From: Deefgea tanakiae
GTDB taxonomy: Bacteria > Pseudomonadota > Gammaproteobacteria > Burkholderiales > Chitinibacteraceae
Length of the DNA: 64,000 nt
NCBI RefSeq assembly: GCF_019665765.1
Contig: NZ_CP081150.1
Coordinates: forward strand, 2,108,001 to 2,172,000
Direction of reading: 5' to 3'
Positions 1-64,000 of the stretch are shown here, piece after piece (position 1 is the stretch's first letter; the number at the start of each line of letters is the position of its first letter). Under the pieces are notes generated by a model. The model searched no databases and was not told the origin of the DNA. It worked only from the letters and a program-made list of their open reading frames with translations. The translations under genes were made by a program, and so were the position numbers.

Positions 1-2
1 AC

Positions 3-1136
3 CATTTCAAACGTATCAATGATGCACTGGGGCATCGCGCGGGTGACCAAGCTTTGGCGCAAGTCGCTGAAAGCCTCAGTAAAATTGGTGCGGAAGTCTT
101 TCGGCTCGGTGGTGATGAATTCGTACTGCTGGATGATCTACGCCATGCAGAAAGCATTAATGATGCGCTCAGCCAGCAACTCAAAATACCCGTCACCATT
201 GAGGGGCTCTACTTTGAACAAGGCTTTACTGCCGGCCAAGTCGATTTTCCCACTGATGGACAAACCGCTGAGCAGCTCCTCAAACATGCCGATGTCGCGC
301 TGTACGAAGGCAAAGAACTGGGACGTGGCCATATTCGCCGCTTTGAATCCCATATGGCGACGCAAGCTGTACGCCAACTTGAATTAGAACGTGATTTACG
401 GCGTGCGCTGCTAGAAGGTCAATTTCGACTGGTATATCAACCGCAAATCGCCCTCAATACGACAGAACTGATCGGCTTTGAAGCCCTAATTCGGTGGCGA
501 CACCCTGAGCGTGGCGAGATCTCACCGAATGACTTTATTCCCTTTGCAGAACAAACGGGGATTATTTGCCGCATTGGCGAATGGGCGCTCGATTGCGCAA
601 TTTGGCAAATCAAAACATGGCACGAAGCAGGATTGGCACTCGTCCCCGTTTCGGTCAATGTCTCGGCCCTGCAGTTGGCGCAGCCTTTATTTGCGGCCAC
701 TGTGATTGCTAGACTGGATGCGCTACCCGCCTATTTGCGCAATCAAATTGCATTAGAATTGACTGAATCGACACTCATGCACGAACAAGCTTTGAGCAGC
801 GTGCATCAACTCACCGCCGCAGAGATTCCCATTTTTATGGATGATTTTGGCACGGGCTATTCCAATCTATCGACCATTTCACAGCTGGCGCTGTCCAAAC
901 TCAAATTTGATCGTAGCCTGATTCAAAACGTCGGCAACGACGCGTCTCATCAACGTGTTTGCCGCGCCCTGCTCGATTTGGCCGACGCTTTAGAATTAGA
1001 AGTCATCGCCGAGGGGGTTGAAACGCTGGAAGAAGCCCAATGGCTGGCAGAACAAGGTGTGCTGTATGCGCAAGGCTATTGGTTTAGTCACCCGCTAGAG
1101 AGCGCGGCGGCAATAGCATATTTGAAACGCCTTTAA
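3..1136 (+). CDS. GGDEF-EAL c-di-GMP protein (5' end outside window)
   Basis: The reading frame is open from the window edge, so the N-terminus is missing and 377 residues are visible. The fragment starts inside a GGDEF domain; the motif RLGGDEF lies near fragment residues 34-40. A full EAL domain follows, with EALIRW (about residue 158), ELTES, DDFGTGYSNL, LKFDRS and AEGVET, so both the diguanylate cyclase signature and the phosphodiesterase metal- and substrate-binding residues look intact. By family knowledge such proteins make and/or degrade cyclic di-GMP, usually under an N-terminal sensory domain that cannot be seen here. Which activity dominates cannot be decided. No terminator is obvious in the 115 bp before the next gene. 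Confidence 0.93.
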   Translation, partial: HFKRINDALGHRAGDQALAQVAESLSKIGAEVFRLGGDEFVLLDDLRHAESINDALSQQLKIPVTIEGLYFEQGFTAGQVDFPTDGQTAEQLLKHADVALYEGKELGRGHIRRFESHMATQAVRQLELERDLRRALLEGQFRLVYQPQIALNTTELIGFEALIRWRHPERGEISPNDFIPFAEQTGIICRIGEWALDCAIWQIKTWHEAGLALVPVSVNVSALQLAQPLFAATVIARLDALPAYLRNQIALELTESTLMHEQALSSVHQLTAAEIPIFMDDFGTGYSNLSTISQLALSKLKFDRSLIQNVGNDASHQRVCRALLDLADALELEVIAEGVETLEEAQWLAEQGVLYAQGYWFSHPLESAAAIAYLKRL

Positions 1137-1251
1137 ATTAGTAAGCAAAATCACAAAACACTCCACAAATACTTACACAAAATAACATTAAATAGAAATT
1201 ATTCGCCCTTTACTCTAAAATGCTAGTTCAAAAATTGCCTTCACTGAACTT

Positions 1252-1977
1252 GTGTCTCAGCGCTTAAATTATCAGTCCAAATCCAAGTTAGGCCAGTCAT
1301 TGGTATTCGTCACTTTTATGGCGCTACTTTTGTTTGTCTATTTCTTGATCCCGATTTATTTGGGGGACGACATCTATCTGTCTATTTTAATCCCCTATTT
1401 TCAATGGATTATTTTAGGGACTATTGGATTAACTACTCTGTTTGGCGTGCGTCTTTGCTGTGCGAAAGCAGCTAGCAAAGCCTATAGTTCGAATGAAGTC
1501 ACTTTATCCACAATCCCAAGTGATGGGCGAAAAAAATTCAGTATTACAGCGATCAGCCAATTTTTGATGCCGCCAACTTGGTCGATTGAATTCATGCAAA
1601 AACTCAGCTCAGCGCAATTTACTCAGCTGTGTTTGGCCTATTACGAAATCAAGGGCATTCCCCACACCACCCATCAATTAGGCTCATCGACTGGACTGAA
1701 TATTTTGATCTGGCAGAACAGCATCGTTAGCAAAGTGATTCATTGTAGCAACGATCAAATCGTTGAAATGAATGCGGTACGCCAATTTTTAGGTGTGATG
1801 GTGCATGAACGCGCTCATGCTGGTGTGTATATTCATCGCGGGGAATTTGGAGATGAGGTGCGTAACTTTGCAGCAAGCCATAATATCCAACTGCGCAATG
1901 AATACGCTTTGCTCGCAAAGATTGAAAAGCTATCTGATCGACGCAAGCAACAGCTACTAAAAACGATAAAAAACTAG
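1252..1977 (+). CDS. Membrane-anchored Mrr-like (restriction endonuclease fold) protein, probably non-catalytic
   Basis: 241 residues from a GTG start; no strong ribosome-binding site is visible. Two hydrophobic segments (about residues 15-37 and 43-68) form an N-terminal hairpin anchor. The last ~120 residues follow the layout of Mrr_cat domains: a helix with FTQLCLAYYEIKGI, a strand GLNILIWQN, a strand VSKVIHCSND, then FLGVMVHERAHAGVYIHRGEF and VRNFAASHNIQL. Where active members have the Asp of GxD and the QxK motif, this protein has Asn (GLN) and HCS, so nuclease activity is unlikely. The family assignment is my reading of the pattern, not a search result. The gene converges on panC, with a 47-bp palindrome between them. 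Confidence 0.55.
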   Translation: MSQRLNYQSKSKLGQSLVFVTFMALLLFVYFLIPIYLGDDIYLSILIPYFQWIILGTIGLTTLFGVRLCCAKAASKAYSSNEVTLSTIPSDGRKKFSITAISQFLMPPTWSIEFMQKLSSAQFTQLCLAYYEIKGIPHTTHQLGSSTGLNILIWQNSIVSKVIHCSNDQIVEMNAVRQFLGVMVHERAHAGVYIHRGEFGDEVRNFAASHNIQLRNEYALLAKIEKLSDRRKQQLLKTIKN

Positions 1978-1978
1978 A

Positions 1979-2025
1979 TGTATTGAGCTGTAGGCATTGC
2001 TAGATAATGACTACAGCCCAATACA
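1979..2025. repeat. 47-bp palindromic repeat, copy A
   Basis: Imperfect palindrome with ends TGTATTG and CAATACA and inner arms GCTGTAG/CTACAGC; the centre is AT-rich. It lies directly after the Mrr-like gene and before the 3' end of convergent panC, so it could act as a bidirectional terminator. Same family as the copies near 6.0, 14.4, 19.6, 22.5, 36.6, 38.9 and 58.8 kb. Confidence 0.8.
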
Positions 2026-2030
2026 TAACA

Positions 2031-2870
2031 TTAAAGATTGACTTCAATATTATCAATCAAACGCGTAGTTCCCAAACGAGCCGCAATCAAAATCACCAAA
2101 TGCTGATCGGTGCTGGCTGCAGGTTTAAGCGTTTCGGCATTGCGAGTATCAACGTAATCAATATCGTGCCACCCGCGAACGCGCAAATCAGTAACGGTTT
2201 GAATAGCGAGTTTTGAGTAGTCCTTTTCGCCCGCTTCAATCGCCGCTTTCATGCGCGCCAAATGATAGTGCAAGCGCGGTGCTTCGGCGCGCTGATCTTC
2301 CGTTAAAAAGGCATTGCGCGATGACAAAGCCAAACCATCTTCTGCGCGGCCAGTATCCACCGGCAAGATTTGAATTTTCATATTCAAATCTTTGACCATG
2401 CTCTGAATCACAAACAACTGCTGGAAATCCTTGCGGCCAAAGCAGGCGATATCAGCTTCAACGATATTGAATAATTTGGTCACCACGGTGGCCACACCAC
2501 GGAAATGCCCAGGGCGGAACGCGCCACAGAGCTCTTCGGCGATTGCCGGTGGCGTCACTTGATATTGCTGAATCACATTCGGATAAAGTTCACGTTCATC
2601 CGGCGCGAAAATGACATCCACCCCGCCTTGTTCAGCAATCAGCGCAGCATCATTTTCTAGCGTACGCGGATAGCGATCAAAATCCTCGCCTTGACCGAAC
2701 TGCAAGCGATTCACAAAAATACTAACGACTGTATGTTCCGCTGCAGCTTTTGCAGCATGGATTAGCGACATATGCCCAGCATGCAAGCTACCCATCGTCG
2801 GCACAAAAGCCACCGTGCCCACTGTTTTGCGCCAAGCGCGAAGTTCTGCAATTGTATGGATGATTTTCAT
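2031..2870 (-). CDS. panC: Pantothenate synthetase (pantoate-beta-alanine ligase)
   Basis: 279 residues, the usual length. PanC joins pantoate and beta-alanine using ATP through a pantoyl-adenylate, the last step of pantothenate (vitamin B5) synthesis in the cytosol. The sequence shows the nucleotidyl-transferase motif [10 protein letters not shown] (residues 24-33), FGRKDFQQ in the middle, and GLALSSRN, the KMSKS-like loop. It is the last gene of a minus-strand set pcnB-folK-panB-panC; panB, the preceding enzyme of the same pathway, is just upstream but separated by 180 bp containing a palindromic element. panD is not in the window. Identity is certain. Confidence 0.98.
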
Positions 2871-2879
2871 GGAGTGTGT

Positions 2880-3047
2880 GAGGTGTTAGGGGTAAGGAGT
2901 AACATGCAAACGCTAGCTGTTACGCTTTTAAAAATAGCGAGCGCCCGTCAGAGCGGTGAAGCCGGAGCACAGCAACCGGAATGTACACAAGTACATGAGG
3001 ATTGTGAGCACCGCCTGATCAGCTATCACGGGATGCACAGCATTTTT
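2880..3047. repeat. Intergenic palindromic element between panB and panC
   Basis: The 180 bp between two genes of one pathway carries no credible ORF but several nested inverted repeats, among them TGTAC-ACAA-GTACA near 2980-2993. The block beginning GTGAAGCCGGAGCACAG resembles, from memory, interspersed elements of betaproteobacteria. Whether it is a repeat family or an mRNA-processing hairpin cannot be settled from one copy. Confidence 0.35.
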
Positions 3048-3050
3048 AAA

Positions 3051-3845
3051 TTAAAATGAATGTTCTTCTGCTGGAAAGGTTAAGCCCTTCACTGCTTTCA
3101 CATACGCTTCCACTGCACCTTGGATGCTATGAACGCTGCCACTCATAAAGTTTTTCACAAAGCGCGCTTTTTTGCCCGGATAAACGCCGAGCATGTCGTA
3201 CAGCACCAGCACTTGACCATCGACATCGACGCCTGCACCGATACCAATCGTCGGCACGGTCAAAGATTCAGTTATCGCTTTAGCGACAGTTGCAGGCACC
3301 ATTTCCATCAACACCATACTCGCGCCCGCTGCTTGCAGTGCAAGTGCATCGCGTTTCAAAATATCGGCCTCGGTCTCGGTTTTACCTTGCACTTTATAGC
3401 CGCCGTACAAATGCACCGACTGCGGCTGTAGACCAATGTGCGCACAGACAGGAATCCCGCGTTGCACCAAGAAATCCACGGTTTCAACCATCACCGCGCC
3501 GCCTTCGATTTTGACCATCTCAGCACCCGCCGCCATCAATTTGGCCGCGTTTTCATACGCTTGGGTGTGGGATGCTTGATAGCTGGCAAAAGGTAAATCA
3601 GCCAATACCAATGCCTTACTCGTACCACGCGCAACGGCGGCGGTGTGGTAAATCATATCGTCCATCGTCACAGGCAACGTCGAAGTATGACCTTGAATCA
3701 CATTACCGAGTGAATCGCCAATCAAAAAAATATCAACGCCCGCTTCATCGAGTAGACTCGCAAAACTTGCGTCATAGCACGTCAACATGGCGATTTTTTG
3801 GCCATCTTGTTTCATCTTTAATAGGGTATTTAACGTCGTCTTCAT
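3051..3845 (-). CDS. panB: Ketopantoate hydroxymethyltransferase
   Basis: 264 residues, full length. PanB adds a hydroxymethyl group from methylene-tetrahydrofolate to 2-ketoisovalerate, giving ketopantoate. The TIM-barrel signatures are present: [17 protein letters not shown], the metal-binding Asp in IGDSLGNV (D44), KIEGG, and VLMEMVP with the catalytic Glu. It is followed by panC and preceded by folK, placing pantothenate and folate genes in one minus-strand transcription unit. The folate cofactor link with folK is a plausible but common arrangement. Start is the ATG at 3845. Confidence 0.98.
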
Positions 3846-4009
3846 GGTTCAGTATCCATGGTTAGCAGGTCTGCACTCTTGATGCGCCTTGGTCAAATTG
3901 TCGCTCATCATCGCAATGAGGTAGCAAAACGCCACAAGGCGCTTTGTCAGCATCATCTGCAGAGCAGGAAAGCAAATCCTAACGGAAAGCGGGCAGGAAT
4001 TCGACAACT

Positions 4010-4510
4010 TTACGCAGAAGTAAGGGATTTCTCGGGGATTCGGGTCAAAGTCTGTGCGGCCACTGCAGCCAAATAGTCTTGTGCAGCGCCTAATCCGGGA
4101 ATCTGTGCCTGTGGCGCAATTTCCAGTAGCGGTTGCAACACAAACGCACGTTCATGCATGCGTGGGTGCGGCACGGTTAAGTCAGGCACATCAATTTGTT
4201 CGTTACCGTACAAAATCAAATCCAAATCTAAAGTGCGCGGTGAATTTTTGAAATTTCTCTCTCTACCATTTTCCGCTTCAATCGACAGCAGCGCCGCCAA
4301 GACTTCCAAAGCGCTGAGTTCGGTTTCTAGCTCACACACCGCATTCACAAAATCAGGCTGATCGGTATAACCCACTGGCGCGCTGGCATAAAACGACGAG
4401 CTTTGCAGCAGCGTCATCGTCGGCCACGCCGCCAGTGCGGCAATCGCTTGCTGTAATTGCGCCGCAGGATCGCCCAAATTCGCACCTAATGCGACAAAAA
4501 TATGCGTCAA
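4010..4510 (-). CDS. folK: HPPK, 6-hydroxymethyl-7,8-dihydropterin pyrophosphokinase
   Basis: 166 residues, the normal HPPK size. It transfers pyrophosphate from ATP to hydroxymethyl-dihydropterin in folate synthesis. Visible family features are FVALGANLGDP at the N-terminus, the pterin-binding stretch with SAPVGYTDQPDFVNAV, and the signature RTLDLDLILYG followed by VPHPRMHERAFVLQPL. Its start lies 2 bp after the pcnB stop codon, so the two are almost certainly co-transcribed and probably translationally coupled. A 164-bp gap with no gene separates it from panB. Confidence 0.97.
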   Translation of the reverse strand: MTHIFVALGANLGDPAAQLQQAIAALAAWPTMTLLQSSSFYASAPVGYTDQPDFVNAVCELETELSALEVLAALLSIEAENGRERNFKNSPRTLDLDLILYGNEQIDVPDLTVPHPRMHERAFVLQPLLEIAPQAQIPGLGAAQDYLAAVAAQTLTRIPEKSLTSA

Positions 4511-4512
4511 AA

Positions 4513-5868
4513 TTAGGCCTCGGAAGTCTTCACAGTACTCTTGGCCGACGCAGGCTTGCGATGACGGCTACGCTTGCGGCGTTTGGCAGGTACATCGCCG
4601 CCTTGGCCACTTTTAGCGGCCGCATCGATCATGTCCATGCGTTCAGTGCTTTCGCTGATTTGAAATTTCGTCCACCAATCGGCTAGCTCTTGCTCAACCA
4701 AACCGCATTCAGCACGCAGCAAAAGAAAATCATAGGCGGCACGGAAACGGGGTTGTTCAAACAAGCGGAACGGGCGCAAACCCACACGCTGTTCGAAACG
4801 CGGTTGCATCGCCCAGATTTCTTTCATCGCCGCACCATAGCGGTTTGGAATCGCCAAACGTTTACACACTTTGCTTTCCACTTCATTCATCGCTTCTATC
4901 AGCGCAGGGGTTTTCACTTCACCTGCAGCGATGCGTTTGTGCCAATTTTCTTCCACTTCATGCCACAGCAAAGCTGCAAACAAAAAACCAGCCGAAACAG
5001 GTTTGTCTTCAGCTAAACGATTGTCGGTGTTTTCTAACGCTTTTTGCAGAAACTTGGCGGTGTCAGGCTTAGACAGCAATTTATCCAGCAAGGGAAACAG
5101 CGGTTTATGCAAACTTAATTCACGCAAAGTCTGCACACAAAGCCAGGCCTTACCAGACAGCAGCAGCTTCATCATTTCATCAAACAAACGCGCCGTCGGG
5201 ATGTTTTCGAGCAGGGCCGCATGTTCACGAATTGGATTTTTAGTATCTGGCGCAATCGCTAAATCGAGCTTAGCCGACAAACGCGCCGCGCGCAGCATGC
5301 GCACAGGGTCTTCGTGATAGCGTTTAACCGGATCGCCAATCATCACCAACTGCTGTTTTTCTAAGTCTTCAATGCCGTGATGAAAATCGATAATTTCTTC
5401 TGAATTCGGATCGTAATACAGCGCATTCACAGTGAAATCTCGGCGATCGGCATCCTCAGCAATCGTGCCGTAGACGTTATCGCGAATAATTCGCCCAGAT
5501 GCATCGGTCGGTGATTCAGCGCTGCCACGGAAGGTGGTCACTTCGATAATTTCTTCGCCACCGCGCTCGTAAAATGGCACATGCACAATGCGGAATCGAC
5601 GGCCAATAATGCGCGAGCGGTTAAAAATATGCCGAACTTGCTCAGGCGTTGCACTGGTGGCCACGTCGAAATCTTTTGGCTCTTTACCCAATAACAAATC
5701 GCGAATGGCACCACCCACGATATAGGCCTCGTAGCCTGCGGCTTGCAGACGATCACAGACTTTCAACGCGCCTGAATGCAGTTGATCACGGCGAATGCCA
5801 TAATGCTTGGCGTGAATCACGCGCTTGCCTGGGCGCCGTAGCACCTTGCCGATAAATTTACGAATCAT
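4513..5868 (-). CDS. pcnB: Poly(A) polymerase I
   Basis: 451 residues. PcnB adds 3' poly(A) tails to RNA, promoting decay. The class II nucleotidyltransferase head is clear: GGAIRDLLLG, then DFDVATSAT holding the DxD metal pair, RRFRIVHV, and the RRDFTVNALYYD motif. The C-terminus is rich in Lys/Arg (KRRKRSRHRKP), typical of PcnB and distinguishing it from CCA-adding enzymes. It is the first gene of the pcnB-folK-panBC set. The upstream 200 bp, shared with the divergent phzF-like gene, holds its promoter; no strong Shine-Dalgarno sequence is visible at the chosen ATG. Confidence 0.95.
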   Translation of the reverse strand: MIRKFIGKVLRRPGKRVIHAKHYGIRRDQLHSGALKVCDRLQAAGYEAYIVGGAIRDLLLGKEPKDFDVATSATPEQVRHIFNRSRIIGRRFRIVHVPFYERGGEEIIEVTTFRGSAESPTDASGRIIRDNVYGTIAEDADRRDFTVNALYYDPNSEEIIDFHHGIEDLEKQQLVMIGDPVKRYHEDPVRMLRAARLSAKLDLAIAPDTKNPIREHAALLENIPTARLFDEMMKLLLSGKAWLCVQTLRELSLHKPLFPLLDKLLSKPDTAKFLQKALENTDNRLAEDKPVSAGFLFAALLWHEVEENWHKRIAAGEVKTPALIEAMNEVESKVCKRLAIPNRYGAAMKEIWAMQPRFEQRVGLRPFRLFEQPRFRAAYDFLLLRAECGLVEQELADWWTKFQISESTERMDMIDAAAKSGQGGDVPAKRRKRSRHRKPASAKSTVKTSEA

Positions 5869-6010
5869 GGGTGTTTTTTAATACTGCCAAGAGGCGAAAC
5901 CCAATATTATACAAGCGCAACGTGGCATTCAGGGGATGATTTACTGACTTCGCTGACTACAAATGGGTTCATCACGCTAACCCCCTGCTATTTAATGCAC
6001 TAAAATCTAA

Positions 6011-6057
6011 TGTATATCAACAAAGACTATATTTAATAATACCTAGCAGGCAATACC
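6011..6057. repeat. 47-bp palindromic repeat, diverged copy
   Basis: The right half, CTAGCAGGCAATACC, matches the family well; the left half (TGTAT then diverged) has decayed. It lies between divergent pcnB and the phzF-like gene, ending 14 bp before the latter's ATG, so unlike most copies it is at a 5' end. Confidence 0.5.
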
Positions 6058-6070
6058 CAAGGATATATTC

Positions 6071-6916
6071 ATGAAACAAGTTCAATACCAACTGGTTAAC
6101 GTTTTTGCTACGGATGCACTTTTTTCCGGCAATCCTCTCGCCGTGTTCACCGATGCCAGTGAAATTACTGAATTTGAGATGGCAGCGCTCGGCCAACAAA
6201 TGAATTTATCTGAGATTACCTTTGTAATGCCAAGCACAGAGGCCGATGCCCATGTGCGGATATTTACGCCATCGTACGAGATGCCCTTCGCTGGCCACCC
6301 CACGCTTGGCACCGCGTTTGTCCTTGCCAATGGCAAATCATCAGTCCGACTCAAAATGAAAGCGGGCATTATTCCAGTCGCTTGCGATGGCGAGCAGATG
6401 ACACTCACCGCCAACGCGCCCACCTATCGCGATGGCCCTGATATGACAACGCTCGCAGCCGCTCTGGGCATTACACCAACGCAAATCATAGCCACACCGC
6501 GCTTTGTAAATTGCGGTAGTGAGCAACTCATCGTGCCGCTCGACAGCGTCGCCAGTGTGGCGCAGTGCAATCTGAATTTAGCCCTGTTTGAGCAGGCCGC
6601 CACCAATCTAGCAGGCCGCTCAGGTGCGCTAGTCTGGGCGCGACAAAACAATGCCGATGGCAGTGAAACCGTCATCGCGCGTTTTTTCTGGTCGCAAAAC
6701 GGTCAATCCGCTGAAGATTTTGGTACCGGCTCGGCGTGCGCCAATCTGGGCGGCTGGCTATTGGCTGAAAACGCAGCTCTGCCACTACAAATCAAGATGG
6801 AGCAAGGGCATGGTATTGGGCGTATCGCCCAGCTTCATTTGTTGGTCACGGCAGATCGGCAGATACAAGTCGGCGGTAAAGTCAAAGCCATTGGTAAAGG
6901 CCACTTTACTATCTGA
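6071..6916 (+). CDS. PhzF family isomerase/epimerase
   Basis: 281 residues, full length for the PhzF fold. Members are cofactor-free isomerases with a diaminopimelate-epimerase-like double domain. Visible are VFATDALFSGNPLAV, the catalytic Glu in NLSEITFV (about residue 47), the FAGHPTLGTA loop, and EDFGTGSACANLGGWL, which includes the conserved Asp-to-GSA loop. The substrate is unknown; no phenazine genes are nearby, so a phenazine role is not supported. It is a single gene, divergent from pcnB and followed by hairpins. The start ATG has a weak AAGGA-type site 6 bp upstream. Confidence 0.9.
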   Translation: MKQVQYQLVNVFATDALFSGNPLAVFTDASEITEFEMAALGQQMNLSEITFVMPSTEADAHVRIFTPSYEMPFAGHPTLGTAFVLANGKSSVRLKMKAGIIPVACDGEQMTLTANAPTYRDGPDMTTLAAALGITPTQIIATPRFVNCGSEQLIVPLDSVASVAQCNLNLALFEQAATNLAGRSGALVWARQNNADGSETVIARFFWSQNGQSAEDFGTGSACANLGGWLLAENAALPLQIKMEQGHGIGRIAQLHLLVTADRQIQVGGKVKAIGKGHFTI

Positions 6917-6959
6917 TTGACGCTCTCAAATCGGGCAGCATTCGCCCCCCTTTTTTCCT

Positions 6960-6981
6960 ACAGAGCGATGACTCGCTCTGT
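6960..6981. terminator. Hairpin after the phzF-like gene
   Basis: Perfect 9-bp stem ACAGAGCGA/TCGCTCTGT with loop TGAC, preceded by a weaker GGGC...GCCC hairpin and a T-run near 6943-6957. Together they probably terminate the phzF-like transcript. Confidence 0.5.
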
Positions 6982-7109
6982 CGTCACTCAGCAAGCAACG
7001 CCCAGCAATGGCGTAACTAAAAACAAGAAACGGTAGATATAGCCAGCCGTTCGTCATCATTTGTGACCTTACTCACCCTAGGTGATCAACTTATGCCGCC
7101 CTCATGTAT

Positions 7110-7153
7110 CAGCATTTTCTAATAAATATTAGAATTCGACTCGAAAAATGCTG
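7110..7153. promoter_or_regulatory. Nested palindrome upstream of the M60 protease gene
   Basis: CAGCATTTT (7110-7118) pairs with AAAATGCTG (7145-7153) and encloses a second palindrome TCTAAT-AAAT-ATTAGA (7118-7133). It sits 28 bp before the chosen start codon of the protease gene, where an operator or leader hairpin would be expected. No regulator is identified. Confidence 0.5.
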
Positions 7154-7181
7154 ACACTTATATGCCTTGAGAGCCGAAAAC

Positions 7182-9998
7182 ATGAAAATTCAATACATTG
7201 CAGCCCTTATTTGCACCGGACTGCTCTCCGCCTGTGGTGGTGGCGGATCTAACTCGGGTACGTCAGCCAACCCAACGCCTCCCACTGGTTCAAATACCAA
7301 TACATCGGGCACATCGCTAGATCAAGTCTCAAATCCAAACCTAAACAAACCAGGAACAGGCATCCCTGGATCTGAAACCAGCAGCAATCCGATTGTGCAA
7401 GCACTGCAAATCGGCAGCGTGAAGGGGCTCACTGCAGCCGATCGCACGGTCTTACTCCAATTGGCGACTCAACTGGCGGATCGTTACAAACAAAATCAAA
7501 ATGGTGCGCTTGCTGATATTTTTGCTGATCCTAGTGCCACGCTAACTCTCAATCACACCACCGATAGTAGCGAAATCAATGTAGGCAGTCGCACGGTGGC
7601 GACGCCCTTACTCACCGCCGATGATGGCAGCGGTATGGCAGCAATTGCTCAATATGGTAAAGGGCGCGGTCTAGCGTATGGCAAAGATGTTTTAAGTTGG
7701 ATCGCAAATCAGTCGCAAGAAACGCAACATACCGCGCTATTTACGCGCGCGTTCAATTGGGTACTCACAGGCAAAGCTGCTGGCCCTTTACCCAACACGG
7801 TAAAATTTGCAACAACCGGCTATACCGCAAGCAATGTCAGCAAAATGATCAGCACCCAAGGCAAAGCAGCACAAGCCATCAGTTGTGATTTAAGCGCCAG
7901 TAACAATACCTGTTGGCAAGAGGCTGATCTATTGGTCTTTGGTAGTGGCACACCGAACACCCCAGGATTGGATAGCCTGATTCGTAAATACATGGAAAAC
8001 GGCAAGGCCGTGATCTACATGCATCCAAACTGGATCGACTCCGCCGGTGGGCGCCAAGTGCTGGCCGGCATGGGCATGACGCTCGGCGGCTACCCTGGTA
8101 ATTATTTTTCCTCGGCAGCGGGCGTTTCAATTGGCAGCACTCGCACCGTTGCAGAAAATCTAAGCCGCAGCGATCAAATGAGTCAACTGGTGCAATCGCT
8201 CACCTTGATGGGGCAAGACAAACCGCAGCTGGCGATCAGTCAAGACAGCAGTGTCACAACACCGATCACGCAAATTCATAACGAATTGGCGGCGATGCAA
8301 GGCAATGGCAGCAATCTATTTAACGATCCGACCACCGATTTATATCGCTTATTGGTACTTTGGGCCGACTTGTATCGACCCGAAATTCAATACGGAAAAA
8401 TCAACCGCGATACTGCACCGGGTGATTTTCTACGCACTTTTGCCTCGGACTCATGGTTAGCTTTTAATCGCACAGACACGACCGTAGCCACAGCAGGCCA
8501 AGGTGATTTTATGCCTGTTGCAGCACACAGTCTGCCTGTAAGCAGTAGCGCCGAAAGTATTGAAATAACGATCCCACAAGGCAGCGGCATTACCTCAATC
8601 GGCCGCGCCGCCGTGCCAGGCAAACCAGTGCAGATTGAAATTGTGAATAATGGGGGCGCAAGCAGCCTAAAAGTGCAAACCAACTACCTACGAGCCTGGG
8701 GAAATCCACTCACCGATAATATCAACGAAGGCTATAAACGCCCTCGCCGTCCGCAATCATTTGCTATTTTGCTAGCTGGCTCGGGTGAAACAAACTTTGT
8801 AACGCCTTTTGGTGGACCACTTTATCTCAGCTACAGCGGTGCAACTGCAGGGCAAAACGTGACACTCAGAATTCGTGGCGCGGCTAAATACGCCCACTTT
8901 GACTTTACGAAAACGCAAACTCAAGCGGAAATTGACGAAGCCGTCGCAGCAATGAAACGTCGAGATTTTGGTTGGCAAACGGCCAAACTCGTTGGCGGTG
9001 AAATCCAACAAACGATAGGCTACGCCAGTAGTGAGATGGGCAATAAAACACCAGAGCAATATATTGTTGGCGAAATCAAAGAATTGCTTTTTGATTCCAA
9101 TCATATCGCCAACGGCTACAACAATATGCCGATGAGCAGCAATGTTGCCGCGCTATGTACGCAATTTAACTGGGATTGCACGGGATCGATTCATCGCGCG
9201 CCGGGTGTGCAACATTTTGTGGGTTGGATCGCGACTTGCGGCTACCTATGCTCGGGCAATCCATCCGATGGCTATGCAGGTATTGGCGGCACCGGTTGGG
9301 GGCACTCACACGAACTCGGTCACAACACCGTGCAGCGTGTCATGCAGATTACCTTCAACGGCAAAGGCTGCGTCGTCGAGTGTGACAACAACATTCTCGC
9401 TAGCGCCCATATGCTGCGTCAATTTGCACTTCGCGGCATTGATACTGGACACGCCACTGACCATCCAGGCCTATACCAAGACATCGTTGCAAACCGAGCC
9501 AGCAGCTTAACCGGCAACGCCAAAGTACTGGACATGCAAACCCGACTTTGGGATATGGCCAATGGCCAAAACCCTATGCGAGCAGTGCACTTCCAATTGG
9601 GATTCCTGTTTAGCCGCTACCGCGCTAACGAAGTGAAACCAACAATGCAAAGCACAATGGATTACTTCACCCTGCTCACCAAAGCAGATCGTTTAGTAGG
9701 CCAAGCATGGGATAGCACCAATAAAAGCAAATATGGCATGAGTCGATTTGCCGATAATAAAATCAACAACCCAGACTTACTGTTTGTATTAAGCTCGAAA
9801 CTCATCGGCAAAGACCTACGCAATGTGTTTGCAATGTATGGCTTTACCTTATCGCAATCCGCGCTCGATTCGGTTGCCGATCTCAATCTTCCCGTCTTAA
9901 CTGAGCAGTTTTACGCGCTACAAACGGGTAAGCACAACCACCTCACTACCGGACAATGGCTGGATCTATCTAGCACGACACCAGCCTATCCGTTCTAA
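7182..9998 (+). CDS. M60-family (IMPa-like) metalloprotease lipoprotein
   Basis: Taken from the ATG at 7182 (an upstream in-frame start at 7167 would add five residues before the signal peptide), giving 938 residues. MKIQYIAALICTGLLSACGG is a lipoprotein signal with lipobox LSAC, followed by a Gly/Ser/Thr/Pro-rich linker. The C-terminal third has the gluzincin motif HELGH (9309-9323) within GWGHSHELGHNTVQ and a downstream VECDNNIL that supplies the third zinc ligand Glu, the pattern of M60/enhancin peptidases. Length and layout (N-terminal glutamine-amidotransferase-like region, jelly-roll-like middle, M60 end) resemble Pseudomonas IMPa, which cleaves O-glycosylated mucin-type proteins. A similar glycoprotein substrate here is inference. 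Single gene with its own terminator. Confidence 0.85.
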   Translation: MKIQYIAALICTGLLSACGGGGSNSGTSANPTPPTGSNTNTSGTSLDQVSNPNLNKPGTGIPGSETSSNPIVQALQIGSVKGLTAADRTVLLQLATQLADRYKQNQNGALADIFADPSATLTLNHTTDSSEINVGSRTVATPLLTADDGSGMAAIAQYGKGRGLAYGKDVLSWIANQSQETQHTALFTRAFNWVLTGKAAGPLPNTVKFATTGYTASNVSKMISTQGKAAQAISCDLSASNNTCWQEADLLVFGSGTPNTPGLDSLIRKYMENGKAVIYMHPNWIDSAGGRQVLAGMGMTLGGYPGNYFSSAAGVSIGSTRTVAENLSRSDQMSQLVQSLTLMGQDKPQLAISQDSSVTTPITQIHNELAAMQGNGSNLFNDPTTDLYRLLVLWADLYRPEIQYGKINRDTAPGDFLRTFASDSWLAFNRTDTTVATAGQGDFMPVAAHSLPVSSSAESIEITIPQGSGITSIGRAAVPGKPVQIEIVNNGGASSLKVQTNYLRAWGNPLTDNINEGYKRPRRPQSFAILLAGSGETNFVTPFGGPLYLSYSGATAGQNVTLRIRGAAKYAHFDFTKTQTQAEIDEAVAAMKRRDFGWQTAKLVGGEIQQTIGYASSEMGNKTPEQYIVGEIKELLFDSNHIANGYNNMPMSSNVAALCTQFNWDCTGSIHRAPGVQHFVGWIATCGYLCSGNPSDGYAGIGGTGWGHSHELGHNTVQRVMQITFNGKGCVVECDNNILASAHMLRQFALRGIDTGHATDHPGLYQDIVANRASSLTGNAKVLDMQTRLWDMANGQNPMRAVHFQLGFLFSRYRANEVKPTMQSTMDYFTLLTKADRLVGQAWDSTNKSKYGMSRFADNKINNPDLLFVLSSKLIGKDLRNVFAMYGFTLSQSALDSVADLNLPVLTEQFYALQTGKHNHLTTGQWLDLSSTTPAYPF

Positions 9999-10032
9999 GC
10001 ACCACCACTCAAACGCTCAAGTCATACTCATC

Positions 10033-10057
10033 AGCCCCACTTTGTTGGGGCTTTTTT
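10033..10057 (+). terminator. Rho-independent terminator of the M60 gene
   Basis: AGCCCCA/TGGGGCT stem with a short CTTTGT-type loop, followed by TTTTTT, 35 bp after the stop codon. Confidence 0.9.
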
Positions 10058-10133
10058 CTGTCAAGCCAAAACATTCACCCTGATTTTGCGGAACAAAACC
10101 TCATGTTGGACGTCAGTCGTTTAGGTTTCACCG

Positions 10134-10139
10134 TATAAT
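10134..10139 (+). promoter_or_regulatory. -10 element of the carboxypeptidase gene
   Basis: A perfect TATAAT lies 38 bp before the chosen ATG. The best -35 match, TTGGAC at 10106-10111, is 22 bp away, which is too far for a classic sigma-70 spacer, so the -35 is uncertain. Confidence 0.45.
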
Positions 10140-10177
10140 TGCCCCCACTTCTTGTTCACACTTACATAGCTGACACC

Positions 10178-11323
10178 ATGCCACGCATTGCCATTACCGC
10201 CACTCTGATTGCCGCGCTGTTTAGCAGCAGTATCGCCCACGCTTTTGTTGCGCCTGTTCCTGAGATCGCCGCCAAATCTTATTATTTGTACGACAAGCAA
10301 AGTGGCCAAGTACTCGCCGCACGTGACCCAGATATGCGTGTTGAGCCTGCCTCGTTGACCAAGCTAATGACCGCTTACCTCACGTTCAAAGCGATTAAAG
10401 AAGGCAAGCTCAAACTCGATCAAACTTTATTAGTTTCAGAAAAAGGCTGGCGTCAAGAAGGCTCGCGGATGTATCTCGATCCAAAAGTACCGGCCACAGT
10501 GGAAGACCTGATCAAAGGCGTGATTGTACAAAGTGGTAATGACGCTTGCGTCACGCTCGCCGAAGGCATTGCTGGCTCTGAGGAAGTTTTTGCGCAATTA
10601 ATGAACAAAGAAGGCAAACGTCTGGGCTTGAAAGACTCCGTGTTCACCAACAGCACGGGCCTACCTGATCCAGCGATGCATGTGACCACCAGCGATTTAT
10701 CGCGTCTGGCCAGCGCCATCATCAGCGACTTTCCTGAGTTCTATCACATCTACTCGATCAAAGAATTCAAGTACAACAACATCAATCAACCGAACCGCAA
10801 CTTGCTGCTCTACCGCGATCCCTTTGTGGACGGCATGAAAACCGGCCACACTCAATCGGCCGGTTACAATCTCGTGGCATCCAGCAAACGTGACGACCGC
10901 CGCTTGATTTCAGTAGTTGTTGGTACGACCAGCCCTGAAGTTCGCGCGACTGAATCATCAAAATTACTCAACTGGGGCGCACAGTTTTATGAAACCCCGC
11001 GCCTCTACACCGCCAAGCAAGCCGTACAGACCGTGCCAGTTTGGAAAGGTAAAGCCGATGTGGTCAGCGTTGGTTTTATGAATGATCAATTTATCACCGT
11101 ACCGAAAGGCGACGCGGCGAAAATCAAAATTGAACTCACCAGCCAGCAGCCTTTGATTGCGCCGATTAAAGAAGGCCAACAAATCGGCACGCTCAAAATC
11201 ATTCTCGAAGGCAAAGTATTGTCGGAGCGTCCAGTCGTAGCGGTAGCCGCAGTCGAAGAAGCCAATATCTTTGGTCGTGCGTGGGATACGATGCGTTTGT
11301 GGTGGAAAGGGATTTTCGGTTAA
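10178..11323 (+). CDS. dacC: D-alanyl-D-alanine carboxypeptidase (PBP5/6 type)
   Basis: 381 residues from the ATG at 10178; a longer TTG-started frame exists, but the signal peptide begins at MPRIAITATLIAAL and ends at AHA. The enzyme removes the terminal D-Ala of peptidoglycan stem peptides in the periplasm. All three active-site motifs are seen: SLTK (SxxK), SGN (SxN, within VQSGNDACV) and KTG (MKTGHTQSAGYN). The C-terminal domain ends in an amphipathic helix, FGRAWDTMRLWWKGIFG, typical of membrane-associated PBP5/6. The symbol dacA could equally be used. Single gene with its own promoter and terminator. Confidence 0.95.
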   Translation: MPRIAITATLIAALFSSSIAHAFVAPVPEIAAKSYYLYDKQSGQVLAARDPDMRVEPASLTKLMTAYLTFKAIKEGKLKLDQTLLVSEKGWRQEGSRMYLDPKVPATVEDLIKGVIVQSGNDACVTLAEGIAGSEEVFAQLMNKEGKRLGLKDSVFTNSTGLPDPAMHVTTSDLSRLASAIISDFPEFYHIYSIKEFKYNNINQPNRNLLLYRDPFVDGMKTGHTQSAGYNLVASSKRDDRRLISVVVGTTSPEVRATESSKLLNWGAQFYETPRLYTAKQAVQTVPVWKGKADVVSVGFMNDQFITVPKGDAAKIKIELTSQQPLIAPIKEGQQIGTLKIILEGKVLSERPVVAVAAVEEANIFGRAWDTMRLWWKGIFG

Positions 11324-11346
11324 TCTCTGAGCTTGCAGCAAACATC

Positions 11347-11374
11347 AAAAGCCCAACGTTGTTTGGGCTTTTTT
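11347..11374 (+). terminator. Rho-independent terminator of dacC
   Basis: AAAGCCCAA/TTTGGGCTTT stem with loop CGTTG and a T-run, about 25 bp after the stop codon. Confidence 0.9.
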
Positions 11375-11449
11375 GTACGTATATCTATACAGCCATTCAT
11401 TTTAAATGAATAGATTAATATACTAGCTGACCTATTGTATTTAATTAGT

Positions 11450-11700
11450 GCGCCTTCGGCACGTTAGTTTTGAGTCGCAATCCGCGACGAGGACTTACTT
11501 CTCTTGCTTCGCCAAGAGAAGTAAGCAAGAGAAGGCGACCCCACGCCTGCGGCCCTCCGGGCTTCCCTCGGTCGGTCCTGAGCCAAACAATAAAACCGTT
11601 TGTCTCACTCCACTCGCTCGGCGATGGGCGTCAGGGGGTTTCAAACCCCTGCACGATGAGCGCGCTAGGTTTAAAATACCCAACAAATGATTCGCAAGGC
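11450..11700 (+). repeat. Interspersed stem-loop repeat, copy R1
   Basis: About 250 bp fill the gap between dacC and the VF530 gene. The core is a 13-bp perfect stem CTTACTTCTCTTG/CAAGAGAAGTAAG at 11494-11525 with loop CTTCGC, preceded by the hairpin GTCGCAATCCGCGAC and followed by AGAGAAGGCGACC and CTGAGCCAAACAATAAAACC. Parts recur at 21.35, 22.2 and 58.6 kb. Open frames across it are an effect of the repeat and not genes. Confidence 0.8.
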
Positions 11701-11706
11701 CACACG

Positions 11707-11916
11707 ATGTATAACTCAGACCCACAGCACGGCATTACGCTGGAAAAAATGCTTACCGATTTAGTCGACCATTTTGGCTGGGAAGAACTAGCGCGGCGGA
11801 TTCCGATTAAGTGTTTTTCCAATAATCCATCAATCAAATCCAGCCTCACCTTCCTCCGTCGCACGCCATGGGCGCGGGCGCAGGTTGAGGAATTGGATGC
11901 GAGAATGCGGCGGTAA
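11707..11916 (+). CDS. VF530 family (DUF2132) small DNA-binding protein
   Basis: 69 residues starting at MYNSDPQHGITLEKML. The whole sequence matches the VF530 pattern: DPxHGITLE, LVDHFGWEELARRIPIKCF, NNPSIKSSLTFLRRTPWARAQVE. The family is a compact helical fold described as double-strand DNA binding; its cell role is unknown. The longer open frame that continues upstream runs through the stem-loop repeat and is unlikely to be translated. The gene lies between that repeat and the AT-rich DUF4238 gene. Confidence 0.9.
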   Translation: MYNSDPQHGITLEKMLTDLVDHFGWEELARRIPIKCFSNNPSIKSSLTFLRRTPWARAQVEELDARMRR

Positions 11917-11949
11917 TGAAAATGCCAGCTTATTAAATAAGGATGAATT

Positions 11950-13044
11950 TTGATAAATTGCCATTATGTACCGCGGTTGATTTTACGCCATTTTGCTGAT
12001 GAAGAGAAAATTCAGTACTGTGACTTAGAAAAAAGTAAAGTAGAAAATAGAAACATCAAGTCTACTTTTGCCGAAAAGGGATATTACCCAGAAAAAATTG
12101 AAAAGGAATTGTGTTACAAGATTGAGAGCCAGTTCGCCAATCTTTTGAATAATAAAATTTTAAAAGAACGTTATAAAGTTTCTCTCTCAAGAGAGGATCT
12201 CTTTATTCTTAAGAAGTATCTTATTGTTACTGCTTTACGATTTAACGTAACAGAAGCAATGGAAGGCGTGGGTGCTGACCCTAATTTTGTAAAAAGTTAT
12301 TCTGAAAATTTTTATCATAACATCAATAAAGTGCTTGCTTGTGCAAATGCTGAAGAAATATTTACGTATATAGATATTGATGCAGATGAAGCACTAGAAA
12401 GGGCAAGTAATAGTGAGCGTTATGGCGAAGTAAAGCTATTTGCGCACATAAAGAACATTCTTCATTCCTATATTGCAATCGTTAGTACAAATCAATGCAA
12501 GGAAGATTTAATTATTCCAGACACTGGATTTTCTTATAAAGCAACACATCTCAATTTCGGTCAAGGTGGGGCGTTTGATAAATGCATGTACACACTAAAT
12601 TACGCATTAAAAAGTGGAAACCCTTTCTTGCTTCAGATGTCGCAGATGCTGACTCCGTATGACTACATGCTTTTTCCTGTGGCCAAAAAAATGGCCATTG
12701 TCTCATTTAGTGTATTTTATAAATTCTTTGATAATAAATCAGGTTTTTCTGGTTTGCTGCCGCTCAATGGAATGACTGTAAGTGAATTAATTGGTTTTGG
12801 AAGTTCTGATATTGTTGAACCACCAAAGGTAAACCTGCAAAACGGAAAACCAGTAGGGTATGAATATGGGATAAAACAATTGTCAAAGAAAGATGTTATC
12901 TCGCTTAACACATCGATGCTTAATACTGCTGAAAATTATTTTGGCTATTGTGATTTGGAATCAATTAGATCGAGCGTAGAATCCTATAACTCACTCAAGA
13001 AAAACGAACGAAGATACGATCTTCGTTACATCCTTGAACCGTAA
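11950..13044 (+). CDS. DUF4238 domain protein, AT-rich and probably acquired
   Basis: 364 residues from a TTG start, with AAGGA 7 bp upstream; no ATG fits the conserved N-terminus. MINCHYVPRLILRHFADE matches the start of DUF4238 proteins (HYVPxxxLxxF), and the middle NTGF-like block and the VFPxxK-type stretch (MLFPVAKKMAIVSFS) also fit. DUF4238 has no established biochemical role; members are scattered in accessory regions. The base composition is clearly more AT-rich than the neighbours and codon use differs (AAA, ATT, TTT, AGA-type), which suggests horizontal transfer. It lies between two repeat elements. A defence or toxin role is possible but unsupported. Confidence 0.75.
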   Translation: MINCHYVPRLILRHFADEEKIQYCDLEKSKVENRNIKSTFAEKGYYPEKIEKELCYKIESQFANLLNNKILKERYKVSLSREDLFILKKYLIVTALRFNVTEAMEGVGADPNFVKSYSENFYHNINKVLACANAEEIFTYIDIDADEALERASNSERYGEVKLFAHIKNILHSYIAIVSTNQCKEDLIIPDTGFSYKATHLNFGQGGAFDKCMYTLNYALKSGNPFLLQMSQMLTPYDYMLFPVAKKMAIVSFSVFYKFFDNKSGFSGLLPLNGMTVSELIGFGSSDIVEPPKVNLQNGKPVGYEYGIKQLSKKDVISLNTSMLNTAENYFGYCDLESIRSSVESYNSLKKNERRYDLRYILEP

Positions 13045-13048
13045 TTCC

Positions 13049-13123
13049 GTAGGTTGGGCTAAATGAAATGCAGCCCAACGTTTACCGCGAATGTTGGGCT
13101 TCGCAAACTCAGCACCAACCTAC
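13049..13123. repeat. GTAGGTTGG palindromic repeat, full copy
   Basis: Ends GTAGGTTGG (13049-13057) and CCAACCTAC (13115-13123) are inverted repeats; inside lie GGGCT...AGCCC arms and a second GTTGGGCTTCGC stem. The right half recurs at 22854-22879. It directly follows the DUF4238 gene and may terminate it. The type is common between genes in proteobacteria. Confidence 0.7.
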
Positions 13124-13248
13124 CAAATAAGAACTTGGAGTTAGCGGCAAAGAATACGCCGTAAAAACGTATTTTGCTTGCTTCACCACAAAACCAACCT
13201 CGCCCATTTCGCTTAAACTAGCACCTAATCCGTCATCGAGTCATCACC

Positions 13249-14304
13249 ATGTTGTCACCCTGCTCTACCTTAGAAACGCCCCCCAATCCAGAACTCATCA
13301 CGCTGGCGCAAGCGCATTTGCGGGATGTGTTGACGATTGCGTTTGAACACATCGATGGTGAACAGCAGGCGGTGGTGGTGTTTGATACTCGCTGTGAGTT
13401 GGCGGCGACGTTGACAGAGGCGTATCGGCTAGCATTGCCGAATGCGCTGTTCATTAATTTTGACGCCAGCACGCCCGAGCAAGTGTTGGCGGCGTTTGCG
13501 CCGTTAGCGGCGAAAGATTTGGTGGTGTTGGTGCAATCGACGAACTTTCGCCTCGAAGCCTTCCGCATTCGCGTTGAGCTGTTTAAGCGTGGCTTGAAAG
13601 TGATTGAGCATCCGCATTTGGGGCGGATGGTGGGTGATGAAGTACCGACGTATATCGATTCGCTGGCCTATGATGCGGCGTATTACCGCGGCGTTGGTCA
13701 TGGACTCAAAGCTAAAATCGACAGCGCCAGCCGTGGTCTGGTTGATAGTGGCGAAGGCAATGTGCTGCACTTTGCTGCGCCGTTTGAATCGGCCAAGCTC
13801 AATATTGGCGATTACAGCCAGATGAATAATATCGGCGGGCAATTTCCGCTCGGCGAAGTGTTTACCGAGACGCAGGATTTTGCGGCGGTAAATGGACGGA
13901 TTCGCGTGTTTGTGTTTGGCGACACGCGCTACCGCGTGAACCGCCCTAGCCTGCCGATTACCTTGGTGGTTGAACAGAGCCAAGTCGTTGCCGTGATTGA
14001 TTCAACGCCCGAATTTGACGAGATGATGGCAATGATCCGCGCTGATGAAGGCGGCGTGGTGTGGGTGCGGGAATTGGGTTTGGGGCTAAACCGAGCGTTT
14101 AGTTTTGATCGCACCGTGAGTGATATCGGCACCTACGAGCGCATGTGCGGGATTCATTTATCGCTCGGGATGAAGCACGGCATCTACGCCAAACCGAATA
14201 TCAAACGCGGCGAAGGCAAATATCACATTGATGTCTTTGCAATCACCGAATCGGTGCAGTTTGACGACGATGTCGTTTACCGTGATGGAGCGTGGGTGGT
14301 TTAA
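13249..14304 (+). CDS. M29-like aminopeptidase family protein
   Basis: 351 residues. The second half follows the thermophilic M29 aminopeptidase pattern: NNIGGQFPLGEVFTE (metal-ligand Glu of GEVF), VRELGLGLNRAFS, YERMCGIHLSLGMKHG and GKYHIDVF (the H and HxD ligands). The first ~160 residues are less clear and shorter than in classical M29 enzymes (about 410 residues). If active, it would be a metal-dependent cytosolic exopeptidase. The substrate is unknown. Single gene, converging on the COG0523 GTPase gene with a 47-bp palindrome between. The family call is from motif order only. Confidence 0.6.
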   Translation: MLSPCSTLETPPNPELITLAQAHLRDVLTIAFEHIDGEQQAVVVFDTRCELAATLTEAYRLALPNALFINFDASTPEQVLAAFAPLAAKDLVVLVQSTNFRLEAFRIRVELFKRGLKVIEHPHLGRMVGDEVPTYIDSLAYDAAYYRGVGHGLKAKIDSASRGLVDSGEGNVLHFAAPFESAKLNIGDYSQMNNIGGQFPLGEVFTETQDFAAVNGRIRVFVFGDTRYRVNRPSLPITLVVEQSQVVAVIDSTPEFDEMMAMIRADEGGVVWVRELGLGLNRAFSFDRTVSDIGTYERMCGIHLSLGMKHGIYAKPNIKRGEGKYHIDVFAITESVQFDDDVVYRDGAWVV

Positions 14305-14359
14305 GTCGCCTGACTCAATTTATCAATCGAATGTTTGAGTCGTTATTGATGCAAGAAAG

Positions 14360-14405
14360 TGTATTGCCATCTATCCATTTAATAATAATGTTTAGCTAGC
14401 AATAC
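14360..14405. repeat. 47-bp palindromic repeat, copy B
   Basis: TGTATTGCCATCTA ... TAGCTAGCAATACC, an imperfect palindrome with an AT-rich centre, between two convergent genes and a likely bidirectional termination site. Confidence 0.75.
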
Positions 14406-14422
14406 CCATACCAATTTTGATA

Positions 14423-15655
14423 CTAAGCCGATACCGCACACACCGCCGCTTCGTCTTCTTCATCCGCAGCTGTGCCCCAGTGCGGGAATGGGTCGTTCAT
14501 TTTGAGCCATGCATCAGTGCCCAAGGCCAATTCAGCGTCGGTGAGCAAACATTGATTTAAGCGCTCTCGCAGCACCGCTTCGTCCATATCAATGCCGATG
14601 AACACCAATTCTTGCTTTCGGTCGCCAAAATCATCATCCCAGCGATCCATGATGCTGTCGATTTGCTCATCGTCAGTAGGCCAATGCGCTTTCGGTACAC
14701 TCGCCCACCAGTAGCCACCCGCCCCATGGCGGCAAGCACCGCCGGCTTGCGACCAACTACCGGCAAAGCTCGGGCGGCTCGCCAACCAGAAAAAGCCTTT
14801 CGAGCGCAGCACGCCTTGCCATTCGCTGTGAATCAAGTTCCAGAATCGCTCTGGATGCAGCGGCGCACGCGCTTGCCAGACAAAACTACTGATGCCATAT
14901 TCTTCGGTTTCTGGGATATGCTCACCGCGCAACTCAGCCAACCAGCCCGGCGCGTTAGCGGCTTCGTCAAAATCAAAACGCCCCGTGCCTAAAATCGCAT
15001 TGAGTGGCACTTCTCCATTTTCAGCGACAATCTGCACCGCGCGTGGATTGAGCGCGGCGAGGATACTTTGTAATTCGGCCAACTGCTCTGGTGACACCAA
15101 ATCGGGTTTACTAATCACCAATACATCGCAAAATTCGACTTGCTCGGTCAATAAATCGACCACGGTACGGTCGTCATCTTCCCCCGCCGTTTCGCCGCGT
15201 TCGGCCAGCAAATCGCCAGTGGAATAATCGTGCAAGAAGTTAAATGCATCGACCACCGTCACCATCGTGTCGAGTTGGGCGATGTCCGAGAGCGACTGCC
15301 CCGCTTCGTCGCGGAAGGTAAATGTCTCGGCCACGGGCAAAGGCTCGGCGATACCAGTGGATTCAATCAGTAAATAATCAAAGCGATCTTCTTTCGCGAG
15401 GCGCGCCACTTCGAGCAGCAAATCTTCGCGCAAAGTGCAGCAAATACAGCCATTACTCATCTCAATCAGCTTTTCTTCGCCACGCGCAAAACCGCCTTGA
15501 TGGATCAACTCGCCATCGATATTCACATCCGACAAATCGTTCACAATCACCGCAACACGCAAACCTGCGCGATTTTTCAGCACATGATTCATCAAGGTTG
15601 TTTTGCCAGCCCCCAAAAATCCCGACAACACCGTAACGGGTAAACGCTTTGTCAT
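14423..15655 (-). CDS. COG0523 (CobW/ZigA type) GTPase, putative metallochaperone
   Basis: 410 residues. A G3E-family P-loop GTPase: Walker [15 protein letters not shown] (residues ~12-25), the metal-binding CICC motif in [21 protein letters not shown], and SKPD as the guanine-specificity motif. The C-terminal CobW_C domain ends [16 protein letters not shown]. Members deliver zinc or other metals to enzymes, and many are controlled by Zur. Upstream, 15688-15723 is an elaborate nested palindrome that could bind such a regulator. The zinc assignment is inference; cobalt or nitrile-hydratase roles have no support here. RBS GGAGAGG precedes the ATG. Confidence 0.9.
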
Positions 15656-15687
15656 TTTGCCTCTCCTTCAAAAAAGCAGAGCATACC

Positions 15688-15723
15688 TTTATGCAACTTG
15701 GTTGCGCAACTGTGTTGCATAAA
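15688..15723. promoter_or_regulatory. Nested palindromic operator upstream of the COG0523 gene
   Basis: Two tandem 13-bp palindromes, GCAAC-TTG-GTTGC (15693-15705) and GCAAC-TGT-GTTGC (15706-15718), abut and are enclosed by TTTAT/ATAAA arms, so the whole 36 bp is symmetric about 15705/15706. It lies 33 bp upstream of the GTPase start. The layout suggests two dimers of a Fur/Zur-like or other repressor binding side by side; the half-site does not match the classic GTTATA Zur box, so the regulator is unknown. Confidence 0.65.
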
Positions 15724-15742
15724 AATCAAAGAATCAAATAGG

Positions 15743-15772
15743 CAAAAAAAAGCCACTTCGAATGAAGTGGCT
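15743..15772 (-). terminator. Terminator of the DUF502 gene
   Basis: On the minus strand AGCCACTT/AAGTGGCT with loop CATTCG is followed by eight T residues, 18 bp after the DUF502 stop codon. Confidence 0.9.
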
Positions 15773-15790
15773 GGTTTTGATTTCAAGGAT

Positions 15791-16477
15791 TTATAGCTGC
15801 TTAGGATCAGGGTAAATCAGGGGTGTCGCTTGCAAAGCCTTTTTCAGCGGTGGTGGTGGCGTAATACCCATAGACATATACACGCTAGTGAGCTTATCTA
15901 CACCAATATTGGCCGGACGAATCCATTCCTTTGGGATATACAGCAAGCCACCGCCAATTGGCACTGGCGCAGTCGGCACCAGCACGGCTTGATATTCGCG
16001 GCCTTCGATGTCCATGATTTCTGGGTTCGGCATCAGCGCCAACACCGCCACGCCATCGCCACCAAACAAACACCAAACGGGGCTCATCGCACCGATATCA
16101 GCGTCTTGTTTTTGGTCGAGCAAACTGACAAAACGATCGGCCACATTATATAAACTGCCAATCACCGGAATTCGGCGCACGGTTTTGTCGATCAAAGCAG
16201 TAATTGGTTTTTTCAACCGCGATTGCACCACAATCCCGAGCGGGTAAATCGCACCAATCACAATCGCCCATCCGAGCAAATAGCCAAGAATCGGATTAGT
16301 TACAATCGGCTGCCCCAACATCGCAAACAATTGCCCGGCAAAACTACTTGGACCTAAAAACTTGTCCAAAATATTAACCACCCAGCCCAGCAGTGAGACC
16401 GTCAATAGCAATGGTAACAGCGCCAACAAGCCAGCAAACCAAGTGGCCATCACACTTTTTGCACTACGTTTAATCAT
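15791..16477 (-). CDS. DUF502 family membrane protein
   Basis: 228 residues. Two transmembrane stretches are seen, WFAGLLALLPLLLTVSLLGW (about 12-33) and LLGWAIVIGAIYPLGIVV (about 67-86), then a soluble C-terminal part with RRIPVIGSLYNVADRFV, VWCLFGGDGVAVLALMPN and VLVPTAPVPIGGGLLYIP, all typical of DUF502 (COG2928). The function of the family is unknown; it is widespread in Gram-negative bacteria. The gene is monocistronic, with a good terminator. Confidence 0.88.
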   Translation of the reverse strand: MIKRSAKSVMATWFAGLLALLPLLLTVSLLGWVVNILDKFLGPSSFAGQLFAMLGQPIVTNPILGYLLGWAIVIGAIYPLGIVVQSRLKKPITALIDKTVRRIPVIGSLYNVADRFVSLLDQKQDADIGAMSPVWCLFGGDGVAVLALMPNPEIMDIEGREYQAVLVPTAPVPIGGGLLYIPKEWIRPANIGVDKLTSVYMSMGITPPPPLKKALQATPLIYPDPKQL

Positions 16478-16562
16478 GCAAACTCCAAATTAATACAATG
16501 TATAGCTAGCAAAGCATCACGATTCAATGCGTACGACAAGATACCTCAAACTGCTTAATCAA

Positions 16563-17357
16563 CTAAACCTCGCGGTATAGTTTTTTATCAGCCGACTTCA
16601 TTTTTTCAAACTCACTGCGCAGTATGCAAACCAACTCACCATCGCCAATGCCACGCACCGCCACGGCACGAGTAATGATGCGGTCGGTAAAAAATGAGGT
16701 GGTGCGGCTGTCTTCCAAATCAAAACCACGCCGATTAAATGCAAAACCAATGCCGGGCAACTTTTGCATCCGCGCCGCCATATTAATGCACGAGCCCACA
16801 TAATCATTGCCCTCGCCCACCGAATACACCGTGCCGCGCGCCAAGCCAACGCGCAAACGCGTTGGCGGCTCGACCACTCGCGATTTGAGCGAAGGCAAAA
16901 AGTCGGTCTGATACTTTTTACAAATACTCCACGTACTGGCAATCACATTACGCATCGCTGCCTGAGACAAGTCTTTACTCGACCAAATGACCAGCAAACC
17001 ATCGCCTAAAAACTTAGTAAAGAACGGCAAGGGGCACCACAGCGCCACCCCCTCTTCTTCGTCTTTTTGCTTCATCTGATTGCGCAGCTCGTCCATCAAC
17101 CAGCTTAAAAAGGGATGCAAAAAGCTCGGTACCGATAAATGCGGATCGATTTGATTGCAAAACTGACTAAAACCTTCCAAATCAAACACCGCGGCAATCG
17201 CATCCGTTGGTTTGGATTCAAGAGTCAGATTCCCCAAGCCTAGCATCGACGCATTAAAGCGATCAAACGCAGGATAGCTCAGCAATTTACGGCGATGGCC
17301 GTCGATAATGGTACGCACATAATCAGCGCTGCGGGGTTTATACGTTGGCATATTCAA
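16563..17357 (-). CDS. Class III nucleotidyl cyclase-like protein
   Basis: 264 residues. The central part resembles the adenylate/guanylate cyclase homology domain: VFDLEGFSQFC (first metal-binding Asp), KFLGDGLLVIW (second metal Asp), RVGLARGTVYSVG, and VGSCINMAARMQ carrying the Asn and Arg that bind and stabilise the nucleotide. There is no membrane segment or sensor domain. Retention of both Asp and the Asn/Arg pair suggests activity, but which nucleotide is used cannot be told. No operon partner is evident; the 85 bp to the DUF502 gene carry no strong signal. Confidence 0.7.
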   Translation of the reverse strand: MNMPTYKPRSADYVRTIIDGHRRKLLSYPAFDRFNASMLGLGNLTLESKPTDAIAAVFDLEGFSQFCNQIDPHLSVPSFLHPFLSWLMDELRNQMKQKDEEEGVALWCPLPFFTKFLGDGLLVIWSSKDLSQAAMRNVIASTWSICKKYQTDFLPSLKSRVVEPPTRLRVGLARGTVYSVGEGNDYVGSCINMAARMQKLPGIGFAFNRRGFDLEDSRTTSFFTDRIITRAVAVRGIGDGELVCILRSEFEKMKSADKKLYREV

Positions 17358-17878
17358 GCAAATTCAATGAACCATAACAATCGCTCTATGTTACAGCATC
17401 AATCACAGCTCGGCTTAAATGGGCCATCGATTTGAGCAATCTAGCCCATACAGATCAATATTTCCTGACTACGAATTCGGCTATAACAAGCCCAAAAATG
17501 ATTGTCGCTACTTTTCATTTTGAATAATTTACGCAAAAAAAATCATAGTGAATCAATTAAGCGTACACAAATGGATTGAGCCTCGCATCGGGGGCGAATC
17601 CACCAAACCGCCACAGCAGAGCGATGCGGCATCGAGCAAGTCCGAGCAAATCGATACGCCGGTATTGGCAAGCTGGGCTGCAATCACCTATTGCTCGTCG
17701 GCGATGACATCAGCGGCCCCGCACCTGCCATTGTTAATTTGCTAAAGCGCCATCTTGGCTTCACCCGCAAGGCAGTCACGCCCATATAAGGAACGCGGCT
17801 TGGGCTTTTAGCATATTTCATGCCAAATCTTACCCACTGTATCAATCAGACGACAGACGGCATTCAACCATACCACAT
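17358..17878. other. Intergenic region with possible gene remnant
   Basis: This 520-bp stretch has no convincing gene. Around 17660-17790 a plus frame reads YAGIGKLGCNHLLLVGDD then PAPAIVNLLKRHLGFTRKA before a stop; with no usable start and a competing short frame from 17548, it looks like a decayed fragment. I do not recognise its parent family. Confidence 0.3.
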
Positions 17879-17892
17879 TTGATCTAAATCAA
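17879..17892. promoter_or_regulatory. FNR/Anr-type box upstream of the chemoreceptor gene
   Basis: TTGAT-CTAA-ATCAA is a perfect match to the FNR/Anr consensus TTGATN4ATCAA. Its centre is 48 bp before the MCP start codon. Weak -10-like hexamers (TAAGAT, GCTAAT) follow at a spacing shorter than the usual class II geometry, so activation versus repression is open. Confidence 0.75.
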
Positions 17893-17933
17893 AATAAGAT
17901 ATTGCTAATACAAAACCACAGGAAAACCACGCA

Positions 17934-19553
17934 ATGACTGTACGTTCTCGCCTACTTGGGCTCATTGCTCTTGCCGTACTGGGTGTACTCATTGTTGCCA
18001 TCATGAGTAGCTTTATCCTCAAACAACAAATGCTAGAAGATCGGCAAGAAAAACTACGCAATTTGGTCGAGTTGTCTATTCAATTAGCAGAGCAAGGCTA
18101 TGCCAAAGAACAAGCAGGCAAAATGAATCGCAGCGAAGCGCAAGCCGAAGTCATCGCCAGCATCAAAGCCCTACGCTACAGCGGTAAAGAATATTTTTGG
18201 ATTAACGATATGCAACCCCGCATGGTGATGCATGCGATCAAACCAGAGCTAGACGGCAAAGACCTCAGCGCCAGCAAAGACCCTGATGGTAAATTGCTTT
18301 TCGTCTCGATGGTGGATGTGGTCAAGCAGCAAGGCAAAGGATTTGTAGACTACCAATGGCCCAAACCCGGCGCCGATCAACCACAAGCTAAATTGTCGTT
18401 TGTACAAGGCTTTGCCCCTTGGGGCTGGGTCATCGGCACGGGCGTTTATATTGAGGACATCAGCCAGCAATTCTGGCAAACCTTGCTCACTGAATTCTTG
18501 ATTATTGTACTCTGTACCGCCGTACTGATTGCCATTGCACTGGCGATCTCTCGCTCACTACAACGCCAATTGGGCGGAGAGCCCAGTGAGGCGGCCGCTC
18601 AAATGCAGGCGATTGCCGCTGGTGATTTACAAAAACAAATCCCACTCAAAGCAGGCGACCAGCAAAGTATGATGTTTCATCTCTGTACGATGCAAACGGC
18701 ACTGCGCCAAGTCGTTAGTGAGCTCGGTGACGTCGCCAACGGTGTGAACAGCATGAGCACCCAGCTGGCCACCGACGCACACCAAGTTGAGAACGGCTCA
18801 AGCCGGCAACAAGAAGCCGCCGAAGCGATGGCCGCTGCGATTACCGAAATGACCGAAAGCATTCATCATATCGCCAGCAGCGCCGATTCGGCCAATGAAC
18901 ACTCACGCCATTCCGAGCAACAATCGCGTTCAGGTTCAGCGGTACTGAGCAAAGCCGTCCACGAAATGGACGACATCAATCAGGCCGTGGCGCAAACCTC
19001 AACCGTCATCAGCCAACTGGTGCAAAAAACCGAATCGATCTCGACCATCATGAATACCATCCGCGACGTCGCCGATCAAACCAATCTACTCGCGCTCAAT
19101 GCCGCCATCGAAGCGGCACGTGCAGGCGAGCAAGGCCGTGGCTTTGCGGTCGTCGCCGATGAAGTACGCAAGCTCGCCGAACGCACCAGCCGCGCCACCA
19201 CCGAAATTGCCGGCATGATCGATGATATTCAGCAAGGCAGTAATGCCTCACGTGATCATATGCAAACGGCGGTAGAGCGAGTCAGCCAAGGTGTTTCACT
19301 GGCGCGCCAAGGTGGTGAAGTGGTGCTGGAAATCGAGCAATCCGCGCGGAAAACTTTGCAAATGGTCGAGAGCATTTCTAGCGCACTGCATGAGCAAACG
19401 CAGGCCAATCAAATGGTCAACGAGCAAGTCGATCGCATTGCCATGACCTCGGAAAGCAATGCCGCAGCGGCATCGAACGCGCGCCAGCTCAGCACCCAAC
19501 TGCAAGCGCAAACGCATCGTCTGCGTGAAGTGATGACGCGATTTAGAACTTAA
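17934..19553 (+). CDS. Methyl-accepting chemotaxis protein with single Cache domain
   Basis: 539 residues. N-terminal TM (about 7-30), a periplasmic sCache-type sensor with [33 protein letters not shown] closing it, a second TM (about 184-207), a HAMP-like linker with [20 protein letters not shown], and a C-terminal signalling hairpin holding [20 protein letters not shown]. The receptor passes ligand signals to CheA/CheW. PMV/HAIKP-type sCache sensors often detect small organic acids; the ligand here is unknown. The FNR-type box upstream suggests oxygen-dependent expression. No che genes are nearby, so it acts as an orphan receptor. RBS AGGAAAA precedes the ATG. Confidence 0.93.
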
Positions 19554-19566
19554 TTGAAACATAGCA

Positions 19567-19613
19567 TGTATTGCCAGCCAGCTATTAACAATCATGGCCT
19601 AGCTGGCAATACT
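19567..19613. repeat. 47-bp palindromic repeat, copy C
   Basis: TGTATTGCCAGC ... GCTGGCAATACT, with 11-bp arms and an inner block CAGCTATTAACAATCATGGC, placed between the convergent MCP and SulP genes. Confidence 0.8.
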
Positions 19614-19705
19614 ATCGCTAACAGGCATATAAAACCAACGCTAAAGCCCTGTTTTTTCACTTTAAAGCCCGCCATAGCGGGCAGAAATAGACTAAGTGAG
19701 TTAGT

Positions 19706-21226
19706 TTAGTTCACTTTATTATCCGCAATATGATAGTGCGGGTCTTCAAATTCGTTCACTTCAACCATGTCTTTAGCTTTTTCTAAAACTTCGAGGCAAT
19801 CGGGGCTCAGGTGGCGCAAGTGCAGCGTTTTACCTGCTTGGCTATAGCGTACTGCCAGTGCATCAATCGCCTCAATCGCCGAATGGTCGACCACTTTGGC
19901 TTCTCGAAACTCGATCACTACATGCTGCGGATCATTTTTTGGATCAAACAGCGCAGTAAAATTGGCGGTCGACGCGAAAAACAGCGAACCTTGTAAGCGG
20001 TACACTTTCCAGCCTTGCGCATCGGTACTGATCTGCGCCTGAATCTGTTTCGCATGTTGCCAAGCGAACACCAACGCCGCAAACACCACGCCCGCCAATA
20101 CTGCCACAGCCAAGTCCGTCAACACCGTAATTACCGTCACGCCGACCACAATAATCGCGTCTTGCCGTGGAATTTTGCGCAGAGCTTGCAAGCTACCCCA
20201 AGCAAACGATTTTTCGCACACCACAAACATCACGCCAATCAGCCCAGCCAGCGGAATTTTCTCGATCCACGGCGACAAGAACAAAATAAACGCCAGCAAA
20301 AACAGCGCCGCCACAATTCCCGATAAACGATGGCGCGCGCCATTACCGATATTAATCAAGCTCTGGCCTATCATTGCGCAGCCACCCATCGTCGCAAAAA
20401 AACCACTCACCACATTCGCCAAACCCTGCGCCATGCTCTCGCGATTGGGTTTGCCGCGCGTATCGGTCATTTCGTCGATCAGATTCAAAGTCAGTAGCGA
20501 TTCAAGCAAACCGATCGTCGCCAAAATCAGTGCATATGGGAAAATAACCGTCAACGTCGCCCACACAAGCGGTACTTGCGGTAAATGAAATTGCGGCAAT
20601 GCCCCAGCAATCGAGCCCATATCGCCTACCGTTTTGGTGTCAATACCCAAGCCCGCCACCACGCCCGCCACCACTAAAATCGCCGCCAAAGATGAGGGCA
20701 CAATGGTGGTGAACTTGGGTACGATATAAATAATCGCCATCGTCAACGCAATCAAACCCAGCATCACATACAAGGCCGAGCCGCTCAGCCACGTCCTCGC
20801 GCCATCTGCGCCGACGACTTTAAAATGCCCCAGCTGCGCCATGAACACCACAATCGCCAAGCCATTCACAAAACCCAACATCACCGAATGCGGCACCATG
20901 CGGATGAATTTACCCAGCTTGAATGCGGCAAATAAAAGCTGCAGCACGCCCATCAAAATCACCGTTGCAAACAGATACTCGACGCCATGTTGCAGCACCA
21001 AGCTGACCATCACCACCGCCAGCGCCCCTGTCGCCCCCGAAATCATTCCCGGCCGACCACCCAAGGCAGCAGTAATTAAGCACATAAAAAACGCCGCGTA
21101 TAAGCCTGTCAACGGGCTGACATGCGCCACGATGGCAAAAGCAATCGCCTCAGGCACCAGCGCCAACGCCACCGTGAGGCCACTCAAGACATTGGTTTTG
21201 ATTTCAATGGGTTTTAGGGTCAACAA
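19706..21226 (-). CDS. SulP family anion transporter with STAS domain
   Basis: 506 residues from a TTG at 21226, which has AGGA 7 bp upstream; a second TTG follows directly. A longer open frame reaches an ATG at 21415, but its first 63 codons run through repeat DNA and lack family similarity, so I reject that start. SulP features: ALVPEAIAFAIVAHVSPLTGLYAAF, a run of about ten hydrophobic helices, NRESMAQGLANVVSGFFATMGG, and a C-terminal STAS domain with VVDHSAIEAIDALAVRY. Family members move sulfate, bicarbonate or other anions; the QGLANVVSGFFA region is shared by both groups, so the substrate is undetermined. Confidence 0.9.
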   Translation of the reverse strand: MLTLKPIEIKTNVLSGLTVALALVPEAIAFAIVAHVSPLTGLYAAFFMCLITAALGGRPGMISGATGALAVVMVSLVLQHGVEYLFATVILMGVLQLLFAAFKLGKFIRMVPHSVMLGFVNGLAIVVFMAQLGHFKVVGADGARTWLSGSALYVMLGLIALTMAIIYIVPKFTTIVPSSLAAILVVAGVVAGLGIDTKTVGDMGSIAGALPQFHLPQVPLVWATLTVIFPYALILATIGLLESLLTLNLIDEMTDTRGKPNRESMAQGLANVVSGFFATMGGCAMIGQSLINIGNGARHRLSGIVAALFLLAFILFLSPWIEKIPLAGLIGVMFVVCEKSFAWGSLQALRKIPRQDAIIVVGVTVITVLTDLAVAVLAGVVFAALVFAWQHAKQIQAQISTDAQGWKVYRLQGSLFFASTANFTALFDPKNDPQHVVIEFREAKVVDHSAIEAIDALAVRYSQAGKTLHLRHLSPDCLEVLEKAKDMVEVNEFEDPHYHIADNKVN

Positions 21227-21305
21227 ACGAAAATTCCTATTTTGATTCAATGATGAACAGATGCTGGCGGGATGGTATATCAATAATGGATTTGATAATT
21301 GTGAA

Positions 21306-21437
21306 TGTAGGTCGCGCGGATGACGCGCGGGCGAAAAGCGCTCCGCGCTACCCTTGCCGCGTCGTGAGCCAAACGATAAAACTGTTTGTCTCTCCTTGCT
21401 GCGGTTAAACATCAATCAACGCTGATCGCGACCTACA
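21306..21437. repeat. 132-bp element bounded by 11-bp inverted repeats
   Basis: TGTAGGTCGCG (21306-21316) and CGCGACCTACA (21427-21437) flank a block that contains GTGAGCCAAACGATAAAACT, shared in diverged form with stem-loop repeat R1 at about 11570. It lies in the gap upstream of the SulP gene and upstream of the proline-rich membrane protein gene. It looks like a small non-autonomous mobile or palindromic repeat. Confidence 0.6.
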
Positions 21438-21553
21438 AAATTTCACCAAGCTTACAAAAAACCACGTGCTATCGGTATTTTTCACGACCACAGATGATTG
21501 TTTAAGCCTGATTCAACTCGTACACTGGCGACTTTTTGCTGCCGAGTTGAATC

Positions 21554-22162
21554 ATGTTGCCATTTCAGCTCCTTGATATGCCAACACAAAGTACCACCCC
21601 ACCGCACTGGCTCAAGCTTGTTTTATTGTCGCTGCTGCTCCACGCTGCGGTGCTCATCGTTTGGCAACCAGCAAAACCAACCCACCCTACTGCTGCATCG
21701 GCCTTAGCAATCCAGTTGTTAATGCGGCCCCCGCTCTTGGCGAAACAACTCACCACCAATAAAACACAACCGGAAAAAATCAGCCCCCAAGCCAAACCTC
21801 AGCCTTCAAACCCACAGCTCATCACCAAAACACAGACTCAGATTCAACATCAAGCGCAATACGGCCAGCCTTTGTCAGCCAGTGCCGTGGCGGCAACGGC
21901 ACCTGCAAGTCCAGCTTTGAATCTGGATGTGTCTAGCGCCCTTGCCAATCCCGCCACCGCACCGCGCCAACAACTCGTGCAACGGCACGGCGAAAAGCCA
22001 CGACAGCTCAATACCGAAGCGCCAGAACACGAAACGGCACTCAGCCAAGATTTGAAAAAAGCCATACGAAAAGATTGCCGCAAGGCCTATAGCAGCATGG
22101 GGCTATTGGCGATTCCGCTCTTAATGAAAGACAGCGTGACTGATGATGGCTGCGATTGGTAA
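21554..22162 (+). CDS. Proline-rich one-TM periplasmic protein, unknown function
   Basis: 202 residues; ATG at 21554, with an alternative ATG at 21578. One N-terminal membrane helix (LKLVLLSLLLHAAVLIVW) resembles the anchor of TonB-like proteins, followed by a Pro/Gln/Lys/Thr-rich periplasmic linker (about residues 50-100) and an Ala-rich part. The last ~40 residues (DLKKAIRKDCRKAYSSMGLL and onward) look folded and carry two Cys, but lack the TonB C-terminal signature. I do not recognise a family beyond this architecture. The gene is flanked by repeats on both sides. Confidence 0.6.
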   Translation: MLPFQLLDMPTQSTTPPHWLKLVLLSLLLHAAVLIVWQPAKPTHPTAASALAIQLLMRPPLLAKQLTTNKTQPEKISPQAKPQPSNPQLITKTQTQIQHQAQYGQPLSASAVAATAPASPALNLDVSSALANPATAPRQQLVQRHGEKPRQLNTEAPEHETALSQDLKKAIRKDCRKAYSSMGLLAIPLLMKDSVTDDGCDW

Positions 22163-22169
22163 TTGATGT

Positions 22170-22475
22170 GACTTCGGCACAGTTTTTGGTAGTCGCAATC
22201 TGCGACGGGGAGTTTTTGCGAGGGCAAAAGCAGCTGTGTTCTTTCGGAGTGAGTCGCGCTAATGCCGCGCGGCACCTACTTTTCTTTGCTTTGCCAAAGA
22301 AAAGTAGGCCAAAGAAAGGCAACCCTAGTATCTGCGTCCGACTTCGTCGGATTCCCTCGCTGCGGACAATCGGCAAGGCGGCGGGGTTTAACAAAACAGA
22401 CCCCGCCGAAATCCCCTTGCCGCTTGTTCCTCGCTCGGCGCGATACAAGGGATCTCGCGCAGCTCAACGAGGTTT
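22170..22475 (+). repeat. Interspersed stem-loop repeat, copy R2
   Basis: Contains GTCGCAATCTGCGACGGGGA, then a 14-bp perfect stem CCTACTTTTCTTTG/CAAAGAAAAGTAGG (22275-22308) with loop CTTTGC, then CAAAGAAAGGCAACC. Compared with R1 and R3, stem changes are matched on both arms. About 70 bp of extra sequence lies between the first hairpin and the long stem. No gene is present. Confidence 0.8.
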
Positions 22476-22483
22476 AAATTTAA

Positions 22484-22540
22484 GTCGATGTATTGCCAGC
22501 TATACATTGCTAATCAATGGCTACGATTGAATACATCGAC
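22484..22540. repeat. Palindromic repeat, copy D (longest arms)
   Basis: GTCGATGTATT (22484-22494) and AATACATCGAC (22530-22540) are perfect inverted ends; inside are GCC...GGC-type arms and ATTG/CAAT. Same family as the other 47-bp copies, and here adjacent to stem-loop repeat R2. Confidence 0.75.
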
Positions 22541-22609
22541 ATAGATATAAAAACCAGCGACTCTTGCACAGCACCAGCACAACACCAAATACGCCAATGG
22601 TGGAGTAAT

Positions 22610-22790
22610 GGTTTTCAAATCCCGTCCAAGCGCACCGAGTGCGGAGCGAGACCTAGGCTCGCGACAATCGAGGGCACAGCGGAGCTGGGCGCGCCCGGGG
22701 CTCTTTTTCTTTGGTTCATTTCTTTTGGAGAAGCAAAAGAAATGAACCTGCCGCGCGCAGCCCGCGCCCCAAAACCTACGCGGCGCAGCC
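22610..22790 (-). repeat. Interspersed stem-loop repeat, copy R4 (inverted)
   Basis: On the minus strand a 15-bp perfect stem GGTTCATTTCTTTTG/CAAAAGAAATGAACC (22713-22748) with loop CTTCTC is followed by AAAGAAAAAG, the same design as R1-R3 but with a different stem sequence. GC-rich flanks (GCGCGGGCTGCGCGCGG) surround it. Confidence 0.7.
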
Positions 22791-22794
22791 GCAT

Positions 22795-22836
22795 AAAAAA
22801 CAAAACCGCCAGAATAATCCAGCGGTTTTGTTTGAA
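22795..22836 (-). terminator. Terminator of the PEP-CTERM gene
   Basis: Minus-strand stem CAAAACCGC/GCGGTTTTG with a 12-nt loop followed by TTTTTT, about 80 bp after the PEP-CTERM stop codon. Confidence 0.65.
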
Positions 22837-22853
22837 TAATACACGCGGTAAAC

Positions 22854-22879
22854 GTTGGGCTGCGCAAGCTTAGCCCAAC
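22854..22879. repeat. GTTGGGCT palindromic repeat, half copy
   Basis: GTTGGGCT/AGCCCAAC arms around GCGCAAGCTT; matches the right half of the element at 13049-13123. Confidence 0.65.
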
Positions 22880-22907
22880 CTAAAGCACTACATGACTTGA
22901 TAAATTA

Positions 22908-23402
22908 TCAATTAGCTTTACGACGGCGCGCAGCCAATAACCCCACCAAACCCACCCCCATCAATGCGTAAGTTTCAGGTTCCGGAACAGGAGCAACTGC
23001 AATTTGTAATTCTGAAGGCAATTGCGCATCTTGAACATCTTTAACACCAAAAATAAGTTGTCCAGTGTATGCATTTGCAAAAGTAAACGTTTTCCAGCCT
23101 GTAGAGCTTACACCACCAACAACATTACCTAAATCACCTACACTCGATAGGTTTGTTGTGCCCGATGAAGTCGTAAAGAAAGAATAATCATTGAAAGGAA
23201 TGTAGTCTGGGGTAGTAAACTTCCACGAAAATGAAGTTAAACCAGTAACATTTCCTGCAAGGGTCGTTGTACCAGTTATAGATGCTAGTAAACTGCTAGT
23301 CGTACCAGAGCCAGAAACTACAAACGTTGACAGGTCGAGGACGGCAGCATTGGCAAGCATTGAAGCAGAAGCAAAGGCAACAGCAAGGATAGAACGCTTC
23401 AT
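22908..23402 (-). CDS. PEP-CTERM sorting-domain protein
   Basis: 164 residues. A signal peptide (MKRSILAVAFASASMLANA) is followed by a Ser/Thr/Gly-rich beta-type domain and a textbook C-terminal sorting signal: VPEPETYALMGVGLVGLLAA then RRRKAN, meaning the PEP motif, one TM helix and an Arg-rich tail. By family knowledge exosortase (EpsH/XrtA) recognises this tail and the protein is exported, often into extracellular polymer or biofilm matrix. No exosortase or EPS genes are in the window, so this is a detached substrate gene. The middle domain is not one I recognise. A sigma-54-like sequence lies about 100 bp upstream. Confidence 0.92.
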   Translation of the reverse strand: MKRSILAVAFASASMLANAAVLDLSTFVVSGSGTTSSLLASITGTTTLAGNVTGLTSFSWKFTTPDYIPFNDYSFFTTSSGTTNLSSVGDLGNVVGGVSSTGWKTFTFANAYTGQLIFGVKDVQDAQLPSELQIAVAPVPEPETYALMGVGLVGLLAARRRKAN

Positions 23403-23498
23403 AATTTAATCTCCAGTAAGCTTATACTTTGATTTTAGAAAACAAGATAGTAATTTATGTTAAAAAAACTATTTTTACAAACAGCGTTTTCTAATATG

Positions 23499-23512
23499 CA
23501 AAGAAAGTTCCG
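23499..23512 (-). promoter_or_regulatory. Possible sigma-54 promoter of the PEP-CTERM gene
   Basis: On the minus strand GGAAC-TTTC-TTTGC places GG and GC exactly ten bases apart, as sigma-54 requires, but matches the TGGCAC half only partly. It is about 97 bp before the start codon. RpoN control of PEP-CTERM genes is known in some betaproteobacteria, which raises the prior; this match alone is weak. Confidence 0.35.
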
Positions 23513-23655
23513 AATAATTATTTAAATTATTGAATTTAAACAACAAACCAACCAAAAATAAAAAAAATATGTAGCTATTGCAATAGTTACTGCTTGGAGT
23601 TGTAATCTTCAGTAATTAAATTAGAGGTTAGCATCACCCAATATTGTCGTAAGAA

Positions 23656-24192
23656 TTAAATAACGCTACGTTGATATTTCCCCATCAACCGCACATAATG
23701 CGCTGCCGAATAGGCAAAATGCTTAATCTCATCTTCCGTTAACGCCCGCACTTCTTTCACTGGCCGCCCCATATAGAGATAGCCCGAACGCAATACTTTA
23801 TTCGGTGGCACGAGCGAGCCTGCGCCGATCATGACGTGGTCTTCGATCACCACGCGGTCGAGCACTATTGTTCCCATGCCGATCAGGCATTCATTGCCAA
23901 TGGTGCAGCCGTGCAGCATTACGCCGTGGCCGATGGTGACGCGCTCGCCGATCACCAGCGGTGCACCTAGAGGATCATCGGGGCGTTTGTGCGTGGTGTG
24001 CAGTACGCTGTTGTCTTGCACATTGCTGTCTTTGCCAACGTGGATATGATTCACATCGCCGCGCAGCACCGCGCCCGGCCAGATCGACACGTTTTCACCG
24101 AGTTTTACTTCACCAATCACGCTCGCTTGCGCGTGCACCCATGCGCCTGCACCGATTTCTGGATTCATACCATCGAATTGTTCAATTGACAT
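23656..24192 (-). CDS. Gamma-type carbonic anhydrase-like hexapeptide protein
   Basis: 178 residues from the ATG at 24192 (GGAG six bases upstream); a longer frame to 24279 has no support. Left-handed beta-helix repeats are evident (VSIWPGAVLRGDVNHIHVGK, NVQDNSVLHTTH, ERVTIGHGVMLHG, IGNECLIGMG). The His residues of HTTH and GHGVMLHG correspond to the zinc/iron ligands of gamma-carbonic anhydrases (YrdA/CaiE-like). Many homologues have weak or unproven activity. Divergent from prlC, with a 172-bp MITE-like element between them. Confidence 0.92.
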   Translation of the reverse strand: MSIEQFDGMNPEIGAGAWVHAQASVIGEVKLGENVSIWPGAVLRGDVNHIHVGKDSNVQDNSVLHTTHKRPDDPLGAPLVIGERVTIGHGVMLHGCTIGNECLIGMGTIVLDRVVIEDHVMIGAGSLVPPNKVLRSGYLYMGRPVKEVRALTEDEIKHFAYSAAHYVRLMGKYQRSVI

Positions 24193-24254
24193 TGTTGCTC
24201 CTAACTTGAATTCGGGCGAGAAACGCCCATTTATATTAAATCGATCAAAACCAT

Positions 24255-24426
24255 AGTCCACGAACAACACGAAAAGCACGAAAAGTGCTAAAACAGGCCG
24301 TTTTGCTTATCTACCTGTGCGAACTAACTATGACAGCATTGCACTTTCGGACAAGCCTGCCAGCGCAACTTCTTACCTAATAAGAAGAACCACTTTATTT
24401 TCGTGCTTTTCGTGTATTTCGTGGAC
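24255..24426. mobile_element. MITE-like element with ~32-bp inverted ends
   Basis: GTCCACGAACAACACGAAAA (from 24255) continues GCACGAAAAGTG, and its inverted counterpart TTTTCGTGCTTTTCGTGTAT-TTCGTGGAC ends at 24426; the two differ at about two positions over 29 bases. Element length is 172 bp with no ORF. The same CACGAAAAGCACGAAA type of repeat is common in proteobacterial genomes (from memory). It fills the divergent promoter region of the carbonic anhydrase and prlC genes, so it may carry promoter parts of either. Confidence 0.7.
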
Positions 24427-24458
24427 AACCAATTTCATTATTCTACCTGAGAGCTTTC

Positions 24459-26516
24459 ATGACACTCGCTAATCCACTCCTCGATTTTGCCGATTTACCT
24501 CGCTATAGCGAAGTCAAACCCGAACACGTTAATCCTGCGCTGGATATTTTGCTGGCGGATGCCGCGGCGGCGATTGCGGCAGCGGAGCAAATTACGGATG
24601 CGTCTTGGGATAGTTTGAGCGTGCTCGAAGCGCCGCTAGAAAACCTCGGCCGTGCTTGGGGTGTGGTGGCGCATTTGGAATCGGTGGTCAATTCGCCTGA
24701 ATTGCGCGAAGTGTATAACGCCAATATTCCACGGATTTCGAATTTCTTTACCGAAATTGGCCAAAACGAAAAACTGTTTGCCTTATATAAAGCAGTCAAA
24801 GAACGTGAATACGATGGCTTGAATCCAACGCGCAAAACGGTGATTGATGATGCGATTCGCGGCTTTGTGTTGTCGGGCGCGGAATTGCCAATTGAGCAAA
24901 AAAACCGCTTTAAAGACATTGAAGAAAAGCTCTCGGAACTCACGACCAAATTCTCACAAAACGTACTCGACGCGACCGATGATTTTGCGCTGTATGTGAC
25001 TGCGGAAGAACTCGTTGGCCTTCCTGCGGATAATCTCTCGGCTGCTGCAGCAGCTGCAAAAGCCGACGAAAAAGAAGGCTACAAAATTACGCTGAAAATG
25101 CCGTCGTATATGCCGGTGATGCAATACGTGCAAAACCGTCCGCTGCGCGAGCAACTGTATAAAGCGTATTCAACGCGCGCTTCGGAGTTTGGCAAGGCAG
25201 AATGGGATAATGGCAAGTTGATTCCAGAAATTTTGGCGCTGCGCCATGAAGCCGCGTCAATGTTGGGCTTTAAGAATTTTGGCGAAGAATCTTTATTCAC
25301 CAAAATGGCCGATAGCCCAGAACAAGTGATTGAATTTTTGTCTGATTTAGCCACCCGCGCCAAGCCGTTTATGCTAGAAGATCGCGCGGAACTCGAAGCG
25401 TTTGCGAAATCTGAATTTGGCATCGACAAGCTGCAAGCATGGGATGTGGCCTTGGTGTCTGAGCGTCTACGCGAAGAAAAATACTCGTTTAGCGAACAAG
25501 AAGTGAAGCAGTATTTCACCGAGCCAACGGTATTGACTGGCTTGTTTAAATTGATTTCCGAGCTGTATGGCCTGCAATTCGTTGCTGCAGAAGCGCCAGC
25601 GTGGCATACCGACGTAAGGTATTACGAACTGAAAAACAACGATGGCAGTTTGGTCGGCGGTTTGTATATGGATTTGCATGCGCGTGAAGGCAAGCAAGGC
25701 GGCGCGTGGATGAATGATGTGCGCGGCCGTAAATTGCATGCGGATGCCAATGGTAAGAGTGTCGTGCAAACGCCAGTGGCGCTGATTGTGTGCAATTTCG
25801 CCAGCGGTGTGGATGGCAAAAACGCGATGTTGCCGCACGATGATGTGATTACGCTGTTCCACGAAATGGGCCATGCGCTGCATCATTTGCTGACTGAAGT
25901 GGATGAATTGGAAGTCTCTGGCATCAGCGGCGTGGAATGGGATGCGGTGGAATTGCCAAGCCAGTTTATGGAAAACTTCTGCTGGGAATGGCAGGTATTG
26001 CCTGCGCTGACGCATCATATCGAGAGCGGCGAAGCGATACCTCGCCCACTATTCGATAAAATGCTGGCTGCGAAAAACTTCCACAGCGGCTCTGGCTTGC
26101 AACGCCAATTGTATTTCTCGATTTTTGATATGGCGTTGCACCAAAAATCCGAAGCGGTTTCGGCTGGTGATTTAACGACATTCGCACAAGCAGTCCAGCA
26201 AGAATTAGCGCTGCCATTGCCACCTGAATACAACCGCTTCCCACAATCATTTAGCCATATTTTCGCAGGCGGCTACGCGGCGGGTTATTACAGCTACAAG
26301 TGGGCGGAAGTATTAAGCGCCGATGCGTACGCGGCGTTTGAAGAAGCAGCCGATCAAACGGGTCACAGCGTGGTGAATGCCGAAGTCGGCGCACGATTCC
26401 GTAAGGAAATTTTGGCAGTCGGTGGCTCACGCCCTGCCGCCGAATCATTTGCTGCGTTCCGTGGCCGCGCGCCAGCGATTGATGCGCTGTTACGCCACAA
26501 TGGTTTGACCGCGTAA
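24459..26516 (+). CDS. prlC: Oligopeptidase A (M3 family)
   Basis: 685 residues, the usual OpdA/PrlC length. A cytosolic zinc metallopeptidase that degrades peptides, including cleaved signal peptides. The active-site motif HEMGH within TLFHEMGHALHHLLTEV is present with the downstream Glu in SGVEWDAVELPSQFMENF; GGYAAGYYSYKWAEVLSADAY near the C-terminus is typical of M3 enzymes. Start ATG lies just outside the inverted-repeat element; RBS GAGAG. A strong terminator follows. Confidence 0.97.
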   Translation: MTLANPLLDFADLPRYSEVKPEHVNPALDILLADAAAAIAAAEQITDASWDSLSVLEAPLENLGRAWGVVAHLESVVNSPELREVYNANIPRISNFFTEIGQNEKLFALYKAVKEREYDGLNPTRKTVIDDAIRGFVLSGAELPIEQKNRFKDIEEKLSELTTKFSQNVLDATDDFALYVTAEELVGLPADNLSAAAAAAKADEKEGYKITLKMPSYMPVMQYVQNRPLREQLYKAYSTRASEFGKAEWDNGKLIPEILALRHEAASMLGFKNFGEESLFTKMADSPEQVIEFLSDLATRAKPFMLEDRAELEAFAKSEFGIDKLQAWDVALVSERLREEKYSFSEQEVKQYFTEPTVLTGLFKLISELYGLQFVAAEAPAWHTDVRYYELKNNDGSLVGGLYMDLHAREGKQGGAWMNDVRGRKLHADANGKSVVQTPVALIVCNFASGVDGKNAMLPHDDVITLFHEMGHALHHLLTEVDELEVSGISGVEWDAVELPSQFMENFCWEWQVLPALTHHIESGEAIPRPLFDKMLAAKNFHSGSGLQRQLYFSIFDMALHQKSEAVSAGDLTTFAQAVQQELALPLPPEYNRFPQSFSHIFAGGYAAGYYSYKWAEVLSADAYAAFEEAADQTGHSVVNAEVGARFRKEILAVGGSRPAAESFAAFRGRAPAIDALLRHNGLTA

Positions 26517-26542
26517 CGCAATTTGAAGTGACTTCATAAGAT

Positions 26543-26572
26543 TGGGCGGGGTGCCATACCCTGCCCTTTTTC
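26543..26572 (+). terminator. Terminator of prlC
   Basis: GGGCGGGGT/ACCCTGCCC stem (one G-T pair) with loop GCCAT, then TTTTT, directly before the 3' end of the convergent solute-binding protein gene. Confidence 0.85.
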
Positions 26573-26573
26573 C

Positions 26574-27344
26574 TTATTGCAGATTGTTTTTCTTCATGAT
26601 TTCAGCGAGCGTGCCGTCATTTCGCATCGCTTTGAGCGTTTTATCAAACTCAGGCAAGAGCTTGGTGAAATTCGAGTTTTTTCGAATACATAATCGATAG
26701 TGCAAAGTATCAAAACTGTGCGGCACTTCTGCGAGCTCTTCTTTGAGCCCTAAGCGCACAATATATGGCCTTGCCATTGCAGCGATATCCGGTGACGCGT
26801 CCACCAAGCCTTTGGCAGCAGAGCGAAATAGCGATTCAGACAGCGGAAAATACGTGATATCAAAACCGCCTAAATTAGTTTTGGTCCAACCCGCACCAAT
26901 ATACGAACCAATCTTATACGGTTTGAATTGTGCCACCTGCGTAAAGGCCATAATTTTATCGATATCGGGATGATTTTTGCGCACATAAAATTTGATTTCG
27001 GCTGTAAACAAAGTCTCGCTGCTGGCATCGGTATAGAGCTTGCGATCTGGATTGTGTGCCGTCACAAAGGCATCCGCCTCGCCTTGCTTGACCATATACT
27101 GCGCTCGTTCCCAAGGATAGCCCGCATTCAAAATCGGCTGCTTCATGCGCCGCACCAAGGCCTCTTGCAAAATATCAATAAACACGCCATGCACTTGCTC
27201 ACCTGCGCCACTAGAAAACGGCGGGTAATCTTGAAAATAGACGACTTTCAAGGGCGTATTCACTTCGGCCGCCCAAGTTGCTGGCAGGCCCAATATCAAT
27301 GGCAACGCGCACATTCCCTTTATCAGCCAACTGCGCAGCATCAT
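26574..27344 (-). CDS. Periplasmic solute-binding protein, family 3
   Basis: 256 residues from an ATG pair at 27344/27341 with GGGAG just upstream; earlier in-frame starts lack a ribosome site. Signal peptide MMLRSWLIKGMCALPLILGL up to TWA-AEV. The mature part has the SBP_bac_3 layout: LKVVYFQDYPPFS, GVFIDILQEAL, YPWERAQYMVKQGEADAF and the C-terminal MRNDGTLAEIMKKNNL. Such proteins bind amino acids or other small solutes for ABC uptake or signalling. No permease is adjacent, so it may work alone or with a distant transporter. Ligand unknown. Confidence 0.85.
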   Translation of the reverse strand: MMLRSWLIKGMCALPLILGLPATWAAEVNTPLKVVYFQDYPPFSSGAGEQVHGVFIDILQEALVRRMKQPILNAGYPWERAQYMVKQGEADAFVTAHNPDRKLYTDASSETLFTAEIKFYVRKNHPDIDKIMAFTQVAQFKPYKIGSYIGAGWTKTNLGGFDITYFPLSESLFRSAAKGLVDASPDIAAMARPYIVRLGLKEELAEVPHSFDTLHYRLCIRKNSNFTKLLPEFDKTLKAMRNDGTLAEIMKKNNLQ

Positions 27345-27461
27345 TGATCTCCCTAGTCTATTCATCTGTTGACGGTAGTGGACACAATCCTTAGCGTCAA
27401 GGCGCAATCGCTTACACGGTCAGCATTGAGCATGAAGACACGAAAAAGCTCGCACGAAATT

Positions 27462-27510
27462 AAAAACCCTAGCACGGCTAGCTGTTTCGTAGCTCGGCTA
27501 GGGCTTTTTG
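27462..27510 (-). terminator. Terminator of the AKPAPA-repeat protein gene
   Basis: Minus-strand AAAAAGCCCTAGC ... GCTAGGGTTTTT with an internal GAGCT/AGCTA region, just after the gene's stop codon. Confidence 0.8.
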
Positions 27511-27532
27511 GGCCACAGAAAATGGGGCTATA

Positions 27533-28279
27533 TTATTTTTTAGCTGGACGGCCTGTTTTGATTTTTTCCAAGCTATTAATCGTATTTAACAATTGCGCAG
27601 AATCCATCGCCACTAATGCGGCCAAGCCAGCACGGATCAATTCGCTTTTCTTCACATCCAAGCCCGCTTTCAAAGCTTGCTGTTTTAATGCACCAATCAA
27701 TGCGTAATCTACAGCGGGGAAGGTAAAGCTGTCTCGAACCAATTTAGGTTTCTTAGCAGCTTTTTTTTGTGCTGTTTTTTTCTGCACCAAAACCGTTGCT
27801 CGATCAAGTTTCTTTTCCATCTTTGCCACCGGCGCAGCATTTGAATCTTCCGCCAACAAGGCTTGTGCGATGTTTTCAGGTTTGGCTGCAGGCTTGGCGA
27901 CTGGCGCTGGTTTTACTACTGGAACTGATTTTGCTGCGGGAGCTGGTTTCGCTGCTGGAGTTGGTTTCGCTGCTGGAGTTGGTTTCGCTGCTGGAGCTGG
28001 TTTCGCTGCAGGAGCTGGTTTTGCTGCTGGAGCTGGTTTCGCTGCAGGAGCTGGTTTCGCTGCTGGAGCTGGTTTCGCTGCAGGAGCTGGTTTTGCTGCA
28101 GGAGCTGGTTTTGCTGAAGGAGCTGGTTTCGCTGCAGGAGCTGGTTTTGCTGCAGGAGCTGGTTTTGCTGAAGGAGCTGGTTTCGCTGCAGGAGCTGGTT
28201 TCGCTACTGCGGCGACTTTTTTTGCTTCATTGGCAGCAATAACCGCCTCACTCGAAACTTGCAGAGGTGACTTAGGCAT
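27533..28279 (-). CDS. Ala-Lys-Pro repeat protein with RHH-like C-terminal domain
   Basis: 248 residues. The N-terminal half is a low-complexity run of AKPAPA hexapeptides (about residues 26-130), basic and proline-rich like histone H1 or AlgP tails. The C-terminal ~75 residues (LVRDSFTFPAVDYALIGALK, then KKSELIRAGLAALVAMDSAQ and KTGRPAKK) resemble a conserved betaproteobacterial domain of ribbon-helix-helix type, with a beta strand and two helices. A role as nucleoid-associated or DNA-binding protein is inference. The repeat is encoded by near-identical 18-bp units, so its length may vary between strains. Single gene with a terminator. Confidence 0.7.
   Translation of the reverse strand: MPKSPLQVSSEAVIAANEAKKVAAVAKPAPAAKPAPSAKPAPAAKPAPAAKPAPSAKPAPAAKPAPAAKPAPAAKPAPAAKPAPAAKPAPAAKPAPAAKPTPAAKPTPAAKPAPAAKSVPVVKPAPVAKPAAKPENIAQALLAEDSNAAPVAKMEKKLDRATVLVQKKTAQKKAAKKPKLVRDSFTFPAVDYALIGALKQQALKAGLDVKKSELIRAGLAALVAMDSAQLLNTINSLEKIKTGRPAKK
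27900..28205. repeat. 18-bp tandem repeat encoding AKPAPA
   Basis: About 17 near-perfect units of 18 bases (plus strand GCTGGAGCTGGTTTCGCT with TTC/TTT, GCT/GCA and GCT/GAA variants) lie inside the coding region. Variants are arranged in higher-order blocks, as unequal recombination or slippage would leave. The period keeps the reading frame. Confidence 0.9.
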
Positions 28280-28397
28280 ATCAAAACTCCTTCATTAAAT
28301 GTATAAACAGTATAAATTGTTTCTTACTGCATTTTGCCTGTTATTTACGAAGTCGTGTATTGCTGTTTTATGACTAAGTCATCCTCCACCAAAAAAA

Positions 28398-29669
28398 CTA
28401 CACCTGCGCGAGCGCTTGTTCCAAATCAGCCAAAATATCGTCGATATGCTCAATGCCAATCGACAAACGAACCATGTCTTCCGACACGCCAGCCTTTTTT
28501 AACTCTTCTGGCGATAATTGGCGATGCGTGGTGCTAGCAGGATGGCAAGCCAATGATTTGGCATCGCCAATATTCACCAACCGCGTAATCAATTGCAGCG
28601 CATCTTGGAAACGAGCGCCACCGACACGACCGCCGCTCACACCAAACGTCAGTAGACCCGATGCTTTTCCACCGAAATACTGATCGACCAAGTTCTTGCT
28701 TGGATGCCCTGCTTGCCCTGCGTAATTCACCCAGGCTACTTTTGCATGCCCTTTGAGGAAGTCAGCAACTTTGAGCGCATTTTCCACGTGTCTATCCATG
28801 CGTAGCGCCAGCGTTTCCAAGCCCTGCAAAATCAAGAATGAATTAAACGGAGAAATGCACGCACCCATATTGCGCAGCGGCACGGTGCGCGCGCGACCGA
28901 TAAAGGCGGCTTCACCCAGTGCTTCGGTATACACCACACCGTGGTAGCTCACTTCTGGCTCGTTCAAGCGGCGGAAACGCGCCTTGTGCTCAGCCCAAGG
29001 AAACTTGCCTGAATCAACAATAATACCGCCGATGCTCGTGCCATGGCCGCCCATGTATTTTGTTAAGCTATGCACCACGATATCTGCGCCGTGCTCAATC
29101 GGGCGGCAAAGGTATGGCGTTGGCACCGTATTATCAACAATCAGCGGAATACCACCCGCGTGTGCCACGCCGGCAAAAGCAGCGAAATCAACCACGTTAC
29201 CCAGCGGATTACCAATCGATTCGCAATAAATCGCCTTGGTTTTGTCATCAATCAGCGCGGCGGCCGATTGAGGATCATTGGCATCGACAAATTTCACGCT
29301 AATGCCGTACTGCGGCAGCGTATGCGCGAAAAGATTATAAGTGCCACCGTAAAGCGCACTCGTCGCAATGATATTGTCGCCCGCTTCGGCAATGGTCAAA
29401 ATCGCATAGGTAATCGCCGCTTGGCCCGAGGCCAGTGCCAACGCGCCGATGCCGCCTTCCAGCGCCGCAACGCGCTGCTCCAGCACATCGGTCGTTGGGT
29501 TCATGATGCGCGTATAGATATTGCCTTTGACTTTCAGATCGAATAAATCGGCACCGTGCTGCGTGTCATCAAACGAATAACTCGTCGTTTGATAAATCGG
29601 GACAGCAACGGCTTTGGTGGTGGGATCGGGGCTGTAACCGGCGTGAATCGCAAGCGTATCGAATTTCAT
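28398..29669 (-). CDS. metY: O-acetylhomoserine sulfhydrylase
   Basis: 423 residues from the ATG at 29669 (AGGA 9 bp upstream). A PLP enzyme that makes homocysteine from O-acetylhomoserine and sulfide, or uses methanethiol to give methionine. Visible: [20 protein letters not shown], the substrate loop [27 protein letters not shown], and the PLP lysine in [13 protein letters not shown] followed by [10 protein letters not shown]. The ~425-residue length and the insert with GKFPWAE distinguish MetY from shorter cystathionine gamma-synthases. Fits the sulfur genes at 56-58 kb functionally. No SAM riboswitch is visible upstream. Confidence 0.93.
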
Positions 29670-29865
29670 CGTGAGTGTTCCTGAGGGTGGAGGACCCAAA
29701 CACTCTAGCAGTTTGTCATTTCAAAGATAAATGCTTGTTACAACTATTCTTGTTGCCGATTGATCTAAGGCAAGAATGCAGGTTCTGCAGGACAGCATGG
29801 AAAGAGAGAATCGCGATCGCCGCATCAAGATAGATGCGGCTAAAAATATACGAGCAAGAATGAGA

Positions 29866-29898
29866 AAACCCCAGCAAATTTGCATTTGCTGGGGTTTA
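29866..29898 (-). terminator. Terminator after tRNA-Thr
   Basis: AAACCCCAGCAAAT/ATTTGCTGGGGTTT, a 14-bp stem with a 4-nt loop followed by T-rich sequence on the minus strand, 7 bp after the tRNA 3' end. Confidence 0.9.
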
Positions 29899-29905
29899 AT
29901 ATTTT

Positions 29906-29981
29906 TGGTGCCGACGGCAGGAATCGAACTCGCGACCCCCTGATTACAAGTCAGGTGCTCTACCAACTGAGCTACATCGGC
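29906..29981 (-). tRNA. tRNA-Thr (anticodon TGT)
   Basis: Full cloverleaf on the minus strand: acceptor GCCGATG pairing with CGTCGGC (one mismatch), D-arm AGCTCAGTTGGTAGAGC, anticodon stem CCTGA/TCAGG with loop CTTGTAA, T-arm with GTTCGATTCC, and encoded 3' CCA. Anticodon TGT at 29946-29948 reads ACA (Thr). Confidence 0.97.
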
Positions 29982-30065
29982 AACAGGACTGCATAATATA
30001 CAACACCTAGCATTTAGGCAAGAACAACTTACAATTTAATTGATAAACGTTTGGTTTTACAACGT

Positions 30066-31091
30066 TTATTGATTTACATCCTTGCTACTAAAGAAGGCGT
30101 CAGAGAAAAACTCATCGGCAGGTAATTGATGGGCAACAAAACTCGTATACGCCGCCTCGACCATCACCGGAGCGCCGCAAGCGTACACTTGGAAGTTTTT
30201 CAGGTTATTAAAGTCTTCCAACACGACCTCATGCAAAAAGCCAGTGCGGCCTTGCCATGCGTCTTCGGGTTTTGGCTCAGACAAAACAGGGATAAAAGTG
30301 AAGTTTGGATATTCCTGCTGCCATTCAGATGGCAAATACGGCATGTAAAGGTCTTCTAAGCTGCGACAACCCCAATACAGCACCATTTCGCGCTGCGTAT
30401 TTTTGGCCAGCGCATGCTCGACCATACCTTTAATCGGCGCAAAACCCGTCCCTGTCGCCAACAACAAAATCGGCTTATCACTGTCTTCACGCAAGAAGAA
30501 CGAACCCAAAGGCCCTGTGAAGCGGAAAATCTCGCGTTCCTTCATCGTGTTCCACATGTATTCGGAAAACTCGCCGCCAGCAACGCGCCGGATATGCAAT
30601 TCGATAAAGCCTTCTTGCTCGGGTGCATTGGCAATCGAAAAACTGCGTTTTTTACCTGACTTGGTGTGAATATCGATGTATTGGCCAGCTAGAAAAGTGA
30701 GCTTTTCGGTTGCTGGGAGTTTTAAAGTCAGTACTGCGACGTCGTGAGAAACTTTATGAATCGCTTCAACGCGGGTCGGTAAGGTTTTAATTTGAATGTC
30801 TTTGGTCGCGGCAATTTCGCGGCATTCGATACTGACCGCTGAACTGATCGGTTTAGCGCAGCAAAATAAAGCGTAGCCTTTGTCTATCTCAACTTGCGAC
30901 AATGCGGTTTCAGAATGATCGTCGTGCTCCACTTCGCCGGACAGCACCTTGCCTTTGCAAGCGCCACAAGAGCCATTTCGGCAGCCGTAGGGCATATTAA
31001 AGCCTTCACGCATGGCTGCATCGAGTAAGGTTTCCCCCTCGAATACCGATAGTTGCTGGCCCGAAGGTTCGATGGTAAGTTGCTGGCTCAT
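30066..31091 (-). CDS. 2Fe-2S ferredoxin/FNR-type NAD(P)H reductase (CDP-glucoseen reductase-like)
   Basis: 341 residues. N-terminal plant-type ferredoxin domain with the cluster ligands in YGCRNGSCGACKG and a fourth Cys in ALFCCAKP; then an FAD-binding barrel with KKRSFSIANAP (RxxS flavin motif) and an NAD(P)-binding domain with LLLATGTGFAPIKGMVEH and VLYWGCRS, ending VYACGAPVMVEAAYTSF. Such electron-transfer proteins serve oxygenases or ascarylose-type pathways; in Neisseriales they are usually annotated as CDP-6-deoxy-delta-3,4-glucoseen reductase without proof. Partner unknown. The first 20 codons and the upstream region are repeated twice more upstream (31034-31390). Confidence 0.88.
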   Translation of the reverse strand: MSQQLTIEPSGQQLSVFEGETLLDAAMREGFNMPYGCRNGSCGACKGKVLSGEVEHDDHSETALSQVEIDKGYALFCCAKPISSAVSIECREIAATKDIQIKTLPTRVEAIHKVSHDVAVLTLKLPATEKLTFLAGQYIDIHTKSGKKRSFSIANAPEQEGFIELHIRRVAGGEFSEYMWNTMKEREIFRFTGPLGSFFLREDSDKPILLLATGTGFAPIKGMVEHALAKNTQREMVLYWGCRSLEDLYMPYLPSEWQQEYPNFTFIPVLSEPKPEDAWQGRTGFLHEVVLEDFNNLKNFQVYACGAPVMVEAAYTSFVAHQLPADEFFSDAFFSSKDVNQ

Positions 31092-31390
31092 TCTATTTCA
31101 TGCCCATATTTATTAATTTACAAAACGTCTATTTGAAATGTTTTAGAAAACATCGCGAATAACGAAATAGAGCAAGCTCTCCCCCTCGAATACCGATAAT
31201 TGCTGGCCCGAAGGTTCGATGGTAAGTTGCTGGCTCATTCTATTTCATGCCCATATTTATTAATTTACAAAACGTTTATTTGAAATGTTTTAGAAAACAT
31301 CGCGAATAACGAAATAGAGCAAGCTCTCCCCCCTCGAATACTGATAACTGCTGACCCGACGGTTTGATGGTAAGTTGCTGGCTCATAAAG
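31034..31390. repeat. 147/148-bp tandem repeat of a gene start and promoter
   Basis: About 2.4 copies in direct order. CCCCCTCGAA recurs at 31034, 31181 and 31329, a period of 147 and then 148 bp. Each unit contains (minus strand) an upstream AT-rich promoter-like region, ATGAGCCAGCAACTTACCAT and ~20 codons of the ferredoxin reductase. The two upstream copies fall out of the gene frame and would encode short peptides MSQQLTI(E/K)PSGQQLSVFEG plus unrelated tails. The third copy has more substitutions (E to K, GCTGACC), so the duplication is not brand new. Confidence 0.93.
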
Positions 31391-31429
31391 ACTTCCGTAC
31401 TCATTATTTGCATCACGAGGCTTTTTACG

Positions 31430-32326
31430 ATGAAAAAACCCCGCTTACTAATCGTGGGTTGTGGCGACGTTGTTCGCCGCGCCCTGCCATGGCTCAAACA
31501 ACATTTCACAGTGTATGCAACTGCACGCACTGCTGAATCAGCTCTGCAGCTCAATACACTTGGGGTTAAGCCGATTTTTGCAGACTTGGATCAAGCTAAA
31601 ACCTTGGCAAGGCTCCGTGGTATTGCGCAGTTTTTAATTCATAGTGCTCCGCCGGGCGAAGGCCAAGGCGATGCACGTAGCAAAGCACTGATTGCCGCGT
31701 TAAGCCACGCGAAGATCAAACGAAACGAAATTTTACCACAACGCTTACAGCGTGCTGTTTACATCAGCACCAGCGGCGTTTATGGCGATTGTGGTGGTCA
31801 ATGGATTAGTGAAACACAGCCGCTGAAAGCCAAATCGACCCGCGCATTGCGCCGTGTGGATGCTGAAACTCAACTTCGCAACTGGGCCTACCGGCAAGGC
31901 GTGCGCTTAAGTATTTTACGGGCGCCCGGCATTTATGCCGCAGATCGACTGCCACTAGAGCGCGTGCGCCGAGGCGATCCGGTTTTACACGCAGCAGAAG
32001 ACAGCTACAGCAATCATATTCATGCCGATGATTTGGCGCAGGCACTGTGTTTGGCACTGTTTCGCGGCCTGCCAATGCGTACTTACAATATTGTCGACGA
32101 CAATCCGCACAAAATGGGCGACTACTTTGATCAAATCGCGGATTTCGCTCAGCTTGCTCGCCCACCACGCATTAGCCGGGCAGCCGCGCAAAGTCAGCTC
32201 TCACCCGCCCTACTTTCTTATTTGAATGAATCCCGTCAAATCAGCAATGAGCGCGCCAAGCGAGAATTAAAGCTCAAACTGCAATACCCAACCATTAGTG
32301 ATTTCTTATGCAGCGCTCAAAAATAA
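31430..32326 (+). CDS. NAD(P)-dependent SDR/epimerase family protein (YeeZ-like)
   Basis: 298 residues from the ATG at 31430 (GAGG upstream); a longer frame would run through the tandem repeat and is rejected. Rossmann start RLLIVGCGDVVRRALPWL with a GxGxxG-like turn, then VYISTSGVYGD (the Ser/Tyr region), LRAPGIYAADRLPLERVRRG, and SNHIHADDLAQAL, as in extended SDRs of the YeeZ type. Substrate unknown. It is divergent from the ferredoxin reductase, and its promoter region overlaps the outermost tandem repeat copy. Confidence 0.85.
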   Translation: MKKPRLLIVGCGDVVRRALPWLKQHFTVYATARTAESALQLNTLGVKPIFADLDQAKTLARLRGIAQFLIHSAPPGEGQGDARSKALIAALSHAKIKRNEILPQRLQRAVYISTSGVYGDCGGQWISETQPLKAKSTRALRRVDAETQLRNWAYRQGVRLSILRAPGIYAADRLPLERVRRGDPVLHAAEDSYSNHIHADDLAQALCLALFRGLPMRTYNIVDDNPHKMGDYFDQIADFAQLARPPRISRAAAQSQLSPALLSYLNESRQISNERAKRELKLKLQYPTISDFLCSAQK

Positions 32327-32513
32327 ATCAATTTACAACACCTTAAGTCGTCACCACTGCTGACATTCTCAAACAAAAGTGGCGTAAAACCAGCCACTGA
32401 GCAGCAAACACAAAAGATTTACAATTATTTAATAATTATTTAATAAATTTTTATTTTTAAATTGCAAAATACTTATATAAGCTGACAAATAAATTAATCT
32501 TGGTTACACAACG

Positions 32514-32699
32514 ATGGCTGCAAATTTAATACCGTTGGGACTGATTCTTGGATTTGTCGGCTATTTATTTTACTGCTGGTGGGCCGACCGCAATGCGCCC
32601 AGCTCACCAATTTCGATCGCTGATGAAGTGCATTTCAATCCGCATCTATATACACATGCCATACAGTTTTGCGAACATCAAAAAAAGTACACCAAATAA
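32514..32699 (+). CDS. Small membrane protein, hypothetical
   Basis: 61 residues with one N-terminal TM helix (LIPLGLILGFVGYLFYCWW) and a short polar tail. No recognised family. The ribosome site is weak (GGTT only) and the region is AT-rich, so the gene is only moderately supported. Confidence 0.4.
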   Translation: MAANLIPLGLILGFVGYLFYCWWADRNAPSSPISIADEVHFNPHLYTHAIQFCEHQKKYTK

Positions 32700-32836
32700 C
32701 TGAGCCCGGATGCAAGGTGATGAAGGTGGCGCATAGTCCGTCTTACCCCAGCAACCTCTTTGATCTTGGCAGCAAAACTAACAAGTATTCTCCGCTAAAC
32801 ATTGTAAATAATGGCATAGCAAACAATACATCAAGC

Positions 32837-34177
32837 CTAAACCAACTCCCTTGCCAAGACACGCTGCAATGCGGCGTAGCATTCTCGGTCAATCGCATCA
32901 TCAAGCATGCTCTGCATAATCTCTAAAGTGTGCTCGGGTGAATTGGCCGCGTGATAAGGGCGCTCAGCACTAATCGCATCAAAAATATCGGCCACCGTGA
33001 TAATCCGTGTTTCTAGCCGAATATCCGCCGGGCTTAAACATCGCGGGTAACCGCGCCCATCCAGCCGCTCATGATGCGCGCCGGCAACGATGGCTAAATC
33101 ATCAAACTGTGCAATTTTGCTCAGGATCTCTTCCGTTAAGCGCGCATGCTGCTGCACCGCGCGGAACTCATCATCAGTCAGTCGACCCGGCTTTTCCAAG
33201 ATACTACTGCTCACGCCTAACTTGCCAACATCATGCAAGAGCGCTGCGCGTTTAATCCAAAGACATTGCGCTGCTGACAAACCCATCTCTTGAGCAATCA
33301 GCTCAGCATAAAACCCAACACGCTCTGAATGTCCTGCCGTAAACGGACTTTTCGCATCGACCACCTGACCAAATGCCGAGGCAATATCGTCCATATAATC
33401 ATCGTCTAGCGGGTATGTGAATTGCACGGGCTCTAAATCCTGTACCGCTAAAGCAATCTGCGGATCGCTTAAAGTCCGCCAAAATTCCGCATCTTGTGCG
33501 ACAACCTCAAAAGCGGCGACCAATTCAGGATCAAACCAAATGCCCGTACGCTGTACCACTTCCTGCATGGCTGCTGGCTGCCCATGCGAAAAATGAAACA
33601 CATCAATGACCTGAGCCAATAAAGCAATCCTTGCATTCAGTGGTATTGCAGCGCCTTGCAAAGCCTCTGGTCACCCCATCCCATTCCAATGCTCATCCAG
33701 CGAATGAATTCCCAGGGCCACAGTCTCTGGAAACCGCAATTGCCGCGCAATCCGCGCGCCGCGATCACAGCGAGTTTGGATCAATTCATTGGCGATGGCA
33801 TCGCCATTGCGGATGATGTTCAAGATCGAGGTTAGTCGTTTAGTCCAACTTTCATTTCTACCTGTGTGCTGAAAGACAAAGCCTAAAACCTGCGAGACAT
33901 TGGCACCAACGAGCTTAAAGTCACGCTTGAAACTTTGATCATCAGTTAAATACAACTCGCAAATCCGCGCCGCATTACTACTACACCCCAAATCTTTGAG
34001 CAGCAAGGTGTAATACAAAGCCCAAATTTCTTGATCATTTAAGCCGATTTTCCGACCAATATGCACGCCAATCCAGCAGCAGCGAACACAATGCCCTTCT
34101 GGCTGCCCCTCGGTCATGTCCAAGGCATACGATAATGCCCCCAATAACTCAGATAGTTTTAAATTCTCGGCCATCAT
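32837..34177 (-). pseudogene. Two-domain HD-GYP protein interrupted by an in-frame TGA
   Basis: Read through, the frame gives 446 codons. The first 168 residues form an HD-like domain that ends SLDEHWNGMG; a TGA (33671-33673) follows, then PEALQGAAIPLNARIALLAQ continues in the same frame with clear homology to the HWxGxGxP...IPLxARI linker of intact family members. The second half has a full HD-GYP domain: HSERVGFYAELIA, HDVGKLG, HHERLDGRGYP and ITVADIFDAI, predicted to cleave c-di-GMP. The downstream half could only start at a TTG without a good ribosome site. A nonsense mutation, programmed readthrough or sequence error are the options. Divergent from a diguanylate cyclase gene. Confidence 0.85.
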
Positions 34178-34321
34178 GACTCCCGCTGATTGCTTTGCAG
34201 CATAGACATAAACGCAGCAAAACCGAAATCAAAAGCCTAGCGGCGAACAATTTCCAAGTAGTGCTTACAATTTGCTCATTTTTTAGCTATCTTGCTGAGA
34301 CCATTAACAAGGCAGTTTCAT

Positions 34322-35359
34322 ATGCTACTCAAGTCTAACCCGTCCGATTTATTGCACTCTCTTGCCGAGCTTACCGGCCTGATTGATCGTGATGATTTGG
34401 CAGCTAGCCTGTGCTTAACCTTATTTGAAATGATGCAAGCTGACTCGATGGATTTTTATCGGGTGTTTCATCGCACCAAGCAATTACCTTCGCTGCATTT
34501 ATTGGTGGAATTTGACCAACAAGGCATACGCCAACATTCGATTGAACAATTGCGCAGTAAACATCCGCAAGCCCCCATCGCACCGGATGGATTTTTAGCC
34601 AGTGCATTGCACAACAACGGCGCGCTAGCCATTGATCCCAGCGGCTTTCGGGTGATTTTGTGTTTACGTCGCGAAACCGAGCTGTATGCCTTGCTTGACC
34701 TCACCCTCAGCCGCGGCTTATCGCCTGCCGATTTGCGCATGCTGCAAGGCTTTGTGCGAATTTATGAAAACCACATTGCACTTCTGGATTATGGTGAAAC
34801 CGACACGTTGACGGGATTACTGAATCGGAAAACACTAGAGCGACAATTTCTAAAGATTGTCACTGCGCTGCAAAATTTACCCTCCAGCCAAGCGTTACAA
34901 CAAAACAATCGAGATACTGGCTCGGCTTATTTCTTTTTAGTGGTGCTGGACATCGACCACTTTAAACGCGTGAACGATAAATTTGGACATTTGTTTGGCG
35001 ATGAAGTGCTTTTAACTGTGTCGCAAATCATGCGCCAAAGTTTTCGCGAAATTGATTACCTATTCCGCTTTGGCGGCGAAGAATTCGTTGTAATTTTAGG
35101 GCCACAAACCCGCGAAAGTGTCGGCACGGCACTCAATCGATTTCGCGAGGCCGTTGCAGCCCATGAATTCGCTCAAATTGGCACAATCACCATCAGTGGC
35201 GGCATCACCGACATCCGCCCGTATGAAGTACTCAGCATCACACTAGGACGTGCCGATCTGGCGCTCTATGCAGCCAAAGACGGTGGCAGAAATCAAATGA
35301 TGTTTTTTGATACGCTGCCTGAAAGCGAAATTGAAAGTGGCAGTGATGAACTATTCTAA
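34322..35359 (+). CDS. Diguanylate cyclase (GGDEF)
   Basis: 345 residues from the ATG at 34322 (AAGG nine bases upstream). An N-terminal ~160-residue sensor-like region (no TM) precedes a GGDEF domain with DTLTGLLNRKTLE, VVLDIDHFKRVNDKFGH and the active-site loop FGGEEFVVI. RxxD (REID) lies five residues before GGEEF, the product-inhibition I-site. It should make c-di-GMP and be feedback inhibited. The gene shares a 144-bp intergenic region with the interrupted HD-GYP gene, a cyclase/phosphodiesterase pair in which the degrading half appears broken. Confidence 0.93.
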   Translation: MLLKSNPSDLLHSLAELTGLIDRDDLAASLCLTLFEMMQADSMDFYRVFHRTKQLPSLHLLVEFDQQGIRQHSIEQLRSKHPQAPIAPDGFLASALHNNGALAIDPSGFRVILCLRRETELYALLDLTLSRGLSPADLRMLQGFVRIYENHIALLDYGETDTLTGLLNRKTLERQFLKIVTALQNLPSSQALQQNNRDTGSAYFFLVVLDIDHFKRVNDKFGHLFGDEVLLTVSQIMRQSFREIDYLFRFGGEEFVVILGPQTRESVGTALNRFREAVAAHEFAQIGTITISGGITDIRPYEVLSITLGRADLALYAAKDGGRNQMMFFDTLPESEIESGSDELF

Positions 35360-35398
35360 GCACGGTATCCAATTGACAACATCTACTTCCAAATCAAA

Positions 35399-35421
35399 AC
35401 AGCCACGCAAGGTGGCTGTTT
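35399..35421. terminator. Bidirectional terminator
   Basis: AACAGCCACC-type stem (ACAGCCAC/GTGGCTGT) with loop GCAAG, flanked by A-run and T-run, between the convergent cyclase and tgt genes. Confidence 0.8.
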
Positions 35422-35450
35422 GAATACGCGCTAAAACAAAATTCAGATCA

Positions 35451-36605
<1,155 letters not shown>

Positions 36606-36616
36606 TTATGTGTATA

Positions 36617-36663
36617 GGTATGGCTATGTAGGCGTTATTTTAAATGTCCTACAACTAAATACC
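36617..36663. repeat. 47-bp palindromic repeat, diverged copy G
   Basis: GGTATGGCTATGTAGG ... TCCTACAACTAAATACC: inner TGTAGG/CCTACA arms pair, outer GGTAT/ATACC pair. It overlaps the last two codons and stop of queA and sits inside the queA-tgt gene pair. Confidence 0.55.
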
Positions 36664-37683
36664 TTTATTCTTTTCCAGCAACATCGCATCGCCATAGCTA
36701 AAAAAGCGATATTCCTGTGCGACTGCATGATCGTAAGCTGAGCGCATCGTATCAAAACCAATAAACGCCGCAACCAGCATTAATAACGTTGATTTGGGTA
36801 AATGGAAGTTGGTGATCAAACGATCAACCACCTTAAACTCAAAACCAGGCGTAATAAAAATATCGGTATCACCAAGCGGTTCAGCCAGCACGCCATTTTG
36901 CGATGCCGCTTCCAAAGCACGCAAACTCGTCGTACCAACGGCAATGACACGCCCACCCTTCGCTTTCGCAGCGTGAATCACAGCAATCGTCTCTGGCGGA
37001 ATGTAATAGCGTTCATGGTGCATCGTATGCTCAGCGATGTCATCAACCCGCACCGGCATAAAAGTTCCTGCGCCAACATGCAAAGTCAGAAACGCGGTTT
37101 CAACGCCCATCGCACGAATCTGATCGAGCAAGTCATCAGTAAAATGCAAACCCGCCGTTGGTGCAGCCACTGCACCCGGATCGCGCGCATAGACCGTTTG
37201 ATAGCGTTTCGCGTCTTCATCATCTGGCACATGCGTGATATACGGCGGCAATGGCAAGAGACCTGATTGCTCCAGAATCTCTAAGACGCTGGCATCACCC
37301 TCGAAATGCAGCTTAAACAAGTCGCCTTGTCGCTCAACCATTTCGGCAGTGAAACCACCTTGAAAATGCAATATCGTTCCTGCTTTGGGCGCTTTCGACG
37401 CTTTAATGTGCGCCAAAGCGCTGTGCTCATCCAAAACTCGCTCGATCAGCGCTTCGATTTTACCGCCGCTGGCTTTTTCACCAAACAAGCGCGCTTTAAT
37501 CACTTTGGTGTCGTTAAACACCAAAACATCGCCAGCACGTAAAAAACTCGGCAAGGACGAAAATAAGGTATCTTGTCGTTGTTCGCCATCGATATGCAGC
37601 AAACGACTCGCGCCACGGACTTCTGGGGGGAACTGCGCGATCAACTCGTCGGGCAAATGGTAATCAAAATCTGCAATCTGCAT
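36655..37683 (-). CDS. queA: S-adenosylmethionine:tRNA ribosyltransferase-isomerase
   Basis: 342 residues. QueA converts preQ1-tRNA to epoxyqueuosine using the ribosyl part of SAM. Family signatures visible: [83 protein letters not shown] and [19 protein letters not shown]. Directly upstream of tgt in the same orientation. The last codons overlap a palindromic repeat, a mild oddity. Confidence 0.98.
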
Positions 37684-37889
37684 TTAAAATACGCCTTCGT
37701 GACACCTGTAGCAAAACTACACGATTATATCAGCAAACATCGATATAAGCCGCGCCAACATTGACGTAGCACGACTTTAAAACGATCGTTTATAAATTAA
37801 AGTTAAAAGAAAAAGCACGCTTTTTCTGGACAAGTTCGCAGAACTTGCGGCAAACTCCGTCGATTACATAGCGTTACAAGGACTCACGT

Positions 37890-38357
37890 ATGGCCGACAT
37901 TGGTAAAATTTTGGTTTTGCATGGCCCAAACCTCAATTTACTCGGACTGCGTGAACCACAACATTACGGCAGCACTACGCTCGCTAGTATCAATCAAGGT
38001 TTGATTGACTTGGGCACTCGCCATAAAGTTTCCGTCGAAACTTTTCAATCCAATCGCGAATACGAAATCATCGAACGAATCCATGCCACCCTACAAGATG
38101 GCACCGATTATATCGTGATTAATCCAGCCGCATTCACTCATACCAGCGTGGCGATTCGCGATGCATTGGCCGGCGTGAAAGTACCGTTTGTTGAAGTGCA
38201 CTTGTCTAACGTGCATGCGCGGGAAGCATTCCGCCATCATTCTTATTTCTCGGATCTCGCCATTGGCGTGATTTGCGGCCTTGGTGCTAAGGGCTACGCC
38301 TATGCACTGGAGTTTGTCATCGACCGACTCAAACAGGCCGAAACGAAAACTGTTTAA
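37890..38357 (+). CDS. aroQ: Type II 3-dehydroquinate dehydratase
   Basis: 155 residues, normal size. It catalyses the third step of the shikimate pathway. Motifs: [18 protein letters not shown] with the catalytic Tyr region, [31 protein letters not shown], and [19 protein letters not shown]. It is followed 59 bp later by accB, an arrangement common in proteobacteria (aroQ-accB-accC). Confidence 0.98.
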
Positions 38358-38416
38358 ACCCATAAGGCTTTCTGCACGACAGAACGCCATTTTTACTTTT
38401 CAGAGGGGATTGCAAC

Positions 38417-38875
38417 ATGGATCTGCGTAAACTTAAAAAACTAATCGACTTAGTTGAAGAATCGGGCATTGCTGAGTTAGAAGTGACCGAAGGCGAAGAA
38501 AAAGTACGGATTACTCGTAACGTACAAAACACCGCTCAGTATATGCAACCAATGCAATACCACGTACCACAACAGGCCGCCCCTGCTGCTGCCGCAGCAG
38601 CTCCAGCAGTAGTCGCTGAAGCGGCAGCGCCTGTGGTTGCTGGCAACACGCAAAAATCACCAATGGTCGGTTCGTTCTACCGCTCTTCTAGCCCAGACGC
38701 AAAACCATTCGTTGAGGTCGGCCAAAGCGTGACTGCGGGTCAAACGATTTGCATTATCGAAGCGATGAAATTATTGAACGAGATCGAAGCTGAACACACG
38801 GGTGTGATTAAAGCGATCTTGGTAGAAAACGGTCAGCCAGTTGAATATGGCGAGCCGATGTTTATTATTGGCTAA
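38417..38875 (+). CDS. accB: Biotin carboxyl carrier protein of acetyl-CoA carboxylase
   Basis: 152 residues. N-terminal helical segment, an Ala/Pro-rich flexible linker (about residues 52-75), and a C-terminal biotinyl domain with the biotin-accepting Lys118 in the [10 protein letters not shown] motif. Carries the carboxyl group between AccC and AccAD in fatty-acid synthesis. RBS GAGGGG upstream of the ATG. In one operon with aroQ and accC; a 55-bp palindromic repeat separates it from accC. Confidence 0.98.
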
Positions 38876-38880
38876 TTCTG

Positions 38881-38935
38881 TGAGATGTATTGCCAGCTAG
38901 CCATTATTAAATAATGACTAGACGGCGATACCTCA
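38881..38935. repeat. 47-bp palindromic repeat, copy E (inside accB-accC)
   Basis: TGAGATGTATTGCCAGCTAG ... CTAGACGGCGATACCTCA: outer TGAG/CTCA, GTATTGCC/GGCGATAC and CTAG/CTAG arms with centre CCATTATTAAATAATGA. It begins 5 bp after the accB stop and ends 22 bp before the accC start. Confidence 0.85.
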
Positions 38936-38957
38936 CCCCTCACGGAGTTTGTATCTT

Positions 38958-40334
38958 ATGTTTAAAAAAATTCTTATTGCCAACCGTGGTGAAATCGCAC
39001 TACGAATTTTGCGCGCTTGCCGCGAAATGGGCATCAAAACCGTCGTCGTGCATTCTGAAATCGACCGCGAAGCCAAATACGTCAAACTCGCTGATGAATC
39101 AGTGTGTATCGGCCCGAACCCTTCGGCACAAAGCTATTTGAATATGGCGGCATTGATTTCGGCTGCCGAAGTCACTGAAGCTGAAGCGATTCACCCTGGC
39201 TATGGCTTTTTGTCGGAAAACGCTGATTTTGCGCAGCGCGTAGAAGAATCAGGTTTCGTATTTATCGGCCCTCGCCCAGAAACGATTCGCCTCATGGGCG
39301 ACAAAGTGTCGGCTAAAGACGCGATGAAAGCCGCTGGCGTACCTTGCGTACCGGGTTCTGACGGCGCATTGCCAGATGATGGCGACGAAATGATCAAGAT
39401 TGGTCGTAAAGTCGGCTATCCAGTCATCATCAAAGCCGCTGGCGGTGGTGGTGGTCGTGGTATGCGCGTGGTTGAGCGTGAAGAAGACTTGCTTGCTGCC
39501 GTGGCCATGACACAAGCCGAAGCAGGTGCAGCGTTTGGCAATCCTGTGGTTTACATGGAACGCTATTTGCAAAATCCGCGTCACGTCGAAATCCAGATTC
39601 TCGCTGATCAACATGGTCACGCTATTTATTTAGGCGAGCGCGATTGCTCAATGCAACGTCGCCACCAAAAAGTACTCGAAGAAGCGCCAGCACCGGGTAT
39701 TACCGAAGAACAACGCCAACGCATTGGTGAATCTTGCGCTGAAGCGTGCCGCCGCATGGGTTATCGTGGTGCAGGTACGTTTGAATTCTTGTTCGAAAAC
39801 GGTGAGTTCTTCTTTATCGAGATGAACACCCGTGTGCAAGTTGAACATCCGGTGACCGAACTGATCACCGGTATCGACATCGTGCAAGAACAAATTCGCG
39901 TTGCTGCGAACTTGCCATTGCAATACACACAAGACGACGTGAAGCTCAAAGGCCATGCGATTGAGTGCCGAATTAATGCTGAAGATCCGCTGAATTTCTT
40001 CCCGAGCCCAGGCCGCATCACGACGTATCACACGCCAGGTGGCCCGGGTGTGCGTGTGGATTCGCATGTGTATCAAGGTTATTTTGTTCCACCAAACTAC
40101 GACAGCATGATCGGTAAAATCATCACTTACGGCGAAACCCGTGAGCAAGCGATTGCCAAAATGCGTATCGCCTTGTCAGAAATGGTCGTTCAAGGTATTT
40201 CAACGAATATCCCGCTGCATCAGCAGCTATTAGTTGATCCGGAATTCATCAAAGGTGAAACGAGCATTCATTATCTCGAACACCAAATGCCAGCGATTCG
40301 CGAATTGATTGCCCAAAAAACGGCAGCTCAATAA
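38958..40334 (+). CDS. accC: Biotin carboxylase subunit of acetyl-CoA carboxylase
   Basis: 458 residues from the ATG at 38958 (GGAG ten bases upstream; an in-frame TTG at 38949 is closer than allowed). ATP-grasp enzyme that carboxylates biotin on AccB. Visible: [33 protein letters not shown], the glycine loop [33 protein letters not shown], and the catalytic [13 protein letters not shown]. Full length. Ends the accBC unit with a terminator. Confidence 0.98.
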
Positions 40335-40342
40335 CCCCCCAA

Positions 40343-40366
40343 ACGGAGCCAAACGGCTCCGTTTTT
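40343..40366 (+). terminator. Terminator of accBC
   Basis: ACGGAGCC/GGCTCCGT stem with loop AAAC followed by TTTTT. Confidence 0.92.
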
Positions 40367-40466
40367 CATTCTAACTCCGTCAAAAATCGACACTAGTAAA
40401 AACCTTTTCGTCGAACGCAAGCAGTTCGTGGCAAAATACGCCCCTACAGAATTCAGGAATAGCATC

Positions 40467-41354
40467 ATGGCTTGGCAAGAACTCCGCCTAACGACCGACT
40501 CCAAACAGGCAGAAGCCTATTCGGACGCTTTATTTGACTTGGGCGCGCTTTCAGTTTCGATTGAAGACGCCGCCGCCGACACCGTGGATGAAAAGCCAAT
40601 TTTTGGTGAGCCGGGTGAGCCTGTCGACCAATTGTGGGATAACAGCATCGTATTGGCGCTATTTGATGTCGACATCGATGTCGATGCCATTGTCGCCACC
40701 GCAGCAGAAACGCTCAAATTGGCCGCACCAAGCTACGTAATCGTGAATGTCGCCGATCAAGATTGGGTGCGCTTGACCCAATCGCAATTCGATCCAATTC
40801 CAATTTCACCGCGCCTATGGATTACACCGACGTGGCACGAATGCCCAGATCCTGCCGCAGTCAGCATTCAGCTCGATCCTGGCTTGGCCTTTGGTACCGG
40901 CAGCCACCCGACAACGCGCTTGTGCTTGCAATGGCTCGATTCGAATATCGCTGGTGGCGAGAATGTGCTCGATTACGGCTGTGGTAGCGGGATTTTGGCG
41001 ATTGCCGCACTCAAACTCGGTGCAGGCGAAACCGATGGTGTCGATATTGATGCGCAAGCGATGATCGCCAGCAATCAAAATGCCGAGCAAAACGGTGTGG
41101 TCGGACAGTTCTACCTGCCCGATGCTGCGCCAAGCAAAACCTATGACCTCGTTGTGGCCAATATTCTGACCAATCCGCTCAAAGCACTCGCGCCTTTATT
41201 GGCTGCGCGTTGCCGCACTGGCGGCCGCTTGGTGCTGTCGGGTATTTTGGCCGAACAAGCGCATGAAATCGTCGCCATTTATAATGAATGGTTTGACTTT
41301 ACAGCCCCGGCCGAACATGAAGGTTGGGTGTGTTTATCGGCAGTTCGTAAATAA
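40467..41354 (+). CDS. prmA: Ribosomal protein L11 methyltransferase
   Basis: 295 residues from the ATG at 40467 (AGGA upstream); an in-frame earlier start at 40428 is rejected. SAM-dependent trimethylation of L11. N-terminal L11-binding domain (MAWQELRLTTDSKQAEAYSD), linker, and a class I methyltransferase domain with LDPGLAFGTGSHPTTRLCL, motif I VLDYGCGSGILAIAALKLG and VVANILTNPL. In many betaproteobacteria prmA follows accC as here. Confidence 0.97.
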   Translation: MAWQELRLTTDSKQAEAYSDALFDLGALSVSIEDAAADTVDEKPIFGEPGEPVDQLWDNSIVLALFDVDIDVDAIVATAAETLKLAAPSYVIVNVADQDWVRLTQSQFDPIPISPRLWITPTWHECPDPAAVSIQLDPGLAFGTGSHPTTRLCLQWLDSNIAGGENVLDYGCGSGILAIAALKLGAGETDGVDIDAQAMIASNQNAEQNGVVGQFYLPDAAPSKTYDLVVANILTNPLKALAPLLAARCRTGGRLVLSGILAEQAHEIVAIYNEWFDFTAPAEHEGWVCLSAVRK

Positions 41355-41361
41355 GCTGTCT

Positions 41362-41387
41362 CCTCTCACCGTCAAGTGAGAGGGTTT
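41362..41387 (+). terminator. Hairpin after prmA
   Basis: CCTCTCAC/GTGAGAGG stem, loop CGTCAA, followed by GTTTT; a moderate terminator. Confidence 0.65.
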
Positions 41388-41430
41388 TCACATTGAATGG
41401 CATGACTTGATAAAGAAGTGAAATAAGCGC

Positions 41431-42447
41431 ATGAGCCAAATTACTTGCTGCCCCAATTGCAGCACCACCTTTCGTGTTACCGACGCACAGCTCGCCGCGC
41501 ACCAAGGCAAGGTGCGCTGTGGCCGCTGTGCATTTGTGTTTCATGCGCCCGATTTTATTCAATCACTGATTATCGAGCCCGCTGAGACTCGCACCGAAAG
41601 CCCTGCCCCCTCTACAATTGCACCAAGGCCTCCGGTTGAGCCAGAAATATCTAACGCGAAACAGCAACCGCAAGATACTGATCAAGGTATACAGCCAGAG
41701 CCAAATGAATTAAAGATCCACAACCAAATACATCAAGTTGAAGAACACAATTCATCCAACATTGATCATGAAAAATTATTAAAGCTCGCCGATGAAGAGC
41801 TAGAACTCGACGTTGCACTCAGCAAGAACCAAGCGCTACTTGATGCCCAAGCGACAGCTGAAGACGAAACGACAAAAATACCCGAACGGGCAGTCATTGA
41901 AATTGATAGCGAATCAGAATACCAACCAATTCTCACTGACGACGATTTATTTGCACCAGCCAAGCCCAAATCTCGTTTTACTTGGGTCTGGATTCTGGGT
42001 TCAATGCTGGCGACCATCGTTTTAGTCGCACAGCTTATTTATGTGTTTCGCAATGAGTTAAGCCAAGAATTTCCAGCGCTACGCCCTAAGCTCATTGTTT
42101 TGTGTGAGCACCTCAATTGCAGCCTGCCTTTGCCGCGCGAAGCGCAATTGCTGCGCTCTGAATACTCAGAACTCACTTTCATTCCGAACAGCCCAACGTT
42201 GATTCAACTGAATGCAACGCTCAGAAACTTGGCACCATTCGAGCAAGAGCTCCCAAAACTCGAAGTCACGCTAACCGATGAAAACGAAAAAGTCATCGTG
42301 CGAAAGATTTTTACTGCGAAGCAATACATGATGCAAAACGAGCGCGCGCAAAACTCAATCGAAGCCAACGAAGAAATCCGCGCCTTTTTGCAACTGGATT
42401 TGGGTGAGCTGCACTCAACAGGCTACTCGCTGTATTGGTTCTACTAA
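41431..42447 (+). CDS. DUF3426 protein with MJ0042 zinc ribbon
   Basis: 338 residues. The N-terminus MSQITCCPNCSTTFRVTDAQ continues to VRCGRCAFVFHA, a two-CxxC zinc ribbon of the MJ0042 type. A long acidic, low-complexity linker (about 50-175) precedes one TM helix (WVWILGSMLATIVLVAQLIY) and a periplasmic DUF3426 domain that contains LNCSLPLPR and LRNLAPFEQELPKLEVTLTD. The function is unknown; next to prmA it is a conserved betaproteobacterial neighbour. RBS is weak. Confidence 0.9.
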   Translation: MSQITCCPNCSTTFRVTDAQLAAHQGKVRCGRCAFVFHAPDFIQSLIIEPAETRTESPAPSTIAPRPPVEPEISNAKQQPQDTDQGIQPEPNELKIHNQIHQVEEHNSSNIDHEKLLKLADEELELDVALSKNQALLDAQATAEDETTKIPERAVIEIDSESEYQPILTDDDLFAPAKPKSRFTWVWILGSMLATIVLVAQLIYVFRNELSQEFPALRPKLIVLCEHLNCSLPLPREAQLLRSEYSELTFIPNSPTLIQLNATLRNLAPFEQELPKLEVTLTDENEKVIVRKIFTAKQYMMQNERAQNSIEANEEIRAFLQLDLGELHSTGYSLYWFY

Positions 42448-42511
42448 GCCAACTTGTTTTTCAGGCATTTCCAGCCATACTGAAAAGATTCGATTTTCAG
42501 GAGTTTTTAGT

Positions 42512-43057
42512 ATGTCTACAGTCATGCTCAACAGCACCCCGATTAGTATTGGCGGTCGCTTCCCACGCGCAGGGGAAACTGCGCATAGTTTTATGCTGGT
42601 TGACTTACAATTGCAAGACGTTGCGCTTTCCAAATTTTGGGGACAACGCAAACTCATCGCGGTAGTGCCTAGCCTTGATGCAGCGATTGGACTGACGATT
42701 GCCAGAAAACTAGAATCTCTTGGCTATGAGCTGGATAACGTTGTCATCATGACCGTATCAGTCGATACACCATACGCGCTTTCTCGAATCAACGACGCCG
42801 AAGGTTTTCGAAAAATACAGCTGATGTCCACATTGCGTGGCCGTGATTTTCATAAAGATTATGGTGTCATGATTACTGATGTGCCGCTTTCTGGCTTGAT
42901 GACGACCGCTTTATTTGTACTCGATACCGACGATACCGTGCTGTATTCGGAACTGGTCAGTGATTTGAATTCAGAACCTAGCTATCAATCGGCAATAGAA
43001 AAACTTGCGCCACCGATTATTCACAAGGCTGAGCCCGAAGCACCAAGTAATGAATAA
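42512..43057 (+). CDS. Cysteine-free thiol peroxidase paralogue
   Basis: 181 residues from the ATG at 42512 (CAGGAG eight bases upstream). It aligns without gaps over ~165 residues with the Tpx encoded next to it: GGRFPRAGETAHSFMLVD, PSLDAAIG for [26 protein letters not shown] for [38 protein letters not shown]. The peroxidatic Cys60 is Gly and the resolving Cys94 is Asn; the protein has no cysteine at all. It cannot work as a peroxidase by the known mechanism. A 15-residue charged tail is added. Conservation of the fold with RBS and terminator suggests a kept gene, perhaps a Tpx partner or sensor; this is inference. Confidence 0.85.
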   Translation: MSTVMLNSTPISIGGRFPRAGETAHSFMLVDLQLQDVALSKFWGQRKLIAVVPSLDAAIGLTIARKLESLGYELDNVVIMTVSVDTPYALSRINDAEGFRKIQLMSTLRGRDFHKDYGVMITDVPLSGLMTTALFVLDTDDTVLYSELVSDLNSEPSYQSAIEKLAPPIIHKAEPEAPSNE

Positions 43058-43067
43058 AATACAACTT

Positions 43068-43090
43068 AAAGGCCGCAAGGCCTTTTATTT
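43068..43090 (+). terminator. Terminator of the Tpx paralogue
   Basis: AAAGGCC/GGCCTTT stem with loop GCAA followed by T-rich sequence; separates the paralogue from tpx. Confidence 0.85.
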
Positions 43091-43222
43091 TAGTCTCCGC
43101 AAACCTATTTTTTTTGAGATTGCAAGCCCTGTTAAATTCTCAATACAGCTCTTTTGTTTTATCTAAGCAGCCCCACTTAATCCAATGGAAGTCTTAAAAA
43201 TAACACTTACTGGAGCAAATAC

Positions 43223-43723
43223 ATGACAGCAGTTACTCTCGGCGGCAATCCAGTCGCAATCAACGGCACTTTCCCTAGCGTTGGCACCACAGCACCTGCA
43301 TTTAGCTTGGTGGCAAAAGATTTATCTGACGTAACGTTGGCAAGTTTGGCTGGCAAACGCAAAGTATTGAACATTTTCCCAAGTGTAGATACGCCAACTT
43401 GTGCGACTTCAGTTCGTCGCTTCAATGAATCTGCAGCAGGTTTGAACAACACCGTTGTGGTATGCATTTCTGCTGATTTGCCATTCGCACAAGCACGTTT
43501 CTGCGGCGCAGAAGGCATTGAAAATGTCATCAATCTATCAACCATGCGTGGTCGTGAATTCTTGGCGAATTATGGCGTTGAAATCACTAGCGCACCTTTG
43601 GCTGGCGTTGCAGCACGTGCAGTTGTGGTACTCGATGAAAACGACCAAGTTTTGCACTCTGAATTGGTTGCTGAAATCAAAGATGAGCCAAACTACGAAG
43701 CAGCACTGAAAGTTTTAGCCTAA
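43223..43723 (+). CDS. tpx: Thiol peroxidase (atypical 2-Cys peroxiredoxin)
   Basis: 166 residues, full length. Reduces hydroperoxides with thioredoxin. Peroxidatic Cys60 in [18 protein letters not shown] and resolving Cys94 in ARFCGAEGI are both present. Shine-Dalgarno ACTGGAGC before the ATG. The upstream neighbour is a Cys-free paralogue in the same direction, but a terminator lies between, so they probably have separate promoters. Confidence 0.97.
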
Positions 43724-43790
43724 GTTGCACAGGCAGGGTTAGAATCCTATCGGATAAATAACCCTGCAATTTTTGTGTGAATCCACTTCA

Positions 43791-44576
43791 ATGACCTCTT
43801 GGCCGCTCGATTTCTTTAGCAACACTCCTGCATTTGCCCCTATTCTGCCTTACCTAAATCGCTTTAGCCGCCCTCCTAGCCACGCTGATTGGCTGACTGT
43901 TAGCGAACACATCCAAACACAAGGCGGTGCGACAGTCCGATTTGTCGACCCCGATAGCATTACCCAGTATTACGAACTAGAAATTTATCAACTCGGCAAT
44001 GTAGCGACCCGACTCAATTGGCACGATACCTTCAATGCGATGGTCTGGCAGTCCTACCCCAAAAGTAAAGTAGCGCTCAATGCACTGCACTATCACGCGA
44101 TGCAAAACAATCAAGGAGCCGCGCGCGGCGCACAACGCGATGCCGCTACCTTGTTTGACGAATGTGGCTTTATTCTGCCGTACAGCAATCTAGCTCTGCT
44201 TGAGTTGATGATTTCGCATGAATGGCATGAGTTATTTGTGACCCATGCACAAAGCTGGGGTACAGAAATTAATGCTCTGGTTTTTGGCCACGCGACATTT
44301 GAAAATTTACTGAGCCCATTTATTGGTTTAACTGGAAAATGTTGGCCGGTTCAAGTCGAACAAAGTTTTTTCAAACTCGATTTAGCCGCGCAGCGCCAAC
44401 ATTTGGATCAAATTATCGCGGAACAAATTGATCAAGGCTGGCTGCAACGCCCACGCCAACTCCCGCCCCTCCCTTACTTAGGTATTCCAAAGTGGTGGCC
44501 AGAACAAGATGCCGCGTTTTACGACAATCAAAACTATTTCCGCACCCGTCGCACCACAAATCCGCCCGCACCATAA
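43791..44576 (+). CDS. DUF3025 family protein
   Basis: 261 residues from the ATG at 43791. Matches DUF3025 in order: VRFVDPDS, YYELEIYQLGNVATRLNWHDTFNA, WQSYPKSKVALNALHYH, DAATLFDECGFIL, ISHEWHELF, and VFGHATFENLL. The His/Asp-rich conserved positions hint at an enzyme, but no function is established. No operon partner; about 170 bp to the sigma-54 promoter of amt. Confidence 0.88.
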   Translation: MTSWPLDFFSNTPAFAPILPYLNRFSRPPSHADWLTVSEHIQTQGGATVRFVDPDSITQYYELEIYQLGNVATRLNWHDTFNAMVWQSYPKSKVALNALHYHAMQNNQGAARGAQRDAATLFDECGFILPYSNLALLELMISHEWHELFVTHAQSWGTEINALVFGHATFENLLSPFIGLTGKCWPVQVEQSFFKLDLAAQRQHLDQIIAEQIDQGWLQRPRQLPPLPYLGIPKWWPEQDAAFYDNQNYFRTRRTTNPPAP

Positions 44577-44689
44577 TAAGGCGCACCGCGCCATTTTGAA
44601 TCCATATCAATGCACCAAGGCAGAATCGCCACGCACCACTGCCGTTAAAAAATAAAAATACCTCAAATAAAACAGCAAGATAATGAATT

Positions 44690-44705
44690 TGGCACAATGC
44701 TTGCT
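44690..44705 (+). promoter_or_regulatory. Sigma-54 promoter of amt
   Basis: TGGCAC-AATGC-TTGCT is a perfect -24/-12 match to the RpoN consensus TGGCACN5TTGCW, 48 bp before the amt start. Several GCACC half-sites (for example near 44584, 44612 and 44634) lie where NtrC could bind, but none forms a full palindrome. Confidence 0.92.
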
Positions 44706-44752
44706 TTTAGTGCGCTCACTATAAAAAACTCACTACTTCTGGAGAGATGAGG

Positions 44753-45949
44753 ATGAGCGCAAACAGTAGCGACGTACTATTTATTTTATTAGGCGCGATT
44801 ATGATTTTGGCGATGCATGCCGGTTTTGCTTTTTTAGAACTAGGCACCGTACGCAAAAAAAATCAGGTCAATGCATTAGTCAAGATTCTCACTGACTTTG
44901 CCGTATCGACTATTGCTTACTTCTTTATCGGCTACAGCATTGCCTATGGTGTGAGCATGGTCGCCCCTGTGAGCGAGCTCAATGTGGCAAGCGGTTACGG
45001 CATGGTGAAATTCTTTTTCTTGGTTACCTTTGCCGCAGCGATCCCCGCCATCGTATCAGGCGGTATTGCTGAACGCGCAAAATTTCACCCACAAACAGCA
45101 GCAACTTTTATCTTGGTCGGTCTGGTTTACCCCTTCTTTGAAGGTATGATTTGGAATAATAACTTCGGCGTACAAGACTGGATGAAAGCGAGCTTTGGCG
45201 CGACTTTTCACGATTTTGCTGGCTCGGTAGTCGTTCATGCCGTGGGTGGCTGGATTGCGCTTGCTGCAGTACTCCATCTGGGCGCGCGTCGTGGTCGCTA
45301 CACCAAAGAAGGCCGCGTCGCCGCACACCCACCCTCAAGTATTCCATTCTTAGCACTCGGCGCTTGGATTTTAATCGTGGGCTGGTTTGGTTTTAACGTG
45401 ATGAGCGCGCAAAAAATCGAAGGCATCTCTGGCCTTGTCGCACTGAATTCACTTATGGCCATGGTCGGCGGCACTCTGGTTGCCACTATGGTCGGCAAAA
45501 ATGATCCCGGTTTTATTCATAACGGCCCGCTCGCTGGTTTGGTTGCAGTTTGTGCTGGTTCAGACATCATGCACCCGATTGGTGCGTTGGCTGTAGGTGG
45601 AATTGCGGGCGGCATGTTTGTCTATCTATTTACCCTCACGCAAAATAAATGGAAGATCGACGACGTACTCGGTGTTTGGCCTATGCACGGCATTTGCGGC
45701 GCATGGGGAGGTATTGCCGCCGGCATCTTTGGTAGCGAGGCTTTGGGCGGTATGGGAGGGGTGAGTATCCTCGCTCAAATCGTAGGTACGCTGATGGGTG
45801 TTGTGATTGCCTTTGTGGGTGGCTATATCGTCTACGGCCTATTGAAGAAGACGGTTGGGATTAGATTGACTGACGAAGAAGAGTTTAACGGCGCTGATTT
45901 GAGCATTCATCAAATTTCAGCCAGCCCTGAACGTGAGACCAATTGGTAA
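44753..45949 (+). CDS. amt: Ammonium transporter
   Basis: 398 residues from the ATG at 44753 (GGAGAG eight bases upstream; the ATG at 44747 is too close). Eleven or so TM helices. The pore His pair is seen in DFAGSVVVHAVGGWIAL and GVWPMHGICGAWGG; FAFLELGTVRKKN near the start and ENNFGV-like WNNNFGVQDW are typical of Amt. It carries NH4+/NH3 into the cell. The sigma-54 promoter fits nitrogen-limitation control. No glnK is next to it. Ends in a terminator. Confidence 0.95.
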   Translation: MSANSSDVLFILLGAIMILAMHAGFAFLELGTVRKKNQVNALVKILTDFAVSTIAYFFIGYSIAYGVSMVAPVSELNVASGYGMVKFFFLVTFAAAIPAIVSGGIAERAKFHPQTAATFILVGLVYPFFEGMIWNNNFGVQDWMKASFGATFHDFAGSVVVHAVGGWIALAAVLHLGARRGRYTKEGRVAAHPPSSIPFLALGAWILIVGWFGFNVMSAQKIEGISGLVALNSLMAMVGGTLVATMVGKNDPGFIHNGPLAGLVAVCAGSDIMHPIGALAVGGIAGGMFVYLFTLTQNKWKIDDVLGVWPMHGICGAWGGIAAGIFGSEALGGMGGVSILAQIVGTLMGVVIAFVGGYIVYGLLKKTVGIRLTDEEEFNGADLSIHQISASPERETNW

Positions 45950-45977
45950 GTTGTATCAACGCTTCGAATCTGAGATC

Positions 45978-46004
45978 AAAAACCCGCTTCATAGCGGGTT
46001 TTTA
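45978..46004 (+). terminator. Terminator of amt
   Basis: AAACCCGCT/AGCGGGTTT stem with loop TCAT and T-run. Confidence 0.92.
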
Positions 46005-46081
46005 CATGTTCGTTAAGTTTTTCTTCTTATGCATGAAACATAAGCACATTACGATGTATTAATCTGTAGCCCACTCATTGA

Positions 46082-46630
46082 ATGGCCATGAACTCCATAC
46101 CCACTAGTATGCTCAAAACCATCTTTCGAAAAACGTCTGCTGGTGATCAAGAGATATTAACTCGCCAGCTCGGTTTATCCGCTAAACAGCGGCGAGTCTT
46201 GATTTTAATAGATGGCGAGAAATCCATTGGCGCACTCAATCGCTTGGTGCTGGCAGTTGATTTACTGCCCGCGATTAGCAGGTTAAAAGAACTTGAACTC
46301 ATCCAATCGGAGCAAAATCAGCAATTAGAACAGATAAAAATCAAACCCCAGCCGATTCAAGCACCGCAGACCATTCAAGTTCAATATTTGACTGCAAAAC
46401 CCACTTTAGATTCTGTACGCCTAAATGCAATTAAAGCCCTGATGATCGACAGCTCAGAATCACTACTAGGGGTATTTGGGAAGACCTTAGTTGAGAAAAT
46501 CAAAGTGCTTAATGATGAATCTGAGCTAAGTAGCACGATCACACAATGGAATCTCAGCCTGCGCGAATCGAAAAAAGGCCAACATCATGCGGAGCAATAC
46601 TTAGAAGCAATTAAAACACTGATGAAATAG
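46082..46630 (+). CDS. Hypothetical protein, possible regulatory helix-turn-helix-like
   Basis: 182 residues, unknown family. The N-terminal part (LSAKQRRVLILIDGEKSIGA then LNRLVLAVDLLPAISRLKEL) looks like a small winged-helix-like module found in some betaproteobacterial regulators; a Gln/Pro-rich linker (residues ~80-105) and a helical C-terminus follow. No signal peptide, no TM. It is followed 59 bp later by the TraB-like gene. Confidence 0.55.
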   Translation: MAMNSIPTSMLKTIFRKTSAGDQEILTRQLGLSAKQRRVLILIDGEKSIGALNRLVLAVDLLPAISRLKELELIQSEQNQQLEQIKIKPQPIQAPQTIQVQYLTAKPTLDSVRLNAIKALMIDSSESLLGVFGKTLVEKIKVLNDESELSSTITQWNLSLRESKKGQHHAEQYLEAIKTLMK

Positions 46631-46689
46631 CGCAATATCAAGTGCAACGATATACTGAGCACCTGCCCATTTTACTTAGGTTTGCTCTA

Positions 46690-47592
46690 ATGTTTGCTCG
46701 AATTAGCTCTTCAGTGTTTGCCGCATTCGCCGCGTTGAGTGTTGTCACTTCTCCTGCAGTTTTAGCCGCGCCAAGCAATCAAGCGATTCTGTGGAAAGTT
46801 GAAAAAGAAAATACACCAAGTTCTTGGCTGCTCGCCACCATCCCCGCAACGAACAAGCAATTAGCTGAATTTACTCCTGCCACACTAAAGGCACTCAGCG
46901 ATTCAAAATACATTGGCACAGAGTTTCATAACGATATCAATTCGGTCGTTGAAATGGCGCAAACCATGCTGGATGATAAGCCTAGCCTAGAACAAAAAAT
47001 CGGCAAAGATAATTTTGCTAAGCTAGTGCCATTACTTGAGGCGCGTGGCTACCCGAGCACCGTAACAGCGAAACTCAAGCCATGGGCTGCAATTATGATG
47101 TTGCTTTCTCCACGCCCAGCCAAAGATATCATCCCAATGGATGATCGATTGCTAAAATACTCAATGGAAAATAGTCGCAAATACTTTGCAGTAGAATCCG
47201 TAGAGCAGCAATTAGCCCCCTATCAAGCGATTCCTGCCGATAAACAAATCCCTGTTTTAAGCGCCTTAATCAAAAACGAAGCCAAATTAGAACAAAACTT
47301 CACCAAAATTATTGCTGCATATCAGCAGCAAGACTTGGATAAAGTAAAACAACTCTTACAAGATGAAACCATCGCTATGGAGCCTAAAGAGCGCGAATGG
47401 TACAAAAAATGGCGTCTACAGACGATCAGCCAGCGCAATAAAGTCATTGTAGAGCGCCTCAAGATTCCATTTGAAAAAGGCGATTCATTCGTAGGCATTA
47501 GCGCTGCACAACTACCAGGTAAAGATGGCTTATTGGCGCAGCTGCGCGCTGCAGGTTACCGTGTTACGCCAGTAACAAAGGCGAGCAAATAA
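46690..47592 (+). CDS. TraB/GumN family protein with degenerate active motifs
   Basis: 300 residues from the ATG at 46690. Signal peptide (ISSSVFAAFAALSVVTSPAVLAA). The fold markers of TraB/GumN are present: ILWKVEKENTPSSWLLATI, IPMDDRLLKYS, FAVESVEQQL, RLKIPFEKGDSFVGISAAQL, PGKDGLLAQLRAAGYRVTPV. In typical members the first block reads LxGTIHxG and the last GAGHLxG; here they read LATIPAT and SAAQLPG, so both conserved His are gone. Periplasmic, role unknown. Its TAA overlaps the ATG of the next gene, so the two are translationally coupled. Confidence 0.8.
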   Translation: MFARISSSVFAAFAALSVVTSPAVLAAPSNQAILWKVEKENTPSSWLLATIPATNKQLAEFTPATLKALSDSKYIGTEFHNDINSVVEMAQTMLDDKPSLEQKIGKDNFAKLVPLLEARGYPSTVTAKLKPWAAIMMLLSPRPAKDIIPMDDRLLKYSMENSRKYFAVESVEQQLAPYQAIPADKQIPVLSALIKNEAKLEQNFTKIIAAYQQQDLDKVKQLLQDETIAMEPKEREWYKKWRLQTISQRNKVIVERLKIPFEKGDSFVGISAAQLPGKDGLLAQLRAAGYRVTPVTKASK

Positions 47593-48632
47593 TGATGCCA
47601 TCTCGAACTTTGCCTGGTACAGAACTTACGGTCTCTAGTTTGTGCCTCGGCACGATGACTTTTGGTGAACAAAACACCGAAGTGGAAGCTCATGCACAAC
47701 TCAATCGAGCAATTGAATGTGGCATCAACTTTATTGATACGGCTGAAATGTATCCTGTGCCAGCCAAGGCTTCGAGCCAAGGTTTAACTGAATCATTTAT
47801 CGGCAGCTGGTTAAAACATCAAGTACGTGAGCGCATTGTGCTGGCGAGTAAAGTGTCAGGCCCCAATCGAGGTATGGAATGGATTCGTGGCGGCCCTCAA
47901 CTGAATCGTGAGCAGATTATTGCCGCTTGTGATGCCAGCTTAAAACGACTGAATACTGACTATATCGATTTATACCAGCTGCATTGGCCAGCTCGGCATG
48001 TGCCGATGTTTGGTCAAACCTATTATGAGCCCAGCCAAGAATACAGCAACACACCGACGCTGCTTGAGCAGTTATCCGCACTGAATGAATTAGTACAGCA
48101 AGGTAAAGTTCTGTATATCGGCGTTTCTAATGAAACGCCGTGGGGGGTGTCAGCATTGACCCAATTAGCCGATCAACACAATCTACCTCGTATTCGTACC
48201 ATTCAAAATGTTTATAACTTAATCAACCGAAATTATGATCACGGTTTAAGTGAGACCTGCCATCGTGAAGAGGTCAGTTTATTAGCCTATAGTCCACTCG
48301 CTTTTGGTTTACTCAGCGGCAAATATCTAGAAAACCCCAAAGCTGATGGCCGGATGACACGCTTTGCCAATTTTGGACAGCGCTATCTAAAACCGCAAGT
48401 ACCACCTGCTGTGTCCGCATTTTGTGAACTAGCAGCGCGTCATCAGATCAATCCTGCACAAATGGCTTTAGCATGGCTACAAAGTCGCTGGTACGTTGCA
48501 AGCACGATTATTGGTGCAACCAGTTTGCAGCAGCTTAATGAGAATATGGCCAGCAACGAGATCAAACTCAGTGACGACTTATTAGCAGAAATAGAAGCCA
48601 TTCATCGTCTATCACCTAGCCCTGCGCAATAA
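47592..48632 (+). CDS. Aldo/keto reductase (Tas-like)
   Basis: 346 residues; the ATG overlaps the preceding stop (TAATG). NADP-dependent oxidoreductase with TIM barrel: LCLGTMTFGEQNTEVEAHAQ, the catalytic Asp/Tyr in FIDTAEMYPVP, Lys in VLASKVSGP, His in DLYQLHWPAR, and VYNLINRNYDHGL. Length and LGTMTFGEQ match the Tas subgroup. Physiological substrate unknown. Coupling to the TraB-like gene is odd and may be shared regulation only. Confidence 0.93.
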   Translation: MMPSRTLPGTELTVSSLCLGTMTFGEQNTEVEAHAQLNRAIECGINFIDTAEMYPVPAKASSQGLTESFIGSWLKHQVRERIVLASKVSGPNRGMEWIRGGPQLNREQIIAACDASLKRLNTDYIDLYQLHWPARHVPMFGQTYYEPSQEYSNTPTLLEQLSALNELVQQGKVLYIGVSNETPWGVSALTQLADQHNLPRIRTIQNVYNLINRNYDHGLSETCHREEVSLLAYSPLAFGLLSGKYLENPKADGRMTRFANFGQRYLKPQVPPAVSAFCELAARHQINPAQMALAWLQSRWYVASTIIGATSLQQLNENMASNEIKLSDDLLAEIEAIHRLSPSPAQ

Positions 48633-48666
48633 GTTTTTTTTAAAAAATTTAACAATTCACAGACAT

Positions 48667-48696
48667 AAAAAAAACCGCTCATTTGAGCGGTTTTTT
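48667..48696. terminator. Bidirectional terminator
   Basis: AAAAAACCGCTC/GAGCGGTTTTTT stem with loop ATTT between convergent aldo/keto reductase and ABC ATPase genes. Confidence 0.93.
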
Positions 48697-48714
48697 GTTT
48701 CTTGCTGATTTGAA

Positions 48715-49818
48715 TTAGCGAATGCGTTTGAATGCAAGGCCTTCAGCATCAAATAACATGCAGTGTTTCTCTGGGAACACAATACGAACTGTATCGCCAA
48801 ATTTCAAACCGGTCATGTTAGCTGGTAATTTCAGGCAGATAATTTCGTTAACACCTGGAATTTCAACATAGGCCAGAACGATATCACCCAAATGTTCAAC
48901 CAAATCAATCTTGGCAGGAATTGAACCCGCAACGCTTTCATCAGCCAATTCAATGTGCTCTGGACGAATACCCAAAGTCACTTTATCGCCTACTTTCGCA
49001 TTGCCAGGCTGAACTGCAGCACGTGCTGTAATACCCTTAGGCAAACGAACCACTGCAGCACCTTGTTCAACCGTCACGAGTTGTGATTCAAACAAGTTCA
49101 TTTTCGGCGAACCCAGGAAACTTGCTACGAACAAGTTGGATGGATTTTCGTACATTTCAAGCGGGCTACCCACTTGCTGGATGATACCAGCATTAAATAC
49201 AACGATACGATCAGCCAAAGTCATTGCTTCAACTTGGTCATGCGTTACGTAAAGCATGGTTGTTTTTAATTCTTGGTGCAACTTAGACAATTCAACGCGC
49301 ATATTCAAACGAAGTGATGCGTCCAAGTTAGACAACGGTTCATCCAATAAGAACACTTTTGGATTGCGAACAATCGCACGACCAATTGCCACACGCTGGC
49401 GCTGACCACCTGACAATGCTTTTGGCTTGCGATCAAGCAAATGGGTCATTTGCAAGATTTCAGCGGCTTTTTTAACGCGTTGATCGATGTCTGTCTTTGG
49501 TGTGCCTGCAAGTTTCAGTGCAAAGGCCATATTGTCATACACGCTCATGTGCGGGTATAGCGCATACGACTGGAACACCATCGCAATACCACGTTTTGAT
49601 GCATGCACATCATTAGCAAGGGTATCGCCGATGTACAACTCACCAGCAGTGATGTCTTCCAAGCCTGCAATCATACGCATCAGAGTCGATTTACCGCAGC
49701 CTGATGGGCCAACGAATACAACAAACTCACCATCTTTAATTTCTAAATCCACACCTTTGATCACGCAAACATCTTTGGTGTAGTTTTTCTTAATATTTTT
49801 AAGTGTAATGCTAGCCAT
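48715..49818 (-). CDS. Sugar ABC transporter ATPase (MsmX/UgpC/MalK type)
   Basis: 367 residues from the ATG at 49818 (AAGGAAC upstream). Walker A GPSGCGKSTLMRMIAGL, Q-loop FQSYALYPHMSV, signature LSGGQRQRVAIGRAIVRNPK, Walker B VFLLDEPLSNLDASLR, H-loop YVTHDQVEAM, and a C-terminal TOBE domain (LGIRPEHIELADES). Powers a CUT1-type carbohydrate importer with the two permeases and the binding protein upstream in the same direction. The nearby amino-sugar kinase suggests GlcNAc or chitobiose as cargo; this is inference. Confidence 0.95.
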   Translation of the reverse strand: MASITLKNIKKNYTKDVCVIKGVDLEIKDGEFVVFVGPSGCGKSTLMRMIAGLEDITAGELYIGDTLANDVHASKRGIAMVFQSYALYPHMSVYDNMAFALKLAGTPKTDIDQRVKKAAEILQMTHLLDRKPKALSGGQRQRVAIGRAIVRNPKVFLLDEPLSNLDASLRLNMRVELSKLHQELKTTMLYVTHDQVEAMTLADRIVVFNAGIIQQVGSPLEMYENPSNLFVASFLGSPKMNLFESQLVTVEQGAAVVRLPKGITARAAVQPGNAKVGDKVTLGIRPEHIELADESVAGSIPAKIDLVEHLGDIVLAYVEIPGVNEIICLKLPANMTGLKFGDTVRIVFPEKHCMLFDAEGLAFKRIR

Positions 49819-49869
49819 TTTGAGTTCCTTAATTTCTGAATTGGGTATATTTAAAGCAGCCAATGCATC

Positions 49870-50802
49870 TTATTTAACAGCACCATCCATACCAGAGATA
49901 AAGTAGCGCTGCGTGAAGGCGAAGAAAATCAATACAGGGATTACAGTCAATACAATGGCTGCCATCAAGGTATTTTGTGAACCAGCCAGCGGGCCTGTTA
50001 AATCATTAAATACACCAACTGCCAATGGCTGCATTTCTTTTGATCGCATGATAATCGACGGCCAAATGAAGTCATTCCATGAGTTCACCAAAGTGAAAAT
50101 ACTCAAAGCAGCAAGTGAAGGTACTGTCACTGGCAACATAACGCGCCATAAAATTTGCATTTCGGTAGCGCCGTCAACACGTGCGGCATCGATCAAATCT
50201 TGCGGAACAGCTTCAAATGCTTGCTTCATCAAGAAGATACCAAACGCACCAGCTACGCCAGGAGCAACAACAGCAAAGTAACTATTGATCCCCACAAAGC
50301 GTTTCCACGTTTCATCTGGGCTACCAAAAAATGCTTGCAACTCATTCATTACACGGCCAAATTTTGAAACCGTAATGTAGTTAGAGACAAAACCAGCTTC
50401 GATCGGCAACATCAAGGTAGCAATAATGGCAACGAAGATGAGATTACGACCAACAAATTTCATTCGGGCTAATGGGTAAGCGGCCAAGAGCGAAATGATG
50501 GCAGTAAAAATCACTGAAGCACCTGAGATAATAACCGAGTTAAAGAAGTATTTTGAAAATGGAATTTCAGTAAAAACACGCTCGAACCAAATAAACGTCA
50601 TACCGAAGGTGTAATTGCCAGCTGCATCCGCCGTCGTTGGCATAAAGCCTTCTGGAAACTTGTAGGCCGTTGAGCCATCTTGCGAAAGTGCAAATGCCAG
50701 AGCCCACAACAAAGGAAACACGGTGAAGAAGGCAAATAGCATTAAGCCTGTGTAATGCGCACTTGTCAGTACCGCTTTGTTTACTGCTTTACTTTTAAAC
50801 AT
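49870..50802 (-). CDS. Sugar ABC transporter permease (MalG type)
   Basis: 310 residues, six predicted TM helices. The cytoplasmic EAA loop EAVPQDLIDAARVDGATEMQ identifies it as the inner-membrane component that contacts the ATPase; the long first periplasmic loop with DGSTAYKFPEGFMPTTADAA is unusual but fits MalG-type permeases. Same-strand neighbour of the MalF-type permease, 20 bp apart. Confidence 0.93.
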   Translation of the reverse strand: MFKSKAVNKAVLTSAHYTGLMLFAFFTVFPLLWALAFALSQDGSTAYKFPEGFMPTTADAAGNYTFGMTFIWFERVFTEIPFSKYFFNSVIISGASVIFTAIISLLAAYPLARMKFVGRNLIFVAIIATLMLPIEAGFVSNYITVSKFGRVMNELQAFFGSPDETWKRFVGINSYFAVVAPGVAGAFGIFLMKQAFEAVPQDLIDAARVDGATEMQILWRVMLPVTVPSLAALSIFTLVNSWNDFIWPSIIMRSKEMQPLAVGVFNDLTGPLAGSQNTLMAAIVLTVIPVLIFFAFTQRYFISGMDGAVK

Positions 50803-50822
50803 AACAATTCTCCTCTATGTTC

Positions 50823-51701
50823 TTATTGTTTTTCGCCAAAGAAGCGGAATTGAAGCGCAGCCAGCAACACACAAAAGAATGTTACAACCAAGCCAGCAGC
50901 AGCCGATACGCCGAAGTTGAAATTCTTAAAGGCTTGATCATAGACATAGAACAGTGCGGTATAAGTTTCAGCTTTACCACTCGTCAAAACAACAACCTCT
51001 TGGAATACTTTCAATGCACCAATGGTTGAAAGCATGGTACATAACAAGATTGTTGGCTTCATCATCGGAACTGTAATCTTCCAGAAGCGATCCCAAGCAT
51101 TAGCACCATCCAAAATAGCCGCTTCTTCAACTTCGCTCGGAATACCTTGCAAACCTGCGAGGTAAAGAACCATGTAATAACCCAAACCTTTCCAGAACGT
51201 AAACAACATAATGGAATACATCGCGATATGTGGATTACCCAACCAGTCTATTTCAAGCATCGTTGTTTCAGGAAGCAAGAAAAACATATGACCAATTGAA
51301 GACAATATCGCATTCAGCATACCAGTGTAATTCAGTACAAAAGACCAAACCACACCCGCAATAGAAATTGCAGTAATTACAGGAATATAGTAAACCGCAC
51401 GAAAGAATGTCATACCTGGTAATTTATTATTTACTAATTTAGCAATTAGCAAAGAGAACAATTGAATTGGAGGTACAACCAACAAGAACAGCAAAGAATT
51501 TTTTACTGCTTGGTGAAATAGTTCTTCTTCCCATATGTGCTTAAAGTTAGCAAAGTTATTCCAAGTTGTTGCTCCCCCTGCAATCTCATAGTCATGAAAA
51601 GCCAAATAGGTGTTAAAACCCACAGGCCAAAAAACAAAAATACCCATCAAGATCAAGGCCGGTGCCAAGAAAAAGTAGGCTAACAGATTGGAGTTTTTCA
51701 C
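50823..51701 (-). CDS. Sugar ABC transporter permease (MalF type)
   Basis: 292 residues, six TM helices, N-terminus LLAYFFLAPALILMGIFVFW, typical of CUT1 permeases. EAA loop: QGIPSEVEEAAILDGANAWD. Partner of the MalG-type permease just downstream. It is separated from the binding-protein gene by 377 bp containing a strong hairpin, which could lower permease expression relative to the binding protein. Confidence 0.93.
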   Translation of the reverse strand: MKNSNLLAYFFLAPALILMGIFVFWPVGFNTYLAFHDYEIAGGATTWNNFANFKHIWEEELFHQAVKNSLLFLLVVPPIQLFSLLIAKLVNNKLPGMTFFRAVYYIPVITAISIAGVVWSFVLNYTGMLNAILSSIGHMFFLLPETTMLEIDWLGNPHIAMYSIMLFTFWKGLGYYMVLYLAGLQGIPSEVEEAAILDGANAWDRFWKITVPMMKPTILLCTMLSTIGALKVFQEVVVLTSGKAETYTALFYVYDQAFKNFNFGVSAAAGLVVTFFCVLLAALQFRFFGEKQ

Positions 51702-52027
51702 GTTTCGACTCTTCAGTGCGTTACAGACAAGGTAGATAATAACTCAAACCACGGCAATTGCGACTTGATATTAACCAAACCCAAGTGATTTACAATGCGG
51801 GATTATAACTTAAGCAATGCAATTTTTGCACATTTGCTGAGTGTTTTTAAGCATTCTCAATTACATCTCCAATGGATTAAATTGATCAACACTTTATTTA
51901 CAGCAACAATACGGTGCATCACATAATAATACCGCATCAGAATAGTGCAGTAGAAAGTACAAACAAAATTGCAGTAAGCATTTAAAACAAAACACAAGAA
52001 TAAATATAGCAACGCACAAAATAGAAA
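51702..52027. other. Intergenic gap between binding protein and permease genes
   Basis: About 325 bp, AT-rich, with no convincing ORF or extra promoter that I can identify. The only strong structure is the hairpin at 52028-52059 next to the binding-protein gene. Confidence 0.5.
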
Positions 52028-52059
52028 ATGGCGGCAATGCATTAAGCATTTACCGCCAT
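52028..52059 (-). terminator. Stem-loop after the binding-protein gene
   Basis: ATGGCGGTAAATGC/GCATTGCCGCCAT-type stem (one mismatch) with loop TTAA, followed by TTTTCTATTTT on the minus strand. It may be a partial terminator or an mRNA-protecting hairpin that keeps binding-protein mRNA more abundant than permease mRNA, as in other sugar operons. Confidence 0.7.
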
Positions 52060-52078
52060 ATTATTAATCCACTAAATA

Positions 52079-53323
52079 TTATTTAGCGAATGCTGCATTC
52101 CATGCTGCAACTGCTTCGTTCAAAGCTTGTTGAACTGGGATACGACCTTGGATAGCTGCGTCGATCTTGTCATTCATTACTTTGGTCAAAGCTGCTTCGT
52201 CAGCACCAGCTGGCAAGTCTTTTACCATGAAGTGACGAGTTTTATCAATTACCATGCCGCCCATTTTGAATGCTTTCTTGCCTGGATCAGTCATGTCATT
52301 CAAAGCTGGATCTTTAGCTGCTGCTGCATTTGCCAATTTAGTTGAAGCAAATGTGTAAGAAGCTTTAGCGAATTGTTCTTGAGCCCATTCACCAGTGATG
52401 AAGTTACCTACAACACCTACTGACTTAAGATCTTTTTGGCCTTTTGGTACTACGTACATAGTAGTCCAGCCGCCAAATGCCAATTTACCGCTATCACCCA
52501 ATGGGAATGCAGTTACGTCAGCTGCTTTGTAAGCTGCTGGGTTTGCATCTTTAATTTTCTTAACTGCATGGCCGCCTTCAGCGAACATTGCAAAGCTGTT
52601 GTTAGCGAAACCAGCGATTTGCTTGTCAAAGTCAAGGTTAACGTCTTTTACGATCGTGCCTTCTTTGTATGCATCAGCAAATTTTTGTACCAAAGCTACG
52701 TGTTTTGGGCTGTTGAATGCTGCTTTGCCGTTTGCCATCAATGGCAAACCTTCAAACATGAACCAGCCAGTGAAGCCGTCTTGAAGTTTAGAAGCCCAAC
52801 CTGGTTTGCCAGTTGCTGCTTTGATTTTTTTAGCGGCAGCAAAAACGTCATCCAAAGATTTGAATTCAGCTTTAACACCAGCTTTAGCAAACATATCTTT
52901 GTTGAAAACCATAACAGCAGTTACTTGGTAAGAAGGGAAACCAAAGATTTTGCCGTCAACAGTTGCGTTTTGCAAAGCAGCAGAAGTGAATTGTGCTTTG
53001 TTGATGATGCCGTCAACTGGAGTCAACAACTTGCCAGACATTTCATTCATCCAGTCAGTTGGAACCAATGCCAAGCCTGGTACGTTGCCTTCAGCAACAG
53101 CAGCAACGATAGCTGGCTTCATTGCGCCCCAGCCCAAATCTTTGTGAACTAGTTCGATGCCATTGTTCAAGCTGTTGAATTTAGCAACAACTTCTTTGTG
53201 GTATGCATCGTAAGTTGGAGCCAAAGAGTGAGACCAGAACTCAACTTTAGTAGCAGCTTGAGCTGTTACAACAGAAGCAGCGAAAAGTGCTGCACCAACA
53301 AGAACGGAACGTTTAAAGTTCAT
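52079..53323 (-). CDS. Sugar ABC transporter substrate-binding protein
   Basis: 414 residues with signal peptide MNFKRSVLVGAALFAASVVT then AQA. Mature start TKVEFWSHSLAPTYDAYHKE, typical of family 1 (UgpB/MalE-like) binding proteins; PGLALVPTDWMNEM, IFGFPSYQVTAVMVFNKDMF and FAMFAEGGHAVKKI follow. First gene of the transporter set. Codon use is strongly biased (GCA/GCT, AAA), suggesting high expression. Ligand not provable from sequence; amino sugar favoured by context. RBS AGGAG. Confidence 0.92.
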   Translation of the reverse strand: MNFKRSVLVGAALFAASVVTAQAATKVEFWSHSLAPTYDAYHKEVVAKFNSLNNGIELVHKDLGWGAMKPAIVAAVAEGNVPGLALVPTDWMNEMSGKLLTPVDGIINKAQFTSAALQNATVDGKIFGFPSYQVTAVMVFNKDMFAKAGVKAEFKSLDDVFAAAKKIKAATGKPGWASKLQDGFTGWFMFEGLPLMANGKAAFNSPKHVALVQKFADAYKEGTIVKDVNLDFDKQIAGFANNSFAMFAEGGHAVKKIKDANPAAYKAADVTAFPLGDSGKLAFGGWTTMYVVPKGQKDLKSVGVVGNFITGEWAQEQFAKASYTFASTKLANAAAAKDPALNDMTDPGKKAFKMGGMVIDKTRHFMVKDLPAGADEAALTKVMNDKIDAAIQGRIPVQQALNEAVAAWNAAFAK

Positions 53324-53980
53324 AACAACTCCTAAAATTTAACAGTAAATCTAGCAACACAAAGGATGCAGGAAAAAGGCGCAAGTCAAAAACTGCAAAA
53401 CTACTTTAAGGCACAACAAATTTCAGCGTCAACTTAATTCAGGTAAACCATTACGTAAATGCATCAATGTCCACAGTTGGAAAGTCTTGATCTAAACATC
53501 TCAAGTCAACTTGTTGCTTCACTTATTGGCTCACACTTCATTCTCACATATATGTAAGCTGTTTTTTGACACTACGGAACCTAGATTACCGTAAATCGCT
53601 GCAAGCGTGAACTCTGTTACCTTGCTCACAAGGCAGGCTCAAAGCATCGAAATGAAGCATGCACCTGCGTTTTTTTTTTCACCCCACCAACTTAATACAG
53701 AGAATTATGTAGGCAATACCCCTAATGCATTTCAAATACTACAAAGTAAATTTACGAACTTTAAAAATATCAATACAAAACAAGCCAATAAGTCGATGGA
53801 AGGGATGAAAAATGTAGGGACCTATCAAAAAAAACACCTACTTTGCTTCAAAAATTACATTCTCACATACTTACTTCAGGCACCAAAACAGGAACCAACA
53901 CCTGGAAAATGCTCAAAAATCAATCAATCTAATTTATTTTTTTTGTGTATTTTTTTGTATCAAACCTGCAACAACAGAAA
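53324..53980. other. Long upstream region of the sugar transporter operon
   Basis: About 660 bp without a credible gene; a 129-codon frame at 53607-53996 is Asn/Lys/Gln-rich, lacks a ribosome site and is rejected. The promoter of the transporter operon should lie here. TACGG-N11-CCGTA at 53573-53593 and a poly-T tract near 53670 are the only notable structures. Confidence 0.4.
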
Positions 53981-54020
53981 TAAAAATGGCGTGTAAACCA
54001 CAGGTCACACGCCATTTTTA
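53981..54020. terminator. Terminator of the GntR gene
   Basis: Perfect 14-bp stem TAAAAATGGCGTGT/ACACGCCATTTTTA with a 12-nt loop; T-run on the minus strand after the regulator gene, 18 bp past its stop. Confidence 0.93.
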
Positions 54021-54038
54021 TTGCCAAGCAGGCTAAGA

Positions 54039-54779
54039 CTATCTATAAAGCTCTACGACAAAATCATAGTAGTCACTTCTAAACCAAGAGTGGGTCAACT
54101 CTATCGCCGAACCATCTTCCAAGTAACCTACCCGCGTCAAATGCAGCATGGCTGCTCCAGGCTCTACTCCTGTGAGTTTAGCAAGCTCTTCTGTTGCATT
54201 GATTGCGCCAATATTCTGTATCGCCCTAACAACACTGATGTTGGACTCGCGCATGAAATCATACAAAGATTCACCAATAAGCTCTGGTTCTGGCACGTAA
54301 TGAAATGGCAATGACGTATGTTCAACAGCCATAACGACATCATTAGCAAGACGTAAACGCTCCAAATGAGTGACTCGACTGTTCGGTGTTAAATTCAACC
54401 TCAGTAATTCTTCTGAACCCGCTAAAACAATTTCTCGTTTAAGCCATTGAGATGAAGGCCGAAAACCACGTTGCTTGAGCATTTCGGACAAATTGGTTAA
54501 ACGCGTTAGCGGCTGCTCAAGTTTTGGTGTGATATATGTGCCAGAACCCTGTCGACGCAAAATCAATCCTTGCTCGAACAGCAAATCTAAAGCCTTACGA
54601 GCGGTAACACGTGAAATACCCAGCACATCACAAAACATGCGTTCAGAAGGCAGGGGATCATCTGCTTTCCAAAACCCCGCATGAATTGCTGCAGCAAGCT
54701 TGTGGCCAAACTGTAAATACAATGGCGTTGCACTGTCATTATCCGGCTTGAGCACTAAAAGCTTATTTTGGTTTTGCAT
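54039..54779 (-). CDS. GntR/HutC family regulator with UTRA domain
   Basis: 246 residues. N-terminal winged helix (residues ~15-80): YLQFGHKLAAAIHAGFWKAD, DPLPSERMFCDVLGISRVTA, RKALDLLFEQGLILRRQGSG. C-terminal UTRA ligand-binding domain (VTHLERLRLANDVVMAVEHT, PEPELIGESLYDFM, ELTHSWFRSDYYDFVVELYR). NagR/DasR-type members sense GlcN-6-P or GlcNAc-6-P and control amino-sugar genes. It lies 25 bp after the kinase gene on the same strand and close to the transporter, so self- and operon control is likely. Confidence 0.93.
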   Translation of the reverse strand: MQNQNKLLVLKPDNDSATPLYLQFGHKLAAAIHAGFWKADDPLPSERMFCDVLGISRVTARKALDLLFEQGLILRRQGSGTYITPKLEQPLTRLTNLSEMLKQRGFRPSSQWLKREIVLAGSEELLRLNLTPNSRVTHLERLRLANDVVMAVEHTSLPFHYVPEPELIGESLYDFMRESNISVVRAIQNIGAINATEELAKLTGVEPGAAMLHLTRVGYLEDGSAIELTHSWFRSDYYDFVVELYR

Positions 54780-54804
54780 CCCCTACCCCTTATGACTCAG
54801 CAGA

Positions 54805-55683
54805 TTACTTGAACTCACGAGCAATCAGAATCAATGCACCTGCACAGGAGTCTTTCTGCGCGCGTGTCGTACTCGCCAAGAATTCAGCCGGCATATACGG
54901 ACGGAGTGCTTCTGACAAACCACCGCCACATATTGCGATTGGCAGATCAGGCGTAGACGCGCGTAAAGCTAAACCAATATTTTCAACTTCACGACCTGCA
55001 TCCAGCAAAAACGCTTTAGCATATTCATCAGTCTCACCGAACTGAACCACAGCAGGCGATAATGTTGCGCACTCGCTTTGCTTCATTTTGCCCATCCACT
55101 CGAATACTTTCTCGCGCGTGTCACCGGTGATCGAAAGCAGTTTTTCGCCAAATGCAGTCACTGGGCGACGACCATCCATAATGCGTTGCACATGGTTAAT
55201 CGCTTTTAAGCCTAAATACGCCCCCGAACCTTCATCTGAAGTCGGGAAGCCCCAGCCGCCTACCTCAAGCCGCGCGCCATCTGCGAGCCATGCCTCACCA
55301 ATTGAACCTGTTCCAATGGCGATAATGCCACCATGTTGGCCATTGTGCGCGCCCAATAAAGTCGAATAACCATCCGTTTCAACCACAATCTTCGCAAAGC
55401 CTGGGTTTTTAGCCGTAAATTCGTCGGCCCACGCCTTTACTGTTACACCCGACAAACCAAAACCCACTGCGCATTGGCTAAAATCTGGTTCATTAATACC
55501 TAAGGCTTTAAAGCCTTCATTAATAGCTTGAGTAATGTTGGTCCAAGCTTTATCAATCCCCTGCCCTAACGCAGAGGGGCCAGCTTCAGCGCGCAGCTTC
55601 TCCACACCATCCAGTCCTGCGATACAAATGCGTGTGCCAGTACCACCACCATCAACACCAATCAAATACTGAATATTGCTCAT
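54805..55683 (-). CDS. BadF/BadG-type N-acetylglucosamine (or glucosamine) kinase
   Basis: 292 residues from the ATG at 55683 (AAGGAAAAG upstream). ASKHA-fold kinase: phosphate-1 loop YLIGVDGGGTGTRICIAG, phosphate-2 GGIIAIGTGSIGEAWL, WGFPTSDEGSGAYLGLKAI, and the adenosine loop LPIAICGGGLSEALRPYM. Phosphorylates an imported amino sugar to the 6-phosphate. Family members include eukaryotic-type NAGK and Vibrio GspK (glucosamine kinase), so the exact sugar is open. Heads the kinase-GntR pair; nagA/nagB are not in the window. Confidence 0.9.
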   Translation of the reverse strand: MSNIQYLIGVDGGGTGTRICIAGLDGVEKLRAEAGPSALGQGIDKAWTNITQAINEGFKALGINEPDFSQCAVGFGLSGVTVKAWADEFTAKNPGFAKIVVETDGYSTLLGAHNGQHGGIIAIGTGSIGEAWLADGARLEVGGWGFPTSDEGSGAYLGLKAINHVQRIMDGRRPVTAFGEKLLSITGDTREKVFEWMGKMKQSECATLSPAVVQFGETDEYAKAFLLDAGREVENIGLALRASTPDLPIAICGGGLSEALRPYMPAEFLASTTRAQKDSCAGALILIAREFK

Positions 55684-55812
55684 TTTCTTTTCCTTCTTGT
55701 GAAGATATCGCCCATTGACCCAATTCAAAATGGAACTTAAAGACCACTTTGGAGATTTTAATTTTTGTAGTCAGTAGTTAAACCAACAAAACCAAGCCTT
55801 AAACACAATACC

Positions 55813-55833
55813 TTGCGTGAAATATCAACGCAA
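55813..55833. promoter_or_regulatory. Inverted repeat upstream of the kinase-GntR operon
   Basis: TTGCGT-N9-ACGCAA, perfect arms, about 130 bp before the kinase start; a second perfect repeat TCAATTG-T-CAATTGA is at 55862-55876. Either might be an operator, but I find no second copy in front of the transporter operon. Confidence 0.35.
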
Positions 55834-55884
55834 TAAAAGTACCAATTTAGTCAGGCACACTTCAATTGTCAATTGAGTACCCAA

Positions 55885-55912
55885 TAAAAAACGCCCAATT
55901 TCTCGGGCGTTT
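55885..55912 (-). terminator. Terminator of cysH
   Basis: Minus-strand AAACGCCC/GGGCGTTT stem with 8-nt loop followed by T-run, 20 bp after the cysH stop. Confidence 0.92.
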
Positions 55913-55931
55913 GTTTTCAAGCAACAGTTAT

Positions 55932-56636
55932 TTATTTCAAAAAGCTAACTGGCGCGCTTTTCACATGCAAACCACACTCTTTGTTTTCAGGGTTTTCCCA
56001 CCACCAGCGGCCAGCGCGAACATCTTCGCCCATCGCAATCGGCCGCGTACAGGGGGCGCAACCAATTGAAGGCACATGCTGATCATGCAGTTTATTATAT
56101 GGAATATTATTTTCGCGAATAAAAGCCCAAACTTCTTTCTCGGTCCACTCAATCAAAGGATTGAACTTCTCAAGCCCATTGCCAGCATCAAACTCTTGAT
56201 ACCCCAAATCAGTGCGAGTTGGTGATTGTTCGCGGCGCAAGCCAGTAATCCATGCTTTTTGAGCTGATAGTGCACGTTGCAAGGGCTCAATTTTGCGGAT
56301 ATGGCAGCACGATTTACGCAATTCAACCGACTCATAAAACGCGTTAATGCCTTTTTCATTCACATAGGCTTCAACGGCAGAAGTATTCGGGAAGTAAACC
56401 TGAATTGGATGCGATGGATATGCAACAGCAACATCTTGCATCAGGGTATAAGTTTCAACCGGAAGACGGCCAGTATCCAAACTAAAAATCTTCACTGCAA
56501 CATTGTGCTTAGCCAGCAAATGCGTAATCACCATGTCTTCTGCGCCAAAAGAATTAGCGAACACCGCAGGGCTATACTCGGCTGCAATTCTCTCTAGTAG
56601 AGCAACCGTTTCTGATAGTTTTTGTGCAAAGTCCAT
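55932..56636 (-). CDS. cysH: Adenylylsulfate (APS) reductase, [4Fe-4S] type
   Basis: 234 residues. Reduces activated sulfate to sulfite with thioredoxin. Nucleotide-binding SFGAEDMVITHLL and LDTGRLPVETY, plus FNPLIEWTEKEVW. Four cluster cysteines in the CC-X81-CxxC pattern (C110, C111, C193, C196) mark the iron-sulfur APS-reducing type and not the PAPS type; catalytic Cys221 is in the C-terminal KECGLH. Next to the TauE-like exporter on the same strand, 14 bp apart, and to divergent cysB, which likely activates it. Confidence 0.95.
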   Translation of the reverse strand: MDFAQKLSETVALLERIAAEYSPAVFANSFGAEDMVITHLLAKHNVAVKIFSLDTGRLPVETYTLMQDVAVAYPSHPIQVYFPNTSAVEAYVNEKGINAFYESVELRKSCCHIRKIEPLQRALSAQKAWITGLRREQSPTRTDLGYQEFDAGNGLEKFNPLIEWTEKEVWAFIRENNIPYNKLHDQHVPSIGCAPCTRPIAMGEDVRAGRWWWENPENKECGLHVKSAPVSFLK

Positions 56637-56650
56637 TATTAAATCCCCAA

Positions 56651-57451
56651 TTAGAATGCTAATTTATAACCAATAAACACCAGCATCGTTGCTAAGCAAG
56701 GACGCAATACATTATCTGAAATACGGCCAGTCAAATGACTCCCCAAGTAGATACCTGGCAACGAACCCAACAATAAATATCCGAGCAAGCTCCAATCCAT
56801 ATTGCCCATACTCGCATGACCCAAGCCAGCAACCAGCGTGAGTGGCACTGCATGAGCGATTTCAGTCCCCACCAAGCGCTTGGTGGCCATCAATGGATAG
56901 AGTAAAAACAAAGCAACCGTACCTAATGCGCCAGCACCAATTGACGTTAACGTCACAATCGCGCCCAATAAAATCCCTGTGATGACTGTGAGCGTATTTA
57001 AACGAGAGCCCGTCATTTTAAATTTTTCACCAGCATGCTTTTGGGCAAAACCGATAATTTGCTGTTTAAACACAATCGCAACAGCTGTAAAAAGCAAAGC
57101 CCAGCCAAGCGCATGCTTGATGACTGCGTTCATCACTTGGGTATCGGTATGCAGATTGTGCAGCACCAGCAAGGTCAACGCCGCAGCAGGAACACTACCC
57201 AATGCCAACCAACCGGTAATGGTCCAGTCGATGTTTTTATTTTTCTGGTGCACATACACACCACCGGCTTTCGTGATGGCGGCATAAAGCAAATCAGTAC
57301 CCACGGCCGCAGCAGGAGGAATACCAAACCACAATAAAATAGGGGTCATCAAAGAACCGCCACCAACACCTGTCATCCCAACAATAAAGCCGACCACCAA
57401 GCCCGCAACAACAAAACCAATCATGCCAACTTCAATGATGCCTAAATCCAT
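56651..57451 (-). CDS. TauE/SafE family sulfite or sulfur-anion transporter
   Basis: 266 residues, eight or so TM helices. The start GFVVAGLVVGFIVGMTGVGG with SLMTPILL and the second VGTDLLYAAITKAGG, plus the repeated LTSIGAGALGTVALFLLYPL, are typical of TauE/SafE. Such carriers export sulfite or sulfoacetate or import sulfur anions. Being first of a pair with cysH and opposite cysB suggests a role in assimilatory sulfate metabolism, perhaps sulfate uptake or sulfite relief; the direction of transport is unknown. Confidence 0.92.
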   Translation of the reverse strand: MDLGIIEVGMIGFVVAGLVVGFIVGMTGVGGGSLMTPILLWFGIPPAAAVGTDLLYAAITKAGGVYVHQKNKNIDWTITGWLALGSVPAAALTLLVLHNLHTDTQVMNAVIKHALGWALLFTAVAIVFKQQIIGFAQKHAGEKFKMTGSRLNTLTVITGILLGAIVTLTSIGAGALGTVALFLLYPLMATKRLVGTEIAHAVPLTLVAGLGHASMGNMDWSLLGYLLLGSLPGIYLGSHLTGRISDNVLRPCLATMLVFIGYKLAF

Positions 57452-57576
57452 AACTAGTCCTAATTTGCCATTGATCGGCGGATTTTTATTCAGCCTTGCA
57501 TCATAACAATTTTACTTATAACGGCTTAGACAAATATGTTAGGATTTTAGAACTTAAAATTCTCTAAGGCTGTAAC

Positions 57577-58515
57577 ATGAAACTCCAACAGCTCCGCTAT
57601 TTGGTTGAAGTCGCCAAGCAAGGTTTAAATGTTTCTGAGGCGGCCGAAAAACTTCACACCTCACAACCGGGAATTTCCAAACAAATTCGCTTACTTGAAG
57701 ACGAATTAGGCGTGCAAATCTTTATTCGCAACGGCAAACGCGTCGTAGACATTACCGCCCCTGGACGTGAAATACTGCGAATTGCCGAGCGCATTTTAAT
57801 GCAATCGCAAAATCTAAAACGCATCGGCGAAGAGTTCATCAATGTCGAAGGCGGCAGCCTAACAATTGCCACCACGCATACTCAAGCGCGCTACGCACTG
57901 CCTAAAACCATCCAAACTTTTTTACAGCGCTACCCGAAAGTACGCTTATCGATCAAACAAGGTAGCCCAACGCAGATTTCTGAAATGGTAGTCGACGGGA
58001 GCGCCGACATTGCGATTGCGACTGAAGGGATTGATCACTATCCAGAACTAGCCATGCTCGACTGCTACACATGGAATCGCAGCGTAGTGGTGCCTAAAGG
58101 TCATCCTTTGACCGAATTGCAGCGTGAAATTAGCTTGGAAGACATCGCGGCGTGGCCCTTGATTACGTATGATTTTGCCTTTGCCGGACGCTCCAAAATC
58201 AACCGCGCGTTTGAAAGCAAAAATCTCAACCCCAATGTTGTCCTCACCGCCATCGACTCGGACGTCATCAAGACCTATGTCGGCTTAGGACTGGGTATTG
58301 GCATTTTAGCCAGCATGGCCTTTGAGCCAGAGCGTGATACCCTACTGACCGCCATTGATGCCAGCCATTTGTTTGAGTCATCGACCACCCGAATTGGTAT
58401 CCGCAAAGACGCTTATTTACGTGGCTATGGCTATGACTTTATTGAGCTATTCGCCCCGCATTTGAATCGCCATATTGTTCAAGCAGGGCTACTGTGCGAA
58501 AGTGAAGACGAATAA
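57577..58515 (+). CDS. cysB: CysB LysR-type regulator
   Basis: 312 residues. LysR winged helix at residues 1-60: MKLQQLRYLVEVAKQGLNVS, EAAEKLHTSQPGISKQIRLL, LGVQIFIRNGKRV, the CysB/Cbl-specific variant. The ligand domain includes TTHTQARYALP and QGSPTQISEMV, where O-acetylserine/N-acetylserine and thiosulfate bind. Activates sulfur assimilation genes. Divergent from the tauE-cysH pair with a 125-bp shared region that should hold CysB sites. Confidence 0.95.
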   Translation: MKLQQLRYLVEVAKQGLNVSEAAEKLHTSQPGISKQIRLLEDELGVQIFIRNGKRVVDITAPGREILRIAERILMQSQNLKRIGEEFINVEGGSLTIATTHTQARYALPKTIQTFLQRYPKVRLSIKQGSPTQISEMVVDGSADIAIATEGIDHYPELAMLDCYTWNRSVVVPKGHPLTELQREISLEDIAAWPLITYDFAFAGRSKINRAFESKNLNPNVVLTAIDSDVIKTYVGLGLGIGILASMAFEPERDTLLTAIDASHLFESSTTRIGIRKDAYLRGYGYDFIELFAPHLNRHIVQAGLLCESEDE

Positions 58516-58547
58516 TATGGCCATGTTCAGATTACGTGTTGATGGTT

Positions 58548-58690
58548 TTAAGTGCCTGCGGCACGGTGTTTTACAGTCGCAATCCGCGACGGGGACTTAC
58601 TTTTCTTGCTTCGCCAAGAAAAGTAAGCAAAAGAAGGCGACCCATATATCTGCGCCGACTTCGTCGGCTTGATATGAGGGGTTTTAAAAT
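58548..58690 (+). repeat. Interspersed stem-loop repeat, copy R3
   Basis: GTCGCAATCCGCGACGGGGA then a 13-bp perfect stem CTTACTTTTCTTG/CAAGAAAAGTAAG at 58596-58627 with loop CTTCGC, then CAAAAGAAGGCGACCC, CGCCGACTTCGTCGG, and a short tail. About 140 bp, downstream of cysB. Confidence 0.85.
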
Positions 58691-58752
58691 ACTCAGCTCG
58701 ACGATCAAGAAACAATATCAACACCTAAACTGAACATGGCTAATAATATCGA

Positions 58753-58799
58753 TGTATTACCATCTAGCCTCTATTTAATATGGTCTAGATGGCAATACC
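58753..58799. repeat. 47-bp palindromic repeat, copy F
   Basis: TGTATTACCATCTAG ... CTAGATGGCAATACC with 13 of 15 paired bases and AT-rich centre CCTCTATTTAATATGGT. It ends 3 bp before the nudF stop codon, between convergent cysB and nudF. Confidence 0.85.
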
Positions 58800-58801
58800 T
58801 A

Positions 58802-59344
58802 TCAAACCAATCCTTTCTGCTGCGCCCAAAAAATTCCGCTCACCGTTTTGGCGTCGGTAATCGAGCCATCTAAAACGCCAGCGACTAACTCAGCCATGCT
58901 CATCGTAATACTTTCTAAAAACTCACCTTCATCCAATTGCTTTTCACCGGCAGTTAAATCCTTGGCGAGATAAATTTTAATTTCTTCATCTGTATAAGAA
59001 ATAATCGGATGAAGTACGCCCAAATATTCCCACGATGCGGCGCTGTAGCCCGTTTCTTCAAGTAATTCACGCTGTGCGCACAATAAAGGATCTTCTCCAA
59101 TTTCAAGCTTGCCAGCCGGGAACTCAATGAATACACGGTCTAGCGGATAGCGAAATTGACGCTCGAGTAACAAACGACCATCGGGCAATTGCGGAATAAT
59201 CATCACCGCACCGGGATGCTTGATGTATTCGCGGGTGGCCTCCGAGCCATCTGGCAAACGCACCGTATCGCAAAATGCATTCAGTAATTTGCCTTTAAAT
59301 AAGGGCTGACTGGTAATTTTCTCTTCAATTAAATGACGATCCAT
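58802..59344 (-). CDS. nudF: ADP-ribose pyrophosphatase (NUDIX)
   Basis: 180 residues from the ATG at 59344 (an in-frame ATG at 59356 is also possible). NUDIX box GKLEIGEDPLLCAQRELLEE then TGYSA fits GX5EX7REUXEEXGU exactly. GAVMIIPQLPDGRLLLERQFRYP and HPIISYTDEEIKIYLA are typical of ADP-ribose pyrophosphatases, which hydrolyse ADP-ribose and ADP-glucose-like sugars. Next to glycogen genes, an ADP-glucose-hydrolysing role is possible, but a terminator separates it from glgP. Confidence 0.9.
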   Translation of the reverse strand: MDRHLIEEKITSQPLFKGKLLNAFCDTVRLPDGSEATREYIKHPGAVMIIPQLPDGRLLLERQFRYPLDRVFIEFPAGKLEIGEDPLLCAQRELLEETGYSAASWEYLGVLHPIISYTDEEIKIYLAKDLTAGEKQLDEGEFLESITMSMAELVAGVLDGSITDAKTVSGIFWAQQKGLV

Positions 59345-59364
59345 GATGATTTCCAATTCTCAAA

Positions 59365-59391
59365 TAAAAAACGGCGACCTGTAGTCGCCGT
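59365..59391 (-). terminator. Terminator of the glg operon
   Basis: ACGGCGAC/GTCGCCGT stem with loop CTGTA/TACAG and a T-run on the minus strand after glgP. Confidence 0.93.
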
Positions 59392-59448
59392 CAAAACAGA
59401 TATTGAGTGAGTCTACACCGAACGCCTCAGCCTTGACTCCTCACACCA

Positions 59449-61902
59449 TCAAAGTTTGACTGGTTCGGTATACCAAATCCGATCCGCGTATTCTTTAATC
59501 GTGCGGTCTGATGAGAAATGCCCCATGCCAGCCACATTATAAATAGCGCGTTTCGCCCATTCTTCTGGCTTGGCGTACAAAGCGTCTACTTTGGCTTGTG
59601 TTTCCACATAAGATTCAAAGTCAGCAAGTAGCTGATAATGATCACCCCAGTTGACCAATACATCAAAAATCACGCGGTAACGCTCTGGCTCGGTTGGGCT
59701 AAAGAAGCCAGAAGCCAGCATATTAAGTGTATCGCGCAGATCTTTGTTGCCTTCGTACAGTGCGCGTGGGTTGTAGCCATTGGCGCGTAATTCGCCGACT
59801 TCTTCGGTGGTGTTACCGAAGATAAACATATTGTCAGCGCCAACAGCATCTTGCATTTCTACGTTGGCACCATCGAGCGTACCAATCGTTAAAGCGCCAT
59901 TGAGCGCAAATTTCATATTGCCCGTGCCGGAAGCCTCCGTACCCGCAGTCGAAATTTGCTCCGACAAATCAGCAGCAGGAATAATGATTTCCGCCAAACT
60001 CACGCTGTAGTTGGGCAAAAACACGACTTTGAGCTTGTCGCCAATACGATGATCATTATTGATTTTGATGCCGACATCGTTAATGAGTTGAATCACCAAC
60101 TTCGCCATGTGATACGCCGACGCTGCTTTACCGGCAAAAATCACCACGCGTGGCTGCCAGTTCTTATCTGGATTGGCCAAAATTTGGTTGTAACGGGTAA
60201 TCACATGCAACACATTCAACAGTTGCCGTTTGTATTCGTGTATCCGCTTCACCTGCACATCAAACAAAGCATTTGGATTAATCACACCACCTAAGGTGTG
60301 CGCAACATAGGTCGCCAAACGCTTTTTATTTGCCAGTTTAGCCTCACGGAACGCTTCAACAAATTGCGGGAAATCAGCTGAAGCCTTGAGCTCTGCCAGT
60401 TCATTCAAATTTGCGCGCCAAGTTTGACCAATTGCACCGTCAATCAATTTTGATAAAGATGGGTTGGCCAACGCCAACCAGCGGCGCGGTGTTACGCCAT
60501 TAGTGACATTAGTAAAACGCTCTGGATACAGACGTGCAAAGTCAGCAAAAATCGACTCAACCATCAAATCAGAGTGTAGCGCTGAAACGCCGTTGATTTT
60601 ATGACTACCGACCACGGCCAAGTACGCCATCCGCACTTTTCGATCACCGTGTTCTTCAATCAAAGAAACGCGGCGCAAGAAATCAGCATCATTGGGAACC
60701 GCCAAGGCAACTTCTTTTAAGAAGGCTTCATTGATATCAAAAATGATTTTCAAATGGCGCGGCAACAAACGGCCCAACATATCGACCGGCCATGTTTCGA
60801 GCGCTTCGCTCATCAAAGTATGGTTGGTATAACTAAAGACCTTGCCCGTCATCGCCCATGCTTCATCCCACTCGTAATTGTAATCATCGAGCAAAATGCG
60901 CATCAATTCAGGAATCGCCAGCACCGGATGCGTGTCGTTTAAATGTATCGCGACCTTGTCTTCCAGGCGATCTAAATTGTCGTGCGTGCTTAAATAGCGA
61001 TGGATGATGTCCTGCAAACTAGCCGCGACAAAGAAATATTCTTGGCGCAAGCGTAGCTCTTTACCTACGTACGTTGAATCATCTGGATACAACACACGCG
61101 ATACGTTTTCAGACAGATTTTTCTCTTCCACCGCCGAGAAATAATCGCCTTGATTGAATTTTTTCAGATTGATTTCACGCGTTGAACGCGCAGTCCATAA
61201 ACGCAGTGTATTGGTTGATTTGGTCGCATACCCTGGAATCACAATATCGTGCGCAACGGCCAGTACGTCGTTTTGGCTATCTAACCAGCGTACTTTTTTG
61301 CCTTCTAATTCCAGTCGGCCACCAAAACGCACGCGGTAACACACTTCATCGCGCGGGAAGTCGACGATATTGACAGAACCCAACCACGTATCAGGCACTT
61401 CAACCTGACGGCCCTCGATGATGCGTTGCTTAAACATACCGAACTGATAACGAATCCCGTAGCCCATTCCCGGAATACCTAGGGTCGCCATTGAATCTAA
61501 AAAGCACGCCGCCAATCGACCTAAACCGCCATTACCCAAGGCCGCATCCGGTTCCATGCCAACGAGTTCGTCGTAATCAACGCCCATATCATCGAGCGCA
61601 GTTCGGACGACGTCTTCCATATTCAAAGCCAGCAGCGCATTAGATAACGCGCGGCCAATCAGGAACTCCATCGAGAGATAATAAACTCGCTTCACATCTT
61701 GCGAGTATTGTGCGCGAGTTGTTTCCATCCAGCGTTCGACCATTTGGTCACGCACAGCGAGAAATGTGGCATCCATCCAATCTTTCGGTTGTGCGGCGCG
61801 CGGGTCTTTACCAATCGAGTACATTAATTTATTGGCGATGGCTTTTTTCATCGACTCAGCATCGTGCTGATTCGCTGAATCATATTGAAATGGCAAACTC
61901 AT
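59449..61902 (-). CDS. glgP: Glycogen/starch phosphorylase
   Basis: 817 residues from the ATG at 61902 (AGGAG upstream); a longer frame to 62043 would overlap glgA and is rejected. Releases glucose-1-phosphate from glycogen using PLP. Visible: [74 protein letters not shown], and the PLP region [20 protein letters not shown]. Ends the glgC-glgA-glgP group; presence of both synthesis and breakdown genes implies a full glycogen cycle. glgB is not in the window. Confidence 0.97.
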
Positions 61903-61946
61903 AAATGGATTACTCCTAGTTAAACGGGATGTGGCCAAAGGCTGCG

Positions 61947-63380
61947 TTATGCACCTAGCGCACGATATAAAGCACAATATTCTGCAGCTGCGGTATGCCA
62001 GCCAAAATCTGAATTCATCGCTTGCTGGCGTACAGCTTTCCATTCTTTAGGGCGCGCCCACAGCGCAAACATCCGGCGAATACCCCGGGTGAGTTCTTCA
62101 CTGGAGAACACATCAAATACTGCGCCAGTGGCAATACCGTCCTGTAAGTTTTCCAATGAGCAATCAACCACCGTATCAGCGAGCCCACCAACGCGGCGTA
62201 CCAGTGGCAAAGCACCATATTTCAAACCATAAAGCTGTGTGAGACCACAAGGCTCAAAACGGCTTGGCACCATAATGACATCGCTGCCAGCCATAATTTG
62301 ATGCGAGAACGACTCGTCGTAACCGATTTTCACCGCAATCTGGCTTGGATTTTCAGCTGCAGCCACGCGAAATGCCGCTTCCATCGCAGCATCACCACTG
62401 CCTAGTAACACAAACTGACCACCTCGATCGGTGATTTCATGTAAAGCAGCCAGAACGAGATGCAAACCTTTTTGCTCGGTCAAACGACTCACTACCGCAA
62501 AGAGCGGTTTATCTGCCGACACTTCCAATCCCATCACCGCTTGCAAAGCCGCTTTACATTTAGCCTTGCCTGCTGGCTTTTCTGGCGTATAACTTGCTGC
62601 AATCAAAGCGTCGCTAGCAGGATTCCAGATTGCTTCATCCACTCCATTGAGCACGCCTGACAATGCGCCGCCGCGATCTCGCAATAAACCATCCAAACCG
62701 CAACCTTGCTCGGTACCGGTAATTTCAGCCGCATATGTCGGCGAAACCGTCGTCACACGATCAGCAAAATAAATCCCAGCCTTCATAAATGACAAATGGC
62801 CGTGAAATTCAACGCCATTGACATCAAAAAAGTGCGCGGGCAATTCAACCGCAGCAAAATCCGATGGCGAAAATACACCCTGATAGGCCAGATTATGAAT
62901 CGTGAACACACTGCGAGCGGGGTGACCCACAGCAGCCAAGTACGCTGGTGCTAAACCCGCGTGCCAATCATGCGCATGGACGACGCTCGGTCGCCAGAAT
63001 CCATCGCAGCCTTCGGCAATCCGCGCCGCCACCCAGCCAAGGATGGCAAATCGCAGATGATTATCAGCATACGGATGGTGATTACCGTCTTGGTACGGAT
63101 TGCCGCCACGATCATATAAATGTGGCGCATCAATCACATACACACCCACACCATCCGCGGTTTTACCAAACAATAAACGCACTGTACCGGCGAACGATTC
63201 AAACTGAGCCACTTCACCATCAATCGTGAGTCCTGCAAATATCGCAGGAAAGCCGGGCAATAACACTCGCACATCGCAATCTAAGGGCGCTAAGGCCAAA
63301 GGCAAAGCACCAGAAACGTCGGCCAAGCCACCTGTTTTCAACAGTGGAAACATTTCCGCGCAAACATGCAGTACACGCAT
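61947..63380 (-). CDS. glgA: Glycogen synthase
   Basis: 477 residues from the ATG at 63380 (an in-frame upstream start at 63389 adds three residues). Transfers glucose from ADP-glucose to glycogen. GT5 features: [16 protein letters not shown] (ADP-glucose binding Lys), [46 protein letters not shown], and [18 protein letters not shown]. Follows glgC on the same strand by 75 bp; glgP starts 44 bp after it. Confidence 0.97.
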
Positions 63381-63455
63381 AGTGAACATCCTGTAAAAAT
63401 TAATTTGAGCAATTCACGATGAGACAATTTTGCCGCAAAGTGTAGCGTTCGTTCT

Positions 63456-64000
63456 TTACAGTTTGACCAGCATGTCTTTGGTAATCAGCACCACGCCCGT
63501 TTCACTACGATGGAAACGACGTGCATCTTCTTCAGCGTTTTCACCGACGATGGTGTTTTCTGGAATCACACAACCACGGTCGATAATGCAACGGCGAATG
63601 CGTGAACCGCGGCCAATCGTCACTTGCGGCAATACGACTGTTGAATCAATCGTGCAGAATGAATGAATCCGCACTTGCGAGAACAACACTGAATTAATCA
63701 CCAAAGAGCCAGAAACAATACAACCGCCAGACACCAGCGAATTGAGCGTCATCCCGTGGCTGCCGTTGTAATCTTGCACAAACTTGGCGGGCGGCAATTG
63801 TTCTTGCAGCGTCCAGATCGGCCAATTGGTGTCGTACACATCCAAATCAGGCGTTACTGACGCTAAATCCAAATTAGCTGCCCAATACGCATCGACCGTA
63901 CCCACATCGCGCCAATAGGGTTCAGCTTTTTGATCGCTCATCACGCAAGACAAGCTAAATGGATGGGCAAACGCTTTGCCTTCACCCACTGCTTTTGGAA
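63456..64000 (-). CDS. glgC: Glucose-1-phosphate adenylyltransferase (N-terminus outside window)
   Basis: About 181 C-terminal residues are visible; the frame runs off the window end. [18 protein letters not shown] is the conserved GlgC stretch, followed by [40 protein letters not shown] and a left-handed beta-helix with [20 protein letters not shown], then [20 protein letters not shown]. It makes ADP-glucose from glucose-1-phosphate and ATP, the committed step of glycogen synthesis. Catalytic N-terminal loop not visible. Confidence 0.95.

Follow-up and report, generated by a model that had tools for sequence, protein, structure and literature searches.

Peroxiredoxins are defined by cysteine, and Pro53, Thr57, Cys60, and Arg132 have catalytic roles in these proteins. 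The closest described relatives of the protein analyzed here are the thiol peroxidases (Tpx), which are represented by NCBIfam model NF001808 and PDB entries 1qxh, 3hvv, 2xpd, and 2yjh. Tpx proteins resemble our protein in that the whole domain can be aligned and the interface residues are shared, but they have a peroxidatic Cys60, a resolving Cys94, Arg132, and Thr57 (the last was found in only 2 of 46 orthologues of our protein).

According to the Yersinia Tpx report (PMC3288085), the protein is solely a dimer in solution, R110 at the dimer interface forms hydrogen bonds to G125, P126, and A128, D57-R93 salt bridges are present in the oxidized state, and the substrate cleft is speculated to accommodate fatty acid hydroperoxides. 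Complexes of two unlike peroxiredoxins occur in eukaryotes; these are Prx1/AhpC-type heterodimers and heterodecamers, and a Cys-free Tpx partner does not appear in the abstract that describes them (PMC13038412). No Cys-free Tpx was named in the titles and abstract openings returned by our searches of an open-access literature library. Here, we describe a protein that, to judge from sequence comparisons, is almost certainly an old and conserved pseudoenzyme of the Tpx subfamily. A conserved protein of this kind is a natural experiment on the peroxiredoxin fold without the chemistry.

A Tpx paralogue without cysteines is encoded upstream of tpx

The window, a 64,000-nucleotide stretch of the Deefgea tanakiae genome (contig NZ_CP081150.1, positions 2,108,001 to 2,172,000), encodes a 181-residue protein at 42512 to 43057 (+) that we refer to as CF, for cysteine-free Tpx paralogue (or pseudo-Tpx). 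As read from the sequence, an AGGAG at 42499 to 42503 (+) is the likely Shine-Dalgarno element, with the ATG 8 bases on. An ordinary atypical 2-Cys thiol peroxidase gene, tpx, is located downstream at 43223 to 43723 (+); its 166-residue product has Thr57, Arg132, and three cysteines (Cys60, Cys81, and Cys94). Between the CF stop codon and tpx is a terminator-like hairpin with 7 pairs, a loop of 4, and a T-rich tail (43068 to 43085, +). Directly upstream of CF, with 64 bases between, is a gene for a zinc-ribbon and DUF3426 protein (41431 to 42447, +). Further upstream are prmA, which encodes the ribosomal protein L11 methyltransferase (40428 to 41354, +), and an open reading frame (38949 to 40334, +) that we take from its sequence to be an accC-like biotin carboxylase gene. 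The order of the accC-like frame followed by prmA was also found in many relatives.

In a BLASTP comparison, CF and the Tpx of the window were 41% identical over 166 aligned residues with no gaps (E = 6e-45). The CF translation contained no cysteines, and Gly60, Ala57, Asn94, and Thr132 were found at the positions of the Tpx residues. These results agreed with the preliminary description, which had reported a gap-free alignment of the upstream protein with Tpx, glycine and asparagine in place of Cys60 and Cys94, and an intact frame with a Shine-Dalgarno element. A search with CF of the 3.56-Mb single-contig genome returned CF itself and the Tpx of the window, and no third match at E values up to 0.1. 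The closest named relatives of CF were from Deefgea, including a D. chitinilytica protein with 93% identity.

Pfam Redoxin matched CF at 47.3 bits (cut-off, 26.6), and the NF001808 "thiol peroxidase" model scored CF at 154.2 bits and the Tpx of the window at 248.7 bits (cut-off, 123). Because both models accept CF, automatic annotation would probably call it an enzyme, and counts of antioxidant enzymes in CF-bearing genomes would run one too high.

CF orthologues lack the catalytic residue set of Tpx

After removal of duplicates, our comparison set consisted of 46 distinct CF sequences (169 to 193 residues) and 90 distinct Tpx sequences. All 90 Tpx had Pro53, Thr57, Cys60, and Arg132, and 89 had Cys94. 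In CF, position 60 was Gly in 46/46 sequences, position 94 was never Cys, position 132 was Thr in 45 and Ser in 1 (Arg in none), and position 57 was Ala in 39, Ser in 5, and Thr in 2; Pro53 was retained in all 46. The whole Tpx domain was aligned. Thus, CF is redox-dead as judged by its residues, with both cysteines and Arg132 gone from every orthologue and Thr57 gone from 44 of the 46, and the earlier characterization of CF as a redox-dead peroxiredoxin relative was upheld at this level. The accompanying statement that no cysteine remained anywhere held for the window CF and for 34/46 orthologues; the remaining 12 had one to three cysteines, none of which was at position 60 or 94. Two side observations concerned position 94 of active proteins: the Tpx encoded at 539 to 1033 of locus L077 had Cys60 and Arg94, the sole such case among the 90 Tpx, and the Tpx of locus L231 had Thr at this position.

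Gly60 was written as GGC in 35 CF genes, GGT in 6, GGG in 4, and GGA in 1. The use of all four GGN codons indicated that the amino acid was held while the codon moved. Selenocysteine at position 60 was ruled out, as the codon was GGA in the window and GGN in 46/46 genes and there was no in-frame TGA. A sequencing artefact was ruled out by the 46 distinct sequences and their GGN codons.

We defined CF-specific positions as those at which at least 95% of CF sequences shared a residue other than the commonest one of Tpx. There were 12 such positions (7, 50, 60, 61, 63, 67, 84, 86, 88, 108, 130, and 132), and 9 of these (all but 7, 108, and 130) are predicted to lie at or near active-site segments. 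The stretch HKDYGVMIT was ruled out as a new CF motif, since it is common to many active Tpx, although the frequency of such Tpx in our set was inflated because they were retrieved in part with a pattern that included FHKDYGVM.

CF is found in three families and is under purifying selection

Both CF and Tpx were found in 7/7 genomes of the genus of the window. In the family of the window (f1), 36/43 genomes had both genes (in six of these, the presence of CF was judged from score and identity alone), and 7/43, all from genera g10 and g11, had Tpx only. A scan of named genomes yielded 67 loci, which comprised 30 CF orthologues, 36 Tpx with Cys60, and 1 gene cut by a contig end. The CF-bearing genera were Deefgea, Chitinibacter, Chitinilyticum, Formivibrio, Andreprevotia, Chitiniphilus, Chitinolyticbacter, Amantichitinum, Chitinimonas, Parachitinimonas, and Iodobacter, together with some MAGs. 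When a sample of 399 genomes from the order was searched, CF was also found in families f20 and f31, and the 46 orthologues therefore span three families of one order. There may be further CF members in other families; we read 20 weaker matches, drawn from 16 families elsewhere in the order, and every one was a Tpx with Cys60, Thr57, and Arg132. A DNA pattern for RGRDFHK was matched in 1/370 genomes, that of the window, and a backward control in 3. Just 5 of these genomes belonged to the order, active Tpx can carry the stretch too, and the pattern would overlook diverged members, so the scan carries little weight on spread beyond the order.

In five of the seven g10 and g11 genomes, the gap in the place of CF was searched for CF remnants, and none was convincing (the best tblastn match had an E value of 0.001 and was on the opposite strand). 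In three g10 genomes, the gap between DUF3426 and tpx contained an open reading frame that we took by eye to be gcvH-like (glycine cleavage H protein). These frames are at 4519 to 5011 of L134 (G036), 5456 to 5948 of L135 (G038), and 5122 to 5615 of L141 (G037). Two genomes had a CF-type gene and no further Tpx-type gene above the family cut-off: G188 (family f31), a 680-contig assembly in which the absent tpx may be a gap, and G167 (family f50), whose CF-like protein is very diverged and has Ser60.

To quantify selection, we used codon model GY+F3X4 with groups of named species and their close MAG or other kin. The omega values for CF and for Tpx of the same genomes were 0.077 and 0.062 in the Deefgea group (n = 7), 0.049 and 0.060 in the Chitinibacter group (n = 6), 0.072 and 0.052 in the Iodobacter group (n = 5), and 0.046 and 0.066 in the Chitinimonas group (n = 7). 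When omega was fixed at 1, the CF log-likelihood was worse by 146 to 353 units. The low omega values and the poor fit at omega = 1 indicated that purifying selection on CF was about as strong as that on Tpx, and no premature stop was found among the 46 distinct CF sequences. The dN/dS comparison that had been proposed thus placed CF far below 1, like Tpx, and together with the intact frames and the 46 orthologues it bore out the suggestion that the gene was maintained and not decaying.

A solved structure and two further families have CF-type proteins

PDB entry 3keb, a 224-residue "probable thiol peroxidase" with four chains, matched Iodobacter CF (E = 3e-31) and the window CF (E = 3.4e-26). 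We take its organism to be Chromobacterium violaceum. In the Iodobacter CF search, 3keb ranked third, above entries that are presumably E. coli Tpx. Residues 15 to 171 of 3keb were 41% identical to the window CF; like CF, this stretch had Gly60, no cysteine, and a shared STLRGRDFHK sequence. Unlike CF, 3keb had Leu53, an active-site loop extended by two residues, and a longer chain. When residues 15 to 171 were used as the query in the order sample, close relatives turned up in families f26 (12 genomes) and f50 (2 genomes). The f26 proteins had Gly60, Arg94, and Pro132 in 12/12 cases, and Pro132 was also present in 3keb.

The two f50 proteins (L214, 6553 to 7113; L215, near 7000) were very diverged, with Ser60, Pro132, and Glu56. 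No DUF3426 match was found within 1.5 kb of either gene, and neighboring frames were named by eye, presumably as methionine aminopeptidase-like and gpsA-like genes. All 16 Tpx retrieved from f26 and f50 genomes had Cys60. The f26 and f50 CF-type proteins scored under the NF001808 cut-off, and this equivalog model passed all three f1 and f31 CF proteins that were scored (those of the window, G024, and G188), which are without a catalytic cysteine. Hence, both a curated "thiol peroxidase" model and a solved structure label CF-type proteins as enzymes, a naming error that our comparison exposed.

CF formed one clade (100/100), both without and with the f26 and f50 rows. In the 68-row tree, a branch with 100/100 support set CF and the f26 and f50 proteins apart from the other rows, as would be expected if the cysteine was lost only once. 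In the same tree, which was unrooted and had long branches, CF grouped (99/91) with the one Tpx that f12 genomes encode, a Cys-containing protein, and the active Tpx from genomes with CF made up a separate group. A tandem duplication inside the group was weakly disfavored (p-AU = 0.041; lnL difference of 12.4 when CF and Tpx of the same genomes were forced together).

The f12 Tpx (L130 to L132) resembled CF in that its gene was in the same place, between DUF3426 and DUF3025, and in that it had the KDYGVMITDVPLSGLM stretch, as seen in L131. It differed from CF in having Cys60, Cys94, Thr57, and Arg132, and it is by these residues an ordinary enzyme. At six f12 loci (L130 to L132 and L143 to L145), DUF3426 and DUF3025 flanked a lone Cys-containing tpx gene. 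The f12 arrangement is likely to be the ancestral state of the CF place. It is a fair but uncertain proposal that the cysteine of the resident gene was dropped after a second active Tpx had become available.

CF is linked to prmA-DUF3426 and more loosely to tpx

A DUF3426 gene was found upstream of CF, on the same strand, at 44/46 distinct loci. The exceptions were Formivibrio citricus (L045/L140), in which CF had moved, and L117, in which only the zinc-ribbon part of DUF3426 was matched. In a Formivibrio genome, 52 kb separated CF from tpx. The tpx gene followed CF at 44/46 loci (families f1, f20, and f31) with a gap of 16 to 451 bases. Terminator-like hairpins were present in 28/44 of these gaps, versus about 1 expected from letter shuffles. 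On the window alone, the case for the 43068 to 43085 hairpin as a terminator was weak, as a scan of both strands found 3 sites versus a shuffle mean of 1.7.

At the f26 loci, CF followed prmA/DUF3426 in 12/12 cases (prmA itself was matched in 11), and no tpx was found within 1.5 kb on either side of CF at any of the 12. In 3 f26 genomes, each a single contig, tpx was more than 1 Mb from CF; for the remaining 9, the assemblies show only that tpx is on a different contig. The preliminary description had envisioned a redox-dead protein kept beside the active enzyme, with an intact terminator, and had proposed a search for co-occurring homologues. Our results agreed with this picture in that 46 orthologues were found, 44 of them adjacent to tpx, and in that a hairpin does follow the CF stop codon. 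Other parts had to be revised: the hairpin stands between CF and tpx and so sets the two genes apart, and CF is less closely bound to tpx than was first supposed, given its place behind DUF3426 at 44/46 loci, the 28/44 gaps with hairpins, and the f26 CF genes without a nearby tpx.

A proposed binding role for CF, largely apart from Tpx

The reading that we favor, with moderate confidence and on the strength of sequence data, is that CF is a non-catalytic, dimeric Tpx-fold protein for binding or regulation that acts largely apart from Tpx. The narrower claim, that the role of CF is one of binding and is Tpx-independent, we hold at slightly better than even. CF would adopt a Tpx-like dimeric fold that is inert to peroxide and in which the active-site helix no longer unfolds with the redox state. 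Its target would be a partner protein or else a small hydrophobic ligand, the latter bound in the former substrate cleft close to where the subunits meet, and CF could serve as a scaffold or a ligand-sensing adaptor. Expression of CF is probably tied to the prmA-DUF3426 block upstream of it and separate from that of tpx, which would point to a role that is largely independent of Tpx. The linkage to prmA-DUF3426 need not reflect function, however, because f12 has a normal Cys-containing Tpx at that place.

In the main rival reading, CF serves the neighboring Tpx as a dedicated heterodimer partner or regulatory subunit; the dead subunit would pair via the shared interface and tune stability, half-site reactivity, or substrate choice. 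Yersinia D57, R93, R110, and P126 correspond to positions 56, 92, 109, and 125 in CF numbering, and D56, R92, R109, and P125 were invariant in 46/46 CF, 12/12 f26 proteins, and 90/90 Tpx. The retention of these residues suggests that CF is likely dimeric, with itself or with Tpx; since the polar interface residues are identical in the two proteins and equally invariant in Tpx, a heterodimer fits as well. Also in favor of this rival are the adjacency of the two genes at 44/46 distinct loci, the presence of Tpx in most CF genomes, and the hetero-oligomers of unlike peroxiredoxins described in eukaryotes (abstract of PMC13038412). The partial distance correlation between CF and Tpx given PrmA was 0.27 across 26 loci (permutation P = 0.003), but that between CF and DUF3426 was 0.28, and these near-equal values favored neither partner. 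An obligate partnership with Tpx is made less likely by the f26 genomes, in which CF persists with tpx elsewhere (12/12), and by G188 and G167. The hairpins in the gaps and the 7/43 family genomes with Tpx and no CF also argue against it. We consider a dedicated Tpx partner possible but unlikely.

A constitutive, peroxide-independent chaperone of the holdase type is a more doubtful role for CF, and we regard it as improbable. Some peroxiredoxins turn from peroxidase into chaperone under stress, according to PMC7435893, and CF is without the residues of a peroxidase. The chaperone form in that account is a high-molecular-weight oligomer, however, whereas Yersinia Tpx is reported to be solely a dimer (PMC3288085), and we saw no sign of CF oligomers.

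About equally improbable is a specific version of the binding role, in which a peroxide-reducing enzyme has become a redox-inert ligand sensor. The former Tpx substrate cleft would hold an acyl ligand with no reaction taking place, and CF would signal its presence to the accC-prmA-DUF3426 block. If true, this would tie lipid state to that operon. For one member of the group, 3keb, a structure deposited under an enzyme name is publicly available.

It is very unlikely that the old pocket of CF retains a non-peroxidase catalysis in which other residues stand in for Cys60. The predicted location of 9/12 CF-specific positions at or near active-site segments is compatible with this idea, but at most CF-specific positions the new residue is small or apolar, and most of the positions differ again in f26. 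Furthermore, the conserved HKD stretch at 114 to 116 is common to many active Tpx and is thus inherited, not new.

Finally, we rejected a decaying tpx duplicate or pseudogene: although the catalytic residues are lost and 7/43 family genomes have no CF, the frames are unbroken in all 46 distinct sequences, omega is like that of Tpx and not near 1, Gly60 is fixed while its codons vary, and CF is retained in families f1, f20, f31, and f26.
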